Part shown: positions 1 to 61,082 of the stretch, piece after piece
Layout of the letters: every line of letters begins with the position of its first letter
Numbering within the stretch: position 1 is the stretch's first letter
Source of the DNA: Bacteroidales bacterium
GTDB lineage: Bacteria; Bacteroidota; Bacteroidia; Bacteroidales; VadinHA17
Assembly (NCBI GenBank): GCA_025454755.1
Contig: JALONV010000005.1
Span: 1 to 61,082, forward strand
Direction: 5' to 3'
DNA: 61,082 nucleotides
Position numbers and translations under genes: made by a program
Notes under the pieces: model-generated
The model's database searches: none
Told to the model about the DNA's origin: nothing
The model's input: the letters and a program-made list of their open reading frames with translations, nothing else

Positions 1-33
1 AAAAAACAACAGGGACGCGATCTGCGTCCCTGT
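1..33 (-). terminator. Intrinsic terminator of rnpB
   Basis: A perfect 10-bp stem (9-18 pairing with 24-33) with a 5-nt loop is followed, on the minus strand, by a run of six T. It lies a few bases beyond the 3' end of the RNase P RNA, as expected for a Rho-independent terminator of that transcript. Confidence 0.85.
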
Positions 34-40
34 GTTAATT

Positions 41-396
41 ACAGCCTGCCTGTAAGCCGGGTTCTGTCGTGTTCCATCATTTATCTTGCCGCAACATCAC
101 TGCAGCGATCATACGACCTACCCCCCGGCATCGGACGAGCAGTCCTCAGCGCCGGTATACATGGTCTTTCAACCCATGAGGTGTACGGCTTCCGGTGTCG
201 CCGCCGGAACCGGTGGGCTCTTACCCCGCCTTTTCACCGTAGCCGCCCTTCGACTACGCTCAGGGCGGCTGTTATTTTCTGTTACACTGCCATATCCTCG
301 CGGATATCTTCCCGTTAGGAAGCATGGTGCTCGTTGTTGCCCGGACTTTCCTCCCCCCTGAGCCAAGCCGAAGGGGGCGATGGAACAGCCTGCTGT
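41..396 (-). ncRNA. rnpB: RNase P RNA, bacterial type A
   Basis: This is the catalytic RNA of RNase P, which matures the 5' ends of tRNAs. Read on the minus strand it carries the conserved block GAGGAAAGUCCGGGC near the 5' end and ACAGAACCCGGCUUA near the 3' end, the universal signatures of bacterial RNase P RNA. The length of about 355 nt fits type A. The ends can pair as P1 (AGCAGGCU with AGGCAGGCU), apparently with an internal mismatch. P12 is a perfect 8-bp stem (241-270) and P3 a C-rich/G-rich stem (353-376). Both variable helices carry a CCTGAGC...CGAAGG core that looks like a dispersed palindromic repeat. A promoter -7 element lies just upstream and a terminator just downstream. The exact ends are inferred. 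Confidence 0.95.
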
Positions 397-400
397 GGCG

Positions 401-408
401 CAAAGGTA
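401..408 (-). promoter_or_regulatory. rnpB promoter -7 element
   Basis: TACCTTTG on the minus strand matches the Bacteroidota sigma-ABfr -7 consensus TANNTTTG. It ends about 5-7 nt before the predicted 5' end of the RNase P RNA, which fixes the transcription start near position 396. No clear -33 element was seen. Confidence 0.7.
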
Positions 409-438
409 TGAAAAAGCAGGTTAATGTGAAAACTTGGT

Positions 439-446
439 TAATTTTG
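439..446 (+). promoter_or_regulatory. Possible queA promoter -7 element
   Basis: TAATTTTG fits TANNTTTG and points toward queA, about 108 nt upstream of its start. The leader this implies would contain the short tandem repeats at 456-535. Supported only by the motif. Confidence 0.35.
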
Positions 447-455
447 CAGAACAAA

Positions 456-535
456 TACGGTACGGCGGTACAACGGTGCGACGGTGCGGCGCTATTGTGA
501 CTTCATACCGACATACCGACATACCGAAATACCAA
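456..535. repeat. Two degenerate 8-bp tandem repeats
   Basis: ACGGTGCG occurs twice in tandem (473-488), preceded by degenerate ACGGTACGG-like units. CATACCGA then occurs three times in tandem (504-527), followed by a fourth diverged unit. There is no coding potential. Similar CGGTATTA units occur upstream of recF at 60774-60789. Confidence 0.8.
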
Positions 536-553
536 TAATATTACCAGAACAGA

Positions 554-1762
554 TTGTTACCAAAAATAAATATAGAGGATTACAGGTATGACCTTCCGGA
601 GGAGCGGATAGCGCAATATCCTGTATCAGAAAGGGATAGATCAAAACTTCTTTTATATCAGAATGGCAATATATCGGAAGATGTTTTCAGAAATATCGCC
701 GGCTATCTGCCATCCGATTCACTTCTGGTCTTCAATAATACTAAGGTTATACGCGCCAGACTGTTGTTCAGAAAAGAGACCGGCGCAGCTATAGAGATAT
801 TCTGCCTTGAGCCGTTAGTCCCGGCAGATTATGAACAGTCATTTGGCTCAGCAGAACCTGTGGAATGGAAATGTATAATCGGCAATCTTAAGAAATGGAA
901 GAGCGGAATGTTATCTTCGAAATTCAGCCATAAAGGCAAAGAGTTTGAATTAGAAGCCAGTAAAATAAAACCGGAGGGCGGGGCATGGAGGATAAGGTTT
1001 TCGTGGAACAATGAAAAGATAACTTTCAGAGAAGTGACTGAATCAGCAGGGCATATTCCTCTCCCACCCTATGTAAAGAGAGAAGACGAGCAAGAAGATA
1101 ATATAAGGTACCAGACAGTGTACTCAAAGATAAAGGGATCAGTAGCTGCTCCTACAGCGGGTCTGCATTTCACTGACAATGTTCTATCAGCCATCAATAA
1201 TAAAGGTATCAGGAGAGTCGATCTTACCCTGCATATCGGAGCAGGCACTTTCAAACCGGTGAAGACAAATGATATTTCAAAGCATGAGATGCATTGTGAA
1301 CACTTTATTATTAAAGAAGAGCTTATCGAAACTCTTCTTTCCTTACAGGGAAAAATAATTGCAGTTGGCACCACGAGCGTAAGAACTCTGGAAAGTCTTT
1401 ACTGGCTTGGTGTAAAACTAAGAAATAACACCGGCCGTAATATAAAATTCAATATTGATCAATGGGAACCATACAAAGAGCAGCGTGAAATATCTGTCGG
1501 GGAATCGTTCAAAACGTTACTGGCAGAAATAAAAAGAGGCGGAAATGGCTTTCTTCATGGTTCTACGACGATGATGATAATCCCCGGTTACAGGTTCAGG
1601 ATCATAAATGGAATGATCACCAATTTCCATCAACCCGGAAGTACTTTGCTGCTCCTGGTATCAGCCTATATCGGAGAAGATTGGCAAAAGATCTACAGAT
1701 ACGCACTCTACAACAGATTCAGGTTTCTCAGTTTTGGCGACAGTTCCCTGCTGATAAAGTAG
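554..1762 (+). CDS. queA: S-adenosylmethionine:tRNA ribosyltransferase-isomerase QueA
   Basis: QueA transfers and isomerises the ribosyl group of AdoMet onto 7-aminomethyl-7-deazaguanine in tRNA, giving epoxyqueuosine at the wobble position. Family blocks are clear: LPEERIAQYP (about residues 14-23), LLVFNNTKVIRARL (57-70), SVAAPTAGLHFT (about 195-206), LHIGAGTFKPV, VGTTSVRTLES, and the C-terminal FLHGSTTMMIIPGY and ITNFHQPGSTLLLL. At 402 aa it is longer than the approximately 350-aa E. coli type, as expected for the long form common in Bacteroidota. The start is TTG at 554; no ATG lies in frame near the conserved N-terminus. The gene appears monocistronic. Confidence 0.95.
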   Translation: MLPKINIEDYRYDLPEERIAQYPVSERDRSKLLLYQNGNISEDVFRNIAGYLPSDSLLVFNNTKVIRARLLFRKETGAAIEIFCLEPLVPADYEQSFGSAEPVEWKCIIGNLKKWKSGMLSSKFSHKGKEFELEASKIKPEGGAWRIRFSWNNEKITFREVTESAGHIPLPPYVKREDEQEDNIRYQTVYSKIKGSVAAPTAGLHFTDNVLSAINNKGIRRVDLTLHIGAGTFKPVKTNDISKHEMHCEHFIIKEELIETLLSLQGKIIAVGTTSVRTLESLYWLGVKLRNNTGRNIKFNIDQWEPYKEQREISVGESFKTLLAEIKRGGNGFLHGSTTMMIIPGYRFRIINGMITNFHQPGSTLLLLVSAYIGEDWQKIYRYALYNRFRFLSFGDSSLLIK

Positions 1763-1860
1763 CTGTTCATATGTAATTGAATACTTGTTCACTTTCATAG
1801 TTTCCATCTCTTTGAAATTAGTGTGAATTTTATTTTATTTGTCGCCTAACTTGTCAGACG

Positions 1861-2097
1861 ATGAACAGCAACAAATTACTACAGCAGTTGACCGCCATAT
1901 TCGGAATATTCATGGTGGCTTTTTATATTGGAGTCGGAGTTTTCATGTTGTTTTATGCCAGAAAATGGTTTATGATCGATAAAGCAATATCCGTTATTAT
2001 GGGGTCAACTTTCCTGTTCTTTGGCGTTTACAGGATCTTTGTTTCAATAAATCAGGTACGCAGAGCTTTTTTTCCCAGGGAGGAAGATGAGGAATGA
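1861..2097 (+). CDS. Small two-helix membrane protein, unknown function
   Basis: A 78-aa protein with two hydrophobic segments (about residues 10-31 and 40-60) and a charged, acidic C-terminus (PREEDEE). It lies between queA and a PstS-like lipoprotein on the same strand and probably belongs with the downstream PstS-TPR-TonB region. I do not recognise a named family; small membrane proteins in this position are seen in other Bacteroidales genomes as far as I recall. An ATG start and an uninterrupted hydrophobic pattern favour a real gene. Confidence 0.7.
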   Translation: MNSNKLLQQLTAIFGIFMVAFYIGVGVFMLFYARKWFMIDKAISVIMGSTFLFFGVYRIFVSINQVRRAFFPREEDEE

Positions 2098-2185
2098 TTT
2101 TTTCGTTTAGTTGTTTCAGATGGTCTTGGCATACACTTTGCTGTTGTAATTCCGGAAAAAAGTTTACTAACTAAAAATTAAAACT

Positions 2186-3220
2186 ATGAATATAGTTATA
2201 TTTACCAAAAAATTGATTATTATTGCATTCCGTAATTTTGTTTCCCACATCACAGGAAAAGTGATCAACAAGTTAAACTTTAGCCTCAGTTCAGGATTAC
2301 AGCTTCTTGCAGTTGCATCAATGACTTTTATGGTTTCATGCAATTCCGGTCCTAAAGTTCCCGCAGAATCTCCTACCAGGGGCGATATAAAAATCATTGC
2401 AGATGAATCGTTCAAGCCGCTGATTGATGCTGAAGTATCAACTTTTGTTCAGCTTTATGTAAATGCAAAAATCAAAGCTGCGTATAAGCCGGAAGTGGAT
2501 GTGATAAATGATTTTATGAATGATTCCGTAAAAGTCATTGTCACCAGCAGAAAACTTACTGAAGATCAGGTACGGTATTTAAGGGATACACTGGTAATAG
2601 CCCGTACAATAACATTTGCATATGATGCACTCGCTCTTATTACAAATAAGGAAAATAAAGATACGGTGCTCAAATATAAAGATGTGAAGGATGTTTTCCT
2701 GGGTATAGCCTCTGAATGGAAAGACATAAATCCAAAATCCAGGCTTGGAGAGATAAAGGTTGTTTTTGACAATACAAAGTCGGGGAACATAAGATATTTT
2801 AAGGAACTATTCGAGATCAAGACCGGTTTACCGTACAATTTCTATGCATTGAACACCAATGCAGAAGTCGTGGATTTCGTATCGAGGAATCCGGAAGCCA
2901 TAGGCATAATAAGCGTTAACTGGATTAGTGACAAGGATGATTCTCTGAGCATGAGCCTTGCAAGAAAGATCAATGTTGTCGGTGTTTCTCAGCAGCTCTC
3001 GGATGAAGCATCTTATTACAGACCGCAGCAGGGATTCATATACACCAAAGAATATCCTTTTACAAGGGAGGTATATCTCATTTCAAGAGAAACTTTCAAA
3101 GGCCTGGGATCAGGTTTCATACAGTGGGCTACCGGAGAACAGGGACAGAGGATAGTGCTTAAATCAGGACTGGTTCCGGCGACTATGCCGATAAGGATAG
3201 TTCAGATAAAAAATAAATAA
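2186..3220 (+). CDS. PstS-like phosphate-binding lipoprotein
   Basis: A periplasmic substrate-binding protein of the PstS (phosphate) fold. The mature part starts at the lipobox Cys52 (MVSC-NSG). Typical PBP-like blocks follow: GDIKIIADESFKPL, DALALITNKEN, a central VVFDNTKSGN (anion-binding region) and IGIISVNWISD. No pst ABC permease or ATPase genes are adjacent; it is instead followed by a TPR protein and the ExbB-ExbD-ExbD-TonB operon, an arrangement I recall from other Bacteroidota. The start is uncertain: ATG at 2186 puts 25 extra residues before a conventional signal peptide, while GTG at 2261, preceded by AGGAAA, would begin MINKLNFS and give a normal lipoprotein signal. The ligand is inferred from the fold only. 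Confidence 0.85.
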   Translation: MNIVIFTKKLIIIAFRNFVSHITGKVINKLNFSLSSGLQLLAVASMTFMVSCNSGPKVPAESPTRGDIKIIADESFKPLIDAEVSTFVQLYVNAKIKAAYKPEVDVINDFMNDSVKVIVTSRKLTEDQVRYLRDTLVIARTITFAYDALALITNKENKDTVLKYKDVKDVFLGIASEWKDINPKSRLGEIKVVFDNTKSGNIRYFKELFEIKTGLPYNFYALNTNAEVVDFVSRNPEAIGIISVNWISDKDDSLSMSLARKINVVGVSQQLSDEASYYRPQQGFIYTKEYPFTREVYLISRETFKGLGSGFIQWATGEQGQRIVLKSGLVPATMPIRIVQIKNK

Positions 3221-3262
3221 GATAAAAGATAAAAGATAAAGGAAAGGAGAAGGACGAAAGGT
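3221..3262. repeat. Short tandem repeat GATAAAA
   Basis: A 7-bp unit is repeated about three times directly after the PstS-like stop codon and then decays into purine-rich sequence. It is one of several unrelated micro-tandem repeats in the intergenic gaps of this window. Confidence 0.75.
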
Positions 3263-3301
3263 AAAATTTAGTAATATTGACATCAAAATAAAAGTTTAGC
3301 T

Positions 3302-5542
3302 ATGAAAAGTGCATTATACAAAAAGGGTTTAATTATGGTGGCAGCGATTACTGGGCTGATGTCTAACAATATTTTTGCGCAGGACATTACATCTGCATTG
3401 CTTCTGACGAAGAGTGAGCAGTATGATAAGGCTGAGGCAATGCTCAACCAGTTGATCCAGAAAGAACCAGGCAACAGCAAATATTATTTCTTCCTTGGGG
3501 AGAACATCCTTCTTGATTATTTTTCAGACACAATCTCCAACTCCCTTACACTGGCAACCAAAGCTGCAAAGGATGTATTTCAGAAAGGTGTAAATGCCAA
3601 TGCCGGTGATCCTCTCAATTATGTAGGCCTTGCCAAAGTTGCCAATTACCTTGGCGATGACAAAACAGCTGCTGAGATGAGGACAAAGGCAAAAAGTTTT
3701 CTGCTTCCATACAAGAATATAAAGAAAATCATTCCTCCCGCAAAAGATTATGCATTTGCACTTGCTAAAATTGCGGAGTCATATATTAATAATGGTGAAG
3801 TCGATACTGCTTCTGCCCTTCCTCTGATCAGGCAAGCTATAAATATCGATAATAAGAACAAGGAGATTTTCCTTATTGCAGGTGATATTTACATTCTGGC
3901 CAATGATGGTTCGAATGCCATAAAGAACTACAACCTTGCGCAGTATGTTGATCCGAAGTCGCCAACTGCCAACATGAAGATTGGGAATATCTATGTAAGA
4001 GGAAAAAGCCTTCAGCCAGCTATTCCATATTTTGAGGAGGCAATAGCTCTTGATCCCAACTATGCTCCTGCTTATCGCGAACTTGGTCAGTTATACTGGA
4101 TGGCCAACAGGCTTGAGCAGTCAAAAACCAACTTCAAGAAATATCTTGAACTTACCGAAGGTAACATCCCTGCAAAGACCAGGTATGTAAACTCTCTTTT
4201 CTATGCCGGCGATTATGATGAAGTCATCAAAAACGTTGAAGAGATCCTTGCCGTTGACGATTCCAGGGCTTACATGAACCGTCTTGCCGGCTACTCCTAC
4301 TATGAAAAGAAAAATGCAGATTACAGCAAAGCCCTTGAATACATGGACAAACTTTTTGAAAAAGTATCTGCAGACAGGATCCTTCCGAAAGACCATCATT
4401 ATACCGCAAGGATCATAATGAAGAAGAATCTGGACCTTCCGAAGATGGTTGATGAGCTTGGAAATCTTGAGCAGCAGCTCCAGAGAAGCAAATCGAGGTA
4501 TAATTCTGCTCCTGCTGCGGAAAAGACAAAACTAAAACCTGCCCTTGATGAGCTTACAGCCAAATATGACAAGTTGAAAGCCAATGTCGCAGCTTCTGAA
4601 AAAGAGGTAGAAAGAGGATTCCAGGAATATATTAAAATCATTGATCTCAAGCCTCAGGATACAGGGCTCAATAATGAACTTGCTAACAACTACTATGCAT
4701 TCAAGAGGTATGACGATGCAGCAAAAACATGGGCTAAGCTGATAGATCCGACAAAGGACGATTTTGGTGCATATATGAAAATTGGAAGAGCATTTAACAA
4801 TGGGAATAATTTAAAAGCTGCAGATTCAATATTCAACATAGTTATAAAGAAAAATCCTGATTATCTTGATGCATATGTCTGGAGTGCACGTACATATTCA
4901 AAGATGGATCCTGATTATAAGATGGGTCTTGCAAAACCGAAATTTGAAAAGGTAATTGATATAGCAGGAAAGGACTCACTTAATAACAGCTCCGAGATGA
5001 TGGAAGCTTTCGGGTATCTGGGATGGTATCATTCAGAGAAGGGCAATTACGCTTCATCAAAAAGTTATTACAACAGGATGATAAATCTTGATCCGAAAAG
5101 CAAGGACAGCAAGATTAAAGGTTATAACGGACTGGGTTCTCTCGAATCAAAGTTAGCCGCGGAAGAGAAGACACTGGAAGGCAAGCTCGCAATTCTTGCC
5201 AGAGCAAGCAGTGCATACGAAAGCATTCTGGCAATTGATCCCAATAATGCCTCGGCCAAAAATAACCTCAGGTGGGTTCAGGAATATGTTGTCTCGGTAA
5301 AGAAGGGAATAAATCCGAACGAGATCAAGGGAACAGTTAAAGACAGTGCAGGCCAGCCGATTGCGTTTGCTTCTGTCAAGGTCAAGGATACTGCTGCTGA
5401 GGCCCTCACCAATGCAAAGGGTGAATACAAGTTCGAAATACCTCAGGCTTCTGAGACGCTGGTAATCAGCGCAAAAGGATATACTACCAAGGAAGTCCCT
5501 GTTACGAAGTCGAGAGTATACCCCATAATCCTGGAGAAATAA
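3302..5542 (+). CDS. Secreted TPR protein with C-terminal CarboxypepD_reg-like domain
   Basis: A 746-aa protein with an N-terminal signal peptide (cleavage near NNIFAQ-DI). It has long tetratricopeptide arrays (for example AIPYFEEAIALDPNYAPAYRELGQLYW), a charged coiled-coil segment at about residues 376-440, more TPRs, and a C-terminal beta-sandwich domain of about 70 residues (IKGTVKDSAGQPIAFASVKVKD) of the carboxypeptidase-regulatory type common in Bacteroidota surface proteins. It sits between a PstS-like lipoprotein and exbB, on the same strand. Its probable role is a periplasmic scaffold for the TonB/uptake machinery; this is inference from position. An ATG start is followed directly by the signal sequence. 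Confidence 0.85.
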   Translation: MKSALYKKGLIMVAAITGLMSNNIFAQDITSALLLTKSEQYDKAEAMLNQLIQKEPGNSKYYFFLGENILLDYFSDTISNSLTLATKAAKDVFQKGVNANAGDPLNYVGLAKVANYLGDDKTAAEMRTKAKSFLLPYKNIKKIIPPAKDYAFALAKIAESYINNGEVDTASALPLIRQAINIDNKNKEIFLIAGDIYILANDGSNAIKNYNLAQYVDPKSPTANMKIGNIYVRGKSLQPAIPYFEEAIALDPNYAPAYRELGQLYWMANRLEQSKTNFKKYLELTEGNIPAKTRYVNSLFYAGDYDEVIKNVEEILAVDDSRAYMNRLAGYSYYEKKNADYSKALEYMDKLFEKVSADRILPKDHHYTARIIMKKNLDLPKMVDELGNLEQQLQRSKSRYNSAPAAEKTKLKPALDELTAKYDKLKANVAASEKEVERGFQEYIKIIDLKPQDTGLNNELANNYYAFKRYDDAAKTWAKLIDPTKDDFGAYMKIGRAFNNGNNLKAADSIFNIVIKKNPDYLDAYVWSARTYSKMDPDYKMGLAKPKFEKVIDIAGKDSLNNSSEMMEAFGYLGWYHSEKGNYASSKSYYNRMINLDPKSKDSKIKGYNGLGSLESKLAAEEKTLEGKLAILARASSAYESILAIDPNNASAKNNLRWVQEYVVSVKKGINPNEIKGTVKDSAGQPIAFASVKVKDTAAEALTNAKGEYKFEIPQASETLVISAKGYTTKEVPVTKSRVYPIILEK

Positions 5543-5660
5543 TAGCCACTTTGCAGATTATAATATAGATTACAGGATAGGAATTTTAACGTTATAAAGC
5601 TCTTTCTGATTGAGGATTATAAATAAATCCATCAAAAGAATAACAATATTTTAGACAATG

Positions 5661-5691
5661 TTGGAAAAAAACTTTTGAAACTATATATTTG
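5661..5691 (+). promoter_or_regulatory. Promoter of the exbB-exbD-exbD-tonB operon
   Basis: TTG at 5661-5663 and TATATTTG at 5684-5691 are separated by 20 nt, matching the Bacteroidota -33/-7 arrangement. The exbB ATG is 38 nt downstream of the -7 box. Confidence 0.65.
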
Positions 5692-5729
5692 CGAATTGAT
5701 TAATCTTAAACCTAAACAAATCGATAAAA

Positions 5730-6548
5730 ATGAGTAAACAAGGAAGTTCGTTCAAAGATGCGCTGTCAAACATTTTTGCAGTGGGTGCTATATTAATAGC
5801 ATTTGTGGTATCCTATTTTTTATTCCAGAATGTAATGGGGAATGGGGTCCACTTCGAAGGTGGAAACAACAAAATGTCTCCGCTGGAAGGAGACTACCTG
5901 GGGATAATCTACAAAGGTGGTTTCATTGTTCCTATTCTTATGACCTGCGTTTTAACGCTTCTCATCTTCATTATTGAGAGAGCTATCACTCTTTCAAGAG
6001 CAAAAGGAAAAGGCAGGATCAATACATTTGTTCACAACCTGCAGGGTCTTCTCGAAGAAGATAAAATTGAAGAAGCTGTTGAAGCATGCGACAAGCAGAA
6101 AGGTTCTCTTGCAAACGTAATGAGAGCCGGGCTGATCCGTTACCGCGACCTCCAGAAAGACAAAGAGCTTGAAAAAGACCAGAAGATCCTTTCGATCCAG
6201 AAGTCGTTTGAAGAAGCAACAGCTCTTGAGTTACCGATGCTTTCAAAGAACATGGTAATGTTCTCCACACTTGCCTCCATATCAGTGCTAATAGGTCTTA
6301 TCGGTACAGTGCTCGGTATGATCCGTGCATTCGGTGCTCTTGCACAATCAGGTGCTCCTGATGCTCTTGCACTTGCAACCGGTATATCAGAAGCGCTTGT
6401 GAATACAGCATTCGGTATCACAGGATCAACCCTTGCAATTATTGCATTCAACTTTTTTTCAACAACAATTGACTCATACACATTCAAGATTGATGAAGCT
6501 GGTTTCAGCCTGACGCAGAATTTCGCTGCATCGCTGAAAAATGCATAA
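5730..6548 (+). CDS. exbB: ExbB/TolQ/MotA-family proton channel protein
   Basis: ExbB is the pentameric inner-membrane stator that, with ExbD, converts the proton-motive force into TonB motion. The 272-aa protein has four hydrophobic helices (about 14-34, 63-83, 178-200 and 223-245). The conserved MotA_TolQ_ExbB region (LIGLIGTVLGMIRAFGAL and EALVNTAFGITGSTLAI) spans the last two. The cytoplasmic helical domain lies between helices two and three. It is the first gene of a tight exbB-exbD-exbD-tonB operon (gaps 44, 1 and 19 nt) with its own promoter upstream. Confidence 0.95.
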   Translation: MSKQGSSFKDALSNIFAVGAILIAFVVSYFLFQNVMGNGVHFEGGNNKMSPLEGDYLGIIYKGGFIVPILMTCVLTLLIFIIERAITLSRAKGKGRINTFVHNLQGLLEEDKIEEAVEACDKQKGSLANVMRAGLIRYRDLQKDKELEKDQKILSIQKSFEEATALELPMLSKNMVMFSTLASISVLIGLIGTVLGMIRAFGALAQSGAPDALALATGISEALVNTAFGITGSTLAIIAFNFFSTTIDSYTFKIDEAGFSLTQNFAASLKNA

Positions 6549-6592
6549 TCAAAAATTTATCTTTTGGTCAAATAACTTAACAAAAGAAACTA

Positions 6593-7231
6593 ATGCCAAA
6601 GATTAAATTACCGACAAAGTCGCCAAGAATCGACATGACGCCTATGGTTGATACATTTGCAGTGATCCTGACATTCCTTATGCTGACCGCTACAATGAGA
6701 CAGACCGAACCGGCTACTGTTGATACGCCTTTTTCAATATCAGAAAAACCTACTCCTGATTTTAATACAATGACATTCCTTATTGCTGCTGACGGCAAGG
6801 TCTTCATGAACATGGATAACGGACCTGATACTCTTTATAAATTCAGACCAAAGATCCTTGACGAGATGGGCAAGAGGTATGGCCTTGAATTCAGTGATGC
6901 AGAAAAGAGGGAATTTGAGAAATTTCCTTCATCGATGGGCGTTCCCATAATGCAGATGAAGCAGTTTCTTGCAGGCAAAAATTCAAAGGAAAGAGATCCT
7001 TTCCAGCTAGGCATCCCCTCAGATTCACTTGACAATCAGCTTGCAATGTGGATCCTCTGTGCACGCCAGGTCAATCCTAACATCCAGGCCAGTATCAAGG
7101 GTGATTCCAAGACACCTTTCCCTGCAGTAAAGAAAGTCCTCGATAATCTTCAGGATAAGAAAATCAACAGGTTTATGCTGGTAACAAGTCTGGAGGCTGC
7201 TGAAATTAACCTAGAAGAAATACAACAGTGA
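6593..7231 (+). CDS. exbD: ExbD/TolR-family protein, first copy
   Basis: Bitopic partner of ExbB. A basic N-terminus is followed by the signature RIDMTPMVDTFAVILTF, in which Asp20 heads the single membrane helix (about 20-36) and is the likely proton carrier. A periplasmic domain follows. At 212 aa it is longer than enterobacterial ExbD (about 140 aa), as usual in Bacteroidota. It ends 1 nt before the second exbD, so the two are probably translationally coupled. Confidence 0.93.
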   Translation: MPKIKLPTKSPRIDMTPMVDTFAVILTFLMLTATMRQTEPATVDTPFSISEKPTPDFNTMTFLIAADGKVFMNMDNGPDTLYKFRPKILDEMGKRYGLEFSDAEKREFEKFPSSMGVPIMQMKQFLAGKNSKERDPFQLGIPSDSLDNQLAMWILCARQVNPNIQASIKGDSKTPFPAVKKVLDNLQDKKINRFMLVTSLEAAEINLEEIQQ

Positions 7232-7232
7232 T

Positions 7233-7898
7233 ATGGCAGAGATAATTCAAGAGGAAAAAGCAAAAGGCGGGAAGAAGAAAGCGAAGAAACATCCGCCGCA
7301 TATCGATATGACCCCGATGGTAGACCTTATGTGTTTGCTGATCACATTCTTTATGCTTACCACAGCTTTTGCTAAAGCCAAGGTAATGGAGATAGTACTT
7401 CCGGAGAAGATAGACGATCCAAACCAGAAGGCGCCTGCCATTGCAGCCAGCCGTACTGTGAATATCCTACTCGGTCCCGATAACAGAATTTTCTGGTATC
7501 CGGGCAATGTTGAACCTGAGGAATATAACAATAATATCTTTCCTCCGCTGGCAGAACTCGATTACAGCCCAACAGGAATCCGACAATTACTGATTGACAA
7601 GAACAAAACGCTTGCAAGAAAAATTGCTGAATTTAACGACAAGATAGTCAGAGGTGAAATTGTTCTCAGCCAGGATTCAGTTCAGGGTTCTATCAGGAAA
7701 CTGAAAAATGATGACGATACAGGCCCCATTGTGCAGATCAAAGCATATAAGGAAGCCAATTACGGCAACTTTGTAGATATACTCGATGAGATGAATATCT
7801 GTGGGATAGGCCGTTACATGTTCGTTGACATAACATGGTATGAAGAAAAAATGGTGGAAATTGCCACAGGCAAAACCACTTTAGCTTCTGCCAACTAA
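7233..7898 (+). CDS. exbD: ExbD/TolR-family protein, second copy
   Basis: Second ExbD paralogue (221 aa), with a lysine-rich N-terminus, HIDMTPMVDLMCLLITFFML (Asp31 at the helix start, membrane helix about 32-48) and a periplasmic domain. Two tandem, clearly diverged exbD genes are standard in Bacteroidota and suggest a heterodimeric ExbD. It lies 1 nt after exbD-1 and 19 nt before tonB. Confidence 0.93.
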   Translation: MAEIIQEEKAKGGKKKAKKHPPHIDMTPMVDLMCLLITFFMLTTAFAKAKVMEIVLPEKIDDPNQKAPAIAASRTVNILLGPDNRIFWYPGNVEPEEYNNNIFPPLAELDYSPTGIRQLLIDKNKTLARKIAEFNDKIVRGEIVLSQDSVQGSIRKLKNDDDTGPIVQIKAYKEANYGNFVDILDEMNICGIGRYMFVDITWYEEKMVEIATGKTTLASAN

Positions 7899-7917
7899 TC
7901 ATTAAACTCAAATCGAG

Positions 7918-8703
7918 ATGGCTAAAGAAAAAGAAAGAGAAAGAGCTCCCTCCTTTAACGACATAGTATTCGAACTGAGGAATAAGGAGTATGGCGCATA
8001 CAGCCTGAGGAGAAAATACAACCGTAATGTTGTAATCGGCGCTCTCATCGGAGTTTTAATTATAAGTACAGCTATTATTACTCCTCATATTTACGCGAAA
8101 GCAATAGAGAGCAAAAAAGCCCGTGAGGAAAGACAGGCAGTGATGGTTATGGAGAACCTCGATCAGCCTAATGAACAGGTTGCTCCTCCCCCGCCTCCTC
8201 CTCCGCCTCCGGCTGAAACTGTACAGCAGAATAGATATGTTCCTCCGGTTGTTGTCGACTCGGTGAAACCTGAAGATAACGTTCAGCTTATGACAGCTGA
8301 CCAGGCAACTACTAATGTAGTCAACGAAGAGTATATCGAAGCTGTAGAAGAGGTTAAGGAAGAAGTCCAGGAAACTGAAGCAGAACCCGAGCCATTCGTG
8401 GTAGTTGAGGAGATGCCTATGTTCCCGGGCGGTGATGCTGAACTTCTCAAATACATAGGTGAACATACGAATTATCCTGAAGTTGCCAAGGAAAATAATA
8501 TCCAGGGCAGGGTAATAGTCAGATTCTGTGTTACCTCCAAAGGTACAGTAAACCAGATCAGCGTATTAAAAGGAGTTGATCCTGAACTAGACAAGGAAGC
8601 AATGAGAGTTGTTTCGACACTTCCTGCATTTAAGCCGGGTAAACAGGGCGGGAAACCGGTTCCTGTATGGTACATGGTACCTATTACCTTTACGCTTAAG
8701 TAA
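7918..8703 (+). CDS. tonB: Energy transducer TonB
   Basis: TonB links the ExbBD motor to outer-membrane TonB-dependent receptors. The 261-aa protein has an N-terminal FNDIVFELRNKEYGAYSLRR box typical of Bacteroidota TonB, one membrane helix (about 38-60), a polyproline run (about 90-98), an acidic linker, and a C-terminal TonB domain (GRVIVRFCVTSKGTVNQI to PVPVWYMVPITFTLK). It is the last gene of the operon and is followed by a strong hairpin terminator. Confidence 0.95.
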   Translation: MAKEKERERAPSFNDIVFELRNKEYGAYSLRRKYNRNVVIGALIGVLIISTAIITPHIYAKAIESKKAREERQAVMVMENLDQPNEQVAPPPPPPPPPAETVQQNRYVPPVVVDSVKPEDNVQLMTADQATTNVVNEEYIEAVEEVKEEVQETEAEPEPFVVVEEMPMFPGGDAELLKYIGEHTNYPEVAKENNIQGRVIVRFCVTSKGTVNQISVLKGVDPELDKEAMRVVSTLPAFKPGKQGGKPVPVWYMVPITFTLK

Positions 8704-8726
8704 GATCATTTTATTGATTATATAAC

Positions 8727-8758
8727 AAAGGCCGGATCAGCAGATCCGGCCTTTGCAT
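8727..8758 (+). terminator. Terminator after tonB, possibly bidirectional
   Basis: A 12-bp perfect stem (8727-8738 with 8743-8754) has a 4-nt loop and ends in CTTT. The other strand also ends in CTTT, so it may serve both tonB and the convergent threonine aldolase gene. Confidence 0.8.
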
Positions 8759-8781
8759 TTTCAGGGACACATGGCATGTCC

Positions 8782-9819
8782 TTATTGCAATTCCTTCTTT
8801 AACAGCTTCACAAACTCCTCAATATCCTCCTCCGTTGTATCCCAGCTTGTCATAAGCCGGTATTCCGATGTTATCTCATTCCACGGATAAAAGAAATAAT
8901 GCTTCATTACTCTCTCGGCAACCGTTCCTGGTATGATCACAAAAACACCGTTTGCCTGGACAGGCTGAGTGATCTTCACCTGTCCGATCTCATTTAATTT
9001 ACGGGAAAGAAGCGACGCCATGGAATTCGCATGAGTGGCGCATTTCTTCCATAGATCATTGCGGAAATAGGCAATATACTGGGCAGAAATAAATCTCATT
9101 TTCGATGCAAGCTGCATGCCCTGCTTTCTGATATATTTAAAGTCAGCTGAAAGCCCGGGTTTAAGAAAACAGACTGCCTCCCCCATCATCATACCGTTTT
9201 TTGTACCTCCGAATGAGAGTACATCAACTCCGGCATCTGTTGTAAACGATTTGAAGGGAACTCCGAGAGATACTGCAGCATTTGCTATCCTGGCGCCATC
9301 CATGTGGAGAAACATCCCAAGCGAATGAGCCAGGTCAGAAAGGTGTCTGATCTCCCCGACACTATAGACGGTGCCCATTTCAGTAGATTGAGTTATTGAG
9401 ATAACTTTTGGCTGGGCATGGTGTTCAAAATCAAATCCATGCAAATGTTTAGCCACATGTGCAGGAGCAATCTTTCCATCGGGAGTTTCTACCGTCAGGA
9501 CTTTGCAACCGGTAAATTTCTCAGGAGCTCCGCACTCGTCATTTTCCAGATGCGCAGTCTCAGCAGCGATCAGAGAGTTCCAGGAGCGTGTTACAGCACT
9601 AATTCCCAACACATTGGCTGCCGTACCGGTAAATACAAAGAAAACCTCAGTATCGTTTCCAAGCTGCTCCTTAAAAAGCTTTTTAGCCTGTTCAGTATAG
9701 ATATCATTTCCATACCCGATAACATGGCCTTTGTTTACTGCTTCAATCTCCTTCAGTATTTCAGGATGGACTCCTGCATTATTGTCGCTAGCAAAACCTC
9801 TCTTTATCATTATACTCAT
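8782..9819 (-). CDS. Low-specificity threonine aldolase (PLP enzyme)
   Basis: A fold-type I PLP enzyme that cleaves L-threonine/allo-threonine to glycine and acetaldehyde. Visible features: GFASDNNAGVHPEIL at the N-terminus, AETAHLENDECGAPEKFTG, the PLP-binding Asp in FLHMDGARIANA (Asp174), and the Schiff-base lysine in SFGGTKNGM (Lys207). The 345-aa length is normal. It is separated from the galactose operon upstream by 156 nt of repeats, so it is probably an independent unit; its 3' end converges on tonB. The match is to the beta-eliminating lyase/LtaE group; stereospecificity cannot be read from sequence. Confidence 0.9.
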   Translation of the reverse strand: MSIMIKRGFASDNNAGVHPEILKEIEAVNKGHVIGYGNDIYTEQAKKLFKEQLGNDTEVFFVFTGTAANVLGISAVTRSWNSLIAAETAHLENDECGAPEKFTGCKVLTVETPDGKIAPAHVAKHLHGFDFEHHAQPKVISITQSTEMGTVYSVGEIRHLSDLAHSLGMFLHMDGARIANAAVSLGVPFKSFTTDAGVDVLSFGGTKNGMMMGEAVCFLKPGLSADFKYIRKQGMQLASKMRFISAQYIAYFRNDLWKKCATHANSMASLLSRKLNEIGQVKITQPVQANGVFVIIPGTVAERVMKHYFFYPWNEITSEYRLMTSWDTTEEDIEEFVKLLKKELQ

Positions 9820-9823
9820 AATT

Positions 9824-9967
9824 TAACCGCAAAGAGCGCTAAGTCCTCCTTGCAACCGCTTCGTCGGGAAAAGACGCAAAGAACGCAAAGTTATTATAAA
9901 TTTCTTTGCGTCCTCTGCGGTTTTTCCTGCAGATGAAAATCTGCAGGCTTTGCGGCCTTTGCGGTTA
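9824..9967. repeat. Inverted and tandem CGCAAAG repeats
   Basis: Repeated words of the type CGCAAAG and its complement CTTTGCG fill this gap. TAACCGCAAAG (9824-9834) is the exact inverse of 9957-9967, so the whole block can fold back. A nested perfect hairpin, CCTGCAGAT with ATCTGCAGG, lies at about 9926-9947. It is noncoding and separates the aldolase gene from the galactose operon; it might also stop transcription. Confidence 0.75.
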
Positions 9968-9975
9968 GGATTTCT

Positions 9976-11184
9976 TTATCTGATCTTTGAACCTTTTACT
10001 GCAAAGAAAGTAATATATGCATAATAGATGAAAAGGCAGCAGATAGCCACTATCAGGCCAACACCTTTTTGGATTCCACCCATAATTATCGGTAGGATTG
10101 CTGCTCCGATAACTGATGTTGCAATTACACCCGAACCTACCTTCGAATGAGGACCAAGATCCTCAAGTGCCAGGTTAAATATACATGGCCACATGATTGA
10201 GTGCATAAGTCCTGTTCCAAGGAACAACACAAGTGCAACTCCGTTCATTTCAAGTTTCCCCAGAACCAGGGACAGCATAAGCATAACCGCACCAAGGATG
10301 GCATTAAAGCTTAGAATTGTTCTTGCAGAGTATTTGCGCAGTATGAATATCCCGGCAATACGACCGACCATCAGACCAGCCCAGTAATATGCAAGAAGCT
10401 TAGTCCTCATTTCACCATCAAAGCTGAATCCGAGTTTGTCCTGGTAATCAGCGAAGAAGCTTGGGATGCCTATTTCAATACCCATATAGAAGAAGATGGC
10501 CAGAGAACCAAGCCACATATGCGTGTACTTGTATGCACTTGATTTATATTGTTTCACAACACCCCCTTCTGAAGCTTCACCTTCTTTTATCTCCGGAAGC
10601 TTAAGAAAGAACATGACAACCACTATAATCAGAGTAGCTATTCCAATTCCGGCAAATGGACCCTGAACAGCTTTAGGATCAGATGCACCTCCGGTATTGG
10701 CTGAAACTATAATCATAGAAACAAATATAGGAGCAATAACTGTTGCAAGTGAGTTGAGTGCATTGGTAAGTGTAAGACGGCTTGCGGCTGTCTCAGGAGT
10801 ACCAAGAGCATTCACATAGGGATTGGCAGCAACCTGAAGTATAACCACTCCTATAGCAAATACCGATACTGCACTCAGGAAGCCATAATATCCAAGTGTC
10901 ACGCCTGGAATGCACAGAAAGAAACCCAGTGCAATTAAGGCAAGAGAGCTCAGAACGCCCCACCGGTAACCAATGCGATTAAGAAGATAACCTACAGGAA
11001 TAGAAAGAATGTATGCGCCATAAAAGAATGTGTTGGGAAGCTGCTTCTCAACTTCATTCAGGTTAAATGCACCTTTAAGGTAGTCGATAAGGGAATTGTT
11101 CATTGTTGTGATGAAGCCCAGAAGGAAGAACATGGCGGCCATCACGATCAATGGGAACAGGAATTTGTTTTTATTGTATGTCAT
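9976..11184 (-). CDS. FucP-family sugar MFS transporter (402 aa)
   Basis: Twelve hydrophobic helices and the FucP/GluP family hallmarks are visible: FLLGFITTMNNSLIDYLKGAF, then LQVAANPYVNALGTPETAASRLTLTNALNSLATVIAP. Family members are proton symporters for fucose, glucose or galactose in the inner membrane. It is the last gene of the galactose operon, 23 nt after galM, so galactose or glucose is the likely substrate. It is distinct from the 444-aa homologue at the other end of the operon. Confidence 0.9.
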   Translation of the reverse strand: MTYNKNKFLFPLIVMAAMFFLLGFITTMNNSLIDYLKGAFNLNEVEKQLPNTFFYGAYILSIPVGYLLNRIGYRWGVLSSLALIALGFFLCIPGVTLGYYGFLSAVSVFAIGVVILQVAANPYVNALGTPETAASRLTLTNALNSLATVIAPIFVSMIIVSANTGGASDPKAVQGPFAGIGIATLIIVVVMFFLKLPEIKEGEASEGGVVKQYKSSAYKYTHMWLGSLAIFFYMGIEIGIPSFFADYQDKLGFSFDGEMRTKLLAYYWAGLMVGRIAGIFILRKYSARTILSFNAILGAVMLMLSLVLGKLEMNGVALVLFLGTGLMHSIMWPCIFNLALEDLGPHSKVGSGVIATSVIGAAILPIIMGGIQKGVGLIVAICCLFIYYAYITFFAVKGSKIR

Positions 11185-11207
11185 GGTGTTCAGTGATTAA
11201 TTATTGG

Positions 11208-12260
11208 TTATTTGGTGCTGAATTTATAAATACAGGTGTGAATATATTTTTCTCCGGGATTAAGGATTGTTGAGGGGAAGTGTGGTTTATTGATGGCATC
11301 AGCGAAGTGCTGTGTTTCGAGGCAGAAAGCCCAGCGGCGCTGATAAAGCCTGCCTCCCTTGCCTCTTTCATTGTTAATCCAGTTAGCAGTATAAAGTTGG
11401 ACTCCCGGTTGAGTGGTAAGTACTTCCATCTGGCGTCCGGATTGGGGGTCATATGCCACCACTGCCAGTCCAAGAGTACCTGTACGGTGTTTCAGAACCC
11501 AATTATGGTCGTAGCCTGCCCCGTATTTGATCTGGAGATCGTCTGTGTCAATCTCGTTTCCTATTTTACGAAGTGTCGTAAAATCCATAGGAGTGCCTTT
11601 TACAGGACGTATCGCTCCTGTAGGAACATTGGTCTCATCTGTTGGAGTAAAGAAATCCCCGTTGATCATCAGTTCCTGATCATATATACTTCCTGAACCT
11701 TCACCGGCAAGGTTGAAATAGGAATGGGATGCCAGGTTGATGACTGTTGATTTATCGGTTACTGCCTGATAATCAAGTTTTAATTCATTATCATCGGTGA
11801 GTGTATAAATTACGGATACTTTAACAGTTCCCGGGTAGCCTTCCTCACCGTCGGCCGATACATATCTCATTTTTACGCTAGTCTCGGATTTTTTTACCAC
11901 ATCCCAGACGACTTTGTTGAAGCCTGCAATTCCACCATGAAGATGATTAGGACCATTATTGACCGCAAGGGTATATTCCGTCCCTGAAAGAGTGAATTTA
12001 CCTTTTGCAATCCTGTTGGCACAACGCCCGCAGACGGTTCCCATATAAGGGCCATTGCCATCGATATATTCTTTAATTGTATCGTAACCCTGGACTATGT
12101 CAATCAGGTTTCCGTTACGGTCAGGCGCATAAATGCTTACAATTATAGCGCCATAGTTTGTTACCTGGGCAATGAGCCCGTTCTTGTTTTTAAGAGTATG
12201 AAGAGAGGTTTTCTTTCCATTGTGCGTGCCCTTAAACGATACTTCAGAGATGATATTCAT
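11208..12260 (-). CDS. galM: Aldose 1-epimerase (galactose mutarotase)
   Basis: GalM interconverts alpha and beta anomers of galactose/glucose so that GalK receives its alpha substrate. Catalytic motifs are visible: NHLHGG (His106/His108) and ASHSYFNLAG (His179), with the C-terminal Glu in CLETQHFADA. The 350-aa length fits the family. There is no obvious signal peptide, so it is cytoplasmic. It lies 13 nt after galK and 23 nt before a sugar transporter, in one operon. Confidence 0.93.
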   Translation of the reverse strand: MNIISEVSFKGTHNGKKTSLHTLKNKNGLIAQVTNYGAIIVSIYAPDRNGNLIDIVQGYDTIKEYIDGNGPYMGTVCGRCANRIAKGKFTLSGTEYTLAVNNGPNHLHGGIAGFNKVVWDVVKKSETSVKMRYVSADGEEGYPGTVKVSVIYTLTDDNELKLDYQAVTDKSTVINLASHSYFNLAGEGSGSIYDQELMINGDFFTPTDETNVPTGAIRPVKGTPMDFTTLRKIGNEIDTDDLQIKYGAGYDHNWVLKHRTGTLGLAVVAYDPQSGRQMEVLTTQPGVQLYTANWINNERGKGGRLYQRRWAFCLETQHFADAINKPHFPSTILNPGEKYIHTCIYKFSTK

Positions 12261-12273
12261 AATTGTCGTTCAA

Positions 12274-13557
12274 TTATAACTTCACCTTACCTGCACCCTG
12301 ATGTCGGATGAAAAGTGTCCGGCATGAGCCTTTGCCATAAACATGTTCAATGGTGCTTATATACTTCTTAAGCAGTTTCTTGGGCACAAATGCCTGAATT
12401 GTTCCTGCAAAGCCGCCTCCGTGAACACGCCAGGCGCCCTGCCCTTTCAGAACCAGCTCACTAAGCGCCAGAGCAAGGGATACACCCTGCTCTTTTACAT
12501 TGTTTACAGGGAAGATATTCTGGTTATACATATAAGAACTATACCCTGAATCAACAACCATCCCAAGGAATGCTTTGAAGTTCTTTCTTTCCAGGGCTGC
12601 GACCTGATCAACCACACGCTGATTATCTCCCTGGAAATGAATTGCGCGAAGTATAGCCCTGTCGCCCACTTTACCTCGTATCTTCGGTATTATCTGAATA
12701 ACCTGATCGAGGCTGACCTGGCGAAGAACCTTCGCTTTCAGCTCAGCAGCCACAGCTTTCATGTCGATTGGAAGGGATGCATATTCATCGACCAGATCTG
12801 CGTGATTGCCTCCTGTGTCGGTAATTACGAGTGAAAAGCCGGTTGCTACAAAATCAAAATCAACTTTCTTAACTATCGGTTTGGAAGGATCTTTGAAATC
12901 AATTGTTATGAGGCCGCCCATTGCACATGCTGTCTGGTCCATAAGACCGCATGGCTTGCCAAAATAGTTGTTCTCCGAGTATTGACCTATGATCGCGTTC
13001 TTGATAGGACTTATTTTGCCTTTATTGAAAAGTTCGTTGAGTATACCTCCGATCAGTACCTCAAAAGATGCAGAGGAACTTAAACCAGAACCCTTTGGAA
13101 CACCGCCGTCGATGCAAGCATCAAATCCGCCGATGGCATAACCCAGTTCCCTGAACCGTGAACAGATGCCCCTGACAAGGGCTGCTGAGGAGTACTTTTC
13201 ACTTTTCACCGGCTTGAGGGAAGAAAGATCCACCTTGAATTCAGGATAACCTTCAGAAAGGATCCTGATAATATTGGTATTGTTCTTACCCGCAACAGCC
13301 ACATTGTCAAGGTTTACAGCACCTGCAAGAACCCTTCCCCAGTTATGGTCGGTATGGTTTCCTCCTATCTCAGTGCGGCCGGGTGAAGTATAAAAATCAA
13401 CATCCTTTTTACCGAAGCGCTTACTGAAAAGTTTAAGAAGATCTGTATATCTTCTTGCGTTTTTTTTCAGAACAACTGCATCGCTGCCGTATAATTCACG
13501 AAAAGCTTTATTGTTGCCGTTATTAATTTTTAGGATCAGTTTTTCGGATGTTGCCAT
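12274..13557 (-). CDS. galK: Galactokinase
   Basis: GalK phosphorylates alpha-D-galactose at C1 with ATP, the first committed step of the Leloir pathway. It is a GHMP kinase: the galactokinase signature is GRTEIGGNHTDHN (residues 60-72), the ATP-binding motif PKGSGLSSSASFE is at about 154-166, and the C-terminal motif is WRVHGGGFAGTI. At 427 aa it is slightly longer than the E. coli enzyme, with an N-terminal extension of about 45 residues. It lies between two genes 13 nt away on each side. GalT and GalE are not in the window. Confidence 0.95.
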   Translation of the reverse strand: MATSEKLILKINNGNNKAFRELYGSDAVVLKKNARRYTDLLKLFSKRFGKKDVDFYTSPGRTEIGGNHTDHNWGRVLAGAVNLDNVAVAGKNNTNIIRILSEGYPEFKVDLSSLKPVKSEKYSSAALVRGICSRFRELGYAIGGFDACIDGGVPKGSGLSSSASFEVLIGGILNELFNKGKISPIKNAIIGQYSENNYFGKPCGLMDQTACAMGGLITIDFKDPSKPIVKKVDFDFVATGFSLVITDTGGNHADLVDEYASLPIDMKAVAAELKAKVLRQVSLDQVIQIIPKIRGKVGDRAILRAIHFQGDNQRVVDQVAALERKNFKAFLGMVVDSGYSSYMYNQNIFPVNNVKEQGVSLALALSELVLKGQGAWRVHGGGFAGTIQAFVPKKLLKKYISTIEHVYGKGSCRTLFIRHQGAGKVKL

Positions 13558-13570
13558 ATAATCTCAGTTT

Positions 13571-14905
13571 TTATTTGTGTTTACTTCCGACAAGTGCGAA
13601 AAATACTATATATAGATAGCAGATTATAGGTAGGATGAATGCAAATCTGACACCGAGTCCATCGGCAATAAGTCCCATTAATACAGGAACAATTGCTCCT
13701 CCAACGATGAGGGTGTTGATAAGACCTGAAGCCATGCTGAGTTCTCCCTTGTCGAGTCCGTCAACACCAAGTGAAAAGATATTGGGGAACATTATTGAGT
13801 TGAAGAAACCTATTGAGAGTCCAACCCAGAGGATTATGCTGCTTCCTGTAATCATAACTACAACAAGAAGAAGTGCTGCGACAAGTCCGAACACTGCAAG
13901 TGATCTTGCTGTCTTGCCTTTGCCAAGCTGAATCAGAAGATAATTTACTACAGCTATACCAGCGAAGATAAGTCCATCTGTGATATTGTGCCTTACAAAC
14001 CAGCCGACGAATACCGCAAGTGCTACAACAAGACCTGCATACAGATATTTCTTTGAATTTGAAACATTTGAGAGCATGAAAGATCCGTAGAATCTGCCTA
14101 CCATGCTGCCTCCCCAGTACAGTGCAATCATTTTGGCGGCGTCGTTCTGTGCCATTTTCAAAGCTTCCTGAAAATATCTCTGGAGCATGGCAGCTGTTCC
14201 TACTTCAGCGCCTACATAACAGAATATTCCTACCGCACCCAGTATCACATGAGGGTATTTCCATATGCTTTTCTTTTCCACACCCTGAGTTGAGATCTCA
14301 GGAAGCTTCAGAAAATATATAGCTATTGCGATAATCAGAACTACTATGCCAATAATCAGGAATGGCACAGGGACCTGATTGGCGGCTTCTGCCGGAGTAA
14401 GCGCATCTGCTGCAGCTTTAAATACGAATGCACTTGCCACCAGGGGGGCAAGGTATGTTGCAATGGAGTTCAGGGCCTGTGTCAGGTTTAGCCTTCCGGA
14501 AGCAGTCTCAGATGGTCCAAGTGCCGTAACATATGGATTTGCAGCAACCTGCAGGAATACAACTCCGCCTGCCATTATGAAGATCGCGAACAGGAAGAAT
14601 GGAAATGATAATGCCCTGGCTGCAGGGAAGAATAAAAAGCTGCCTGTTGCGACAAGTACAAGACCCAGAATAACTCCAGCCTTGTATCCTATCTTCTTAA
14701 TAATGCCGCCTGCGGTAAACGATAATACAAAATATGTAAAGAAGAAGGCGCCGTTTACCAGCTGTGCCTGAAAGTTGGACAGTTCAAAAACCGCCTTGAA
14801 TTTATCGGCAAGTGTTATGTTGAAAGTAGTAACGAAGCCGAATAGGAAAAATATCATCCCCATAAAGGCCATACCCGCGGCCTGAGTATTTTTTTGCTCG
14901 CTCAT
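13571..14905 (-). CDS. FucP-family sugar MFS transporter (444 aa)
   Basis: First gene of the galactose operon. Family features: FLFGFVTTFNITLADKFKAVF near the N-terminus and LQVAANPYVTALGPSETASGRLNLTQALNSIATYLAPL. Twelve or more hydrophobic helices are seen. The extra length compared with the 402-aa homologue lies mainly in a hydrophobic central region (about 275-335). It probably imports galactose or glucose. No TANNTTTG element was found directly upstream in the divergent gap with truA. Confidence 0.9.
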   Translation of the reverse strand: MSEQKNTQAAGMAFMGMIFFLFGFVTTFNITLADKFKAVFELSNFQAQLVNGAFFFTYFVLSFTAGGIIKKIGYKAGVILGLVLVATGSFLFFPAARALSFPFFLFAIFIMAGGVVFLQVAANPYVTALGPSETASGRLNLTQALNSIATYLAPLVASAFVFKAAADALTPAEAANQVPVPFLIIGIVVLIIAIAIYFLKLPEISTQGVEKKSIWKYPHVILGAVGIFCYVGAEVGTAAMLQRYFQEALKMAQNDAAKMIALYWGGSMVGRFYGSFMLSNVSNSKKYLYAGLVVALAVFVGWFVRHNITDGLIFAGIAVVNYLLIQLGKGKTARSLAVFGLVAALLLVVVMITGSSIILWVGLSIGFFNSIMFPNIFSLGVDGLDKGELSMASGLINTLIVGGAIVPVLMGLIADGLGVRFAFILPIICYLYIVFFALVGSKHK

Positions 14906-15005
14906 CGTATAAGTTTTATGTTTAAAAAATCGTTTTTTTTGATCAGGTAAAATTACATTTTAAGATGGATTTTCAAAGAACCATGAAAGAATAATTATCA
15001 ATAGT

Positions 15006-15013
15006 TATCTTTG
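15006..15013 (+). promoter_or_regulatory. truA promoter -7 element
   Basis: TATCTTTG matches TANNTTTG and ends 12 nt before the truA ATG at 15026. An in-frame upstream TTG at 15011 lies inside this element, so it cannot be the translation start if the promoter is used. Confidence 0.65.
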
Positions 15014-15025
15014 CATATCACTCCG

Positions 15026-15784
15026 ATGAAAACCAGATATTTCATATTTATTTCCTACAAAGGCACCTCCTATCATGGTTGGCAGGTACAGCCTAATTCA
15101 GTTACCGTTCAGAAAATACTTAATGAGGCATTGTCGACGATACTGAATGAAAAGATCCCGACCACAGGTGCAGGGAGAACCGACACAGGTGTTCATGCCA
15201 AAGTTTTCTGTGCTCATTTTGATTCAGCCTCGCCCGATCTGACCGGCAAGAAAAACCTGATTTACAGGCTTAACCGCTTTCTCCCGAAAGATATTTCGGT
15301 TTCAAGGATAATCAAAGTTGATCCGGAGGCACATGCCAGGTTCAGTGCTATATCGAGGACATACCGTTATAATATTACCAGGGTCAAGGATCCATTCTGG
15401 GACGACGATTCATGGTTCATACATGGCAGGCTCGACATCAATGCAATGAATGAAGTATGCGGGCTACTGTTAAGTTACAACGATTTCACAAGTTTCAGCA
15501 GACTCCATTCCGATACAAAAACGAACTTGTGCAAAATCTTCTATGCTGTCTGGGAGCAGTCCGACGAAAGGCTGGTTTTCACGATTAAGGCAGACAGGTT
15601 CCTGAGGAACATGGTAAGAGCACTAGTGGGAACCATGGTAGAGGTTGGCGCAGGTAAGATGACCCTGAAAAGGTTTGAAGAAATAATCCAGGCAAAGGAC
15701 CGCTGCAGGGCCGGGAAATCGGCCCCGGCCAAAGGTCTTTTACTTATTGATATTGAGTATCCGGAGATAATATTTCTGAACTGA
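15026..15784 (+). CDS. truA: tRNA pseudouridine synthase A
   Basis: TruA converts U38-U40 in the anticodon arm of tRNAs to pseudouridine. The catalytic motif GAGRTDTGVHA is present with nucleophile Asp53 (counting from the ATG at 15026), followed by RTYRYNI and a C-terminal FLRNMVRALVGTMVEVG block. The length of 252 aa is normal. I chose ATG 15026 over a TTG five codons upstream because that TTG is part of the promoter -7 box and the conserved start is MKTRYFIFISYKG. The 5' leader would be very short (about 6 nt). Confidence 0.95.
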   Translation: MKTRYFIFISYKGTSYHGWQVQPNSVTVQKILNEALSTILNEKIPTTGAGRTDTGVHAKVFCAHFDSASPDLTGKKNLIYRLNRFLPKDISVSRIIKVDPEAHARFSAISRTYRYNITRVKDPFWDDDSWFIHGRLDINAMNEVCGLLLSYNDFTSFSRLHSDTKTNLCKIFYAVWEQSDERLVFTIKADRFLRNMVRALVGTMVEVGAGKMTLKRFEEIIQAKDRCRAGKSAPAKGLLLIDIEYPEIIFLN

Positions 15785-15835
15785 GAAGATAAATAACGAG
15801 GGCTGGCAGGATTCATTTTCGATCATCTCAGGAAT

Positions 15836-15865
15836 CTGAGTTTCGGAGTCTTCTGAGAAACTCAG
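15836..15865. terminator. Hairpin between convergent truA and aroE
   Basis: A 9-bp perfect stem (15836-15844 with 15857-15865) with a 12-nt loop sits in the 88-nt gap between two convergent genes. It lacks a long T run, so terminator function is plausible but not certain. Confidence 0.4.
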
Positions 15866-15872
15866 GAATTAT

Positions 15873-16625
15873 CTACTGTATATCTTCATTCCATATTTCC
15901 CAGGATCTGTCAGCCTGTGAGCGAAGCATTTTCATGCCTGTAATGATTTTACATCCCCGCTCTTTCCCCATCCTCAGGAATGCAGTCATTTCGGGATTAT
16001 ACACAAGGTCGAACAGAATGTGTTTGCCGGTCAGAAGATTATAATCAAATTCAGGTTTTGATTCAATATCGGGGTACATGCCCAATGGCGTCGTATTAAT
16101 GATAAGATCGACACTTTCTAAAAGTGACGAAGTAATATCGCTATAACTTAGTATGCCAGGTTTCCTGGTTCGTGAGACCAGGATAGCTTCGCAGCCCATT
16201 TTCTTTACTGTCCAGGCTACAGCCTTGCTGCTTCCTCCGGTACCAAGAATAAGTATCTTTCTTTCCTTCCCCCTTGTACATGGCACCAGTGAATCTTTGA
16301 TCCCGTAAACATCGCTGTTATATGCTGAAATATACGTTTTGCCATTCTCTCTTTTTATCTTGAGGACATTGGCTGCCCCGATCTGGTCAACTGCATCTTC
16401 AGCGATATCTGCATATTGAAGTATTTCTGTTTTGAAAGGAATTGTAACATTAAGACCGCACAATTCAGTATTATGCCGTAATAGTTCCGGGAACTCCTTT
16501 ATTGACTTAATGGGGAAATTCTCGTATGAGCAATCAGTGATATTCTCACGGGCAAATTTCCCGGTAAAATATTTCTGTGAGAAAGAGTGTCCCAGGGGAT
16601 AACCGATGAGGCCGAATTTTCTCAT
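15873..16625 (-). CDS. aroE: Shikimate dehydrogenase
   Basis: AroE reduces 3-dehydroshikimate to shikimate with NADPH in aromatic amino-acid synthesis. Visible: GLIGYPLGHSFSQKYF (substrate Ser residues), GLNVTIPFKTEI with catalytic Lys65, GAANVL (Asn86), NSDVYG with Asp105 (canonical NTDxxG), the nucleotide loop LGTGGSSKAVAW, and INTTPLGM. The 250-aa length is slightly short but complete. It lies 13 nt after the phosphosulfolactate synthase-like gene on the same strand, so it is probably co-transcribed with it and the TPR gene upstream. Confidence 0.94.
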   Translation of the reverse strand: MRKFGLIGYPLGHSFSQKYFTGKFARENITDCSYENFPIKSIKEFPELLRHNTELCGLNVTIPFKTEILQYADIAEDAVDQIGAANVLKIKRENGKTYISAYNSDVYGIKDSLVPCTRGKERKILILGTGGSSKAVAWTVKKMGCEAILVSRTRKPGILSYSDITSSLLESVDLIINTTPLGMYPDIESKPEFDYNLLTGKHILFDLVYNPEMTAFLRMGKERGCKIITGMKMLRSQADRSWEIWNEDIQ

Positions 16626-16638
16626 ATTCCGGGAAGTG

Positions 16639-17412
16639 TCATTTCTTCAGTTCATCAGGAAGGAACTGGAAGAATGTGTCACCGCGGAGGCCGAGGCGAA
16701 GAGTCTCCAGCGGGATGATCTCATTCGGAGCAATATTTCCCAGGTTCACGTTTGCACCGAAATGCTTAATAAACCATGCCTGCTGGGATTTCATCGGGGC
16801 TTCCCAGATGACATTTTCAAGTTTTACATGCTGGGATATTGCGCTTATTATGCTGTTATTGATAGAGCCATCCTCGTTGTAAATGCCGGTCGTTCCTGAT
16901 TCTCTGGCTTCTGCAATTACCTTTACAGAACCCGCATCAAGTTCAGCTTTCATCATTGCAACCCACTGTTCAGGAGTATAGACCACTTCTTTCTTCTTTG
17001 ATCCGACCTCTGAGATCACAGTGCGGTGCTTCGACAGCTTGCGTATATATTCCAGTTTCTTTTCAGCATCAATATCGTACGATCCGTCGGAGACTTCCAC
17101 AAGATCGATCTTGTATTTATCAAGGAACTTTACATATTCCCTGAACATCTTCCTTATCACAAATGCTTCAAACAATGTACCTCCGAAATATGGTATGACG
17201 CCGGCTTTCTTGTAGACTGATATTTTCTTGCTGAAACCCGGAGTGACCATTGAGGTTCCGAATCCAAGTTTTACAAAATCGGTGTATTTGCTTCCGACAG
17301 ACATAAAGTCTTCAGCTTCTCTGATGCTGAGGCCTTTATCCATAACCATGGTGAGTCCTGAATCCCTTGGTTTTTCAGGACGTTCGGGCAAAAAAGGAAG
17401 TACTTTTTTCAT
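16639..17412 (-). CDS. comA: Phosphosulfolactate synthase (ComA) family protein
   Basis: Matches the ComA family of TIM-barrel enzymes that add sulfite to phosphoenolpyruvate, giving (2R)-phospho-3-sulfolactate. Recognised by the N-terminal PRDSGLTMVMDKGL, the central YFGGTLFEAF, VEVSDGSYDI (about 105-115), ISEVGSKKKE, AEARESGTTGIY and the C-terminal NLGNIAPNEIIPLETLRLGLRGDT. The length of 257 aa is normal. In methanogens this is the first step of coenzyme M synthesis. In Bacteroidota it could feed sulfolactate or cysteate and thereby sulfonolipids; that is inference. It lies between a TPR gene and aroE in one apparent operon. Confidence 0.88.
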   Translation of the reverse strand: MKKVLPFLPERPEKPRDSGLTMVMDKGLSIREAEDFMSVGSKYTDFVKLGFGTSMVTPGFSKKISVYKKAGVIPYFGGTLFEAFVIRKMFREYVKFLDKYKIDLVEVSDGSYDIDAEKKLEYIRKLSKHRTVISEVGSKKKEVVYTPEQWVAMMKAELDAGSVKVIAEARESGTTGIYNEDGSINNSIISAISQHVKLENVIWEAPMKSQQAWFIKHFGANVNLGNIAPNEIIPLETLRLGLRGDTFFQFLPDELKK

Positions 17413-17439
17413 AATTATATATATAAGAGGAATATAATT

Positions 17440-18852
17440 TCAGATCAGATTATTCTCTTTAAGGAGCCTGATGATCCTTTTTGAAAGGTGCGGACGCTGG
17501 AAAAACTCTATGAAATCATCAAAAAGGTCCTTATCCATTTCGATGGCCATCGACAGATGTTTATATGCCTTGTCGAGATTGCCAGACTGAATATAGAACG
17601 ATGCCAGAAGGTAATTAATTCCCGGGACATCTCCTGAAGCTTTATAGGCGTTTTCAAGATACGGAACGGCTCTTCCCGCAAGATCTTCCTTAAGGATAAT
17701 CTTGCCCAGGTCGAGCCAGACGTCATCGTAATAAGGATCAATTTTCAGGGCTTCCCTGAAGCACGACAATGAATTCTTGATTTCTCCCTTTACATAATGT
17801 GCCTTGCCGAGGAGGTACCAGTATTCAGGATTCTCGTCATCGAGACGTACGGCTTTTCTGAAGAAAATAAGGCTGTCATCAGGATTGCCTGTATTCAGCT
17901 CGATAACCCCAAGCCCGAACCATGGGTCGGCATATTCAGGAGAAAGTTCTATTGAGTCCTGATAGTATTTTTTTGCCAGTGCAACATCGCCTGTTCTTTC
18001 ATAACATTCAGCCAGGTAATTCATAGCCTCAAAGCTTTCAGGCTCATTCTCAAGATATTCATGATAAACAGGTATAGCCTCAGCACAGCGATCCAGGTTG
18101 CTGAGTATATTCCCTTTATTGAAAAGGGCAAATGTGTTCTGTGAGTTTATTGCCAGTGCATAGTCATATGCTTCCAGTGCTTTCAGAGACTGTTCGAGCT
18201 TGTTGTATATTATTCCAAGATTATACCATGCGCTGTCGGAGAAAGGGTCCTCCTCGAGGTATTTCAGATAGTACTCAACGCTGTTCTCGTAATCCTCTGC
18301 TTTTTCATAAGCATAAGCAAGGTCGTATAGATGTGCCTTGAATTCCGGTTCTTTCACGATCAGACGCAGAAGATATGGAATCACATGCTCATAATAGTTG
18401 AGGTTCTGAAGAACTGAAACTATTGAGAAAAGTATGTTAGCGGTATCATCCGCATCGAGAGACAATGCATAGTCAAACATTTTTCTGGCACCCTGGATAT
18501 CTCCGAGCATGCCCATTGCTGTACCCTTGGCAATATATATCTCGTGGTTGCCTGGTTCAATATTCTCAAGATGTTTTAGTATCTTGAGAGCTTCAACACC
18601 ACGTCCTTTATCCAGCATTACCCTTGCTTTGCGCAACTGTATTGAGACTGAATGAGGATGCTGTTTTGTAGCCAGGGCTGCAGCTTCAAAAGCTTTTGCC
18701 GGATTATTGCTTTCGATATAATAATCTATGATTGATTCAAATTCAATTACATCAAAGAAATAACTTTCATTATTTCTTTTCATCCTTTCAAATTTCTGAA
18801 CGGCCTGCTTCACTTCCTCTTCCCAGGAGAATCCGTATTTTTCCTCTTCCAT
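17440..18852 (-). CDS. Cytoplasmic tetratricopeptide-repeat protein
   Basis: A 470-aa protein made almost entirely of TPR units (for example AWYNLGIIYNKLEQSLKALEAYDYALAINS), with no signal peptide or membrane helix and a C-terminal LSKRIIRLLKENNLI. A function cannot be read from sequence; TPR arrays mediate protein-protein contacts. I set the start at ATG 18852 (MEEEKYGFSW). The TTG at 18873, giving seven more residues, overlaps the promoter -7 box TAATTTTG. The gene lies 27 nt upstream of comA and probably starts the TPR-comA-aroE operon, an order I recall from other Bacteroidota. Confidence 0.88.
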   Translation of the reverse strand: MEEEKYGFSWEEEVKQAVQKFERMKRNNESYFFDVIEFESIIDYYIESNNPAKAFEAAALATKQHPHSVSIQLRKARVMLDKGRGVEALKILKHLENIEPGNHEIYIAKGTAMGMLGDIQGARKMFDYALSLDADDTANILFSIVSVLQNLNYYEHVIPYLLRLIVKEPEFKAHLYDLAYAYEKAEDYENSVEYYLKYLEEDPFSDSAWYNLGIIYNKLEQSLKALEAYDYALAINSQNTFALFNKGNILSNLDRCAEAIPVYHEYLENEPESFEAMNYLAECYERTGDVALAKKYYQDSIELSPEYADPWFGLGVIELNTGNPDDSLIFFRKAVRLDDENPEYWYLLGKAHYVKGEIKNSLSCFREALKIDPYYDDVWLDLGKIILKEDLAGRAVPYLENAYKASGDVPGINYLLASFYIQSGNLDKAYKHLSMAIEMDKDLFDDFIEFFQRPHLSKRIIRLLKENNLI

Positions 18853-18870
18853 CACATATTCGGTATAACG

Positions 18871-18878
18871 CAAAATTA
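18871..18878 (-). promoter_or_regulatory. -7 element of the TPR-comA-aroE operon
   Basis: TAATTTTG on the minus strand matches TANNTTTG and ends 18 nt before the ATG at 18852. Confidence 0.6.
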
Positions 18879-19109
18879 ATACTAATTTTTACAAGGCTGA
18901 TTTGAGGGTTATCCAATTATCAACAATCATGTATTTTTTTAAACATCTGTATTTCAAATTGATACATGATCAAACAGGTATTTTATATATTTTTTTATTC
19001 CCTATACGCAACCTCCCGGGTTAAATATTCATCTTCCCTTTATATAAGAAGATTTAATTACCCTATACCCAATTTACCCTAGAATTAACCTAAATTCTAC
19101 CTCAGAGAA
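18879..19109. other. AT-rich divergent gap, no gene recognised
   Basis: With the flanking elements this is a gap of about 330 nt between divergent genes. It is AT-rich, with long T runs near 18993-19001. A 6-bp inverted repeat (19081-19086 with 19093-19098) and several CCCTA-type words (19003-19080) are visible. I see no ORF, tRNA or known RNA family. Confidence 0.5.
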
Positions 19110-19131
19110 ACCGGGCACCCACCCGGTTTTT
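19110..19131 (+). terminator. Terminator-like hairpin upstream of a lipoprotein gene
   Basis: A 6-bp GC-rich stem (ACCGGG/CCCGGT) with a 6-nt loop is followed by five T on the plus strand. It precedes the downstream promoter, and no plus-strand gene lies upstream, so it may end an unannotated small transcript or isolate the promoter. Confidence 0.45.
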
Positions 19132-19150
19132 CATTTGATACTAATTTTAA

Positions 19151-19158
19151 TATCTTTG
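19151..19158 (+). promoter_or_regulatory. Promoter -7 element of the propeller lipoprotein gene
   Basis: TATCTTTG matches TANNTTTG, 28 nt upstream of the ATG at 19187. TTTG at 19134-19137 is closer than the usual 19-21 nt, so the -33 element is unclear. Confidence 0.6.
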
Positions 19159-19186
19159 CGTTAATACCTTTGTTTATCTGCTTATC

Positions 19187-20200
19187 ATGAAGAAATCATC
19201 ACTAATAACCGGCTCTCTGTTTGTAACCTGGATGCTGATTATTGCCTTTAGCATTACATCGTGCAAAAAGGATGATAATCCGATAAAATTTCCCAAAGGA
19301 ACTATTCCGGATACTACGACCACAGCACTAGCAGATCTTAATTCAGCCTATGATGATTATAATCTTAGCCTGTACCAGTTATATGACAGTTATGGTCTGA
19401 TCTTTTCCAGCAACAGGGGCAGCAGCGGAGGTCAGTTCGACCTTGAGCAGGGTGCCGTTTCCTTTATCTGGGATCAAACCAATGGCACTTTCGGATTTGG
19501 ATCGGGTGAAACCTCAGATATATTCCTGAGCGCACTTACAAACCAGGCAAATACCTCAGGCAATGATTTCGGACCGTACACCTTCTTCAGCACAGTTGAC
19601 GGTTATAACTATCTGATGCTATCGTCGGAGAATACATCCGGCGACCTTGATTTCTATTTCTTGAAATACTTGCCAAAAATAAACAATGACCTCCCCGTCA
19701 TTACAGGTCCTTTTGCTGCCACTCTTCTAAACAGCTCAAGCGATGATGCTTACATCAGCTTTGACACAAACAGGGATACTGCTTACTATTCTTCCAATGT
19801 CAGCGGAAACTTTAATATTTATCTGAAGCAGAGGCCAGCGGAGACAAGTATGGTCACATGGCTTGGGGGAAGCTATTCTGCTGGCACCCCTGTTGACAGT
19901 CTTAACAGCAACGATGAAGACAAATGTCCATTTGTTTTGAATAAGGTGATGGCCTTCGCCTCAGACCGTGCCGGAGGCTTTGGCGGATTTGATCTCTATT
20001 ACGCCATATACAAACATGGAAAATGGAGCACTCCGGTTAATTTCGGACCGGATATAAATACCGCCTACAATGAATACAGACCTATAATAGAAAATCCTGA
20101 CAATTATACAAACACCCTGCTTATGTTTTCATCTGACAGGCCCGGCGGGAAAGGCAGATATGACATCTACTTCAGAGGTGTCACAATTGAATCAGAGTAA
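19187..20200 (+). CDS. Lipoprotein with WD40-like (PD40) beta-propeller repeats
   Basis: A 337-aa lipoprotein with a signal peptide and lipobox ending at Cys26 (SITSC-KKDD). The body contains propeller-type repeats: IFSSNRGSSGGQFDLE, DTNRDTAYYSSNVSGNFNIY, AFASDRAGGFGGFDLYYA and MFSSDRPGGKGRYDIYF. The SDRxGGxGxxDIY pattern is that of PD40/TolB-like blades, common in Bacteroidota next to OmpA-type domains, but no OmpA domain is present here. It is probably anchored in the outer membrane or periplasm; function unknown. It converges on folD with a short gap holding a 12-bp tandem duplication that includes its own stop codon. Confidence 0.85.
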   Translation: MKKSSLITGSLFVTWMLIIAFSITSCKKDDNPIKFPKGTIPDTTTTALADLNSAYDDYNLSLYQLYDSYGLIFSSNRGSSGGQFDLEQGAVSFIWDQTNGTFGFGSGETSDIFLSALTNQANTSGNDFGPYTFFSTVDGYNYLMLSSENTSGDLDFYFLKYLPKINNDLPVITGPFAATLLNSSSDDAYISFDTNRDTAYYSSNVSGNFNIYLKQRPAETSMVTWLGGSYSAGTPVDSLNSNDEDKCPFVLNKVMAFASDRAGGFGGFDLYYAIYKHGKWSTPVNFGPDINTAYNEYRPIIENPDNYTNTLLMFSSDRPGGKGRYDIYFRGVTIESE

Positions 20201-20218
20201 GAGTGAGAGTAAGAGTGA
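20195..20218. repeat. 12-bp tandem duplication spanning a stop codon
   Basis: GAGTAAGAGTGA occurs twice in tandem and contains the TAA stop of the propeller lipoprotein gene; degenerate GAGT words continue to about 20226. Confidence 0.8.
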
Positions 20219-20244
20219 GTGCGAGTCTGATTATGAAGATCTGC

Positions 20245-21117
20245 TTAACGTCTCTGTTTTGCCGCCATCAGAGTATTCCGCAGAAGTGAGACTCTTGTCA
20301 TGGGTCCTACACCACCCGGCACGGGGGTGATGAATGAGCATTTTGGGGCTACATGTTCAAAATCGACGTCGCCGGCAAGCCTGAAACCGGTTTTTGTTTC
20401 CGGCGCACTGATTCGAGTTGTGCCAACATCGATCACTACAGCTCCTTCCTTTACCATATCAGCTTTTACGAAACCCGGAGATCCTATGGCGGCTATGATT
20501 ATATCAACTCGCCCAACTATGCCTGCAATATCTCTTGTCCTGCTGTGAACAACCGTTACGGTAGCATCGACACCCTTTCGTGAAAGCAGAATGCTCACCG
20601 GACGACCGACTATATTGCTTCTTCCTATCACCACGCAGTTCCTGCCCGCAGTCTCAATCCTGTATCTTTTAATAAGCTCCATTATTCCATACGGAGTTGC
20701 AGGAAGGAATCCATCAAGTCCTATGACCATTCTTCCAAGGTTCACCGGGTGAAAACCATCGGCATCCTTCGAAGGATCTATCGATTCGATTACCCTGTTC
20801 CCGGAAATATGTTCCGGAAGAGGCAGTTGAACAATGAAACCGTCGATATCATCGTCGTTGTTGAATTCGGTGATCTTATCGAGAAGCACCTTTTCACTGG
20901 TATTTTTTTCGAATCTCACCAGGGTGGACCTGAAGCCGACTTCTTCACAATCCCTGATTTTGTTGGCAACATAAGTCTGGCTGGATGGATCGTTCCCTAC
21001 CAATATGGCAGCCAGGTGAGGAACCATTAGTCCTCCATTCTGCATCCTCTTTACCTCATCAGCAATTTCACGCTTGATGTCGGATGCGATTTTCTTACCG
21101 TCGATGATAGTGTACAT
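20245..21117 (-). CDS. folD: Methylenetetrahydrofolate dehydrogenase / cyclohydrolase
   Basis: FolD oxidises 5,10-methylene-THF to methenyl-THF and hydrolyses it to 10-formyl-THF. Signatures are present: TYVANKIRDCEEVG with the catalytic lysine, VQLPLPEHI, DADGFHPVNLG, the NADP site VVIGRSNIVGRPVS, and PVPGGVGPMT at the C-terminus. The 290-aa length is normal. It lies just downstream of ffh on the minus strand (8-nt gap), so the two are probably co-transcribed. Confidence 0.96.
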   Translation of the reverse strand: MYTIIDGKKIASDIKREIADEVKRMQNGGLMVPHLAAILVGNDPSSQTYVANKIRDCEEVGFRSTLVRFEKNTSEKVLLDKITEFNNDDDIDGFIVQLPLPEHISGNRVIESIDPSKDADGFHPVNLGRMVIGLDGFLPATPYGIMELIKRYRIETAGRNCVVIGRSNIVGRPVSILLSRKGVDATVTVVHSRTRDIAGIVGRVDIIIAAIGSPGFVKADMVKEGAVVIDVGTTRISAPETKTGFRLAGDVDFEHVAPKCSFITPVPGGVGPMTRVSLLRNTLMAAKQRR

Positions 21118-21125
21118 ATAATGGA

Positions 21126-22445
21126 TTATCTTCTTCCCATCAATCGCGCAGCATTGCCGCTTTTTGTCATCATCTTCATCATCTTCCTGGTCTCGTCAAA
21201 CTGTTTAAGAAGCTTGTTGACCTCCTGCACCGTAGTGCCGCTCCCCATTGCTATCCTCTTGCGCCTGCTGCCGTTGAGAACTACAGGATTTAATCTTTCC
21301 CCGGGTGTCATGCTTTTAATTATAGCCTCGATGTTTTTAAATGCATTATCATCAATATCAAGGTCTTTCACCGCTTTCCCGACACCAGGTATCATGGCCA
21401 TCAGATCCTTGACATTGCCCATTTTCTTTATCTGCTGGATCTGTGAAATAAAATCGTTAAAATCGAACTGATCCTTTGCGATCTTTTTCTGGAGTTTCCT
21501 TGCTTCTTCAGAATCGAATTGTTCCTGTGCTTTTTCAACAAGAGAAACGATATCGCCCATTCCGAGGATCCTGTCGGCCATCCTGACAGGGTAAAATATG
21601 TCGATGGCATCAAGCTTCTCCCCTGAGCTAACAAATTTAATTGGCTTGCTCACGACAGAGCGTATCGAAAGTGCAGCGCCACCTCTTGTATCACCGTCAA
21701 GCTTTGTCAGAACCACGCCGTCAAAGTCGAGCCTGTCGTTGAATTCCTTTGCAGTATTTACTGCATCCTGTCCTGTCATGGAATCCACGACAAAGAGTAT
21801 CTCATGAGGATTTACAGCATTTTTAATTGAGGATATTTCTTTCATCATCTCCTCATCAACTGCAAGGCGGCCGGCTGTATCAATAATCACAACGTCGTTG
21901 CCTTTCATCTTTGCCTCTCTCACGGCATTTTTTGCTATCTGTACAGGATTGAGGTTTCCATCCTCGATATATACAGGAACTTCAGCCTGTGCTGCGATTA
22001 TCTTAAGCTGTTCGATAGCTGCCGGCCTGTACACGTCGCCTGCGACAAGGATAGGATTCTTGCTTCTTCTGGTCTTTACCCACTTTGCCAGCTTTCCGCT
22101 GAAAGTAGTTTTTCCTGAACCCTGAAGACCTGCAATGAGAATGATTGCAGGGTTGACCTTAATATTAATGTCGGTTTTGTCACCCCCCATCAGCTCTGCA
22201 AGCTCATCATGGACAATCTTAACCATCATCTGTGAAGGATTGACCGATTTGAGAACCTCCTGCCCCAGAGCTTTGGTTTTGACAGTGTCGGTGAATTGTT
22301 TTGCTATTTTGAAGTTTACGTCTGCATCAAGCAGTGCCCTCCGTACCTCTTTAAGTGTTTCGGCGATATTAATCTCCGATATCCTCCCCTGTCCTTTAAG
22401 AATCTTAAAGGATTTCTCCAGCCTTTCACTTAAATTCTCAAACAT
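21126..22445 (-). CDS. ffh: Signal recognition particle protein Ffh
   Basis: Ffh binds signal sequences and the SRP RNA and delivers ribosomes to FtsY. The 439-aa protein has an N domain (MFENLSERLEKSFKILKGQG), a GTPase domain with G1 GLQGSGKTT (about 106-114), DTAGRLAVDEEMM and TKLDGDTRGGAAL, and a C-terminal methionine-rich M domain. I place the start at ATG 22445. A longer frame to 22562 would add 39 residues encoded by an intergenic micro-tandem repeat and the argS 3' end, which no Ffh has. The order argS-ffh-folD on one strand suggests one transcript. Confidence 0.96.
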   Translation of the reverse strand: MFENLSERLEKSFKILKGQGRISEINIAETLKEVRRALLDADVNFKIAKQFTDTVKTKALGQEVLKSVNPSQMMVKIVHDELAELMGGDKTDINIKVNPAIILIAGLQGSGKTTFSGKLAKWVKTRRSKNPILVAGDVYRPAAIEQLKIIAAQAEVPVYIEDGNLNPVQIAKNAVREAKMKGNDVVIIDTAGRLAVDEEMMKEISSIKNAVNPHEILFVVDSMTGQDAVNTAKEFNDRLDFDGVVLTKLDGDTRGGAALSIRSVVSKPIKFVSSGEKLDAIDIFYPVRMADRILGMGDIVSLVEKAQEQFDSEEARKLQKKIAKDQFDFNDFISQIQQIKKMGNVKDLMAMIPGVGKAVKDLDIDDNAFKNIEAIIKSMTPGERLNPVVLNGSRRKRIAMGSGTTVQEVNKLLKQFDETRKMMKMMTKSGNAARLMGRR

Positions 22446-22492
22446 GGAATAATCAAAATTTATATAATTATTAAAAATATTCGGTCTGCGGT

Positions 22493-22527
22493 CTTCCGTC
22501 TTCCGTCTTCCGTCTTCTGTCTTCCCT
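22493..22527. repeat. 7-bp tandem repeat CTTCCGT, five units
   Basis: Five consecutive 7-bp units (three exact, two with one change) fill the gap between argS and ffh and touch the argS stop codon. In one frame it reads as a low-complexity extension of Ffh; this is not coding. Confidence 0.85.
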
Positions 22528-24316
22528 ACATTCTTTCCGGCATCTCGATCCCAAGGAGCCACATTCCTTTGCTCAGGACCTCGCTTGTGACTTTGGAGAG
22601 GGCCATTCGCAGGTTCCGTGTTGCAGGATCAGATTCTCCCAGAATGCTGAAATCATGATAGAACTGGTTGTATTCCTTTGCGAGATCGTAGCAATAGTTT
22701 GCCAGGAGGGCCGGACTGTAAATCGAGGCGGCCTCGTCTACTGTCTGGGTGAATCTCCGGAGAAGCTTTATCATAGCAATCTCTTTTTCTCCAGCCCTGG
22801 CTTTACCCAGAAGCCCGGGATCATATTCAATTCCTGTCTGTTCCGCCTTTCTGAACACTGATTTGATACGCGCATATGTATACTGAATAAAAGGACCGGT
22901 GTTGCCGTTGAAATCAATGGACTCGGCAGGATTAAAAGTCATATTCTTCTTTGGATCAACCTTGAGAATAAAATATTTGAGAGCGCCGAGCCCTATTTTC
23001 CTGAATATTTCTTCCTTTTCCACACCTGAATACTCTGACAGTTTGCCGAGCTCCAGTGATACTTCCCGGGCAGTCTCTTTCATTTCGACAATAAGGTCAT
23101 CGGCATCTACTACAGTACCTTCGCGCGATTTCATCTTTCCTTCGGGCAGCTCAACCATTCCATATGAGAAATGGAACAGGCCGTTTGACCATCTATATCC
23201 CATTCTCCTGAGCACTGCCTTAAGAACCTGGAAATGATAGTTTTGCTCATTTCCGACCACATAGAGGCATCTGCTAAATCCATATTCCTCCTGGCGAAGT
23301 ACAGCTGTGCCAAGATCCTGTGTCATATATACTGCTGTTCCGTCATTGCGAAGAAGAAGCTTCTGATCGAGTCCTTCCCCGCTAAGGTCAACCCAGATAG
23401 AACTATCGTCGTGCGTGTACAGTATTTTAATATCAAGAGCTTTAAGTACAATTTCGCGGCCGATCTTATATGTATCAGACTCATAATATATTTTATCAAA
23501 GTCGACACCGAGCGTCCTGTATGTCTCGTCAAATCCGGCATATACCCATGAGTTCATCATCCTCCAGAGTTCCATCACTTCTTTTTCACCGGCTTCCCAC
23601 TTTACCAGCATGTCCCTGGCCTCTTTCATTAGTGGGGCCGAGTTCCTGGCTTCTTCTTCCTGCATCCCTTTATTCACCAGCGCTTCAATCTGCTGCTTAT
23701 ATTCTTTCTCGAAGATGACATAATATTTCCCGACAAGATGGTCTCCCTTCATTCCAGATGATTCAGGAGTTTCCCCGTTTCCGTACTTTTGCCATGCGAG
23801 CATCGATTTGCAGATATGTATGCCCCTGTCGTTTACAATATTGGTTTTGATGACTTTATGTCCGCAGGCTGATAATATCCTGTAAAGAGAAAAACCCAGC
23901 AGGTTGTTCCTGATATGTCCCAGGTGCAACGGTTTATTTGTGTTTGGAGAAGAGTATTCAACCAGAATGACTTCAGGATCAGGAACACGGCATTTTGCCA
24001 GAAGATCGCTTTGCGAAGCCATTTCGGAGAAGAATCCTGTCCACCATTTTCCAGATATTTCCAGGTTAAGGAATCCTTTTATGACGTTAAAACCTGAAAT
24101 AGCCGGGAAAGTAGATACAAGATGATTTCCAATGGTCTCTCCTGTCTTCTCAGGAGTATTTTTTGAAAATCGCAGAAGAGGAAATACAACAAGAGTGAAG
24201 TCGCCTTTGAAATCTTTTCTTGTCACCTGTATCTGGATAAGATCATTATTAACATCGCTGTTGTAGAGAACTTTAATCGCTTCCCTGATCTTTCCCTTCA
24301 GTATTCTCTCCATCAT
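22526..24316 (-). CDS. argS: Arginyl-tRNA synthetase
   Basis: Class I aminoacyl-tRNA synthetase that charges tRNA-Arg. Visible: the N-terminal Add-1 domain, the HIGH motif in SPNTNKPLHLGHIRNN (131-134), the KMSKS-equivalent KMKSREGTVVDADDL, and a C-terminal DALR anticodon-binding domain ending in LLGIEMPERM. The 596-aa length is normal. A promoter element lies 17 nt upstream of the start. The next gene is ffh. Confidence 0.96.
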   Translation of the reverse strand: MMERILKGKIREAIKVLYNSDVNNDLIQIQVTRKDFKGDFTLVVFPLLRFSKNTPEKTGETIGNHLVSTFPAISGFNVIKGFLNLEISGKWWTGFFSEMASQSDLLAKCRVPDPEVILVEYSSPNTNKPLHLGHIRNNLLGFSLYRILSACGHKVIKTNIVNDRGIHICKSMLAWQKYGNGETPESSGMKGDHLVGKYYVIFEKEYKQQIEALVNKGMQEEEARNSAPLMKEARDMLVKWEAGEKEVMELWRMMNSWVYAGFDETYRTLGVDFDKIYYESDTYKIGREIVLKALDIKILYTHDDSSIWVDLSGEGLDQKLLLRNDGTAVYMTQDLGTAVLRQEEYGFSRCLYVVGNEQNYHFQVLKAVLRRMGYRWSNGLFHFSYGMVELPEGKMKSREGTVVDADDLIVEMKETAREVSLELGKLSEYSGVEKEEIFRKIGLGALKYFILKVDPKKNMTFNPAESIDFNGNTGPFIQYTYARIKSVFRKAEQTGIEYDPGLLGKARAGEKEIAMIKLLRRFTQTVDEAASIYSPALLANYCYDLAKEYNQFYHDFSILGESDPATRNLRMALSKVTSEVLSKGMWLLGIEMPERM

Positions 24317-24333
24317 ATCTCGAATTTCAGCGG

Positions 24334-24341
24334 CAAAGATA
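24334..24341 (-). promoter_or_regulatory. argS promoter -7 element
   Basis: TATCTTTG on the minus strand matches TANNTTTG and ends 17 nt upstream of the argS start codon. Confidence 0.65.
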
Positions 24342-24572
24342 ATATTTTAAAACATTGACCTGCACAAAACAGAATCAAAAACCTGATAGCTCAAAAAGTG
24401 TAAGAAATCATTCATTTATGCAAACAGCTCAAAATATTTGACTATTGCACAAATATTATTGATGAAGAATTGTTGAAGAATTATCTAATTGTAAAAAAGA
24501 GTCTTAATTTTATATTGAATTTTTACAAGTCATATATACACATAGATTCGATAAGAGGTGGAACCAAAAACC

Positions 24573-25013
24573 ATGTTTATTGAGCCAACCAGCAAAACCC
24601 CTCAGATTGATCTGAATCATTTGACGGGGGAGCTGATTTTTTCAGGCAAATCGATACCGGAGAACGCTGCCGATCTTTACGACAAAGTCCTGAAATGGGT
24701 TACACAATACATTACTACTCCGCGACAGATAACCAATTTACGTCTGAACCTTGAGTATTTTAACACTGCCTCATCAATCTGGCTGGCCAAGATTGTCAAA
24801 ACTCTCTGTTCCATCAAGGAAGCAGAGAATACGCTAATGATCCACCTTTATTTCAATATTGAAGAATTCGACAGTATGGAGGTTGAGGATCTGAAGGACA
24901 ACCTCAGCCCTGTTATCGACATGATCGGTACTCCTGTTGTCAGCATAGGGATCAAAATCTACGCTACTGGTGACAATGGAGAGATCCTTAAAGAATCGAT
25001 GGTTCTGGTATAA
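24573..25013 (+). CDS. SiaC-family (DUF1987) regulatory phosphoprotein
   Basis: A 146-aa protein matching the DUF1987/SiaC family: MFIEPTSKTPQIDLNHLTGELIFSGKSIPENA, then YDKVLKWVTQYI, LRLNLEYFNTASSIWLAKIVKTL and a C-terminal acidic half. In Pseudomonas, SiaC is switched by phosphorylation (kinase SiaB, phosphatase SiaA) and binds a diguanylate cyclase. No SiaA, SiaB or GGDEF gene is nearby, so its partner here is unknown. I prefer ATG 24573, 12 nt after AGAGGTGG, over the in-frame GTG at 24558, which overlaps that purine tract. Confidence 0.85.
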   Translation: MFIEPTSKTPQIDLNHLTGELIFSGKSIPENAADLYDKVLKWVTQYITTPRQITNLRLNLEYFNTASSIWLAKIVKTLCSIKEAENTLMIHLYFNIEEFDSMEVEDLKDNLSPVIDMIGTPVVSIGIKIYATGDNGEILKESMVLV

Positions 25014-25090
25014 GACTCAACAAATCCAGTCAATCATATTTTTCTTCATTTTTTTGGCATAACTTTATTACGCTCAAAATATGTTTTGTC

Positions 25091-26599
25091 ATGCGACAAG
25101 GATTAGTAATATTGCTTTCAATCTTCACTACCATGGAACTTTACTCACAAAGCAAACAGATTGACAGACAACCTGTTGCAGCTGGCCGATTCTATACTGC
25201 CGATAAGGAAACCCTGAAAAAAGAGCTGACTGTGTTATTTGCTGATTGCAAAAAACCGGACGAAGAGCTAAATGTAAGGGCTATTATTGCTCCCCATGCC
25301 GGATATGTATTCTCCGGTAAAATAGCAGCGTCAGCCTTCTCCACCACCTCAAGGATTGCCGGTTATAAAAATATTTTCCTGATCGGATCGAGCCATGTTA
25401 TGGCATTCGACGGGGCATCTGTCTACAATACGGGAGATTTTATAACCCCCCTGGGAAGAGCTGTCGTAAATATAGAGATAGGCAATAATCTGAAAAAAGA
25501 GAATGCCATATTCAAATTCCCAACTACCGCGCACCTGCAGGATCATTGTCTGGAAGTTCAGATTCCGTTCATACAATATTATTATACTGTCACACCAAAA
25601 ATTGTCCCCATTATTATCGGAACTACCAGTAACACCACAATTAAGAAGGTTGCAGAAGCGCTAAAACCTTACTTCACCTCTGAAAACCTCTTCGTCATAA
25701 GCAGCGATTTCTCTCACTATCCCTCCTACCAGGATGGCAATAAAGCCGACAATGCAACAGCAACCGCACTGGTTTCAGGTGATCCTGCCGTTTTCCTCGC
25801 GACATTAAAGAAGAACTCGGAAGCACAAATCGAAGGGTTGGCAACCAGTATGTGCGGTTGGACATCCGGCCTTACTCTTCTGCACCTTGCAGAAGGAAAC
25901 AAAAACCTTGAGTTTAAGCGCATAGCATACTGCAATTCCGGAGATTCACAATACGGGAATAAAGATGAAGTAGTAGGATATCATGCCATTGCACTGGTTG
26001 AAAAAAAACAGATGCAGGAAAGTAAGCAGAAAGACTCTGAAGACTTCAGCTTTTCAAAAGAAGAGAATGAGACATTGTTCTATATAGCGCGAAACACCAT
26101 AAAATCGAAACTTTTTGAGGACAAGGAGTTCGCAATTGATGAGAAAAAGATCACTGAAGCCCTGAGAAGGCCGCTTGGCGCTTTCGTCACCCTTAAAATA
26201 AATGGCGTCCTCCGGGGTTGTATAGGCCGGTTTGTTTCGACTGAACCCCTTTATGAGGTTGTCAGAGCCTCAGCGCTGTCATCAGCATTCGAGGACCATC
26301 GCTTCCCGGCTCTGACAAAAGATGAATATAATAACGTTGATATAGAAATAACTGTCCTTGGCCCAATGAAAAAAATCGACGATATCAGCGAGATCAAGCT
26401 TGGCAAACATGGCATCTATATCAAAAAGGACTTCATGGCAGGAACAATGCTTCCACAGGTTCCGATTGAATACGGATGGACACTTGAAGAGTTCCTGGGA
26501 TACACTTCCAGGGACAAAGCCGGAATTGGATGGGATGGCTGGAAAACAGCTGAAATCAATATATACGAGGGTTTAGTGCTCGAAGAAAATAAAAAGTGA
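25091..26599 (+). CDS. MEMO1-AMMECR1 fusion (AmmeMemoRadiSam proteins B and A)
   Basis: A 502-aa fusion of two ancient, poorly understood domains. Residues about 25-305 are MEMO1-like, a fold related to extradiol dioxygenases: APHAGYVFSG (His69), GSSHVM (His102), SSDFSHYP (His209) and SMCGW (Cys255); His69, His102 and Cys255 appear to match the human MEMO1 metal site. Residues about 322-500 are AMMECR1-like with the signature LRGCIGR (374-380) and SSAFEDHRFPAL. The N-terminus MRQGLVILLSIFTTMELYSQ looks like a cleavable signal peptide, implying export. The next gene starts inside its stop codon (GTGA). A radical SAM protein of the same system follows one gene later. Function unproven. Confidence 0.9.
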   Translation: MRQGLVILLSIFTTMELYSQSKQIDRQPVAAGRFYTADKETLKKELTVLFADCKKPDEELNVRAIIAPHAGYVFSGKIAASAFSTTSRIAGYKNIFLIGSSHVMAFDGASVYNTGDFITPLGRAVVNIEIGNNLKKENAIFKFPTTAHLQDHCLEVQIPFIQYYYTVTPKIVPIIIGTTSNTTIKKVAEALKPYFTSENLFVISSDFSHYPSYQDGNKADNATATALVSGDPAVFLATLKKNSEAQIEGLATSMCGWTSGLTLLHLAEGNKNLEFKRIAYCNSGDSQYGNKDEVVGYHAIALVEKKQMQESKQKDSEDFSFSKEENETLFYIARNTIKSKLFEDKEFAIDEKKITEALRRPLGAFVTLKINGVLRGCIGRFVSTEPLYEVVRASALSSAFEDHRFPALTKDEYNNVDIEITVLGPMKKIDDISEIKLGKHGIYIKKDFMAGTMLPQVPIEYGWTLEEFLGYTSRDKAGIGWDGWKTAEINIYEGLVLEENKK

Positions 26600-29019
26600 C
26601 CATGTACCATGTTGTCGGAACAATTATAACGGTTTCCCTCCTTTATCTTTTAAGTTTCCTCTTTTACAGGACCGGCTTATTATCACAAACGATTCACAGG
26701 AAGTTCTGGAATAGTGTACTGGCCGCAACATTTATTTTTACGGCTATTGCAGGGATATTCATGGCTCTTCAGATACATTTCAAATGGAATGTACCATTTA
26801 TTAAATCACTTCTCAAATGGCACGTCGAAATCGGGGTTGCCTTCGGGATGACCGGCTTATTCCATTTCCTGTGGCATCTTCCGTATTTTGGAAGGATATT
26901 TAAAGGATCAGAAGACGGTCAGCCTTGTGCTGAATATAAACAGACAGATTCCTTTTCCATATCCGCCAATCTATTCATGATTGGTTTTACAAGCACTTCG
27001 GTTCAAATCCTGCTTATCAGGGAACTGATGAATATTACAGGAGGATACGAACTGATATCCGGCGTTTTCCTGGGTTCGTGGCTGATAGCCTCTTCCGCAG
27101 GGGCGGCAATAGCCAACAGATCAGCGCTTAACGACATCAGGAAAATAAACCTGCTTTTTGCCATTTGTGCATTTATTTCTGTCAGCCTGCTGCCCCTGCT
27201 CACCAGGCTTTTTCTCGGAACAGGGGAAGTACCTTCTTTCCTTGAAGGATTGATCATAACTCTGATACTTCTCGTCCCCTTCTGCCTGATAAGCGGATTT
27301 GCCTTTGTCAAGCTCATTAACACTGCAAGAGAAATTAATGCATTTATACCCGGCAAATCATTCTCAATTGAGACAACAGGAGGCATCATTGCCGGAATAA
27401 TATTATCGGTACTGACATCAGGTATATTCAATACCTACGAATTGCTTCTGATAATACTTCTATTGTTTCTGGCATATACGCTGCTTACCTGGTACATCCG
27501 GGAGAAGATGGCTAAACTGATAGTAAAAGCATTTTTTACAATTCTTATCTCGGCAATAGTCCTGTCTGAACCGGACCTGCTTTTCAGAGAGCTTCTGCTG
27601 CCGGCCATCAACATTACAGAAACAAAAGATACTCCTTACGGGAACTTAACCAAAGGGGAATATGCAGGTGAAGAGAGTGTCTATTATAATCAGCGGCTTC
27701 TTTCCTACAATGATGATGCGATGGAGAGAGAAGAGGATATTCATTATGCAATGCTTCAGAGGAATAATCCGGAGAACATCCTTCTTATCTCAGGATCTTT
27801 AAAACCTCATCTTCAGGAAATACTCAAATATGATGTAAAGAAAGTCGTTTATGTCGAGAGAGATCCGGAACTTGTAAGATCCTTCATGACTGACGAATAC
27901 AAGGGAGGTCAGAAGGTTGTCATTGAGAACAGGGATGCTTTCAGGTATCTGAGAAGCACTAATGAAACATTCGATGCCATTATCATGCTCCTCCCCCCAC
28001 CTTCAACCCTATCAGTCAACAGATTCTATACGACTGACTTCTTTAAGGATGCAAAGAATAAGCTTACTGCCGGAGGTGTTTTCCTGTGTTCACCTGGTCC
28101 TAATGACAATTATTTCAACCAGGAATCGGTAAATCTTTATTCATCAATTTTTAACAGCCTGGCAGCGAACTTTAAATATGTCGAGCCCGTGGCAGGCAAC
28201 AAGATTTACCTGATTGCCTCTGATGAAGAGTTATCGGTTTCATTCTGCAGACTTGCCGGGGGAAAGAAAATTGAAAATATCTATGTAAGCCCAGCCTTCA
28301 TCACAGATGAATTTACTGAAAAAAAATCTGCCGAGATAAAAGCTCTGATGGATACCGGAATAAGGCTGAACAGGAATCAATTTCCTATCGCATGTTTTCA
28401 TTCTCAGTCATATAACATGAGCAAAAACCTTGACGAAAGGTTGCCTGCGATAATACTTATGATTCTGGCTTTCGTTATTCCAATCTTTGCAACCAGGAGG
28501 AGGAACATGCTTATGTATTTCAGCGCTTCGGCCCTGGCCGGCTTTGAAATAATAATTCTTCTCACTCTCCAGCTAACTGCAGGAAACATGTATCAGCTGA
28601 CCGGTCTTGTAATTGCAGTTATGATGGCAGGATTGGCGGCAGGAGCCGGCACAAGGATGAACTTCACCGGAACTATTGATCTCAGAATCAAATCCATGAT
28701 CCTGGTGATCTACTATGTTGTCCTTGCATTATGCTTCAATCTTATCCTGGGATTAAAGGGAGTATTTGTTCCTGTGCTTTTAATCCTCCTTTCAGTGGTT
28801 ATACCAGCGTGGATGACAGGCCATATATTCCGTGAGCTGACAACAGGCAGTACAGAAACATCGGCTCCCGGAGCAACATACAGCGCAGACCTTGCGGGAT
28901 CGGCTCTAGGATTCATACTCGTATCCGGGATCGCAGTTCCGGCTTTTGGAATCAGGAACTCGATAATTTTACTCTCGATACTTATATTTGCAGGCATACT
29001 TTTTGGAACTAAGAAATAG
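26596..29019 (+). CDS. Polytopic membrane protein with spermidine-synthase-like domain
   Basis: An 807-aa protein. It has N-terminal hydrophobic helices (three before residue 115, then about eight between 125 and 340), a soluble Rossmann-type domain at about 345-590 resembling spermidine synthase/SAM methyltransferases (TPYGNLTKGEY, NILLISGSLKPHLQEILKY, VVYVERDPELV, FDAIIMLLPPPSTLSVNRFYTTDFFKDAKNKL), and about seven C-terminal helices. In SpeE the catalytic residue is the Asp of a DxxD loop; here the loop reads LLPPPSTLS and lacks it. LISGSL departs from the usual GGGDG. It may therefore not make polyamines. GTG at 26596 overlaps the upstream stop; ATG at 26602 is an alternative. Encoded within an AmmeMemoRadiSam cluster. 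Confidence 0.85.
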   Translation: MTMYHVVGTIITVSLLYLLSFLFYRTGLLSQTIHRKFWNSVLAATFIFTAIAGIFMALQIHFKWNVPFIKSLLKWHVEIGVAFGMTGLFHFLWHLPYFGRIFKGSEDGQPCAEYKQTDSFSISANLFMIGFTSTSVQILLIRELMNITGGYELISGVFLGSWLIASSAGAAIANRSALNDIRKINLLFAICAFISVSLLPLLTRLFLGTGEVPSFLEGLIITLILLVPFCLISGFAFVKLINTAREINAFIPGKSFSIETTGGIIAGIILSVLTSGIFNTYELLLIILLLFLAYTLLTWYIREKMAKLIVKAFFTILISAIVLSEPDLLFRELLLPAINITETKDTPYGNLTKGEYAGEESVYYNQRLLSYNDDAMEREEDIHYAMLQRNNPENILLISGSLKPHLQEILKYDVKKVVYVERDPELVRSFMTDEYKGGQKVVIENRDAFRYLRSTNETFDAIIMLLPPPSTLSVNRFYTTDFFKDAKNKLTAGGVFLCSPGPNDNYFNQESVNLYSSIFNSLAANFKYVEPVAGNKIYLIASDEELSVSFCRLAGGKKIENIYVSPAFITDEFTEKKSAEIKALMDTGIRLNRNQFPIACFHSQSYNMSKNLDERLPAIILMILAFVIPIFATRRRNMLMYFSASALAGFEIIILLTLQLTAGNMYQLTGLVIAVMMAGLAAGAGTRMNFTGTIDLRIKSMILVIYYVVLALCFNLILGLKGVFVPVLLILLSVVIPAWMTGHIFRELTTGSTETSAPGATYSADLAGSALGFILVSGIAVPAFGIRNSIILLSILIFAGILFGTKK

Positions 29020-29052
29020 CTAATTTTAAGAATCAAAAAATCGTTACGGGAA

Positions 29053-30189
29053 TTGAATAAAACTGCTCAGAATATTTCAAAGCGTGATTTCCTGAAGAGA
29101 TGCTTTGCAGTTTCTTCAGGCGTCATTTGTTTTCCGCGGATGGCTGTCGCTGACAGCTTTATGGACTCAGATCAGGATATTTACCGTAAGCTGGCAATGT
29201 ACCAGGAGGAGACACCCAGAGGAATAATGTGCAGGATATGTCCCAACGAATGTGTTCTGAAGGAGGGTGAGGTAAGTAAATGCAATAACAGAAGAGTGCA
29301 CAATTCCAAATTGTACACAATGGCATTCGGCAATCCATGCTCTGTCAACATTGATCCGATAGAAAAGAAACCATTGTATCATTTTGTCCCCGGATCCAGG
29401 GCATTTTCAATTGCCACTGCCGGCTGTAACCTTGTCTGTCTCAATTGCCAGAACTGGACCATCTCACAAACCAGTCCCGATAAAACCAGGAATTACGATC
29501 TGCCGCCTGAAAGGGTTGTGAGTGAGGCAATAGGAAGTCAATGCAAATCTATTGCCTATACTTATTCCGAACCTATGACTTTTTACGAATATACTTTCGA
29601 ATCTGCCGGACTGGCAAAGAAAGCAGGTGTCAGGAACATAGTAAAATCAAATGGTTATATAAATCCTGAGCCTCTTAAGAAACTATGTTCCGTTTTAGAT
29701 GCGGCAAACATCGATCTGAAGTCGTTCAATGAAAGCACTTATCTTAAACTGACAGGTGGCAAATTACAGCCTGTTCTGGATTCACTTAAGATTTATAAGG
29801 ATATGGGGGTGTGGCTTGAGATAACCAATCTTGTAGTTCCGGGATGGACGGATAATATTGATGAAATCGGGAAAATGTGCAAATGGCTTAGCGAAAACGG
29901 ATTCAGGGATACGCCGCTTCACTTCAGCAGGTTTTATCCCACCCATAAACTCCAGCAGCTTCCTCCTACTCCGGTTGAGGTTCTTAAAAATGCCGTTAAG
30001 GTCGCTGTAAGTGAAGGAATACGATATGTATATACAGGAAATGTGCCGGGAAATGAGATCTCTGATACTAAATGTGCCACATGCGGGACAACTCTTGTAA
30101 AAAGGCTTGGTTATACTATCACTGCGAACACAATTTTAAACGGGAAATGCAGTAAATGCGGGAATGCTATCCCGGGAGTATGGAGCTGA
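29053..30189 (+). CDS. AmmeMemoRadiSam-system radical SAM enzyme
   Basis: A 378-aa radical SAM protein. The [4Fe-4S] motif CNLVCLNC (Cys125, 129, 132) follows AFSIATAG. An N-terminal cysteine cluster (Cys60, 63, 67, 77; CRICPNECVLKEG) is typical of this subfamily, and a C-terminal rubredoxin-like knuckle pair (Cys341/344, 366/369) may bind zinc or iron. The N-terminus SKRDFLKRCFAVSSGVICFP followed by MAVADS resembles a Tat-type signal with KR in place of RR, so export is possible but would be odd for a SAM-dependent enzyme. The start is TTG at 29053; there is no nearer in-frame ATG before the cysteine cluster except Met30. The reaction is unknown. Confidence 0.9.
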   Translation: MNKTAQNISKRDFLKRCFAVSSGVICFPRMAVADSFMDSDQDIYRKLAMYQEETPRGIMCRICPNECVLKEGEVSKCNNRRVHNSKLYTMAFGNPCSVNIDPIEKKPLYHFVPGSRAFSIATAGCNLVCLNCQNWTISQTSPDKTRNYDLPPERVVSEAIGSQCKSIAYTYSEPMTFYEYTFESAGLAKKAGVRNIVKSNGYINPEPLKKLCSVLDAANIDLKSFNESTYLKLTGGKLQPVLDSLKIYKDMGVWLEITNLVVPGWTDNIDEIGKMCKWLSENGFRDTPLHFSRFYPTHKLQQLPPTPVEVLKNAVKVAVSEGIRYVYTGNVPGNEISDTKCATCGTTLVKRLGYTITANTILNGKCSKCGNAIPGVWS

Positions 30190-30203
30190 AAGAATAGTTT
30201 TAA

Positions 30204-32216
<2,013 letters not shown>

Positions 32217-32226
32217 TAATTACATC

Positions 32227-32258
32227 TTGCTGACTTTAATAAAAAACTGTTAGGTTTG
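32227..32258 (+). promoter_or_regulatory. Promoter just before the DUF6913-like gene
   Basis: TTG at 32227-32229 and TAGGTTTG at 32251-32258 are 21 nt apart, a good -33/-7 pair. The ATG at 32263 begins only 4 nt after the -7 box, so the transcript may be leaderless. Confidence 0.55.
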
Positions 32259-32262
32259 CAAT

Positions 32263-32838
32263 ATGGAACTGTTTGAGAATACAAGACTGAAAATCGGGAA
32301 TTCCATCTTCTCAAAGAATATACTTAAAGCAAAGAGGAAGGTAAGCTATGGAGGCATTCACCTGATAAAAAAGATCGGAATTGTCTGGGATGCTTCAAAG
32401 ACAGGCGAATTCGCAAGTCTTTCAAAGTTCCATCAGAAGATGCAGGAAAGGAACATCGATGTAAAAATCCTTGGATATTATCCCGGGAAAGAACTTCCTG
32501 ATCAGTTAACTGCCATCCGTTTTCTTTCATGCATAAAACGTAAAGAGCTGAATCTCTTTTATATACCGGTTTCAACTGAGGCAGATGTCTTTCTAAGGAC
32601 GAAGTTTGATATTTTAATTGACATAAATTTCGACAAGGTGTTTCCTCTTCAGTACATAACGAAATTATCAACTTCCAGTTTTAAAGTCGGCTTGTTTAAT
32701 TCTGAAACCGACTCTTCTACATTTGACCTCATGATGGAAATTAAAAAACCTGTTCAGGTGGAAAATTACCTGACACAGGTAATCCATTACCTCGAAAAGA
32801 TAAACTCCGGATCAACAGTAACAGTTGTCAATCAATAG
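32263..32838 (+). CDS. Conserved Bacteroidota protein, probably DUF6913
   Basis: A 191-aa soluble protein of unknown function. It has a basic N-terminus (LKAKRKVSYGG) and an alpha/beta pattern: KKIGIVWDASKTGEFASLSKFHQKM, VKILGYYPGKELP, FDILIDINFDKVFPLQYITKLS, FKVGLFN. The last part resembles the family I recall as DUF6913, found next to dapA in many Bacteroidota. It is followed by dapA after 3 nt, so the two are co-translated or co-transcribed. No catalytic motif is recognised. Confidence 0.8.
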   Translation: MELFENTRLKIGNSIFSKNILKAKRKVSYGGIHLIKKIGIVWDASKTGEFASLSKFHQKMQERNIDVKILGYYPGKELPDQLTAIRFLSCIKRKELNLFYIPVSTEADVFLRTKFDILIDINFDKVFPLQYITKLSTSSFKVGLFNSETDSSTFDLMMEIKKPVQVENYLTQVIHYLEKINSGSTVTVVNQ

Positions 32839-32841
32839 AAC

Positions 32842-33720
32842 ATGAAAAGATTCAAAGGGACTGGTGTTGCAATAGTCACACCTTTTAAGAACGATTCAAG
32901 TATCGATTTTTCAGCACTGGGACGCGTAATTAATCATGTAATAAAAGGAGGTGTCAATTACATAGTGGCAATGGGTACCACAGGTGAAGCCTCCACTCTT
33001 ACAAAAGATGAGAAACATGCTATTGTTTCATATGTCACCGAAGCTATCGACAGCAGAGTTCCGCTTGTTGCGGGTATTGGAGGAAATAATACCCAGGATG
33101 TTATAAACACCATTAGAGAGCTTGATCTTCAGGGAGTTGACGCGATATTATCAGTTGCTCCCTATTACAATAAACCAAGCCAGAGAGGTTTATTCGAGCA
33201 TTTCAAGGCTATTTCTGCCTGCAGTCCGCTTCCCTTAATGATCTACAATGTTCCGGGAAGAGCTTCATGCAATATCTCTTCTGACACCTGCCTTGAGCTG
33301 GCTCATGAATGTGATAACATAATTGCTGTTAAGGAGGCATCGGGTGATTTGGCTCAGATAATGAGAATAATCAAAGGTAAACCCGGGAATTTCATGGTCA
33401 TTTCCGGCGACGACATGCTGATAATTCCCGTAATTGCCGCAGGAGGATCGGGAGTTATTTCAGTGCTTGCAAATGCGTACCCATCAGAATGCAATGAGAT
33501 TGTAAGCAACGCTATGAACAATAACTTTAAGGCTGCACGCGATGCTCATTTCCGGTTCATCGAAGCCATTGAACTGCTCTTTGCCGATGGCAATCCCTCA
33601 GGCATCAAGGCATTCATGAGCATAATGGACCTTTGCCAGAACAATTTAAGATTGCCCCTGGTACCTGTAAATAGCAATGTCTATTCCCGAATAAAAAAGT
33701 TTGTTGAAGGTGTGAAATAA
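32842..33720 (+). CDS. dapA: 4-hydroxy-tetrahydrodipicolinate synthase
   Basis: DapA condenses pyruvate with aspartate semialdehyde, the first committed step of the diaminopimelate/lysine pathway. It is a TIM barrel with GTTGEAST (45-52), the catalytic tyrosine in IYNVPGR (Tyr135) and the Schiff-base lysine in IAVKEASGD (Lys164). The 292-aa length is normal. It lies 3 nt after the DUF6913-like gene and converges on secA. Confidence 0.96.
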   Translation: MKRFKGTGVAIVTPFKNDSSIDFSALGRVINHVIKGGVNYIVAMGTTGEASTLTKDEKHAIVSYVTEAIDSRVPLVAGIGGNNTQDVINTIRELDLQGVDAILSVAPYYNKPSQRGLFEHFKAISACSPLPLMIYNVPGRASCNISSDTCLELAHECDNIIAVKEASGDLAQIMRIIKGKPGNFMVISGDDMLIIPVIAAGGSGVISVLANAYPSECNEIVSNAMNNNFKAARDAHFRFIEAIELLFADGNPSGIKAFMSIMDLCQNNLRLPLVPVNSNVYSRIKKFVEGVK

Positions 33721-33726
33721 TAGACG

Positions 33727-36700
33727 TCAGGCATTAGGTGACGCACCTGACTGGACCCCTCCGTGACAATTCTTGTATTTCTTTCCGCTGCCGCACGGAC
33801 AGGGATCATTTCTTCCTACTTTTCTATCAACACGCACAGGTTCTGTCTTGCGCTCTCCTGCCTGTCCTCCGCCGCTCGTGCCATACTGACTGAAATCGCT
33901 CTTCTGAGTCTTAAGGTTCTCCACCTGCCGTCTTCTCTGGGCTTCTTTAACCTGCTCCGGATCCTGGGTCGGTATATGGCCTTTCATGAGTGTGCTTACG
34001 ATATCCTTGTTCACCTTCTGGATCATAGTCTTAAAAAGTTCATACGACTCGAACTTATAGATAAGGAGAGGATCCTTCTGCTCATATGTGGCATTTTGAA
34101 CCGATTGCTTCAGCTCATCCATCTCACGAAGCTGTTCCTTCCATGAATCGTCGATAGTGGCCAGCACCACTGTTTTTTCGTATGATTTAGCCAGTTCCCT
34201 GCCTTCCGACTCAGCTGTGGCTTTCAGATTAGTCACAACCTGGAACACCTTGACACCATCAGAAATAGGAACAACAACATTTTCGTACTGATGTGACATG
34301 CGTTCGTAAACATCCTTCAGAACAGGATAAGCCTGCAGGGAGATCGAGTCGACTTTGCGCTTGTATGTATCGAGCACCTTTGCATAGACTTTATCGATAA
34401 CCACATTCGTGGATTCCTTCAGGAATACCTCAGAAGAGACCGGTGAGTCCATCGAAAATGAACGTATCAGATCAAAATCGAAGCCTTCATAGTCGCCCTC
34501 ATTCTGGTATGTTTCGACAAGATTTGCTGTTACGTCATACATTGAGTTTGCAACGTCAACGCTCAGTCTTTCTCCAAGAAGGGCATGACGCCTTTTCTTG
34601 TAGATGACGGTTCTCTGTGAGTTCATTACGTCGTCGTATTCAAGAAGGCGCTTACGTATCCCGAAGTTATTCTCCTCAACTTTTTTCTGAGCTCTTTCAA
34701 TTGATTTTGTGATCATCGAGTGTTGGATCATTTCACCATCCTTCAGTCCCAGCTTATCCATTATTCCAGCGATACGCTCGGAGCCAAAGAGCCTCATGAG
34801 TTCGTCCTCCAGTGAAACAAAGAATTGCGACGATCCGGGATCTCCCTGCCTTCCGCTTCGTCCACGAAGCTGTCTGTCGACTCGTCGTGATTCATGTCTT
34901 TCTGTTCCTATGATAGCAAGGCCACCGGCTTTCTTAACTTCATCGGTAAGCTTTATATCTGTTCCACGGCCGGCCATGTTTGTGGCAATGGTTATAGTTC
35001 CTGTTTTTCCGGCTTCTGCAACAATGTCAGCTTCCCTCTGGTGAAGCTTGGCATTAAGCACATTATGCCTGAGTCCTTTCATCTTCAGCATCCTGCTGAG
35101 CAATTCAGAAATTTCTACTGAAGTTGTGCCAACAAGTACAGGCCTGCCCTTCCTGTTCAACTCTGATATCTCGTCGATAACGGCATTGTATTTCTCACGC
35201 TTGGTCTTGTAAATTATATCTTCACGGTCGTCCCTGATGACACTCTTGTTAGTTGGTATGACAACCACATCAAGCTTGTAAATATTCCAGAGCTCACCTG
35301 CTTCTGTTTCTGCAGTACCGGTCATACCTGCAAGCTTATGGTACATCCTGAAATAGTTCTGGAGAGTAATGGTTGCGTATGTCTGCGTTGCTGCTTCAAC
35401 CTTTACATTCTCTTTGGACTCAATAGCCTGATGGAGTCCGTCGGAATACCTTCTTCCTTCAAGAATACGTCCTGTCTGCTCGTCAACGATCTTCACCTTG
35501 TTATCGATGACCACATATTCCACGTCCTTGTCAAAAAGTGTCCATGCCTTAAGCAGCTGGGTCATCGTGTGCACGCGCTCCGACTTAACTGAATAATCCT
35601 GGAGAAGCTCATCCTTTGCTTTAAGCTTTTCCCTGTCATTCAATCCGGATTTCTCGAGATCGGCTATTTTAGAACCCATATCTGGCAGGATAAAGAAGCT
35701 TGCATCTTCAACCGATGTTGAAATAAGGTCGAGGCCTTTTTCTGTCAGTTCAATGGCATTGGCTTTCTCATCAATAACAAAAAAGAGTTCCTCTGTAACT
35801 TTAGGCATCTCCTTGCTGTTGTTCTGCATGTAGAAGTTCTCGGTCTTCTGGAGCAGCGTCTTATTGCCTTCTTCACTAAGGAATTTGATCAGGGCATTGT
35901 TTTTTGGTAGCCCTTTATATGCCCTTAAAAGAAAAAGTCCCCCCTCTTCGTTCTTGCCATCGGCGATCAGCTTCCTGGCATTTGCAAGTATTTGTGTAAC
36001 AAGTTGTTTCTGAGCACTTACCAGTTTTTCAACTTTAGGCTTCAGCTCATCAAACTGCTGTGTATCGCTTTTTGCCGTCGGACCAGAGATGATGAGAGGC
36101 GTACGGGCATCATCAATGAGCACTGAGTCGACCTCGTCGACAATGGCATAATGATGTTTTCTCTGAACAAGGTCCTCAGGATTTATTGCCATGTTATCTC
36201 TCAGGTAGTCGAAGCCGAATTCGTTGTTCGTACCGAATGTGATATCGGCATTATATGCTTTGCGCCTTTCCGGTGAATTGGGCTGATGCTTGTCGATACA
36301 ATCGACAGTAAGTCCATGAAATTCATATATAGGACCCATCCATTCAGAGTCACGCCTGGACAGGTAATCATTAACAGTGACAATATGTACACCCTTGCCG
36401 GCCAGGGCATTAAGGAAGACCGGGAGAGTTGCAACGACTGTTTTTCCCTCCCCTGTTGCCATTTCGGCTATTTTCCCCTTATGAAGTGCAACACCGCCAA
36501 TAAGCTGGACATCATAGTGGACCATATCCCAGAGAATTTCATTTCCGCCTGCCATCCATCTGTTGCTCCAGACAGCTTTATCGCCTTTAATAACAATGCT
36601 TTCCCTGGTAGCGGCAAGGTCGCGGTCGAGCTGGCGGGCTGTGACCTCAATTGTCGGATTTTCCTTGAACCGTCTGGCTGTCTCCTTTACAATGGCAAAA

Positions 36701-37035
36701 GCCCTGGGTACGCATTCGTCGAGTATCTTTTCAAGCTTCTCGTCGATGCGTTTCTCAATCTTATCTGCCTCGTTATAATATACTTCCTTCTTATCTACAT
36801 CTTCTTCCTTCTCAGCTTTCTCCTTCAGGGATTTTATTTCATCCTCATCTTGTACAATATAATCATTGATCTCCTTTTTAAGGTCAAGAGTCATATCACG
36901 CAACTGGTCGTTAGTAAGATCCCCGACCTTCGCGAATTCTGCATGGACCTTTTCAACATAGGGATTAATCTCCTTCATATCACGATCATACTTGTTCCCC
37001 AGGAAGAGACCCAGCACGTTATTTATAATACTCAT
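33727..37035 (-). CDS. secA: Preprotein translocase ATPase SecA
   Basis: SecA drives post-translational export through SecYEG. At 1102 aa it is longer than E. coli SecA (901 aa), owing to charged insertions near the N-terminus (about 60-100) and in the first nucleotide-binding region (about 330-430), both usual in Bacteroidota. Walker A is MATGEGKT (192-199), the DEAD-like box is VDEVDSV, then [11 protein letters not shown] and [21 protein letters not shown]. The C-terminal zinc tail [13 protein letters not shown] is intact. It is monocistronic, with a promoter element 35 nt upstream. Confidence 0.97.
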
Positions 37036-37070
37036 TGCAAAGTGATTTTACTTTATTCTAAAATAACACG

Positions 37071-37078
37071 CAAAATTA
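37071..37078 (-). promoter_or_regulatory. secA promoter -7 element
   Basis: TAATTTTG on the minus strand matches TANNTTTG and ends 35 nt before the secA ATG. Confidence 0.55.
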
Positions 37079-37106
37079 GTTTATTTTTTTAATAAATGAA
37101 GAACTT

Positions 37107-37146
37107 ACACAGAGTACCACAGAGTACCACAGAGAGACACAGAGAA
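37107..37146. repeat. 10-bp tandem repeat ACAGAGTACC
   Basis: Two exact 10-bp units (about 37109-37128) are flanked by diverged ACACAGAG-type units between secA and the metalloprotease gene. Noncoding. Confidence 0.75.
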
Positions 37147-37195
37147 AGCCCTCGGTGGAACTCTTTGCTTCTCCGGATTTCCTCTGTGAAAGTTC

Positions 37196-39664
37196 TTATT
37201 TTATTAAATAATACTTCAGAGTTTGAATACCGTTTTGGTGATAGAGAACGATTAAATAAAGTCCTGAAGGATATCCGGAAATATCGATATTTGCCTCAAT
37301 TGAGCCATTTGTATAGTTTGATACTATCAATGTGCCGGTAGTATTGAAGATGCTGTATCTCAGTGGTTTATTGATGATGTTATCAAGCTTCCTGATCATG
37401 AATCTGCCATTTCCGGGATTCGGATAGATCGATGCAGGTGTTATTGTTATTTCATTAACACTATTAATCCGCGGACCAATATAGAGATCTTCGATGCCCC
37501 ATCCCCATCCATTGGCATAAGGATCGGAGAAGAGCCTGAACCGAACGATCATTGTATCTCCGGCAGATATGTGCGAAGAAACCTTCGGGAAAATTGTATG
37601 TTTAACAAGCATTGATTCATCTCCGGTGAAGGTCGAATTATTGCCGCTTATTGCACTGTTATAATCTGCTTCCCATTGATCCAGATATCTGCTGTCGTAA
37701 CCATCTGCCAGTGCAAACCAGTTCTTTCCAAAATCACGGGAGGCTTCCACAATTACATAATCATAAAACCAGGTTGATCCGAAAGTCGATCCCTCTTCTC
37801 CCGGTTCAACCAGCACCACTTCATAATAACTTATGATCATACCGCTTTCGTCGAACCTCACAGGAGTTCTAAGCATCGCAGTATATCCGATGCTGTCGCC
37901 AGTTTCTTCCGGACTTTCATAGGGGTGCCTGGTATGAAGCCCGAAGTCATTGAATCCGGCGGGCATTGTCACTTCAAAACCATTGGTCAGGAAGTCACCC
38001 GTTGCAAATTCAAAGTCGGTTGCATAGCTTGTCTCTACATTGTTTATCCTTTCGAAATTCACAGTGTAGAATCCGGTTGATGGAAAAATCTTCTGATTTG
38101 GTGAAGCAGCTTTGTCAATTGCTATGAACCTGTATGACAGGGAATCACCACCTGTAACCGGCATAGTTTTAGTGCTCAGAACTGACCGGTAACCATCTTC
38201 ACCTGCATGGGCTAGTCCTAAAGAATTCAAGGGACCTTCATTAAGCTTGTATTCAAGATAAACTGTGTCTATACCGATGTTATCTGTTGCTTCAACGTCG
38301 AAACTGACCGAATCTACGACTGAAAGGTAATACTCAGCAGGAGTATGGGTCAATACCGGCTTAACTGTATCAGTACCTATATAGACTGAATTCGGATATG
38401 CCGTATCGGATGGTGAAAGGTAAGATCTCAGGAAATAGTCCTCAGCAGAAATATAATAAGAGAGCCTGGTTTCATAGGATGGGATGGATATGGCAGCTGT
38501 AAAAAGATTGTTTGATCCCGGAGATGTCATATAAGAAGTCTGGCTGGTTTTGAAGTCATCAAAAGACCATGTAAGGGCGACTTTGCCATGATTATATGAA
38601 GTATCCGATTTTATTTCAGCATTTATGGCTACAGAGGAAATAGGTTCCTCTGTGTCTTTTGAGGGTTCATGTATTATCCGGGTATTTATCCATCCGATAT
38701 CACCAAGCATTGCCCTGGTAAGCTTGCCCGGATTATGAATAGCCTCTCCCCTTCCGATAAATGGTGTCATTAGTGCATCGGTATTGACATCGGTTGGTTT
38801 ATATGTTTCTTCATCGAGGTGGGCAATGCTTGAACCTGCTTCAAATGTCACTGGAGCGTATAGCCTTGACCTTCCGCCTGAAAGATATGCGTTCACCACC
38901 GGGCCCTTAAAATACAATATACCGCTTGTAAGCTGTGTCTTCAGGGCAGATGACGGGTTGGGAAACAGAATAGAATTGGTAAGTTTCTGCCCTGAATTAT
39001 TTTCAACAAAAACATCATAGATCAGGGGCAATGAAGAGACACCATAAGAACCCGTTGCAGACTCAACATAAAAACTGTCGAAAAAGCCGAGACCGTGTAT
39101 CATTTCATGAAGCGCTACTGTGACAAGGTCGTATTTGAGTGTAGGAGTTTTTCCATCAGTTCCCAGATACCAGTTCACCGAGCTGTTGATATGAAGTTCC
39201 ATATCGCCTTCCGCATCCTCATTGAGCTTCTGTCCTGCAATCTTTTCTGCAAGAGCAGCAGGATAGACAGCCAGTGGTTTCCAGGCGTCAATTCCCCGGC
39301 CAGGAGCATAACTTGTTGCTGATGAATTTGCCAGTACACCTGATGTTGAAATGTTTTCCCAGGTCGCCAGAATTGTAATATGAACATCATCAGGCAGCAG
39401 GGCTTCCAGGATTGAAGCCGCACGTTCAACTGAGGTTATGGCTGCTGCAGTAAAATTGGTATAATAGATATCTACTGAAGCTCCGCCTTTCTTTCCGATT
39501 TTCTCAAAGTATTCTTTTGGCGGAGGAATATAGACCCTGTTCACCTTATCACTTGCATAAGTGGTTCCGGTGAACAGGGGTTGTTTGATCATTCTCTGGC
39601 CATTTAGCCCGAGAAATGATGTTATTAAATAAAAAGCTGTTAATAAGATGATCTGTCTTCTCAT
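37196..39664 (-). CDS. Secreted metzincin-like metalloprotease with T9SS sorting domain
   Basis: An 822-aa secreted protein. A signal peptide (about 1-22) is followed by a protease domain with HEMIHGLGFFD (186-196), matching the metzincin zinc motif HExxHxxGxx(H/D) with Asp as third ligand. Beta-sandwich regions follow (about 390-560 and 580-730). The C-terminal SIYPNPGNGRFMI block and ISGYPSGLYLIVL are typical of the type IX secretion type A sorting domain, so the protein should be moved across the outer membrane by the Por system. The start ATG overlaps the ferritin stop (ATGA), suggesting coupled translation. Substrate unknown. Confidence 0.87.
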   Translation of the reverse strand: MRRQIILLTAFYLITSFLGLNGQRMIKQPLFTGTTYASDKVNRVYIPPPKEYFEKIGKKGGASVDIYYTNFTAAAITSVERAASILEALLPDDVHITILATWENISTSGVLANSSATSYAPGRGIDAWKPLAVYPAALAEKIAGQKLNEDAEGDMELHINSSVNWYLGTDGKTPTLKYDLVTVALHEMIHGLGFFDSFYVESATGSYGVSSLPLIYDVFVENNSGQKLTNSILFPNPSSALKTQLTSGILYFKGPVVNAYLSGGRSRLYAPVTFEAGSSIAHLDEETYKPTDVNTDALMTPFIGRGEAIHNPGKLTRAMLGDIGWINTRIIHEPSKDTEEPISSVAINAEIKSDTSYNHGKVALTWSFDDFKTSQTSYMTSPGSNNLFTAAISIPSYETRLSYYISAEDYFLRSYLSPSDTAYPNSVYIGTDTVKPVLTHTPAEYYLSVVDSVSFDVEATDNIGIDTVYLEYKLNEGPLNSLGLAHAGEDGYRSVLSTKTMPVTGGDSLSYRFIAIDKAASPNQKIFPSTGFYTVNFERINNVETSYATDFEFATGDFLTNGFEVTMPAGFNDFGLHTRHPYESPEETGDSIGYTAMLRTPVRFDESGMIISYYEVVLVEPGEEGSTFGSTWFYDYVIVEASRDFGKNWFALADGYDSRYLDQWEADYNSAISGNNSTFTGDESMLVKHTIFPKVSSHISAGDTMIVRFRLFSDPYANGWGWGIEDLYIGPRINSVNEITITPASIYPNPGNGRFMIRKLDNIINKPLRYSIFNTTGTLIVSNYTNGSIEANIDISGYPSGLYLIVLYHQNGIQTLKYYLIK

Positions 39665-40173
39665 TGAGCACTCTGGGCATTGCCCGCCGGTGTTCTCAGA
39701 CTCATGATATCCCTGTCGAACTGGTACAGGTTGCTCTTGCCTCCAAGCTTCAGTTTATCTATTATAGCCTGTGCAGATGCTTCTTCTTCAACCTGTTCCA
39801 AAACAAACCACTGCAGGAAATTGTGTGTATTGAAATCTTTTTCAGCGAGAGTAAGGGCCACTATCTCATTGATACTTGCAGTAACAAAATTCTCATGTTT
39901 CAGAACTTCCTTAAACATCTCCTCAACGTTCCTGAACTCGACCGGAGGTTTTTTAAATGCCGGAATTATTGCCTTGCCTCCTCTTTCGTTAATATATTTG
40001 ACGAATTTGAGCATATGAAGTTTTTCTTCCTCTGCCTGGGTATAAAGCCATGCTGCAACACCGGCCAAACCATTGGTTTCAGCCCATGATGCCATAGCGA
40101 GATAAAGGTTGGAGGAATAACCTTCGCGTTCTACCTGCCTGTTGCAGATATCTTCAATTTTCTTTTTTAACAT
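39661..40173 (-). CDS. ftnA: Bacterial ferritin
   Basis: An iron-storage ferritin of 170 aa from ATG 40173: MLKKKIEDICNRQVEREGYSS. Ferroxidase-centre residues align with canonical positions: Glu17, Glu50 and His53 (EEEKLH), plus the C-helix KHENFVTASINEIVALT and the D-helix FLQWFVLEQVEEEA. A frame open to 40230 would add 19 residues unlike any ferritin and overlap the response-regulator gene, so the later ATG is preferred. It sits between a response regulator and the metalloprotease gene, and its stop overlaps the protease start. Confidence 0.94.
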   Translation of the reverse strand: MLKKKIEDICNRQVEREGYSSNLYLAMASWAETNGLAGVAAWLYTQAEEEKLHMLKFVKYINERGGKAIIPAFKKPPVEFRNVEEMFKEVLKHENFVTASINEIVALTLAEKDFNTHNFLQWFVLEQVEEEASAQAIIDKLKLGGKSNLYQFDRDIMSLRTPAGNAQSAQ

Positions 40174-40216
40174 ATCTTTTGTTTTTAGTGGTTTCTTCAG
40201 CTTAAACAGATTTCCT

Positions 40217-40594
40217 TTACTGTTGTTCAATATTCAGCAGTTCCTCGATCTTCAGGACCATGTCGTTGACTGAGAAAGGCTTTGAATATATTGCATCGGC
40301 GCCCAGCGCTTTAGCCAGGTTCAGATAACTTCCCGGACCTGCTTTTCCTCCACCCGAAATTGCTATTATCTTTATTGATGGTTTGATCTCCTTCAGCTTC
40401 ATGATCACCTTAAGCCCATCCTCTTCAGGCATGATAAGATCTGTTACCACAAGGTCGGTAACACCTGGTTTGAAATGAGTTATAGCATCTTTACCATTTC
40501 CAGCCTCAAGTATGGTATATCTTCTTCTGCTGAAAGAGACTTTGAGCATCTCTCTCAGTTCTTCATCATCTTCAATAATAAGTATTCCTGGCAT
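40217..40594 (-). CDS. CheY-like single-domain response regulator
   Basis: A 125-aa receiver domain without an output domain: the acidic pair in LIIEDDEEL (Asp9/Asp10 region), phospho-acceptor Asp52 in LVVTDLIMPEEDG, the Ser in IAISGGGKAG and Lys in YSKPFSVND. It lies 34 nt downstream of the hybrid-like histidine kinase, which is probably its phosphodonor because that kinase's own receiver-like domain lacks the acceptor aspartate. Its target is unknown. Confidence 0.92.
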   Translation of the reverse strand: MPGILIIEDDEELREMLKVSFSRRRYTILEAGNGKDAITHFKPGVTDLVVTDLIMPEEDGLKVIMKLKEIKPSIKIIAISGGGKAGPGSYLNLAKALGADAIYSKPFSVNDMVLKIEELLNIEQQ

Positions 40595-40628
40595 TGACAG
40601 TAGTATTCAAGTTATAATTCTTTCCCGG

Positions 40629-42227
40629 TTACTTAATAGACAACTGAATTGCATTCTTTATTTCTTTTAGAGACACCGGTTTAATGAGATGTTGACATAC
40701 AAGGCCCGAATTTACAAATTTTTCTTCAGGGAATTCAATATCCGGATCCTCAATAAGAATGCATTGTGTTTCTGAGGTACGGTTATGCAGGGCACCCAGA
40801 AGGTCCTCACACCGAATATTCTCAGCATCGGTCATATATATTATCAGGTCAGGTTCGAATTTCTTTTCTGACATAACCGCAACAAAATCTTTTTTGTTGG
40901 AAGGTTTTATGAGATCGTATCCTGCACTTTCAAGAGCAAGTGATAAGATATTCGATTCATGCCTGTTACCCATGATAAAGAGTATCCTTTTTCTTATCCC
41001 GGAAACTAAAAAGTTATTTGTACTCCCGGCAGAAACAGGCAGATAAACATAGAATACAGAACCTTTTCCCTTCTCGCTCGACACAAGCACTTCTCCCCCC
41101 ATCTCCGTGACTATTCCGTGAACAACAGATAGACCCATACCTGAACCTTTTCCCACTTCCCGTGTGGTGAAGAAAGGTTCAAATATCCTTCTGATCAATG
41201 ACGGGTCCATTCCTTTCCCGGTATCCCGGAATGTTATCAGAACATAATCGTCGGCAACGATCTTTTTGTTGAGTTCGTCCCTTACCTTTTTCCCGCTTAC
41301 CAATTCCATGCTGACGGAAATAATACCCTTCCGTTCCTCAAGCGATTCTATCGCATTTGTCAGCAGATTAAGGAAGATCCTGAACAGCTGAGTGGGATCA
41401 GCAAAGACCGGAGCATTTTTCTTCCTGATATTGCTCTTAACAGTTACATTTTCAGGCGCTGCCGATTTAATAAAGCCGATAGTTTCCTTCAGCACATCAT
41501 AAACGTTCACTATCACTTTTTCCTGTTCCACCTGCCTGCTGAAGGCAAGCATCTGGTTTATAAGAGACCTGGCTTTAGATACGGCCATCTGAATCTTTGC
41601 CACATTCTGGTATGAAGGAGATGCTTGTGGAAGATCTTCCTGCAGGAGCTCTGAATAACCTGATATAGTTGCAAGTATATTATTAAAATCGTGTGCTATT
41701 CCACCTGCCAGAGCACCAATGGTTTCAAGCTTCTGTGCCTGCAGCAGCCGATCCTCCAGCATTTGTTCAATCCGCTTAAACTCTTCTTCCTTCTCAACGG
41801 CAATTTTCTCTGACAATTTCAGGTCGGTAATATCGAATGTTTCAGCAAGCAGGTGGGTTATTTCACCGGATTCAACTGGGAAAGGCCGAAAAACAACTTC
41901 AAAAAACCTTTGTCCGGTCTGTGGTATTGTAAAGGAAGCTTCGTATTTAACTGTAGCTCCGGAAAAACACCTGTCAATATTCTGTTTTATGTTCTTACTG
42001 AATGTCTCCTGTCCCCAGACATCAGCAAGTGTTTTGCCCACAATAGCATCAGCAACTTCCTTGTGTGCATTGCAGAAAGGGGCATTCACCTTTTCATAAA
42101 CATAATCCCTGTTAATGATGCTGATCATCGACCTGCAGTTGTCGAGAATGTGATCAGAGAAGTATTTTTCCCTGGAAAGGAAACTGGTGAAGTCATCATT
42201 CTCGGGTATATTCTTGCCCAGGTTCAT
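40629..42227 (-). CDS. PAS histidine kinase with degenerate receiver domain
   Basis: A 532-aa soluble sensor kinase. A PAS domain (about 25-135, ISIINRDYVYEKVNAPFCNAH) is followed by a short coiled coil (135-170), a dimerisation/phosphoacceptor domain with His179 in GGIAHDFNNILATISGY, an ATPase domain (NLLTNAIES, DTGKGMD, GSGMGLSVVHG) and a C-terminal receiver-like fold (about 410-532). In the last, the usual acidic pair reads FIMGN and the acceptor position reads LIIYMTD, so phosphorylation there is unlikely. There are no membrane helices; the signal is cytoplasmic. It lies 25 nt after dnaX. Confidence 0.9.
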   Translation of the reverse strand: MNLGKNIPENDDFTSFLSREKYFSDHILDNCRSMISIINRDYVYEKVNAPFCNAHKEVADAIVGKTLADVWGQETFSKNIKQNIDRCFSGATVKYEASFTIPQTGQRFFEVVFRPFPVESGEITHLLAETFDITDLKLSEKIAVEKEEEFKRIEQMLEDRLLQAQKLETIGALAGGIAHDFNNILATISGYSELLQEDLPQASPSYQNVAKIQMAVSKARSLINQMLAFSRQVEQEKVIVNVYDVLKETIGFIKSAAPENVTVKSNIRKKNAPVFADPTQLFRIFLNLLTNAIESLEERKGIISVSMELVSGKKVRDELNKKIVADDYVLITFRDTGKGMDPSLIRRIFEPFFTTREVGKGSGMGLSVVHGIVTEMGGEVLVSSEKGKGSVFYVYLPVSAGSTNNFLVSGIRKRILFIMGNRHESNILSLALESAGYDLIKPSNKKDFVAVMSEKKFEPDLIIYMTDAENIRCEDLLGALHNRTSETQCILIEDPDIEFPEEKFVNSGLVCQHLIKPVSLKEIKNAIQLSIK

Positions 42228-42252
42228 TTTCTCAGTTTTTTGAATTTATTTC

Positions 42253-44004
42253 TCATGTCATATCCAGATTGAAGGTCTTTTTAAAATCCTTCAGTGCGGG
42301 ATATTTATTCTGCAAATAATTGTATTTCTGCTCATCTGTATAAAGAAGTTCGTCCGATTCCGAGAGATCCACAGCAGTTTCTATGTCAAGCTCAGAAACT
42401 ATGAATTTCTTTTCGAGGAAGCTTAAGAGCCGGGGTTTGTAATTCTGAATGAAAAGGTCTTTCTGAGCTGCATTGTTCAGATGTATCCTGACAGTATGCT
42501 CATCTTCCATTTCAGGCAGTATCGATTTGAACATACTGATGATCCTGGGACCATCGCCTTTGAGGTTTTCAATAAATTCCAGCCATGCCGCGGCTAATGC
42601 TTCACCTGTAAATTCCTCCTTTCTTTCAGCGGATGATAAAGCTTTGCTGTCTGGTTCCCGGACAATTGCAGATGGCGGAGGTTCACTGTTTTTATTTTCG
42701 GATATAACCTCCCTGATTGAAAATGCTTTTGAAGGTTTTTCGACTACCGGCATATGACTTGCAGGCACCTTATCCTGGCGAGGATACTCTTTCTTCTTAG
42801 GCTCATCTCCCTGCCGTATTATTTCTGATTTTGAGGGAGTTTGTATCTCCTTTTCGGGACTGGTCAGCTGTTTGCCCTCAGTCTTTTTTTTTTCACTCCC
42901 TTCTCCGGATTCAGCCATTATGCGGCAAATCCTGATCAGCCAGAGCTCTGCATGAAGCCTGGGATTCTTGCTGCTTTTGTAGCTGATGTCGCAGCTGCTT
43001 CCGGCTTCAAGAGCTTGATACAGAAAGTCCACCGGACATTTTACCGATTGGTCAAGGTATTTCTGGCGGACCGAGGATGTTGCTTCCAGGAGTTTTAGTG
43101 TAGCTTCATCCTTGCTGATAAGAAGATCGCGAAGATGGCTGTTCATGCCGGCCACGAAATTATGACCGTCGAATCCTTTTTCAAGAATCTCATTGAAATT
43201 CAGAAGCACAGAAGACACATCACCTTTTAAAGCTCCGTCAACGCACCTGAAATAGTATTCATAATCAAGCACGTTGAGATTTTCAATTACATCCTTGTAT
43301 TTAATATTCTTTCCACAAAGGCTGACAATCTGGTCGAAGATGGAGAGGGCATCCCTCATGGCGCCATCAGCTTTCTGTGCGATAATATGAAGCGCCTCTT
43401 CTTCAGCTGTAACAGATTCATTCTTTGCAACATACAAAAGACGCGAGACGATATCCTCAATTCTAATCCTGTTAAAATCAAATATCTGACAGCGTGAAAG
43501 TATGGTAGGAATGATCTTATGCTTTTCGGTGGTTGCAAGAATGAAGATAGCATGCGAAGGCGGCTCTTCAAGTGTTTTCAGGAATGCATTGAAAGCCGAT
43601 GAGGAAAGCATGTGCACTTCATCTATTATATAAATGCTGTATTTCCCTATCTGCGGAGGTATCCTCACCTGGTCGTTCAGGCTTCGTATATCTTCAACCT
43701 TGTTGTTTGAAGCAGCATCAAGCTCATGTATGTTAAATGATCTCAGCGTATTGAAGGAAAGACACGATTCACATTTATCACAGGGATCGACTTTATCACT
43801 GAGGTTTATGCAGTTGATTGTCTTTGCAAAGATCCTGGCACATGTTGTTTTCCCTACACCTCTTGGTCCGCAGAACAGATATGCCTGGGCAAGATGATTG
43901 CTTTTAATTGCATTTTTCAGCGTATTTGTGATCGTATCCTGGCCAACAACCATATCGAATGTGGCAGGGCGGTATTTTCGTGCTGAAACGATGAAGTTCT
44001 CCAT
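42253..44004 (-). CDS. dnaX: DNA polymerase III subunit gamma/tau
   Basis: The clamp-loader ATPase subunit of the replisome. Walker A is CGPRGVGKTTC (45-55), a zinc site has CDKCESC (75-81), Walker B/DEVH-like is IIDEVHMLS (127-135), and the sensor region is LATTEKHKIIPTILSRCQIFDF. A low-complexity linker (about 365-470) leads to a C-terminal tau-like domain. The 583-aa length is usual for Bacteroidota. It is the first gene of a minus-strand run that continues with the histidine kinase. Confidence 0.96.
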   Translation of the reverse strand: MENFIVSARKYRPATFDMVVGQDTITNTLKNAIKSNHLAQAYLFCGPRGVGKTTCARIFAKTINCINLSDKVDPCDKCESCLSFNTLRSFNIHELDAASNNKVEDIRSLNDQVRIPPQIGKYSIYIIDEVHMLSSSAFNAFLKTLEEPPSHAIFILATTEKHKIIPTILSRCQIFDFNRIRIEDIVSRLLYVAKNESVTAEEEALHIIAQKADGAMRDALSIFDQIVSLCGKNIKYKDVIENLNVLDYEYYFRCVDGALKGDVSSVLLNFNEILEKGFDGHNFVAGMNSHLRDLLISKDEATLKLLEATSSVRQKYLDQSVKCPVDFLYQALEAGSSCDISYKSSKNPRLHAELWLIRICRIMAESGEGSEKKKTEGKQLTSPEKEIQTPSKSEIIRQGDEPKKKEYPRQDKVPASHMPVVEKPSKAFSIREVISENKNSEPPPSAIVREPDSKALSSAERKEEFTGEALAAAWLEFIENLKGDGPRIISMFKSILPEMEDEHTVRIHLNNAAQKDLFIQNYKPRLLSFLEKKFIVSELDIETAVDLSESDELLYTDEQKYNYLQNKYPALKDFKKTFNLDMT

Positions 44005-44039
44005 AAATAAACGACCTCAGTATTTCTTAATTTGAAATA

Positions 44040-44047
44040 CAAATATA
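44040..44047 (-). promoter_or_regulatory. dnaX promoter -7 element
   Basis: TATATTTG on the minus strand matches TANNTTTG and ends 35 nt before the dnaX ATG. Confidence 0.55.
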
Positions 44048-44148
44048 GATAAAAAGCAATCTCTGAAGGTCACTGTTGAAAATTTCGACGCGTTTATGAA
44101 GCAAATGATAATAAGACTGCGTTGGTGATAATTTTCAGCTGATTATTT

Positions 44149-44178
44149 TTTGAATAAAGGAAAATAGTTGTACTTTTG
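44149..44178 (+). promoter_or_regulatory. Promoter of the rpsF-rpsR-rplI operon
   Basis: TTTG (44149-44152) and TACTTTTG (44171-44178) are separated by 18 nt, close to the Bacteroidota consensus. The predicted leader before the rpsF ATG is only about 30 nt, too short for the S6:S18-binding leader motif known from other phyla. Confidence 0.75.
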
Positions 44179-44215
44179 CGAGCCAAAATCATTTAAATTA
44201 AATTAAAGAAAAATT

Positions 44216-44569
44216 ATGTTGAATCAGTACGAAACCGTTTTCATTGCAACTCCCGTTTTATCTGAGAACCAGATGAAGGAAGCGGTACAAAAATTCAAGA
44301 AGGTCATCACCGATCACAAAGGTGATATCGTTCATGAAGAGAACTGGGGCCTGAAAAAACTGGCTTACCCTATTCAAAAGAAGTCAACAGGCTTCTATTA
44401 TCTGATCGAATTCAAAGGCCCAGGTAGCCTTGTTGAAAAGCTCGAAGTCCAGTATCGCCGCGATGAGAGGATCATCAGGTTCCTGACTTTCAAGATGGAG
44501 AAATTTGCCGTCGAATATGCAGAGAAAAAGAGAAAACAAAAAGAATCAGGTAAAGCAAAGGAGGAATAA
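44216..44569 (+). CDS. rpsF: 30S ribosomal protein bS6
   Basis: Binds 16S rRNA as a heterodimer with bS18 on the small-subunit platform. A 117-aa protein beginning [24 protein letters not shown], with [31 protein letters not shown] and [22 protein letters not shown]; the lysine-rich tail is typical. First gene of the operon. Its start has no Shine-Dalgarno sequence, unlike the next two genes. In Bacteroidota bS6, bS18 and bS21 form the pocket that holds the 16S rRNA 3' tail. Confidence 0.97.
44557..44564 (+). promoter_or_regulatory. Strong Shine-Dalgarno sequence of rpsR
   Basis: AAAGGAGG lies inside the 3' end of rpsF and ends 8 nt before the rpsR ATG, ideal spacing. Such motifs are otherwise nearly absent before starts in this window. 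Confidence 0.85.
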
Positions 44570-44572
44570 GAC

Positions 44573-44842
44573 ATGGCACAGAATGAATCTGAAATCAGAT
44601 ATTTGACTCCCCCGACAGTTGAGGTCAAGAAAAAGAAATACTGCCGGTTCAAGAAGAATAAGATCCGCTATATCGATTACAAGGATCCGGAATTTTTGAA
44701 AAAGTTCCTGAATGACCAGGGAAAAATACTTCCCCGGAGAATAACCGGAACATCCCTAAAATACCAGAGGAAAGTGGCAAAATCTGTTAAAAGAGCCCGT
44801 CATATTGCCCTTCTTCCTTACGTTACTGACCTATTAAAATAA
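44573..44842 (+). CDS. rpsR: 30S ribosomal protein bS18
   Basis: Small-subunit platform protein and partner of bS6. An 89-aa protein with [46 protein letters not shown] and [13 protein letters not shown], matching the bS18 core. It begins 3 nt after rpsF stops and is preceded by a full AAAGGAGG at 8-nt spacing. Because bS18 helps sequester the anti-Shine-Dalgarno sequence in Bacteroidota, this may be a feedback site: ribosomes with a free 16S tail would translate rpsR preferentially (inference). Confidence 0.97.
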
Positions 44843-44847
44843 GGAGG
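44841..44847 (+). promoter_or_regulatory. Strong Shine-Dalgarno sequence of rplI
   Basis: AAGGAGG overlaps the rpsR stop codon and ends 7 nt before the rplI ATG. Together with the rpsR site it is one of only two such motifs I saw at proper spacing in this window. Confidence 0.85.
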
Positions 44848-44854
44848 ATCTATC

Positions 44855-45301
44855 ATGGAAATTATATTATTGCAGGATGTCCAAAAACTTGGACAGAAGG
44901 ATGATCTGGTACACGTAAAGGACGGTTATGGCAGGAATTATCTTATACCAAGAGGATATGCCATGGCTGCAACTCCATCGGCAAAGAAGACACATGCCGA
45001 GAATCTGAAGCAGAGAGCGCACAAGGAAGAAAAGATCAAAACTGTAGCTCAGGAACTTGCATCAAAAATGGCCGGCCTTTCAATCACTGTCGGCGCAAAA
45101 ACAAGCTCGTCAGGAAAGATATTCGGTTCAGTCAATACAATACAGATTGCTGAAGCCCTGAAGGAAAAAGGATTTGATATTGACCGCAAAAGCATCTCGC
45201 TTCCCGTAGATCAGATCAAGGAGATCGGAAAATACAAAGCTCTTGTCAGGTTGCACAGGGAAGTGAAAGTTGAAGTGGATTTTGAGATTGTTGCAGAATA
45301 A
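44855..45301 (+). CDS. rplI: 50S ribosomal protein bL9
   Basis: A large-subunit protein reaching toward the L1 stalk and helping to maintain reading frame. The 148-aa protein has the N-terminal signature MEIILLQDVQKLGQKDDLVHVKDGYGRNYLIPRGYA, a long central helix and a C-terminal domain ending in VKVEVDFEIVAE. It is the third gene of the rpsF-rpsR-rplI operon and is followed by a terminator. Confidence 0.97.
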   Translation: MEIILLQDVQKLGQKDDLVHVKDGYGRNYLIPRGYAMAATPSAKKTHAENLKQRAHKEEKIKTVAQELASKMAGLSITVGAKTSSSGKIFGSVNTIQIAEALKEKGFDIDRKSISLPVDQIKEIGKYKALVRLHREVKVEVDFEIVAE

Positions 45302-45323
45302 TTTATTCTGATATAGTATAAAG

Positions 45324-45352
45324 AGACTGGATCTGATGATTCAGTCTTTTTT
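45324..45352 (+). terminator. Terminator of the rpsF-rpsR-rplI operon
   Basis: A 10-bp stem (45324-45333 with 45338-45347, one G-T wobble) has a 4-nt loop and leads into a run of T, 22 nt after the rplI stop codon. Confidence 0.85.
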
Positions 45353-45421
45353 ATTTAAGACTCCCCTGCCCCCCTGACTAATCTTAATACACATCTTTTC
45401 TAGTAGTCCTCTAAGAAGAGG

Positions 45422-45609
45422 GAGATTCCTCTCTTCTCCTCCTGCGTCGGCTTCGCTCGGAATGACAGGAGGATTGTTGTTAAAATAGGAAAGAGGCGGC
45501 GCGTTTTGCAGTTATCTTTCTCTTTAATTGAATATTGTGCAAAACGCGCCGCCTCTTTCCTAAAATCCCCTTAAGTAACCTGTCATTCCGAACGAAGTGA
45601 GGAATCTCC
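45422..45609. repeat. Nested inverted repeat (REPIN- or MITE-like element)
   Basis: The core is a perfect 25-bp inverted repeat (45486-45510 with 45538-45562; GC-rich GAGGCGGCGCGTTTTGCA) around a 27-nt AT-rich loop. It is flanked by two inverted copies of a REP-like sequence ending in CGGAATGACAGG: 45422-45469 (plus) and 45579-45609 (minus, CCTGTCATTCCGAACGAAG followed by TGAGGAATCTCC). The outer copies resemble the ends of the 63-bp repeats at 60851-61082. No ORF is present. It looks like a non-autonomous mobile or REP-pair element. Confidence 0.8.
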
Positions 45610-45650
45610 TGATTATTAACACTATATTAATATTTATGTATAAAGAGTAG

Positions 45651-45676
45651 CCACCTTTAAAGGTGTTGGGGGGTTA
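45651..45676 (-). repeat. REP-like ACCCCCCA...CCTTTAAAGG element
   Basis: On the minus strand this reads ACCCCCCAACACCTTTAAAG, running directly from the TAA of the ridA remnant. It has the same plan as the two C-rich/G-rich palindromes at 59241-59339: a C-run, AGC or AAC, then a short palindrome centred on TAAA. Confidence 0.6.
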
Positions 45677-45783
45677 TTTCGCCGCAATTGTCTCTATTTC
45701 AATCAGCGCTCCCAGAGGTAATCGCCTTGAGATTTGTCATATCGCTCAGCAGGTGCATTCACGGTGTTAATGATCTTTTTCAT
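45674..45783 (-). pseudogene. ridA: Internally deleted ridA remnant
   Basis: Both ends of a RidA (enamine/imine deaminase) gene survive within 110 nt. The minus strand begins ATG with MKKIINTVNAPA, the typical RidA N-terminus. It ends, in a shifted frame, with RRLPLGALIEIETIAAK and a stop codon, the typical RidA C-terminus. About 95 internal codons are missing and the two ends are out of frame, so no RidA can be made from here. It starts 10 nt after lptD, the position where I recall intact ridA in other Bacteroidota. A mobile repeat lies on its 3' side. Confidence 0.8.
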
Positions 45784-45793
45784 TCCAGGGTTA

Positions 45794-48439
45794 TTAGTAA
45801 TTGTCGTGATAGTCTTTTCTCCTTTCATATTTCAGGTCCTGCAGCACAGAAGCGTTAACCCTGATAGCGAACTCCCACATTTTCATATTCCCATTGGGTA
45901 TCCAGTTAAAGCTCATGTTCCAGCAGTGAAGATCGCGGGTGAAGCCAAGCTGTGTCATCGTTATTTCATTGGCATTAAAATCGTATCCGGTGCTGTATGT
46001 CATGTTCATTTTCTTTGTGATCTGAACATGGCCGCGCACGGTAAGGGACTGAGAAATCGTAGCGTCGAACCTCGGCTTGACATAACTCAGGGAATAGCTT
46101 ATATCCATTGACCAGGGGGCATCGAATTTCATATATCCATATTCATCAAATTCCGATGCAGCCGTACTTTTGCCCGTTACGACTTCTCCGTCAGCGTTAG
46201 CAGCGGCCATACCATATCCTGGTCTTCCGGCAGTTCCTGCCACAGGTGCGGATTCCTGTGTTTTCTTCTGCTGTTTGCCCTTCAGCAGATCGCTCACACT
46301 GAGATCGAGACTGACACTGGCCATATTCAGTCTCATCAGCCTGCCGGTCTGTTCATAATGGAATGCTTCTGTCTGATTACCCAGACTGTCAAGCCCGTAC
46401 AGAGAGAAGTTCGAATTGGCTGAAAGATTAACGGTTTTAAAGAGCGTTGTCCTCATTACCATTGATACCGGAGCCCATTTATAAGCATCTGCAAAAATAT
46501 TATACGCAGTCGATATTCCGAAATTGTCAATCAGGCTCACCTTCTTTGGTTTGCCCGTTGTATCATTCCTCTCAAAGACTTTAGCCTCCAGAATATTTGT
46601 CAGGCTGAAACTTACATTACCGCTTCTTCTTGATAATGAAGGTGTTCCATAAATATTACCGTCGTAAATTGAATAATTTTGTGTCTTTAATCCCAATGAA
46701 TCAAGCTGCACCTGCCTGTACATTTTCGAGCTGAGTTCGTTGAATGAAGGGACATAACTGAAACTGACTGATGGTTTCATTACATGACGTATGGCATCAA
46801 CCCTGGAATTGGGATTTACAAAATCGAACATCCCGAAAATCTGGGGACTGTATCCTGCACTGATGGACGGATTCAGTGCTTGTCCGTAAAAGGTACCTCT
46901 CAGGGTATCGTACACAACTTTGTTCAGATCGGGATTCCAGATTCTTTCAACTTTTTGAGTATACAAAACACCTTTATAGGATAGTGAAGGAGAAATTGAA
47001 AAGTTTTTGAAGGGCCGTAACTGGAAGCTCAGCGGCGCTTCATGAGAGAATCCGCTTCTCATTCTGCTCCAGGTATCATTTGTGAACAGGAGGCTGTCGT
47101 AAGTGCTTACCTGGTTATCAAGCGAAGCTGAGTACTGAAAAGAAAGTTCCTGCCACCATTTTGCCGGACCGGTTTGTCTTTTTCCCTTCAACGGGTAAAT
47201 CCTTGATGCACTGAAACTCATTTTGGGAAGGTTAAGGCTTACGGTCTTGTTCCTGACGTTCTGGCTGTGGTTCATGCTCGCCGCAAAATTAAAGGGCGTT
47301 CCTGTCCAGGTTTTTGAATAGCTTATGCTTGACTGCCGTTGTGTTGTTATGTGGTCGGTCAGATTGTAACTGTTGTTTCTGTCATATTCGCTTGAGCTCA
47401 TGTTAACACTTGCAGAAAACCTGGATCCCGGCCTTGCCTTGGCATCCTGGCTGAAGTTCCATCCCAAACTGTAGTTCTTTGATGCAGATTCATCAGGCAG
47501 TCCTTTGTACCCTGATATGTTCTTTGCATAGCTGAAGGAGAAACTGCCTCTGTACTTATACCTTTTATTATATGTGGTCTGAGCATTAGCCAGCCAGGAA
47601 CCATTTGTAAAAATGCTTCCTGTAACCGAAAGGTCAAAATAATTGTTGATGGCAAAATAGTAACCGCCATCGGTGAGCGCATATCCCCTGGCAGCTTCAT
47701 AATGGACCTTCGGGATCCTTATTCCCGATGCAGCCTTCTTTGTCTGTATTGGAAAATAGCCAAAAGGAAGATAGATTGGCAGAGGGATTCCCTCAAGGAC
47801 AAGATTGCCGGGGCCTGAAACTATTCTCTTGCCAGGATACAGTTTTGCCTTTTGCAGTTTTATATAAAAGTGAGGCGTATCGAGGTCGCAGGTTGAATAA
47901 GTGTTTTTGTAGATATTTGATGTACCGTCATCCAGGAGCTTTGTTACCCTGCTGTGAAGGAATCCTTCATCCTGCTTGGTGACTATGTTTTTCACTATTG
48001 CCTGCTTGGTCCTGAAATTATATCTGAGCGTGTCGGATTTGAATTCCTCGGATCCTGATTTGAATTCAGGTTTTCCTGTTACTGCTTTCAAAGAATCCCT
48101 TATCCCGACAGCATATACCTCATTGGTTTCCATATCAAATACAATGGAGTCGGCCTTGATCTCTATGTCGCCGTAATTGACAATTCCGTTTTTAACAATG
48201 GTGGCTTTTTTATTAACAAGATCATTTTTGATATATCCTCCAGGAGCGCTGTAAACCACCTGTTTATCTATCGCATCTTTTGAGATACTCCTCAGGCTGA
48301 TGGCTGTATCTGTTTGCATCAGGCGACCCTGAACCTGAATGGAATCAAGAATTATATTGTCTTCCTGGGATAACAGCAAAAGAGACCTGAGCATCACGAG
48401 GAGCACGACAACTAACCGCTTTTCTGAAAAAGAATACAA
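45794..48439 (-). CDS. lptD: LptD-like outer-membrane LPS assembly protein
   Basis: An 881-aa outer-membrane protein resembling the Bacteroidota LptD (OstA-like) family, which inserts lipopolysaccharide into the outer leaflet. A signal sequence (VVVLLVMLRSLLLLSQ) is followed by an OstA-type beta-jellyroll region (GGYIKNDLVNKKATIVKNGIVNYGDIEIKADSIVFDMETNEVYAVG, about 65-110) and PGNLVLEGIPLPIYLPFGYFPIQ (about 209-231). A long C-terminal beta-barrel with many alternating aromatic strands ends in FAIRVNASVLQDLKYERR. The start is TTG 48439 (GTG alternatives follow). It is divergent from the amidase gene; downstream lies a ridA remnant. Confidence 0.9.
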   Translation of the reverse strand: MYSFSEKRLVVVLLVMLRSLLLLSQEDNIILDSIQVQGRLMQTDTAISLRSISKDAIDKQVVYSAPGGYIKNDLVNKKATIVKNGIVNYGDIEIKADSIVFDMETNEVYAVGIRDSLKAVTGKPEFKSGSEEFKSDTLRYNFRTKQAIVKNIVTKQDEGFLHSRVTKLLDDGTSNIYKNTYSTCDLDTPHFYIKLQKAKLYPGKRIVSGPGNLVLEGIPLPIYLPFGYFPIQTKKAASGIRIPKVHYEAARGYALTDGGYYFAINNYFDLSVTGSIFTNGSWLANAQTTYNKRYKYRGSFSFSYAKNISGYKGLPDESASKNYSLGWNFSQDAKARPGSRFSASVNMSSSEYDRNNSYNLTDHITTQRQSSISYSKTWTGTPFNFAASMNHSQNVRNKTVSLNLPKMSFSASRIYPLKGKRQTGPAKWWQELSFQYSASLDNQVSTYDSLLFTNDTWSRMRSGFSHEAPLSFQLRPFKNFSISPSLSYKGVLYTQKVERIWNPDLNKVVYDTLRGTFYGQALNPSISAGYSPQIFGMFDFVNPNSRVDAIRHVMKPSVSFSYVPSFNELSSKMYRQVQLDSLGLKTQNYSIYDGNIYGTPSLSRRSGNVSFSLTNILEAKVFERNDTTGKPKKVSLIDNFGISTAYNIFADAYKWAPVSMVMRTTLFKTVNLSANSNFSLYGLDSLGNQTEAFHYEQTGRLMRLNMASVSLDLSVSDLLKGKQQKKTQESAPVAGTAGRPGYGMAAANADGEVVTGKSTAASEFDEYGYMKFDAPWSMDISYSLSYVKPRFDATISQSLTVRGHVQITKKMNMTYSTGYDFNANEITMTQLGFTRDLHCWNMSFNWIPNGNMKMWEFAIRVNASVLQDLKYERRKDYHDNY

Positions 48440-48446
48440 TTTATAC

Positions 48447-48454
48447 TATTTTTG
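48447..48454 (+). promoter_or_regulatory. Amidase promoter -7 element
   Basis: TATTTTTG matches TANNTTTG and lies 62 nt upstream of the amidase ATG, in the divergent gap with lptD. Confidence 0.45.
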
Positions 48455-48516
48455 TATAGTTTTTGTGTGACGTCGGATGTCAGCGTCAAAACTATTAAAA
48501 AAAACGCGAACATTAC

Positions 48517-49671
48517 ATGAGTCCCGGAATTAAAAACGGCAAAGCAGGTACCATTAATATATATGGTATTATCCTGATCCTGATATTTAACGTTTCCTTA
48601 AGTATTATTGCCTCAGGCTCCTCTCCCAAAACCAATGGAAAGTGGGTTATTGTGATAGATCCGGGTCATGGAGGAAGGGACTCCGGGGCTCCAGGATTAA
48701 TAAGCAAGGAAAAGGACATTAACCTTTCAATAGCATTGAAAGCTGCAAAATACATCCGGGAGAATATCAAGGATGTTTCTGTTGTTCTGACCCGCGATGA
48801 TGATTCAACCGTTGACCTTCTTGAAAGACCCAAGATAGCAAACCGGAACAATGCAGACCTTTTTATTTCCATCCATGCCAACGGAGTAAAGTCAAAAAGT
48901 GTTATGGGTGCCGAGACCTATGTGATGGGACTTGCAGTAAACGAGGAGAACCTTGAGGTGGCAATGAAGGAGAACGAGGTTATACTTCTTGAGGATGACT
49001 ATTCAACCAAGTATGAGGGTTTTGACCCGAAATCTCCGGAATCATATATAATCTTTACCCTTACCCAAAACGTTTATCAGAAACAGAGCATAGACCTTGC
49101 ATCAAAGATCCAGACTCAGCTTACAGAAAGTGTCGGAAGAAAAGACCGTGGCGTAAAACAGGCTGGATTCTGGGTATTGTACAGAACATCAATGCCCAGT
49201 GTTCTGATTGAGACAGGATTTATTACAAATCCGACTGAAGAAAAATACCTTAATTCTGCTGATGGGCAGGATTACCTTGCCTCTGCAATCTTCAGAGCAT
49301 GCAGGGATTATCTTGATGAATTATCTCTCCGGTCCGGAATAAAAGTGGAACCATCTTCAACTCCTTCAGCCTCTTCAACCTCAAAATCGGTCTCTTCCGG
49401 ACAGAACAATATCACCTTCATGGTACAGATTGCAGCAGCCACAACAAAAACTGAAATAAAACCTGACAACTTCAAGGGACTTACAGATGTAGAAGAGATA
49501 AATACGGGTGAACGTTACAGGTATGTCTCAGGAAGCTTCGATGATTATTCAGATGCTGCCAGGCACAGGAAAAAGATCGAAGCTATCTTTCCTGATGCGT
49601 TTGTAATTGCATTAAAAGACAACAAAATATTACCTTTGCAGCAGGCTCTCGAACAAAAGAGAAAAAAGTAA
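48517..49671 (+). CDS. N-acetylmuramoyl-L-alanine amidase (Amidase_3)
   Basis: A zinc amidase that removes peptide stems from peptidoglycan, used in cell separation. A hydrophobic N-terminal segment (about 13-33) is followed by IDPGHGGRDSGAPG (zinc ligand His51), LLERPKIANRNNADLFISIHANGV (zinc ligands Glu and His), and the catalytic Glu in SVLIETGFITN. A Ser/Thr-rich linker leads to a C-terminal SPOR-like module (about 305-375, FMVQIAAATTKTEI to VSGSFDDYSDAARHRKKI). The 384-aa protein is probably periplasmic. It is followed by mlaD after 15 nt. Confidence 0.93.
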   Translation: MSPGIKNGKAGTINIYGIILILIFNVSLSIIASGSSPKTNGKWVIVIDPGHGGRDSGAPGLISKEKDINLSIALKAAKYIRENIKDVSVVLTRDDDSTVDLLERPKIANRNNADLFISIHANGVKSKSVMGAETYVMGLAVNEENLEVAMKENEVILLEDDYSTKYEGFDPKSPESYIIFTLTQNVYQKQSIDLASKIQTQLTESVGRKDRGVKQAGFWVLYRTSMPSVLIETGFITNPTEEKYLNSADGQDYLASAIFRACRDYLDELSLRSGIKVEPSSTPSASSTSKSVSSGQNNITFMVQIAAATTKTEIKPDNFKGLTDVEEINTGERYRYVSGSFDDYSDAARHRKKIEAIFPDAFVIALKDNKILPLQQALEQKRKK

Positions 49672-49686
49672 AACATTTAACAGACT

Positions 49687-50637
49687 ATGAAGATCTCAAA
49701 TGAAGTCAAGATAGGTGCAGTTGCGCTGGTTACCATTTTAGTTTTTATCTGGTTGTTTAATTTCCTGAAGGGAAAGGATTATTTCAAGCGAACTGTAAAC
49801 TATTATGCAGTATATGATAACATAGGCGGACTTGCAGAATCGAGCCCTGTTGAGATAAATGGCTTCAAGGTTGGTATTGTTCAGTCTATTCGTCTTCTGG
49901 ATCCTACCAGCGGAAAGCTACTTGTCGTCTTTTCAGTTGGCAAGGATTTCAGGCTGCCGGTAAACACTGTTGCTGAGATATTGCCCACTTCATTAATAGC
50001 CGGCATGAAAGCGCAATTCGTATACGGAGACGGCCCGGGATACTATTCATTTGGAGATACCATCCCCGGAAGACTCTCTGAATCGCTTCTTACAACACTC
50101 GATGATGTTCTTGAGCCAATTAAGCAAAAGGTTTTGAGCATGGTTACCGTTCTCGATTCAGTTATAACATCCATAAATGATGTCATTGATCCGGAGTTCA
50201 AAAAGAACCTTCAGGGGACTATGACGCATCTCGATAATACAACCGGGAGCCTCGACAGGATTCTGGGATCAAAAGAGACAGAGCTCAAGAAGACCCTCGA
50301 CAATATCACAAAATTCTCTGATATGCTTTCGGCAAACACACAGAAGATGAACAGCACCTTCAGCAATCTTGAATCAATAACAGATACTCTTGCTGCAGCA
50401 GATCTTTACAATTCGATAAGCAATCTGAAGGCAAGTCTTGAAAAAGCTTCAACCCTTATTGAAAACCTTAACGACGGAAAAGGAAGCGCAGGACAAATTC
50501 TGACCAACGATTCACTTTATACGAATCTTAATAACAGTCTTGCCAGTCTTAATCTCCTCCTCGAGGATGTAAAAAGCAATCCAAAGAGGTATGTTCACTT
50601 TTCTCTCTTCGGCAAAAAAAATATTCCTTCCGAATGA
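49687..50637 (+). CDS. MlaD/MCE-domain lipid transport protein
   Basis: A 316-aa protein anchored by one N-terminal helix (about 8-26), followed by an MCE domain (YYAVYDNIGGLAESSPVEINGFKVGIVQSI, about 40-70) and a long helical C-terminal half (about 140-300, rich in LDNITKF- and NLESITDTL-type heptads). MCE proteins of the MlaD type form hexameric channels or tunnels for phospholipid transfer between membranes. The ABC partners MlaE/MlaF are not in the window. It is co-oriented with the amidase. Confidence 0.92.
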   Translation: MKISNEVKIGAVALVTILVFIWLFNFLKGKDYFKRTVNYYAVYDNIGGLAESSPVEINGFKVGIVQSIRLLDPTSGKLLVVFSVGKDFRLPVNTVAEILPTSLIAGMKAQFVYGDGPGYYSFGDTIPGRLSESLLTTLDDVLEPIKQKVLSMVTVLDSVITSINDVIDPEFKKNLQGTMTHLDNTTGSLDRILGSKETELKKTLDNITKFSDMLSANTQKMNSTFSNLESITDTLAAADLYNSISNLKASLEKASTLIENLNDGKGSAGQILTNDSLYTNLNNSLASLNLLLEDVKSNPKRYVHFSLFGKKNIPSE

Positions 50638-50973
50638 TCTGAGTTTATAAAATTCAGATTATCTTGAGCTTGAAAAAGAAAAGAAAACTTATGTCAAAAT
50701 AATACTCGTTTTCAAACCTCCCTGTTGAATTTTGAGTAAGCATCCATAATGAATTGTAATACACATAGAAGGCAATTTATGTATTTTTAATTATCTATAA
50801 ATCAGATATTTATATAAATGAAAAAAATACTTCTACATAAGTTGCTGATGTTTAAAAACATAGACCAGTTTTGAATTTATCAAGAAAAAAAGTTTTTTTT
50901 ATAAGAATTTTTTTTACAAATATTGCTTCAGGAATCAGCATAAAACGTACCTTTAAAAAAATAACCGACCTAA
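50638..50973. other. AT-rich gap upstream of dnaA
   Basis: A 336-nt noncoding stretch, markedly AT-rich, with long A and T runs near 50885-50920. I looked for DnaA boxes (TTATNCACA) and found none convincing, so I do not call an origin. A weak 5-bp inverted repeat (TCTGA/TCAGA) follows mlaD at 50638-50658. Confidence 0.6.
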
Positions 50974-52404
50974 ATGAACAAAACTCATCATGACGTATGG
51001 AATAACTGTCTGCAAATCATTCGCGACATTATTCCATCTGTCAGCTATAAAACGTGGTTTGAGCCTATCATCCCGCTGAAACTCGATAACAATGTGCTGA
51101 CCATCCAGGTACCCAGCCCCTTCTTCTATGAGTACCTCGAGGAACAATACATTGATATCCTGAGGAAAACGCTGAGGCGTGAGATAGGTGCAGACGCGAA
51201 GCTGGAATACAACGTCGTGATGGAGAATGCAAATTATTCTGACGGCAAACCGTACACTGTAAAATATCCTTCCAGGAACAAGACCGATCTTCATAACAAA
51301 CCGGTGCAGGTTCCATTTGAGGTTGCACAGCCTGAAATTAAAAATCCGTTTGTAATTCCCGGAATTAAGAAGATCCACTTCGATCCTAAACTAAATCCCG
51401 ACTACAATTTTAATAACTACGTTGAAGGTGAATGCAACAGGCTTGCCAGATCAGCAGGTATCGCCGTGGGAAACAATCCGGGAGGGACAGCTTTTAATCC
51501 GCTCATGATCTATGGCGATTCGGGACTTGGAAAAACACACCTTGCACAGGCAATCGGAATACTTGTCAAGGAGAAACATCCTGATAAGATCGTCCTCTAT
51601 GTCAATGCAAATAAATTCCAGACACAATTCGTTGAGTCGGTAAGGAACAATAACAAGAATGATTTCCTTCACTTTTATCAGATGATCGACGTTCTCATTC
51701 TTGATGACGTCCATGAATTTGCAGGAAAGGAAAAGACACAGGATACATTCTTCCATATCTTCAATCATCTCCATCAGTCAGGCAAACAGCTTATTCTTAC
51801 CTGCGACAAACCACCTGTCGACCTGCAGGGAATGGAACAGCGTCTTCTCTCAAGATTCAAGTGGGGACTCCAGGCCGATCTTCAGAGACCTGATTATGAA
51901 ACCCGTCTGGCTATCCTGAAAAGAAAAGCCTACAACGACGGAATCGAGTTGCCTGAAGATATCTTTGAATTCCTGGCAGCGAATATTTCCAACAACATCC
52001 GTGAGCTCGAGGCAGTATTGATATCCCTGTATGCTCAGTCGACACTCAACAGGAAGGAGATAACCCTTGATCTTGCAAGAATGATGGTCGAAAAACTCAT
52101 CAGCACCGCAAGAAAGGAAATTACAATCGAGTATATACAAAAGATAGTCTGCGAATATTACAAGATACCGATCGATCTTATCCAGGGAAAAACACGCAAA
52201 AGAGAGATCGTGCAGGCAAGACAGGTATCAATGTACTTCTCCAAGTCCCTTACAAAAGCTTCACTCGCGAGCATCGGATCACATATCGGAGGTAAAGATC
52301 ATGCAACGGTTCTTCATGCATGCAAAACCGTTAACAACCTGATCGACACCGACAAGCATTTCAGGAACCAGATAACGGAGATCGAGAAGAAGCTGAAAGT
52401 ATAA
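50974..52404 (+). CDS. dnaA: Chromosomal replication initiator DnaA
   Basis: DnaA opens the origin and loads the replisome. The 476-aa protein has domain I (VWNNCLQIIRDIIPSVSYKTWFEPI), an AAA+ core with Walker A GDSGLGKT (181-188) and Walker B LILDDVHEF (242-249), sensor II in RELEAVLISL, and DNA-binding domain IV with the signature HIGGKDHATVLHACKTVNNL. The gene has an AT-rich upstream region without evident DnaA boxes. Confidence 0.98.
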   Translation: MNKTHHDVWNNCLQIIRDIIPSVSYKTWFEPIIPLKLDNNVLTIQVPSPFFYEYLEEQYIDILRKTLRREIGADAKLEYNVVMENANYSDGKPYTVKYPSRNKTDLHNKPVQVPFEVAQPEIKNPFVIPGIKKIHFDPKLNPDYNFNNYVEGECNRLARSAGIAVGNNPGGTAFNPLMIYGDSGLGKTHLAQAIGILVKEKHPDKIVLYVNANKFQTQFVESVRNNNKNDFLHFYQMIDVLILDDVHEFAGKEKTQDTFFHIFNHLHQSGKQLILTCDKPPVDLQGMEQRLLSRFKWGLQADLQRPDYETRLAILKRKAYNDGIELPEDIFEFLAANISNNIRELEAVLISLYAQSTLNRKEITLDLARMMVEKLISTARKEITIEYIQKIVCEYYKIPIDLIQGKTRKREIVQARQVSMYFSKSLTKASLASIGSHIGGKDHATVLHACKTVNNLIDTDKHFRNQITEIEKKLKV

Positions 52405-52444
52405 AGCTACCTCTTTGCTTTAAAGTTTTTCGCATCCACATCCT

Positions 52445-52885
52445 TTACGCATCTGTCATCATATTCAGAACAGTATAGATAGTCTTGGTGCCAGAGTTCC
52501 ATCTGTTCACAAAGATATTGTCAGAAGTAGTCTCAAACATCGGTGTCCAGTCATGATCGAGAAATGCATCGCTGTTCTGTCTCAGGATAAAAGTTGTTCT
52601 TGCAAGGAACTCCCTGTCGGAAATAAAATTCTCGTTCCTTCCGCCCGGACGGCCCATATGAAGCTCGGTGCCGTATCCGTTGAAGAATGCAATTGCTATC
52701 TCCCTGTGGATAATATCTTCTCCTACATCGCATACGCGAAAAATGGAAATGTCGGGTTTAATGAGCTTAATGATGCTAAGCCCATTGCTTCTGTCAAGAC
52801 CTCTATTGCTTATTGTCTGAGAATGTACAGACAAGGGAAGAAACAGCAGTACTGCCCAGATGTGTTTGTATACCTTGATCAGCAT
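52445..52885 (-). pseudogene. Probable remnant of a secreted protein gene
   Basis: A 146-aa frame from ATG 52885: a convincing signal peptide (IWAVLLFLPLSVHSQ-T), about 25 nondescript residues, then a dense, conserved-looking block (FRVCDVGEDIIHREIAIAFFNGYG, then ELHMGRPGGRNE and DWTPMFET, ending NRWNSGTKTIYTVLNMMTDA) that reads like an interior or late part of a much larger secreted enzyme and stops abruptly. It may have arisen by internal deletion and C-terminal truncation. I cannot name the parent family with confidence; glycoside-hydrolase-like proteins are one possibility. It could also be a small intact secreted protein. Confidence 0.45.
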
Positions 52886-53036
52886 GTCAGAATAAATTTT
52901 TAATGCAATATATAACATAAGGGGTACTAAAAAAATTGTTTTAAACGTTATAAGGTATAAGCTATTGCCGCTATGCCCGTACAATTTTTTTTTAAACAAA
53001 TTATTTGTATTTTTAGTTCTTCAAAAAAAAATCCCG

Positions 53037-53246
53037 ATGTCTAAGATTGTCAGGATACTACAATATACTGTGATTTTCCTTCTTATCCTTCTCGCAGGAG
53101 GATGCGCGTCTTCCAATAAAAGAACATGGGAGCAAAAGAGAAAAACAGCAGCCAGGACCAATACAGCCAGCATGGGAAGAAACAAGTTCTTCTATTCTAC
53201 CAATTATCAAAAGAAACTGAGCAAAACCTACAGGAACAAACGGTGA
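53037..53246 (+). CDS. Small lipoprotein, unknown function
   Basis: A 69-aa lipoprotein from ATG 53037. One hydrophobic helix leads into the lipobox ILLAGG-Cys23, then a short basic tail rich in Lys/Arg (KRTWEQKRKTAARTN to YQKKLSKTYRNKR). An in-frame ATG 24 codons earlier gives an implausible double hydrophobic N-terminus. It is convergent with the MBL hydrolase gene (5-nt gap). Family not recognised. Confidence 0.75.
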   Translation: MSKIVRILQYTVIFLLILLAGGCASSNKRTWEQKRKTAARTNTASMGRNKFFYSTNYQKKLSKTYRNKR

Positions 53247-53251
53247 CATTT

Positions 53252-54019
53252 TTATTCTTCACATTCAATGCTCAAACCGTCATAGGCGAGCATTATTCCC
53301 TGCGGCAATTCTTCCGAAACGACATTATGCAGTCCGATCTGATGGCTCATATGCGTTATGAATGCTTTCTTTGGAGATATCTCCCTGACAAAATCGACAG
53401 CTTCCCTCAGGCTGAAGTGTGAGATATGTTTCTCTTTTCTCAGTGCATTTATTACCAGGTATTTAACACCTATGAGTTTCTCCTTGCTGTGTTCAGGAAC
53501 ATAATTTGCATCAGTGATATAGGCGAAATTACCGATACGGAAACCATAGATCTCAAGATTCATATGACGCACCCGTATTGGAATGACAGTCATACCCTTC
53601 ACCTCAAAACTGTAGTCAGGTATGTCATTAAGGCGCATTTTTGGTATCCCCGGATATTGATATTCAGAGAAGACATATGAAAACTCCTTCCTGATTGCTT
53701 TTTGCACTCTCTCTTCAGCATAGATGTCGATGGCATCCTGGCTTTTATAATTGAATGCCCTCACGTCGTCCATCCCTGCTATATGATCCTTGTGTTCATG
53801 TGTGATCAGAATCGCATCCAGCTTTTTTACATTTGCCCTTAGCATCTGCTGACGAAAATCCGGTCCGGCATCGAATAACAGTGTAATCCTTTCATTTTCA
53901 AGAAGAAGAGAGGTCCTGAGACGATTGTCGTGTGGATCAGCCGAAAGACAGGTGGGGCAATCGCAGGCAATTACCGGGACACCCTGTGAAGTACCGGTTC
54001 CAAGAAAGGTTATTCTCAA
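53252..54019 (-). CDS. MBL-fold metal-dependent hydrolase (PhnP-like)
   Basis: A 255-aa metallo-beta-lactamase-fold hydrolase. MRITFLGTGTSQGVPVIACDCPTCLS at the N-terminus is followed by the metal motif ITHEHKDHIAGMDD (HxHxDH), and later VRHMNLEIYGFRIGNFAYITDANY and FITHMSHQIGLH. The Cys pair near residue 20 and the overall pattern resemble PhnP-like phosphodiesterases; the substrate is unknown. I set the start at TTG 54019 because the longer frame to 54073 runs through the promoter -7 box TAGGTTTG. Confidence 0.88.
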   Translation of the reverse strand: MRITFLGTGTSQGVPVIACDCPTCLSADPHDNRLRTSLLLENERITLLFDAGPDFRQQMLRANVKKLDAILITHEHKDHIAGMDDVRAFNYKSQDAIDIYAEERVQKAIRKEFSYVFSEYQYPGIPKMRLNDIPDYSFEVKGMTVIPIRVRHMNLEIYGFRIGNFAYITDANYVPEHSKEKLIGVKYLVINALRKEKHISHFSLREAVDFVREISPKKAFITHMSHQIGLHNVVSEELPQGIMLAYDGLSIECEE

Positions 54020-54037
54020 CTGTATAATATTTCCAGA

Positions 54038-54045
54038 CAAACCTA
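54038..54045 (-). promoter_or_regulatory. MBL hydrolase promoter -7 element
   Basis: TAGGTTTG on the minus strand matches TANNTTTG, with a TTG about 20 nt upstream. It ends 18 nt before the proposed TTG start at 54019. Confidence 0.6.
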
Positions 54046-54103
54046 TATTAAAAATCCAAAACAGCCAACTCAATTCCGTTTTTTATTGATACGTTTGTTT
54101 TGC

Positions 54104-54111
54104 TATATTTG
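54104..54111 (+). promoter_or_regulatory. RsmI-like gene promoter -7 element
   Basis: TATATTTG matches TANNTTTG and ends 16 nt before the GTG start at 54128. Confidence 0.6.
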
Positions 54112-54127
54112 ATAAAACTGATTTGAC

Positions 54128-54826
54128 GTGAAGGGGCGGATTTATCTTATACCTGTTACTCTGGGAGGAGATGATTATGCTTCCGTGATACCCGGGAAAA
54201 CAATTGGAATAACAAAGAAGCTGCGGCATTTTGTTGTTGAAGAGATCCGGAGTGCACGCAGGTACCTGAGACTTATCGACAAAGGATTTCCCATTGATTC
54301 CACGGTTTTTTATGAGCTTAACGAGCACACGCCTGCAACTGAGGTAAGCAGTTTCCTGGAACCTGTACTTAACGGATCTGATATGGGCTTGATGAGTGAG
54401 GCCGGACTGCCCGGCATAGCTGATCCCGGGGCAATGCTGATATCGTTTGCCCACCAGAAAAAGATCACGGTCACTCCCCTTTCAGGACCGTCATCAATTA
54501 TCATGGCATTAATTTCATCCGGTCTGAATGGACAGAATTTTACCTTTAACGGATATCTTCCTGTAAAACAACCGGAGAGAATATCAAAGCTAAAGGAGAT
54601 CGAAAGAAGGGCTCATGAGGGTTTTGCCCAGATCTTCATGGAGACTCCGTACCGGAATCAGAAAATGTTTGAAACGATAATTTCAGTCTGTAGCAATGAA
54701 ACGATGCTCTGTATCGCATCTGATCTGACACTGCCAAATGAATCTGTCAGAACAATGAAGGTCTCCGGGTGGAAAAAGGATCTGCCTGATCTTAAAGACA
54801 GGCTGGTTGTTTTTGTCCTGCAATAG
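54128..54826 (+). CDS. RsmI-like tetrapyrrole-methylase-family SAM methyltransferase
   Basis: A 232-aa member of the TP_methylase fold, closest to RsmI, which 2'-O-methylates C1402 of 16S rRNA. Signatures: RIYLIPVTLGG, HFVVEEIRSARRYLR, MGLMSEAGLPGIADPG, the SAM-site loop VTPLSGPSSIIMALISSGL, FNGYLP, and FMETPYRNQKMFE. It is shorter than E. coli RsmI (286 aa), as in the Bacteroidota paralogue, and may have a different target. The start is GTG; the canonical PIGN loop reads PVTLGGDD here. Confidence 0.87.
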   Translation: MKGRIYLIPVTLGGDDYASVIPGKTIGITKKLRHFVVEEIRSARRYLRLIDKGFPIDSTVFYELNEHTPATEVSSFLEPVLNGSDMGLMSEAGLPGIADPGAMLISFAHQKKITVTPLSGPSSIIMALISSGLNGQNFTFNGYLPVKQPERISKLKEIERRAHEGFAQIFMETPYRNQKMFETIISVCSNETMLCIASDLTLPNESVRTMKVSGWKKDLPDLKDRLVVFVLQ

Positions 54827-54828
54827 CA

Positions 54829-55308
54829 TTATTTCCCGTCTGCACCTGGTCCGGGCACCAATCTGGCCAGGAAAATATCGTACAGAAGCGGATGATAATC
54901 ATAATAACCCAGCTTTGATGGTACGACTATCTTGGATTTTCCACCCTCCCGCATATAGGTAAGTGCTTCATCAAAACCTGAAATCAACCACCTTTCATTT
55001 ACCGGGTATACCAAAGTATCGGTAGTACCCCAGTTGGTTGCGAATTTTGTACCATCCAGATAATAACCGGAATAAAAGAAATAAGCTGTATCACTAGTCA
55101 CCGCCAGCTCTCCGGTTCCTACCTCTTCATCAAGATAATACAAACCGCTCGCTTTCTGCTCATAATTGAGTTCAGGGTGACTGTTAAGATAGTTCTGGAT
55201 CTCTGCTGCTTCTTCCTTCTCATACTTACCTGATATGTCGCACCCTGCTGAAACAACTACCAGAACCGTAATAATTACGAAAATGGTGTATCTGCTTTTT
55301 CCTGTCAT
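54829..55308 (-). CDS. FKBP-type peptidyl-prolyl isomerase lipoprotein
   Basis: A 159-aa lipoprotein (lipobox VVVSAG-Cys23) with an FKBP domain: GLYYLDEEVGTGELAVTSDTAYFFYSGYYLDGTKFATN, WLISGFDEALTYMREGGKSKIVVPSKLGYYDY, and the terminal strand PLLYDIFLARLVPG. Such proteins fold exported clients in the periplasm. It follows a second FKBP lipoprotein on the same strand (44-nt gap) and is convergent with the RsmI-like gene. Confidence 0.9.
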   Translation of the reverse strand: MTGKSRYTIFVIITVLVVVSAGCDISGKYEKEEAAEIQNYLNSHPELNYEQKASGLYYLDEEVGTGELAVTSDTAYFFYSGYYLDGTKFATNWGTTDTLVYPVNERWLISGFDEALTYMREGGKSKIVVPSKLGYYDYHPLLYDIFLARLVPGPGADGK

Positions 55309-55352
55309 GACATCATAATTTATATTCTCTCAATTTATAACGACAACAAATC

Positions 55353-55871
55353 TTACTTATTATCAATAACTTTAATATTATATACCAGCACCGCTCTTGA
55401 AGGGATCTTTCCTCCATCGCCAGGCAATCCCCAACCAAGGAAAGGAGGTATTATAAAAATTGCCTCACCTCCGGGTTTAAGGAATCTGAGACCCTGGTCG
55501 AGACCGGGCTCAATCCTTGTCCTGCCGACAATAACTTCCTTTGGCCCCGACTCTTTTGATGAATAACAATAGGTTCCATCAAGAGTATTACAGTCATACT
55601 CCATTGTTACCCTATCATTATCTGTAAAAAAATTGCCTTTACCTTCTAATTTGATCATGTACCACAGCCCCGATTGTGTTTCTGTCATTTTAAGGTCCTT
55701 CCTGGCAATATAATTTTCAATTCTTTCCCTGTCTTTGGCAACCATATACCTGTTAAGCTCTGCAAGTTCCTTCTTACCCGGTCTTTTCTGAGCTCCGGTT
55801 TTTTCATGCCCGGAGTTGCAGGAAACTGTCACCAGCGATAATAACGCGATAACTAATAACCTCACCAGCAT
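55353..55871 (-). CDS. GldI-like FKBP-type isomerase lipoprotein
   Basis: A 172-aa lipoprotein (signal VIALLSLVTVS-Cys18) with an FKBP domain at about 65-172: SGLWYMIKLEGKGNFFTDNDRVTMEYDCNTLDGTYCYSS, GLDQGLRFLKPGGEAIFIIPPFLGWG and the closing VLVYNIKVID. The arrangement resembles GldI, the gliding and type IX secretion-associated isomerase, but the pairing with gliding genes is not seen here. It lies 3 nt after nrnA, so the order is nrnA-FKBP-FKBP. Confidence 0.88.
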   Translation of the reverse strand: MLVRLLVIALLSLVTVSCNSGHEKTGAQKRPGKKELAELNRYMVAKDRERIENYIARKDLKMTETQSGLWYMIKLEGKGNFFTDNDRVTMEYDCNTLDGTYCYSSKESGPKEVIVGRTRIEPGLDQGLRFLKPGGEAIFIIPPFLGWGLPGDGGKIPSRAVLVYNIKVIDNK

Positions 55872-55874
55872 GAT

Positions 55875-56909
55875 TCAATTTATATTGTTAAGGTTTCCGA
55901 AATTCTCTTTCAGAATCTTAAGAAAATAACTGACCGTGTTCTCAAGGGTGTCAGGATACTCTCCGCCTGAAGCATTAAGATGTCCTCCTCCATAAAAGAA
56001 CCTGGAGGCAAATTCATTTACCGGGAATGTGCCCTTGGAGCGGAATGAGAGCTTTACAAATCCATCCTTTTCGACAAAAAAGACTGAAAAGACAATTCCG
56101 TTGATCGACAGGGGCATATTCACAAATCCTTCGGTATCTCCCTTTACATAATGGTATGTTTTCAGATCATTTTTGGAAAGGGATATATAAGCAGTCTGGA
56201 ATTCAGGGATAATGACCATTTTCTGATTGAGTGCATATCCCATCAGCCTCATCCTGTCGGAAGAGAAATTATTATAGACCAGGTTCTGGATTTTTCCCTT
56301 GTCAATCCCGGTTTCAAGGAGGTCAGCAACGATCCTGAAGGTATCGCCCGAGTAGGATCCATGGTCAAAGTTGCCGGTATCTGTAATGATGCCCACGTAA
56401 AGGGCTTCTGCATAAGGCCTGTATATAAAGGGACTCCCATTGAGCTCTGTCACGATCCTGTAAATTATCTCCGATGTAGAGCAGGCCGAAGGATCTGAGA
56501 TCAGAAGATCGGAATAATTGTCCGGATTAAGATGATGATCAATAACAACTCTTTTCGCCTTTGAAGCCAATACGAGCTGTTCAGCTTCGCCCAGCCTGTT
56601 CGACTGGTTGAAATCAAGCATCACAATAAGGTCTGCGCGCTCAATAAGTTCCTTACATCTTTCTCTCTGTCGTATGAACACGTTTATCTTATCTGCACCA
56701 TCCATCCACTTCAGGAATTCCTGGAGATTATTGGGGGCAATCATGTCAGCTGTTTTCCCTGTAGAAAGGAGATAATAAAATAATGCCAGCTGTGCGCCAA
56801 TAGCATCACCATCAGGATTTATATGGCTGATGAGCAATATATTATCCGAACCTGCAAAAAGTTTCGCTAATTCTTTTGTATATTTGAGTGATTCAGGCAC
56901 TAAAACCAT
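55875..56909 (-). CDS. nrnA: DHH-family oligoribonuclease / pAp phosphatase NrnA
   Basis: NrnA-type enzymes degrade 2-5 nt RNA and may hydrolyse pAp. The 344-aa protein from ATG 56909 has the DHH motifs ISHINPDGDAIGA (Asp33/Asp35), VMLDFNQSNRLGE, VIDHHLNPD, TDTGNFDH and the DHHA1 signature FFYGGGHLNASGG. A frame open to 57221 would add 104 residues lying antisense to ndk and covering the promoter element; I reject it. It is the first gene of an operon with two FKBP lipoproteins. Confidence 0.93.
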   Translation of the reverse strand: MVLVPESLKYTKELAKLFAGSDNILLISHINPDGDAIGAQLALFYYLLSTGKTADMIAPNNLQEFLKWMDGADKINVFIRQRERCKELIERADLIVMLDFNQSNRLGEAEQLVLASKAKRVVIDHHLNPDNYSDLLISDPSACSTSEIIYRIVTELNGSPFIYRPYAEALYVGIITDTGNFDHGSYSGDTFRIVADLLETGIDKGKIQNLVYNNFSSDRMRLMGYALNQKMVIIPEFQTAYISLSKNDLKTYHYVKGDTEGFVNMPLSINGIVFSVFFVEKDGFVKLSFRSKGTFPVNEFASRFFYGGGHLNASGGEYPDTLENTVSYFLKILKENFGNLNNIN

Positions 56910-56924
56910 AAACAAATAAGTGGA

Positions 56925-56932
56925 CAAAGATA
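56925..56932 (-). promoter_or_regulatory. nrnA promoter -7 element
   Basis: TATCTTTG on the minus strand matches TANNTTTG and ends 15 nt before the nrnA ATG at 56909. Confidence 0.65.
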
Positions 56933-56984
56933 AACAATATTCCTGAAGAGAAGAACCTAATCTGCAATTACTAACAACAGGCAT

Positions 56985-57404
56985 ATGAACGGGAAATATA
57001 CTTTTTCGATAATAAAACCAGATGCAGTCAGAACCGGGAAGACAGGGCCCATACTGGCCATGATCAATGAAGCCGGCTTTGAAATTACCGCAATGAAGAT
57101 GGTCAGGATGACTCTCGACCAGGCAGAATCGTTCTATGCTGTCCACAAAGGCAAGCCGTTTTATGAAATTCTTGTTGAATTCATGACCTCGGGACCTGTT
57201 TTTGTCATGATACTCCGCCACGAAAATGCAGTTGAAGAGTTCCGCAGGCTGATCGGGGCAACAGATCCAAACAAGGCTGAACCCGGCACTATAAGGAAGC
57301 TCTTTGCAGTATCAGTCCAGATGAATGCTGTCCATGGGTCCGACAGTGATGAAAATGCCGAGAGGGAAGCCAACTTCTTCTTTTCAACTTTCGAAAGATT
57401 CTGA
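56985..57404 (+). CDS. ndk: Nucleoside-diphosphate kinase
   Basis: Equilibrates NTP pools through a phospho-histidine intermediate. The 139-aa protein has the full family pattern: FSIIKPDAVRTGKTGPI at the N-terminus, YAVHKGKPFYEILVEFMTSGPV, GATDPNKAEPGTIR, and the active-site NAVHGSDS with His117. Divergent from nrnA. Confidence 0.97.
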   Translation: MNGKYTFSIIKPDAVRTGKTGPILAMINEAGFEITAMKMVRMTLDQAESFYAVHKGKPFYEILVEFMTSGPVFVMILRHENAVEEFRRLIGATDPNKAEPGTIRKLFAVSVQMNAVHGSDSDENAEREANFFFSTFERF

Positions 57405-57432
57405 TTTTATCAAGGTCAGAAATTATTTTTTT
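57399..57432 (+). terminator. Weak terminator after ndk
   Basis: A 6-bp stem (TTCTGA 57399-57404 with TCAGAA 57416-57421) overlaps the ndk stop codon and is followed by a T-rich run ending at 57432. Confidence 0.45.
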
Positions 57433-57463
57433 CATATAAACATTTAATCCTGCTTTGTGTTAT

Positions 57464-57471
57464 TAGCTTTG
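57464..57471 (+). promoter_or_regulatory. -7 element of the transglutaminase-like gene
   Basis: TAGCTTTG matches TANNTTTG and ends 18 nt before ATG 57490. An in-frame GTG at 57457 precedes it and would not be transcribed from this promoter. Confidence 0.6.
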
Positions 57472-57489
57472 CAGGATCTTAAATTATCT

Positions 57490-59238
57490 ATGAACTCAAC
57501 AAAAATCACAGATCTTTCCGACAGGAAAATCCTGGAAAAACTATCATCAGCATTTACCCTCTCCGATATGGAGATATTCATATTCCCGGAGCTTTTTTAT
57601 CCCCTGGTACTTGCAAACATTATGTCGCCAATCCTATGGAGATGGAGGGATGATCCCTGGTTCAGCGGAATTGAAAAGAAAGGCTTCACATTTAAGGCAA
57701 ACAGGATCAAGCAGTACATCATTCAGAATTATATTTTCAACCTTGACCTGTCAACCTGGGGACTCACAACAAAAGGTAAGGAAATTGAGAGATTCAGGGA
57801 TTTCTTTGATATGGAGCTGCTTAAGCAGTCGAACGCCCTGTTCGGCTATGAAGGCGACAAGTATTATTTTGACATTGACATAAGGAAACATTTTGGCCTC
57901 GATAAATACAATTCGGATGTTATTCCATATTGGAAAACAGAGACAATCGAAGCAATGACTGCCTTCAGTCACAAGGAGAATTTTACGACAGGTGCCGGCG
58001 AATGTGTGTCTCTTTCTGCTCTTTATGCATCCGCGATGTTCGTTGTGGGAAGAATACCTCTTGAAAAGATATTTCTTATTGCCACGCCTCTTCATTCACA
58101 AAACTTTGTGACCGAAAAGGAAGGACTGATAACAAATAACAGAAGGATTGTCACAAAGAACATGTGGTTCAATGGCACATCCCTTTCAGAAAAGGCACGA
58201 AGAGCGCTTGAGAATGAGAAGGTTACAATCGTATCTCATATTTCAGGATACATCCACACTTTATATAAGGAAGCAACCATCGACAGGAAGGCCTATGATC
58301 ATTTCTCCGCCAGGCTGAGGGAGTTCCTTACGGCTGACCTGACCAATCTTGTTTTCCTTAACTTTCTCCGCTTCAAGTCGAAATACAAATCGCTCTTCCA
58401 GTTTGAATGCGAGTGTTCGGGTAAAAAGAGATATATCTCGCTCGAAAAACTTTTTGAATACGAGCATACAAGCAAATTCAATGCTTCAGCTGAAACGCGT
58501 GCAAGCCTGATAAGGGAGATTGAAGGAGAAGAATTTGATCTGAGTCCGCTGCAGGGGAAAATAATGCTGAACGATGTTGAAGAATTAATTGATAAAAACC
58601 AGGGACGAAGTCTTGACGAGCTTGAAAAGGCGTTCGTCAGATTCAATGGCCAGATCCCCGGTGAGACTATCAGTGCTATGTTCGCTGATCTGGCGTTTTT
58701 TATTTCAACAGACCCGAAAATACCTCATAGCAACAAGGAATTCTTAAGCCTTCCTGTTCCGGATATTTCGACAACCCAAAGCAGAGAGGAGATCATTGAA
58801 TCACTGCTCGGCAGTGCAGCAGAATCAGAGTTAGCGCTTCTGACACTCTATGTTTACAGGCAAATGGACAGGATCGACTGGCTCCCGTTCATAAAAGCAG
58901 CCATCGAGAGAAATCCTGTTTGTTTCAACGATTTAAGCGATAAAGAGACCGGGGATATTTATGTTGTTCTTTCGGCGTTACCGAACCATTCGATCTATGA
59001 CGACAAGAGGCTTGCCCTTCCCGACGAAGTCTGGAATTTCAGAAGAGGCGATGGCATTGAAAAGGCGCTGCTGATGGCGGATGTAATAGTGAACAGGGAT
59101 AAGAAAGCAGAAGTGAGAATTAATATTGATAATAAGAAGGTGATATTGAATTATTGCGATCAGTATTTCGAATTCGTATCGTTAAAGCATTTTAAGAAAT
59201 CCATAAAGATTCACGAGGAGAATTTTGAAATTATTTAA
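57490..59238 (+). CDS. Uncharacterised protein with transglutaminase-like core
   Basis: A 582-aa protein with no signal peptide or membrane helix. An N-terminal helical region (1-160) is followed by TGAGECVSLSALYASAMF (Cys172) and, 30 residues later, LIATPLHSQNF (His202). This Cys...His spacing and context resemble the papain-like transglutaminase fold. The remainder (about 220-582) is helical and charged, with a possible cysteine pair in FECECSGKKRYISL. I do not recognise a named family. ATG 57490 is preferred because the upstream GTG lies before the promoter box. It is convergent with dciA, separated by a palindromic repeat pair. Function unknown; the protease/transglutaminase idea is inference. 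Confidence 0.7.
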   Translation: MNSTKITDLSDRKILEKLSSAFTLSDMEIFIFPELFYPLVLANIMSPILWRWRDDPWFSGIEKKGFTFKANRIKQYIIQNYIFNLDLSTWGLTTKGKEIERFRDFFDMELLKQSNALFGYEGDKYYFDIDIRKHFGLDKYNSDVIPYWKTETIEAMTAFSHKENFTTGAGECVSLSALYASAMFVVGRIPLEKIFLIATPLHSQNFVTEKEGLITNNRRIVTKNMWFNGTSLSEKARRALENEKVTIVSHISGYIHTLYKEATIDRKAYDHFSARLREFLTADLTNLVFLNFLRFKSKYKSLFQFECECSGKKRYISLEKLFEYEHTSKFNASAETRASLIREIEGEEFDLSPLQGKIMLNDVEELIDKNQGRSLDELEKAFVRFNGQIPGETISAMFADLAFFISTDPKIPHSNKEFLSLPVPDISTTQSREEIIESLLGSAAESELALLTLYVYRQMDRIDWLPFIKAAIERNPVCFNDLSDKETGDIYVVLSALPNHSIYDDKRLALPDEVWNFRRGDGIEKALLMADVIVNRDKKAEVRINIDNKKVILNYCDQYFEFVSLKHFKKSIKIHEENFEII

Positions 59239-59240
59239 AA

Positions 59241-59350
59241 GACCCCCCAGCCCCCCTAAAGGGGGGGGTTGAAACCCAACAAGAAAATATTGTTTAGTAA
59301 TGGATTTTAGCCCCCCTTCAGGAGGGATGGGGGTTGGTTATTGAAGGGGG
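59241..59350. repeat. Inverted pair of C-rich/G-rich REP-like palindromes
   Basis: The first copy (59241-59268, plus) is a C-run, AGC, a C-run, TAAA and a G-run. The second (about 59309-59339) is the same element in reverse orientation, with CTTCAGGAGGG at its centre. About 40 nt separate them. GAAGGGGGTTGG at 59343-59354 may be a third partial copy. The pair fills the gap between two convergent genes, can form strong hairpins and may double as a bidirectional terminator. Confidence 0.75.
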
Positions 59351-59354
59351 TTGG

Positions 59355-59645
59355 TCATTTTAAAACAATATCCTTAATTACTTCAGCTCCTGCCCTCTCA
59401 TTCAGCTTCTCCCTCAAAGCCTGTCTTAGCATGAGTAGCTCGTTTCTCACAACCGAGGAGTTCAGGTATACATACAGGACCTTATCTTTGATGTAGATTT
59501 TTGATGTACGTGAAGCAATAGCTTTGCCGACAGTATCCTCCCATGAATTTATCAGACTAATCTCGTTGAGCTTTCCCTCAAGATGCATCTCCTTTATATA
59601 ATCTTTCATGGCTTCCGCCAGTGATATAGTTTTGCTGCGTCTCAT
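59355..59645 (-). CDS. dciA: DciA-like (DUF721) protein
   Basis: A 96-aa DUF721 protein. DciA-type members load or operate the replicative helicase DnaB in bacteria lacking DnaC. The N-terminal half has SLAEAMKDYIKEMHLEGKLNEISLINSWEDTVGKAIAS and the C-terminal half KVLYVYLNSSVVRNELLMLRQALREKLN, the DUF721 core with its W-E-x-x-V-G block. Its ATG overlaps the recF stop (ATGA), indicating coupled translation. Confidence 0.9.
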   Translation of the reverse strand: MRRSKTISLAEAMKDYIKEMHLEGKLNEISLINSWEDTVGKAIASRTSKIYIKDKVLYVYLNSSVVRNELLMLRQALREKLNERAGAEVIKDIVLK

Positions 59646-60769
59646 TTCCTGGGGTTCCCGTTATGGATCACTTCGTCCACAACATTATTGCTTATCCTGA
59701 ACAGCTTGTAATCGGTATTATGAGAAGAGAGTATTTCATGAAGACGGCTCTGGTGAGTATCGGTAATGAATATCTGGCCGAACCTGTGGTTGCCTACCAG
59801 TCTTATAATTTGCTCTACCCTTTCTGCGTCAAACTTATCGAATATGTCATCGAGAAGCAGGATTGGTGAAATGCCTGATTTCCGGCGTATATATTCAAAT
59901 TTAGCCAGCTTAAGTGCGACAAGATATGATTTCTGCTGTCCCTGCGATCCAAGTGATTTTACCGAATGTCCGTTCATTTCCAGCATAAGGTCATCCTTGT
60001 GAATGCCGATCGTCGTGTATTCGAGGAAACGGTCCTTGCTGACAGAGTTGACAAGCGCTTCACTGAAATTACCTTCCGAGAGGTGCGACCTGTAGGAAAG
60101 CCTTACTTCTTCTTTCCCTGAGCAGATCATGGAATAGTGTTCCTGAAAGACGGGAATCAGCTCATCGACAAGGCTCTTCCTCTCTTCGTATACATAAGTG
60201 CCGTATTTTACAAGTTGTGAATCCCAGATCAGAAGTTCGTCATTTTCAAACTTCCCTGTAAGCTTGAAATCTTTAAGCAGCCGGTTCCTGTGCTGAAGAG
60301 CTTTGCTGTATTTCAGCACAGAGTTGAGGTATTCAGCATTGTACTGGCTGATGATTTTATTGAGGAATTTGCGCCTTTCCTCGCTGCCTTCGGAGATAAG
60401 CGCACTATCGGCAGGTGATATCATTACCACCGGATATTTACCGACATGCTCTGAAAGTTTCTGATATTCCTTGCTGTTCTTCTTGAGTACTTTTTGCTTC
60501 TGTTTCTGGAATGCACAATAGATATGATCTTCCTCCCCATCGATCTCAAATGTGCCGTTTATGATGAAATAATCCTCATCATGCCGTACGCTTATGCTGT
60601 CGATGTTGTTGAAGAAGCTTTTTGTAAGTGAAAGATAATGAATGGCGTCGAGTATGTTTGTCTTCCCTACTCCATTATTCCCAACAAAACAATTTATTCT
60701 TGGAGAGAATTCAAGCTCAGTGCTGTCGTAATTCTTAAAATTGGTAAGTGCAAGTCTCCTGAGGTACAT
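59642..60769 (-). CDS. recF: DNA replication and repair protein RecF
   Basis: An SMC-like ATPase that helps load RecA at gapped DNA. The 375-aa protein opens with MYLRRLALTNFKNYDSTELEFSP, Walker A is GNNGVGKTN (30-38), the signature/lid region is KSLGSQGQQKSYLVALKLAKFEYI, and Walker B is PILLLDDIFDKFD. It lies upstream of dciA with a 4-nt overlap. A promoter element is 42 nt upstream. Confidence 0.96.
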   Translation of the reverse strand: MYLRRLALTNFKNYDSTELEFSPRINCFVGNNGVGKTNILDAIHYLSLTKSFFNNIDSISVRHDEDYFIINGTFEIDGEEDHIYCAFQKQKQKVLKKNSKEYQKLSEHVGKYPVVMISPADSALISEGSEERRKFLNKIISQYNAEYLNSVLKYSKALQHRNRLLKDFKLTGKFENDELLIWDSQLVKYGTYVYEERKSLVDELIPVFQEHYSMICSGKEEVRLSYRSHLSEGNFSEALVNSVSKDRFLEYTTIGIHKDDLMLEMNGHSVKSLGSQGQQKSYLVALKLAKFEYIRRKSGISPILLLDDIFDKFDAERVEQIIRLVGNHRFGQIFITDTHQSRLHEILSSHNTDYKLFRISNNVVDEVIHNGNPRK

Positions 60770-60773
60770 AAGT

Positions 60774-60789
60774 CGGTATTACGGTATTA
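60774..60789. repeat. 8-bp tandem repeat CGGTATTA
   Basis: Two exact units lie just upstream of the recF start, within its predicted leader. Similar words occur near 504-535. Confidence 0.7.
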
Positions 60790-60810
60790 TGGTTCAACGG
60801 TTTTATAGTG

Positions 60811-60818
60811 CAAATTTA
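60811..60818 (-). promoter_or_regulatory. recF promoter -7 element
   Basis: TAAATTTG on the minus strand matches TANNTTTG, ending 42 nt upstream of the recF ATG. Confidence 0.5.
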
Positions 60819-60850
60819 TAAAAAGAATTAGTTAGTTCATTTTTGTTCAA

Positions 60851-61082
60851 GGAGATTACTAACTGCGCTGCGAATACTGGCAATTATCTTAAAATGCATT
60901 GAATTAAAGGCGTGGAGATTCCTCACTGCGCTGCGAATACTGGCAATTATCTTAAAATGCATTGATTTAAAGGGGTGGAGATTCCTCACTGCGCTGCGAA
61001 TACTGGCAATTATCTTAAAATGCATTGATTTAAAGGGGTGGAGATTCCTCACTGCGCTGCGCTCCGTTCGGAATGACATTTC
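60851..61082. repeat. 63-bp tandem repeat, three full units plus a partial
   Basis: Units start at 60851, 60914, 60977 and 61040 with an exact 63-bp period. Each begins GGAGATT and contains CACTGCGCTGCGAATACTGG and ATCTTAAAATGCATTGA. The second and third are nearly identical; the first is more diverged. The last unit switches to CGCTCCGTTCGGAATGACA, the intact REP-like end also seen at 45458-45469 and 45579-45609. Because 63 is divisible by three, an open frame runs through on the minus strand; I regard it as noncoding. The window ends within the array. Confidence 0.9.

Follow-up and report, generated by a model that had tools for sequence, protein, structure and literature searches.

Proteins of the Memo and AMMECR1 families occur from archaea and bacteria to humans, with a chemistry that is still unsettled. 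The locus described here raises the question of whether one branch of the system to which they belong works outside the cytoplasm. If so, its possible substrates would be limited to molecules of the cell envelope, which offers a way to seek them. The stretch of DNA that was analyzed, hereafter the window, comprises 61,082 nucleotides from a Bacteroidales bacterium (VadinHA17; GCA_025454755.1, contig JALONV010000005.1, positions 1 to 61,082, forward strand). An earlier note on this DNA had described a reading frame at 25091-26599 (+; ATG start, 502 aa) in which a Memo domain and an AMMECR1 domain are joined behind a hydrophobic N-terminus, and it had proposed that the fused pair is exported. 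Beyond that note, we describe the gene of a membrane protein, here called SPM, a leader-bearing radical-SAM gene, and a second TIGR04337 gene in the same genome. The fusion gene (25091-26599), the SPM gene (26596-29019) and the radical-SAM gene (29053-30189) form a three-gene run in which the first two genes overlap by 4 bases and the radical-SAM gene comes next after SPM. The features of the run are as follows:

25091..25147, + strand: leader of the fusion protein, residues 1-19; 10-residue hydrophobicity 2.55; leaders are present in the nearest relatives
25172..25987, + strand: Memo domain, residues 28-299; H69, H102, C255, D206 and H209; PF01875 (E 9.7e-53) and TIGR04336
26084..26569, + strand: AMMECR1 domain, residues 332-493; LRGCIGR (C377); PF01871 (E 3e-46) and TIGR04335
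26596..29019, + strand: SPM, 807 aa; spermidine-synthase-like domain at about residues 339-600; PF01564 (E 2.6e-15)
29053..29160, + strand: radical-SAM leader, residues 1-36, starting at TTG; contains SKRDFLKR followed up by a hydrophobic segment, a pattern also present in relatives
29218..30183, + strand: AmmeMemoRadiSam radical-SAM domain, residues 56-377; C125-x3-C129-x2-C132; TIGR04337, 340.7 bits against a cut-off of 220

The family models and the gene grouping both place the locus in the AmmeMemoRadiSam system. The window scores 152.2 bits against a cut-off of 99 for TIGR04335, 223.1 against 26 for TIGR04336 and 340.7 against 220 for TIGR04337, the fusion and the radical-SAM gene share one run, and the catalytic and metal residues are kept. 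The locus differs from the usual form of the system in that Memo and AMMECR1 make up one chain, the fusion and the radical-SAM enzyme carry leaders, and SPM lies between them. The usual system is cytosolic, a location that is not part of the family models, whereas the leaders in the window predict export. The genome holds a single Memo and a single AMMECR1, both in the leader-bearing fusion, and one TatC gene. The second TIGR04337 gene (L001, G000:C14:7210-8193; 359.1 bits) lies on another contig and has no Memo or AMMECR1 of its own. The 17-residue stretch ahead of its domain was flagged by our first leader rule and not by the final one, and its closest relative, L203, has no leader stretch.

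The fusion protein has the folds and the metal site of its two families. Both domains lie in one frame, as the earlier note had proposed, and both exceed the curated cut-offs (PF01875 and TIGR04336; PF01871 and TIGR04335). H69, H102, C255 and the LRGCIGR motif (C377) occupy the positions that the note had named, and in an alignment to MEMO1 chains the first three fall on H49, H81 and C244, the iron ligands of human MEMO1, so the MEMO1-type site of His, His and Cys is present in the window. Among 35 homologues, H69 and H102 never vary, and conservation of C255 is at least 90%. In the structure prediction that the note had suggested as a check, a model built from 35 homologues (pLDDT 92.4, pTM 0.62) matches human MEMO1 (7kq8, 7l5c and 3bcz; TMt 0.82-0.84) and AMMECR1 (1vaj; TMt 0.83). 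With the archaeal AMMECR1 proteins (1vaj, 1zq7, 1wsc) the window domain shares the fold and a profile match (E 1.9e-55); these are separate proteins, whereas the window has a chain that looks exported, with AMMECR1 as its C-terminal half. An excerpt of PMC11081632 describes human MEMO1 as a cytosolic protein that binds iron via H49, H81 and C244. The fold and the three metal ligands are common to MEMO1 and the window protein, and the leader and the fused AMMECR1 domain set the latter apart. An extradiol dioxygenase of the LigB fold was also considered and appears not to apply, because the Glu expected as third iron ligand is absent and C255 stands in its place, as in MEMO1.

The leader of the fusion is likely a Sec-type signal peptide, and our guess is that it is cleaved after S19. 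Within residues 1-25, the best 10-residue Kyte-Doolittle mean is 2.55. A value above 1.6 is also reached by three proteins, which we take to be FolD, SecA and RpsF, out of 16 in the window that were assumed to be cytosolic. Because hydrophobicity is thus unspecific, our rule for Memo leaders paired a hydrophobic core (threshold 1.6) with at least 15 residues ahead of the domain start, and the call for the window rests on its pre-domain residues and on its relatives. The four nearest (L047, L048, L246 and L248) all carry leaders, and the window fusion therefore belongs with the exported group. On these three points, the hydrophobic stretch, the pre-domain residues and the nearest relatives, the signal-peptide-like N-terminus that the earlier note had seen is borne out. 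Among 75 fusion leaders in the order, 43 contain C-x-x-Q, as lipoproteins of Bacteroidota might, one contains an E. coli-type lipobox, and 16, including that of the window, have no Cys past the first residues. The window fusion itself was rejected as a lipoprotein, since its leader contains no Cys and hence no lipobox cysteine.

The order-wide survey shows how far such leaders extend. Memo is present in 152 of 295 genomes of the order. The survey set consists of 140 stretches from the Memo matches listed plus the window, that is 141 Memo genes, of which 104 are fused to AMMECR1 and 37 are standalone; nine further listed matches, eight of standalone and one of fused length, lie outside it. Among the matches listed, 75 of the 104 fused genes carry a leader, 28 are leaderless and one is truncated, and none of the 37 standalone genes has a leader. 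One of the 75 (L041) was scored as leader-bearing on a weak hydrophobic stretch. The collection of homologues that the earlier note had called for thus finds leaders on most fused genes. The note had also held that homologues which start near residue 24 without a leader would refute export. Such homologues do exist, in 28 of the 104 fused genes. None of the 28 has SPM in its fetched region, and wherever their genomes showed a radical-SAM gene, it was leaderless (20/20 genomes, one of them by a hand-set label). The window and its leader-bearing nearest relatives fall outside this group, and the export that the note had proposed is supported as a prediction.

The leaders of the Memo genes and those of the radical-SAM genes go together. 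In the 74 genomes with a leader-bearing Memo, the radical-SAM gene is leader-bearing in 61, only leaderless in nine, and was seen in none of the remaining four. In the 53 genomes with only leaderless Memo, the corresponding numbers are 0, 35 and 18. Where any radical-SAM gene was seen, leader-bearing ones therefore accompany leader-bearing Memo in 61 of 70 genomes and leaderless Memo in 0 of 35, counts that include two hand-set labels; the rule alone gives 60/70 and 1/35. Twelve genomes carry leader-bearing and leaderless Memo genes side by side. The radical-SAM search was genome-wide for the 65 genomes without an adjacent gene, in 61 of which TIGR04337 was found, and covered the fetched stretch elsewhere.

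SPM follows the same division. Among the Memo matches listed, the fetched stretch includes SPM for 53 of the 75 fused genes with a leader, for 0 of the 28 without one and for 0 of the 37 standalone genes; these standalone loci thus have neither fusion, Memo leader nor SPM. The 22 leader-bearing loci at which SPM was unseen include some that end at contig ends. These counts cover the fetched regions around Memo genes, and SPM-length matches are also present in G038 and G040, two genomes whose Memo genes lie outside those examined. We give the association as counts and set aside the Fisher p value because it ignores kinship. Where the genes occur together, SPM and the radical-SAM gene either follow the fusion gene in its own direction or are transcribed away from it. 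As read from the sequences, the radical-SAM partner and SPM speak more strongly for the predicted export than the fusion's own leader does.

The radical-SAM enzyme retains the residues expected of its family. The CxxxCxxC motif (C125, C129, C132) and the SAM-site residues K223, E173 and D221 are present in the window, and conservation of the three cluster cysteines and of eight others is at least 98% both in 113 leader-bearing and in 100 leaderless rows. All 113 leader-bearing rows have the cluster cysteines and the SAM-site Lys. In the alignment with the pyruvate formate-lyase activating enzyme, K223 is kept in 113/113 leader-bearing and 100/100 leaderless rows, and every row of both kinds has an acidic residue (Glu or Asp) at 173; D221 is replaced by Asn in 21 of the 113 leader-bearing rows and is Asp in all 100 leaderless ones. 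By sequence, the activating enzyme (3c8f), which is cytosolic, is the closest solved relative (E 1.8e-16), and its D-L-K and acidic SAM-site position align with those of the window enzyme. The window enzyme differs from it by the leader and by extra cysteines on either side of the domain, a CxxCxxxC...C arrangement in front and two CxxC pairs after it.

The leaders of the radical-SAM enzymes take several forms: K-R or R-R twin-arginine-type signals, Sec-type signals and transmembrane anchors, the last in L042 and L101 of the order survey in place of a Tat-type leader. All of these would be expected to lead to one and the same result. That of the window is of the twin-arginine type, with K-R in place of R-R (KRDFLK). 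Among near kin, the leaders differ strongly in their residues and show little codon-position-3 excess. The rule for calling radical-SAM leaders was revised twice after the sequences had been seen, and three labels were set by hand: L220, which has a KREFIR leader of low hydrophobicity, was set to Tat, and L155 and L260, whose upstream stretch is absent in the sister L067, were set to leaderless. L308 and L313 have R-R leaders by eye and are nonetheless scored leaderless. In L128 and L135, one leader-bearing Memo-AMMECR1 gene is followed by two radical-SAM genes of the family in succession, one with a leader and one without.

Leader-bearing radical-SAM enzymes are also found beyond the order. 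When named genomes were scanned with the radical-SAM alignment, 80 loci were retained out of at least 590 stretches, and the counts are for this reason not frequencies: 39 loci are Tat-type, 13 are Sec-type or anchored, and 28 were scored leaderless. The leader-bearing relatives fall in 18 NCBI-named phyla, one of them archaeal, most being metagenome-assembled genomes with possible misbinning. SPM lies within 7 kb of the radical-SAM gene in 33 of the 52 leader-bearing and three of the 28 leaderless named-genome loci. A tree built from 213 radical-SAM genes requires 10 changes of leader state and places the window in a set of 45 rows, every one of which has a Tat-type leader (95% SH-aLRT). Joint changes of the Memo and radical-SAM leaders are few, with two pairs on well-supported branches and four on all branches, a count made without the additional, leaderless radical-SAM gene of each of L128 and L135.

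In the model of SPM (pLDDT 85.4), three N-terminal helices are followed by seven transmembrane helices, the spermidine-synthase domain and seven further transmembrane helices. Averaged over 29 homologues, positive charges mark the inside, and the soluble domain falls on the opposite side. A cruder protein-by-protein charge count places this domain outside in 24 of the 29; three of the five proteins counted as inside are near kin of the window. Twelve canonical membrane spermidine synthases give the same charge picture, so an outward orientation is not special to the system of SPM. In the canonical proteins of L326-L337 (NF002956), seven transmembrane helices carry positive loops on one side, which would likewise put the synthase domain outside. 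Thus, SPM resembles the membrane spermidine synthases (NF002956/PRK03612) in having seven transmembrane helices ahead of a synthase domain and an outward charge pattern, and differs from them by its second seven-helix half, its low score and a missing Asp. SPM does not fit the polyamine aminopropyltransferases (NF002956): it scores 71.3 of 472 bits and has Leu at a position where 12 of 12 controls have Asp. This Asp, which we take to be the catalytic Asp of the aminopropyltransferases, is kept in six of 50 SPM proteins, and its loss makes SPM unlikely, by sequence, to be a normal aminopropyltransferase. The Asp of the GGGDG motif is lost as well, but the 12 controls were selected by GGGDG, and its conservation in them holds by construction. 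Other residues are kept, namely E379 (50/50), D447 (46/50) and E421 (43/50, with Asp in four). An N-terminal domain is present in 15 of 22 Bacteroidales SPM proteins and contains a pair of invariant histidines spaced by 14 residues; 14 of the 15 have a third. In the window (26596-26910), these are H76 and H90 (each 15/15 relatives) and H34 (14/15), in helices that resemble a b-type heme domain. DUF4405 matched one of the 22 N-termini (E 0.0085), and a heme role is our guess.

We consider the locus probably to be an extracytoplasmic variant of the AmmeMemoRadiSam system, consisting of a leader-bearing fusion, an outward-facing SPM and a leader-bearing radical-SAM enzyme that act on an envelope substrate; a compartment variant is the best reading of its class. 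Counting against this reading are the K-R motif of the window, the Asn at D221 in 21 leader-bearing rows, the nine genomes that pair a leader-bearing Memo with leaderless radical-SAM genes only, the 22 leader-bearing loci at which SPM was unseen and the small codon-position-3 excess in the leaders, the last being indecisive. According to this model, the fusion would leave the cytoplasm via Sec. For the radical-SAM enzyme, Tat would be the route in the majority of lineages, presumably with the protein already folded and holding its iron-sulfur cluster, and the other lineages would use a Sec-type signal or anchor. Because the catalytic residues are kept, the set most likely still performs radical-SAM and iron chemistry. 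The substrate would be a lipid, isoprenoid or protein of the envelope and not a cytosolic nucleic acid. If the radical-SAM enzyme works outside, SAM and electrons need a source, and SPM is a concrete candidate supplier because, within the stretches fetched for the order, it adjoins the leader-bearing form only. SPM may bind a SAM-type nucleoside and would bind or move it for the radical-SAM enzyme. It is possible, although rather doubtful, that the whole radical-SAM pathway lies outside the cytoplasm, such that an outward SPM, catalytically altered and often with a heme-like N-terminus, supplies SAM or removes products and provides electrons, and the Tat- or Sec-exported enzyme modifies an envelope molecule together with Memo-AMMECR1.

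To our knowledge, radical-SAM enzymes are regarded as cytoplasmic, and we know of no SAM or low-potential electrons outside the cytoplasm. The latter point favors an explanation in which the proteins are exported and radical-SAM catalysis has been lost, with Memo binding Fe or Cu and the iron-sulfur protein serving as a metal or redox sensor, or an electron carrier, in the envelope. The replacement of D221 by Asn in leader-bearing rows only points the same way, as does the human protein, which binds Fe and Cu and for which an excerpt of PMC11081632 reports that no dioxygenase activity was found. We nevertheless think this loss of catalysis unlikely, since K223 and an acidic residue 173 are as universal in leader-bearing as in leaderless rows and a pure cluster protein needs neither.

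The remaining doubts concern the leaders themselves. The fusion might be exported while the radical-SAM enzyme of the window's lineage stays in, or faces, the cytoplasm because its K-R leader fails as a Tat signal. K-R is found in 50 of the 59 Tat-type rows of the order survey, whereas the eight other Tat-type proteins with a readable motif in the window's genome all have R-R (16 loci, found with a search model that favors R-R). Of the curated Tat models, neither PF10518 nor TIGR01409 picks up the enzyme of the window, and PF10518 matched one of 23 relatives. On the other hand, K-R-x-F-(L/I) and the hydrophobic stretch persist throughout the order in leaders that otherwise vary, R-R (24 of 28 Tat-type rows outside Bacteroidota) or Sec-type leaders are seen in relatives from other phyla, and radical-SAM leaders accompany leader-bearing Memo. 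A failing K-R signal therefore seems to us quite improbable. We give very little credence to the view that the leaders reflect misassigned starts or upstream frames and that the set is an ordinary cytosolic one. The fused homologues that start near residue 24, the TTG start of the window's radical-SAM gene and the chance flags of the rule alone (L155 and L260, and L001 in its first version) speak for it; yet the leader calls divide by architecture and by the presence of SPM as a neighbor, they recur in 18 named phyla, and the leaders listed mostly start at ATG. The extracytoplasmic variant is thus the reading that we retain.

In the literature searched (titles and the starts of abstracts, a scope outside which the main comparative treatment lies), no exported form of Memo, AMMECR1 or the radical-SAM enzyme is described. 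Comparative work on the PCAD-Memo superfamily was reportedly presented by Burroughs et al. in 2019, a study cited in PMC7159879. In an excerpt of PMC10924467, the radical-SAM protein figures merely as a neighboring gene.

A fourth partner gene was sought among clusters of reading frames (76 loci with and 61 without a leader-bearing radical-SAM gene), and the search returned mainly shadow frames and family synteny. Directly upstream of the fusion is a SiaC-like gene (window 24558-25013); a similar gene apparently occurs in five leader-bearing and zero leaderless loci (the L249 cluster), and it is probably family synteny. Elsewhere in the window (37196-39664), a large secreted-looking protein ends in a C-terminal type IX sorting domain (PF18962). 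In L075 (2175-4397, minus strand), a frame of 741 codons places a long extra part, by eye resembling an SGNH-type esterase, ahead of the Memo-AMMECR1 fusion.
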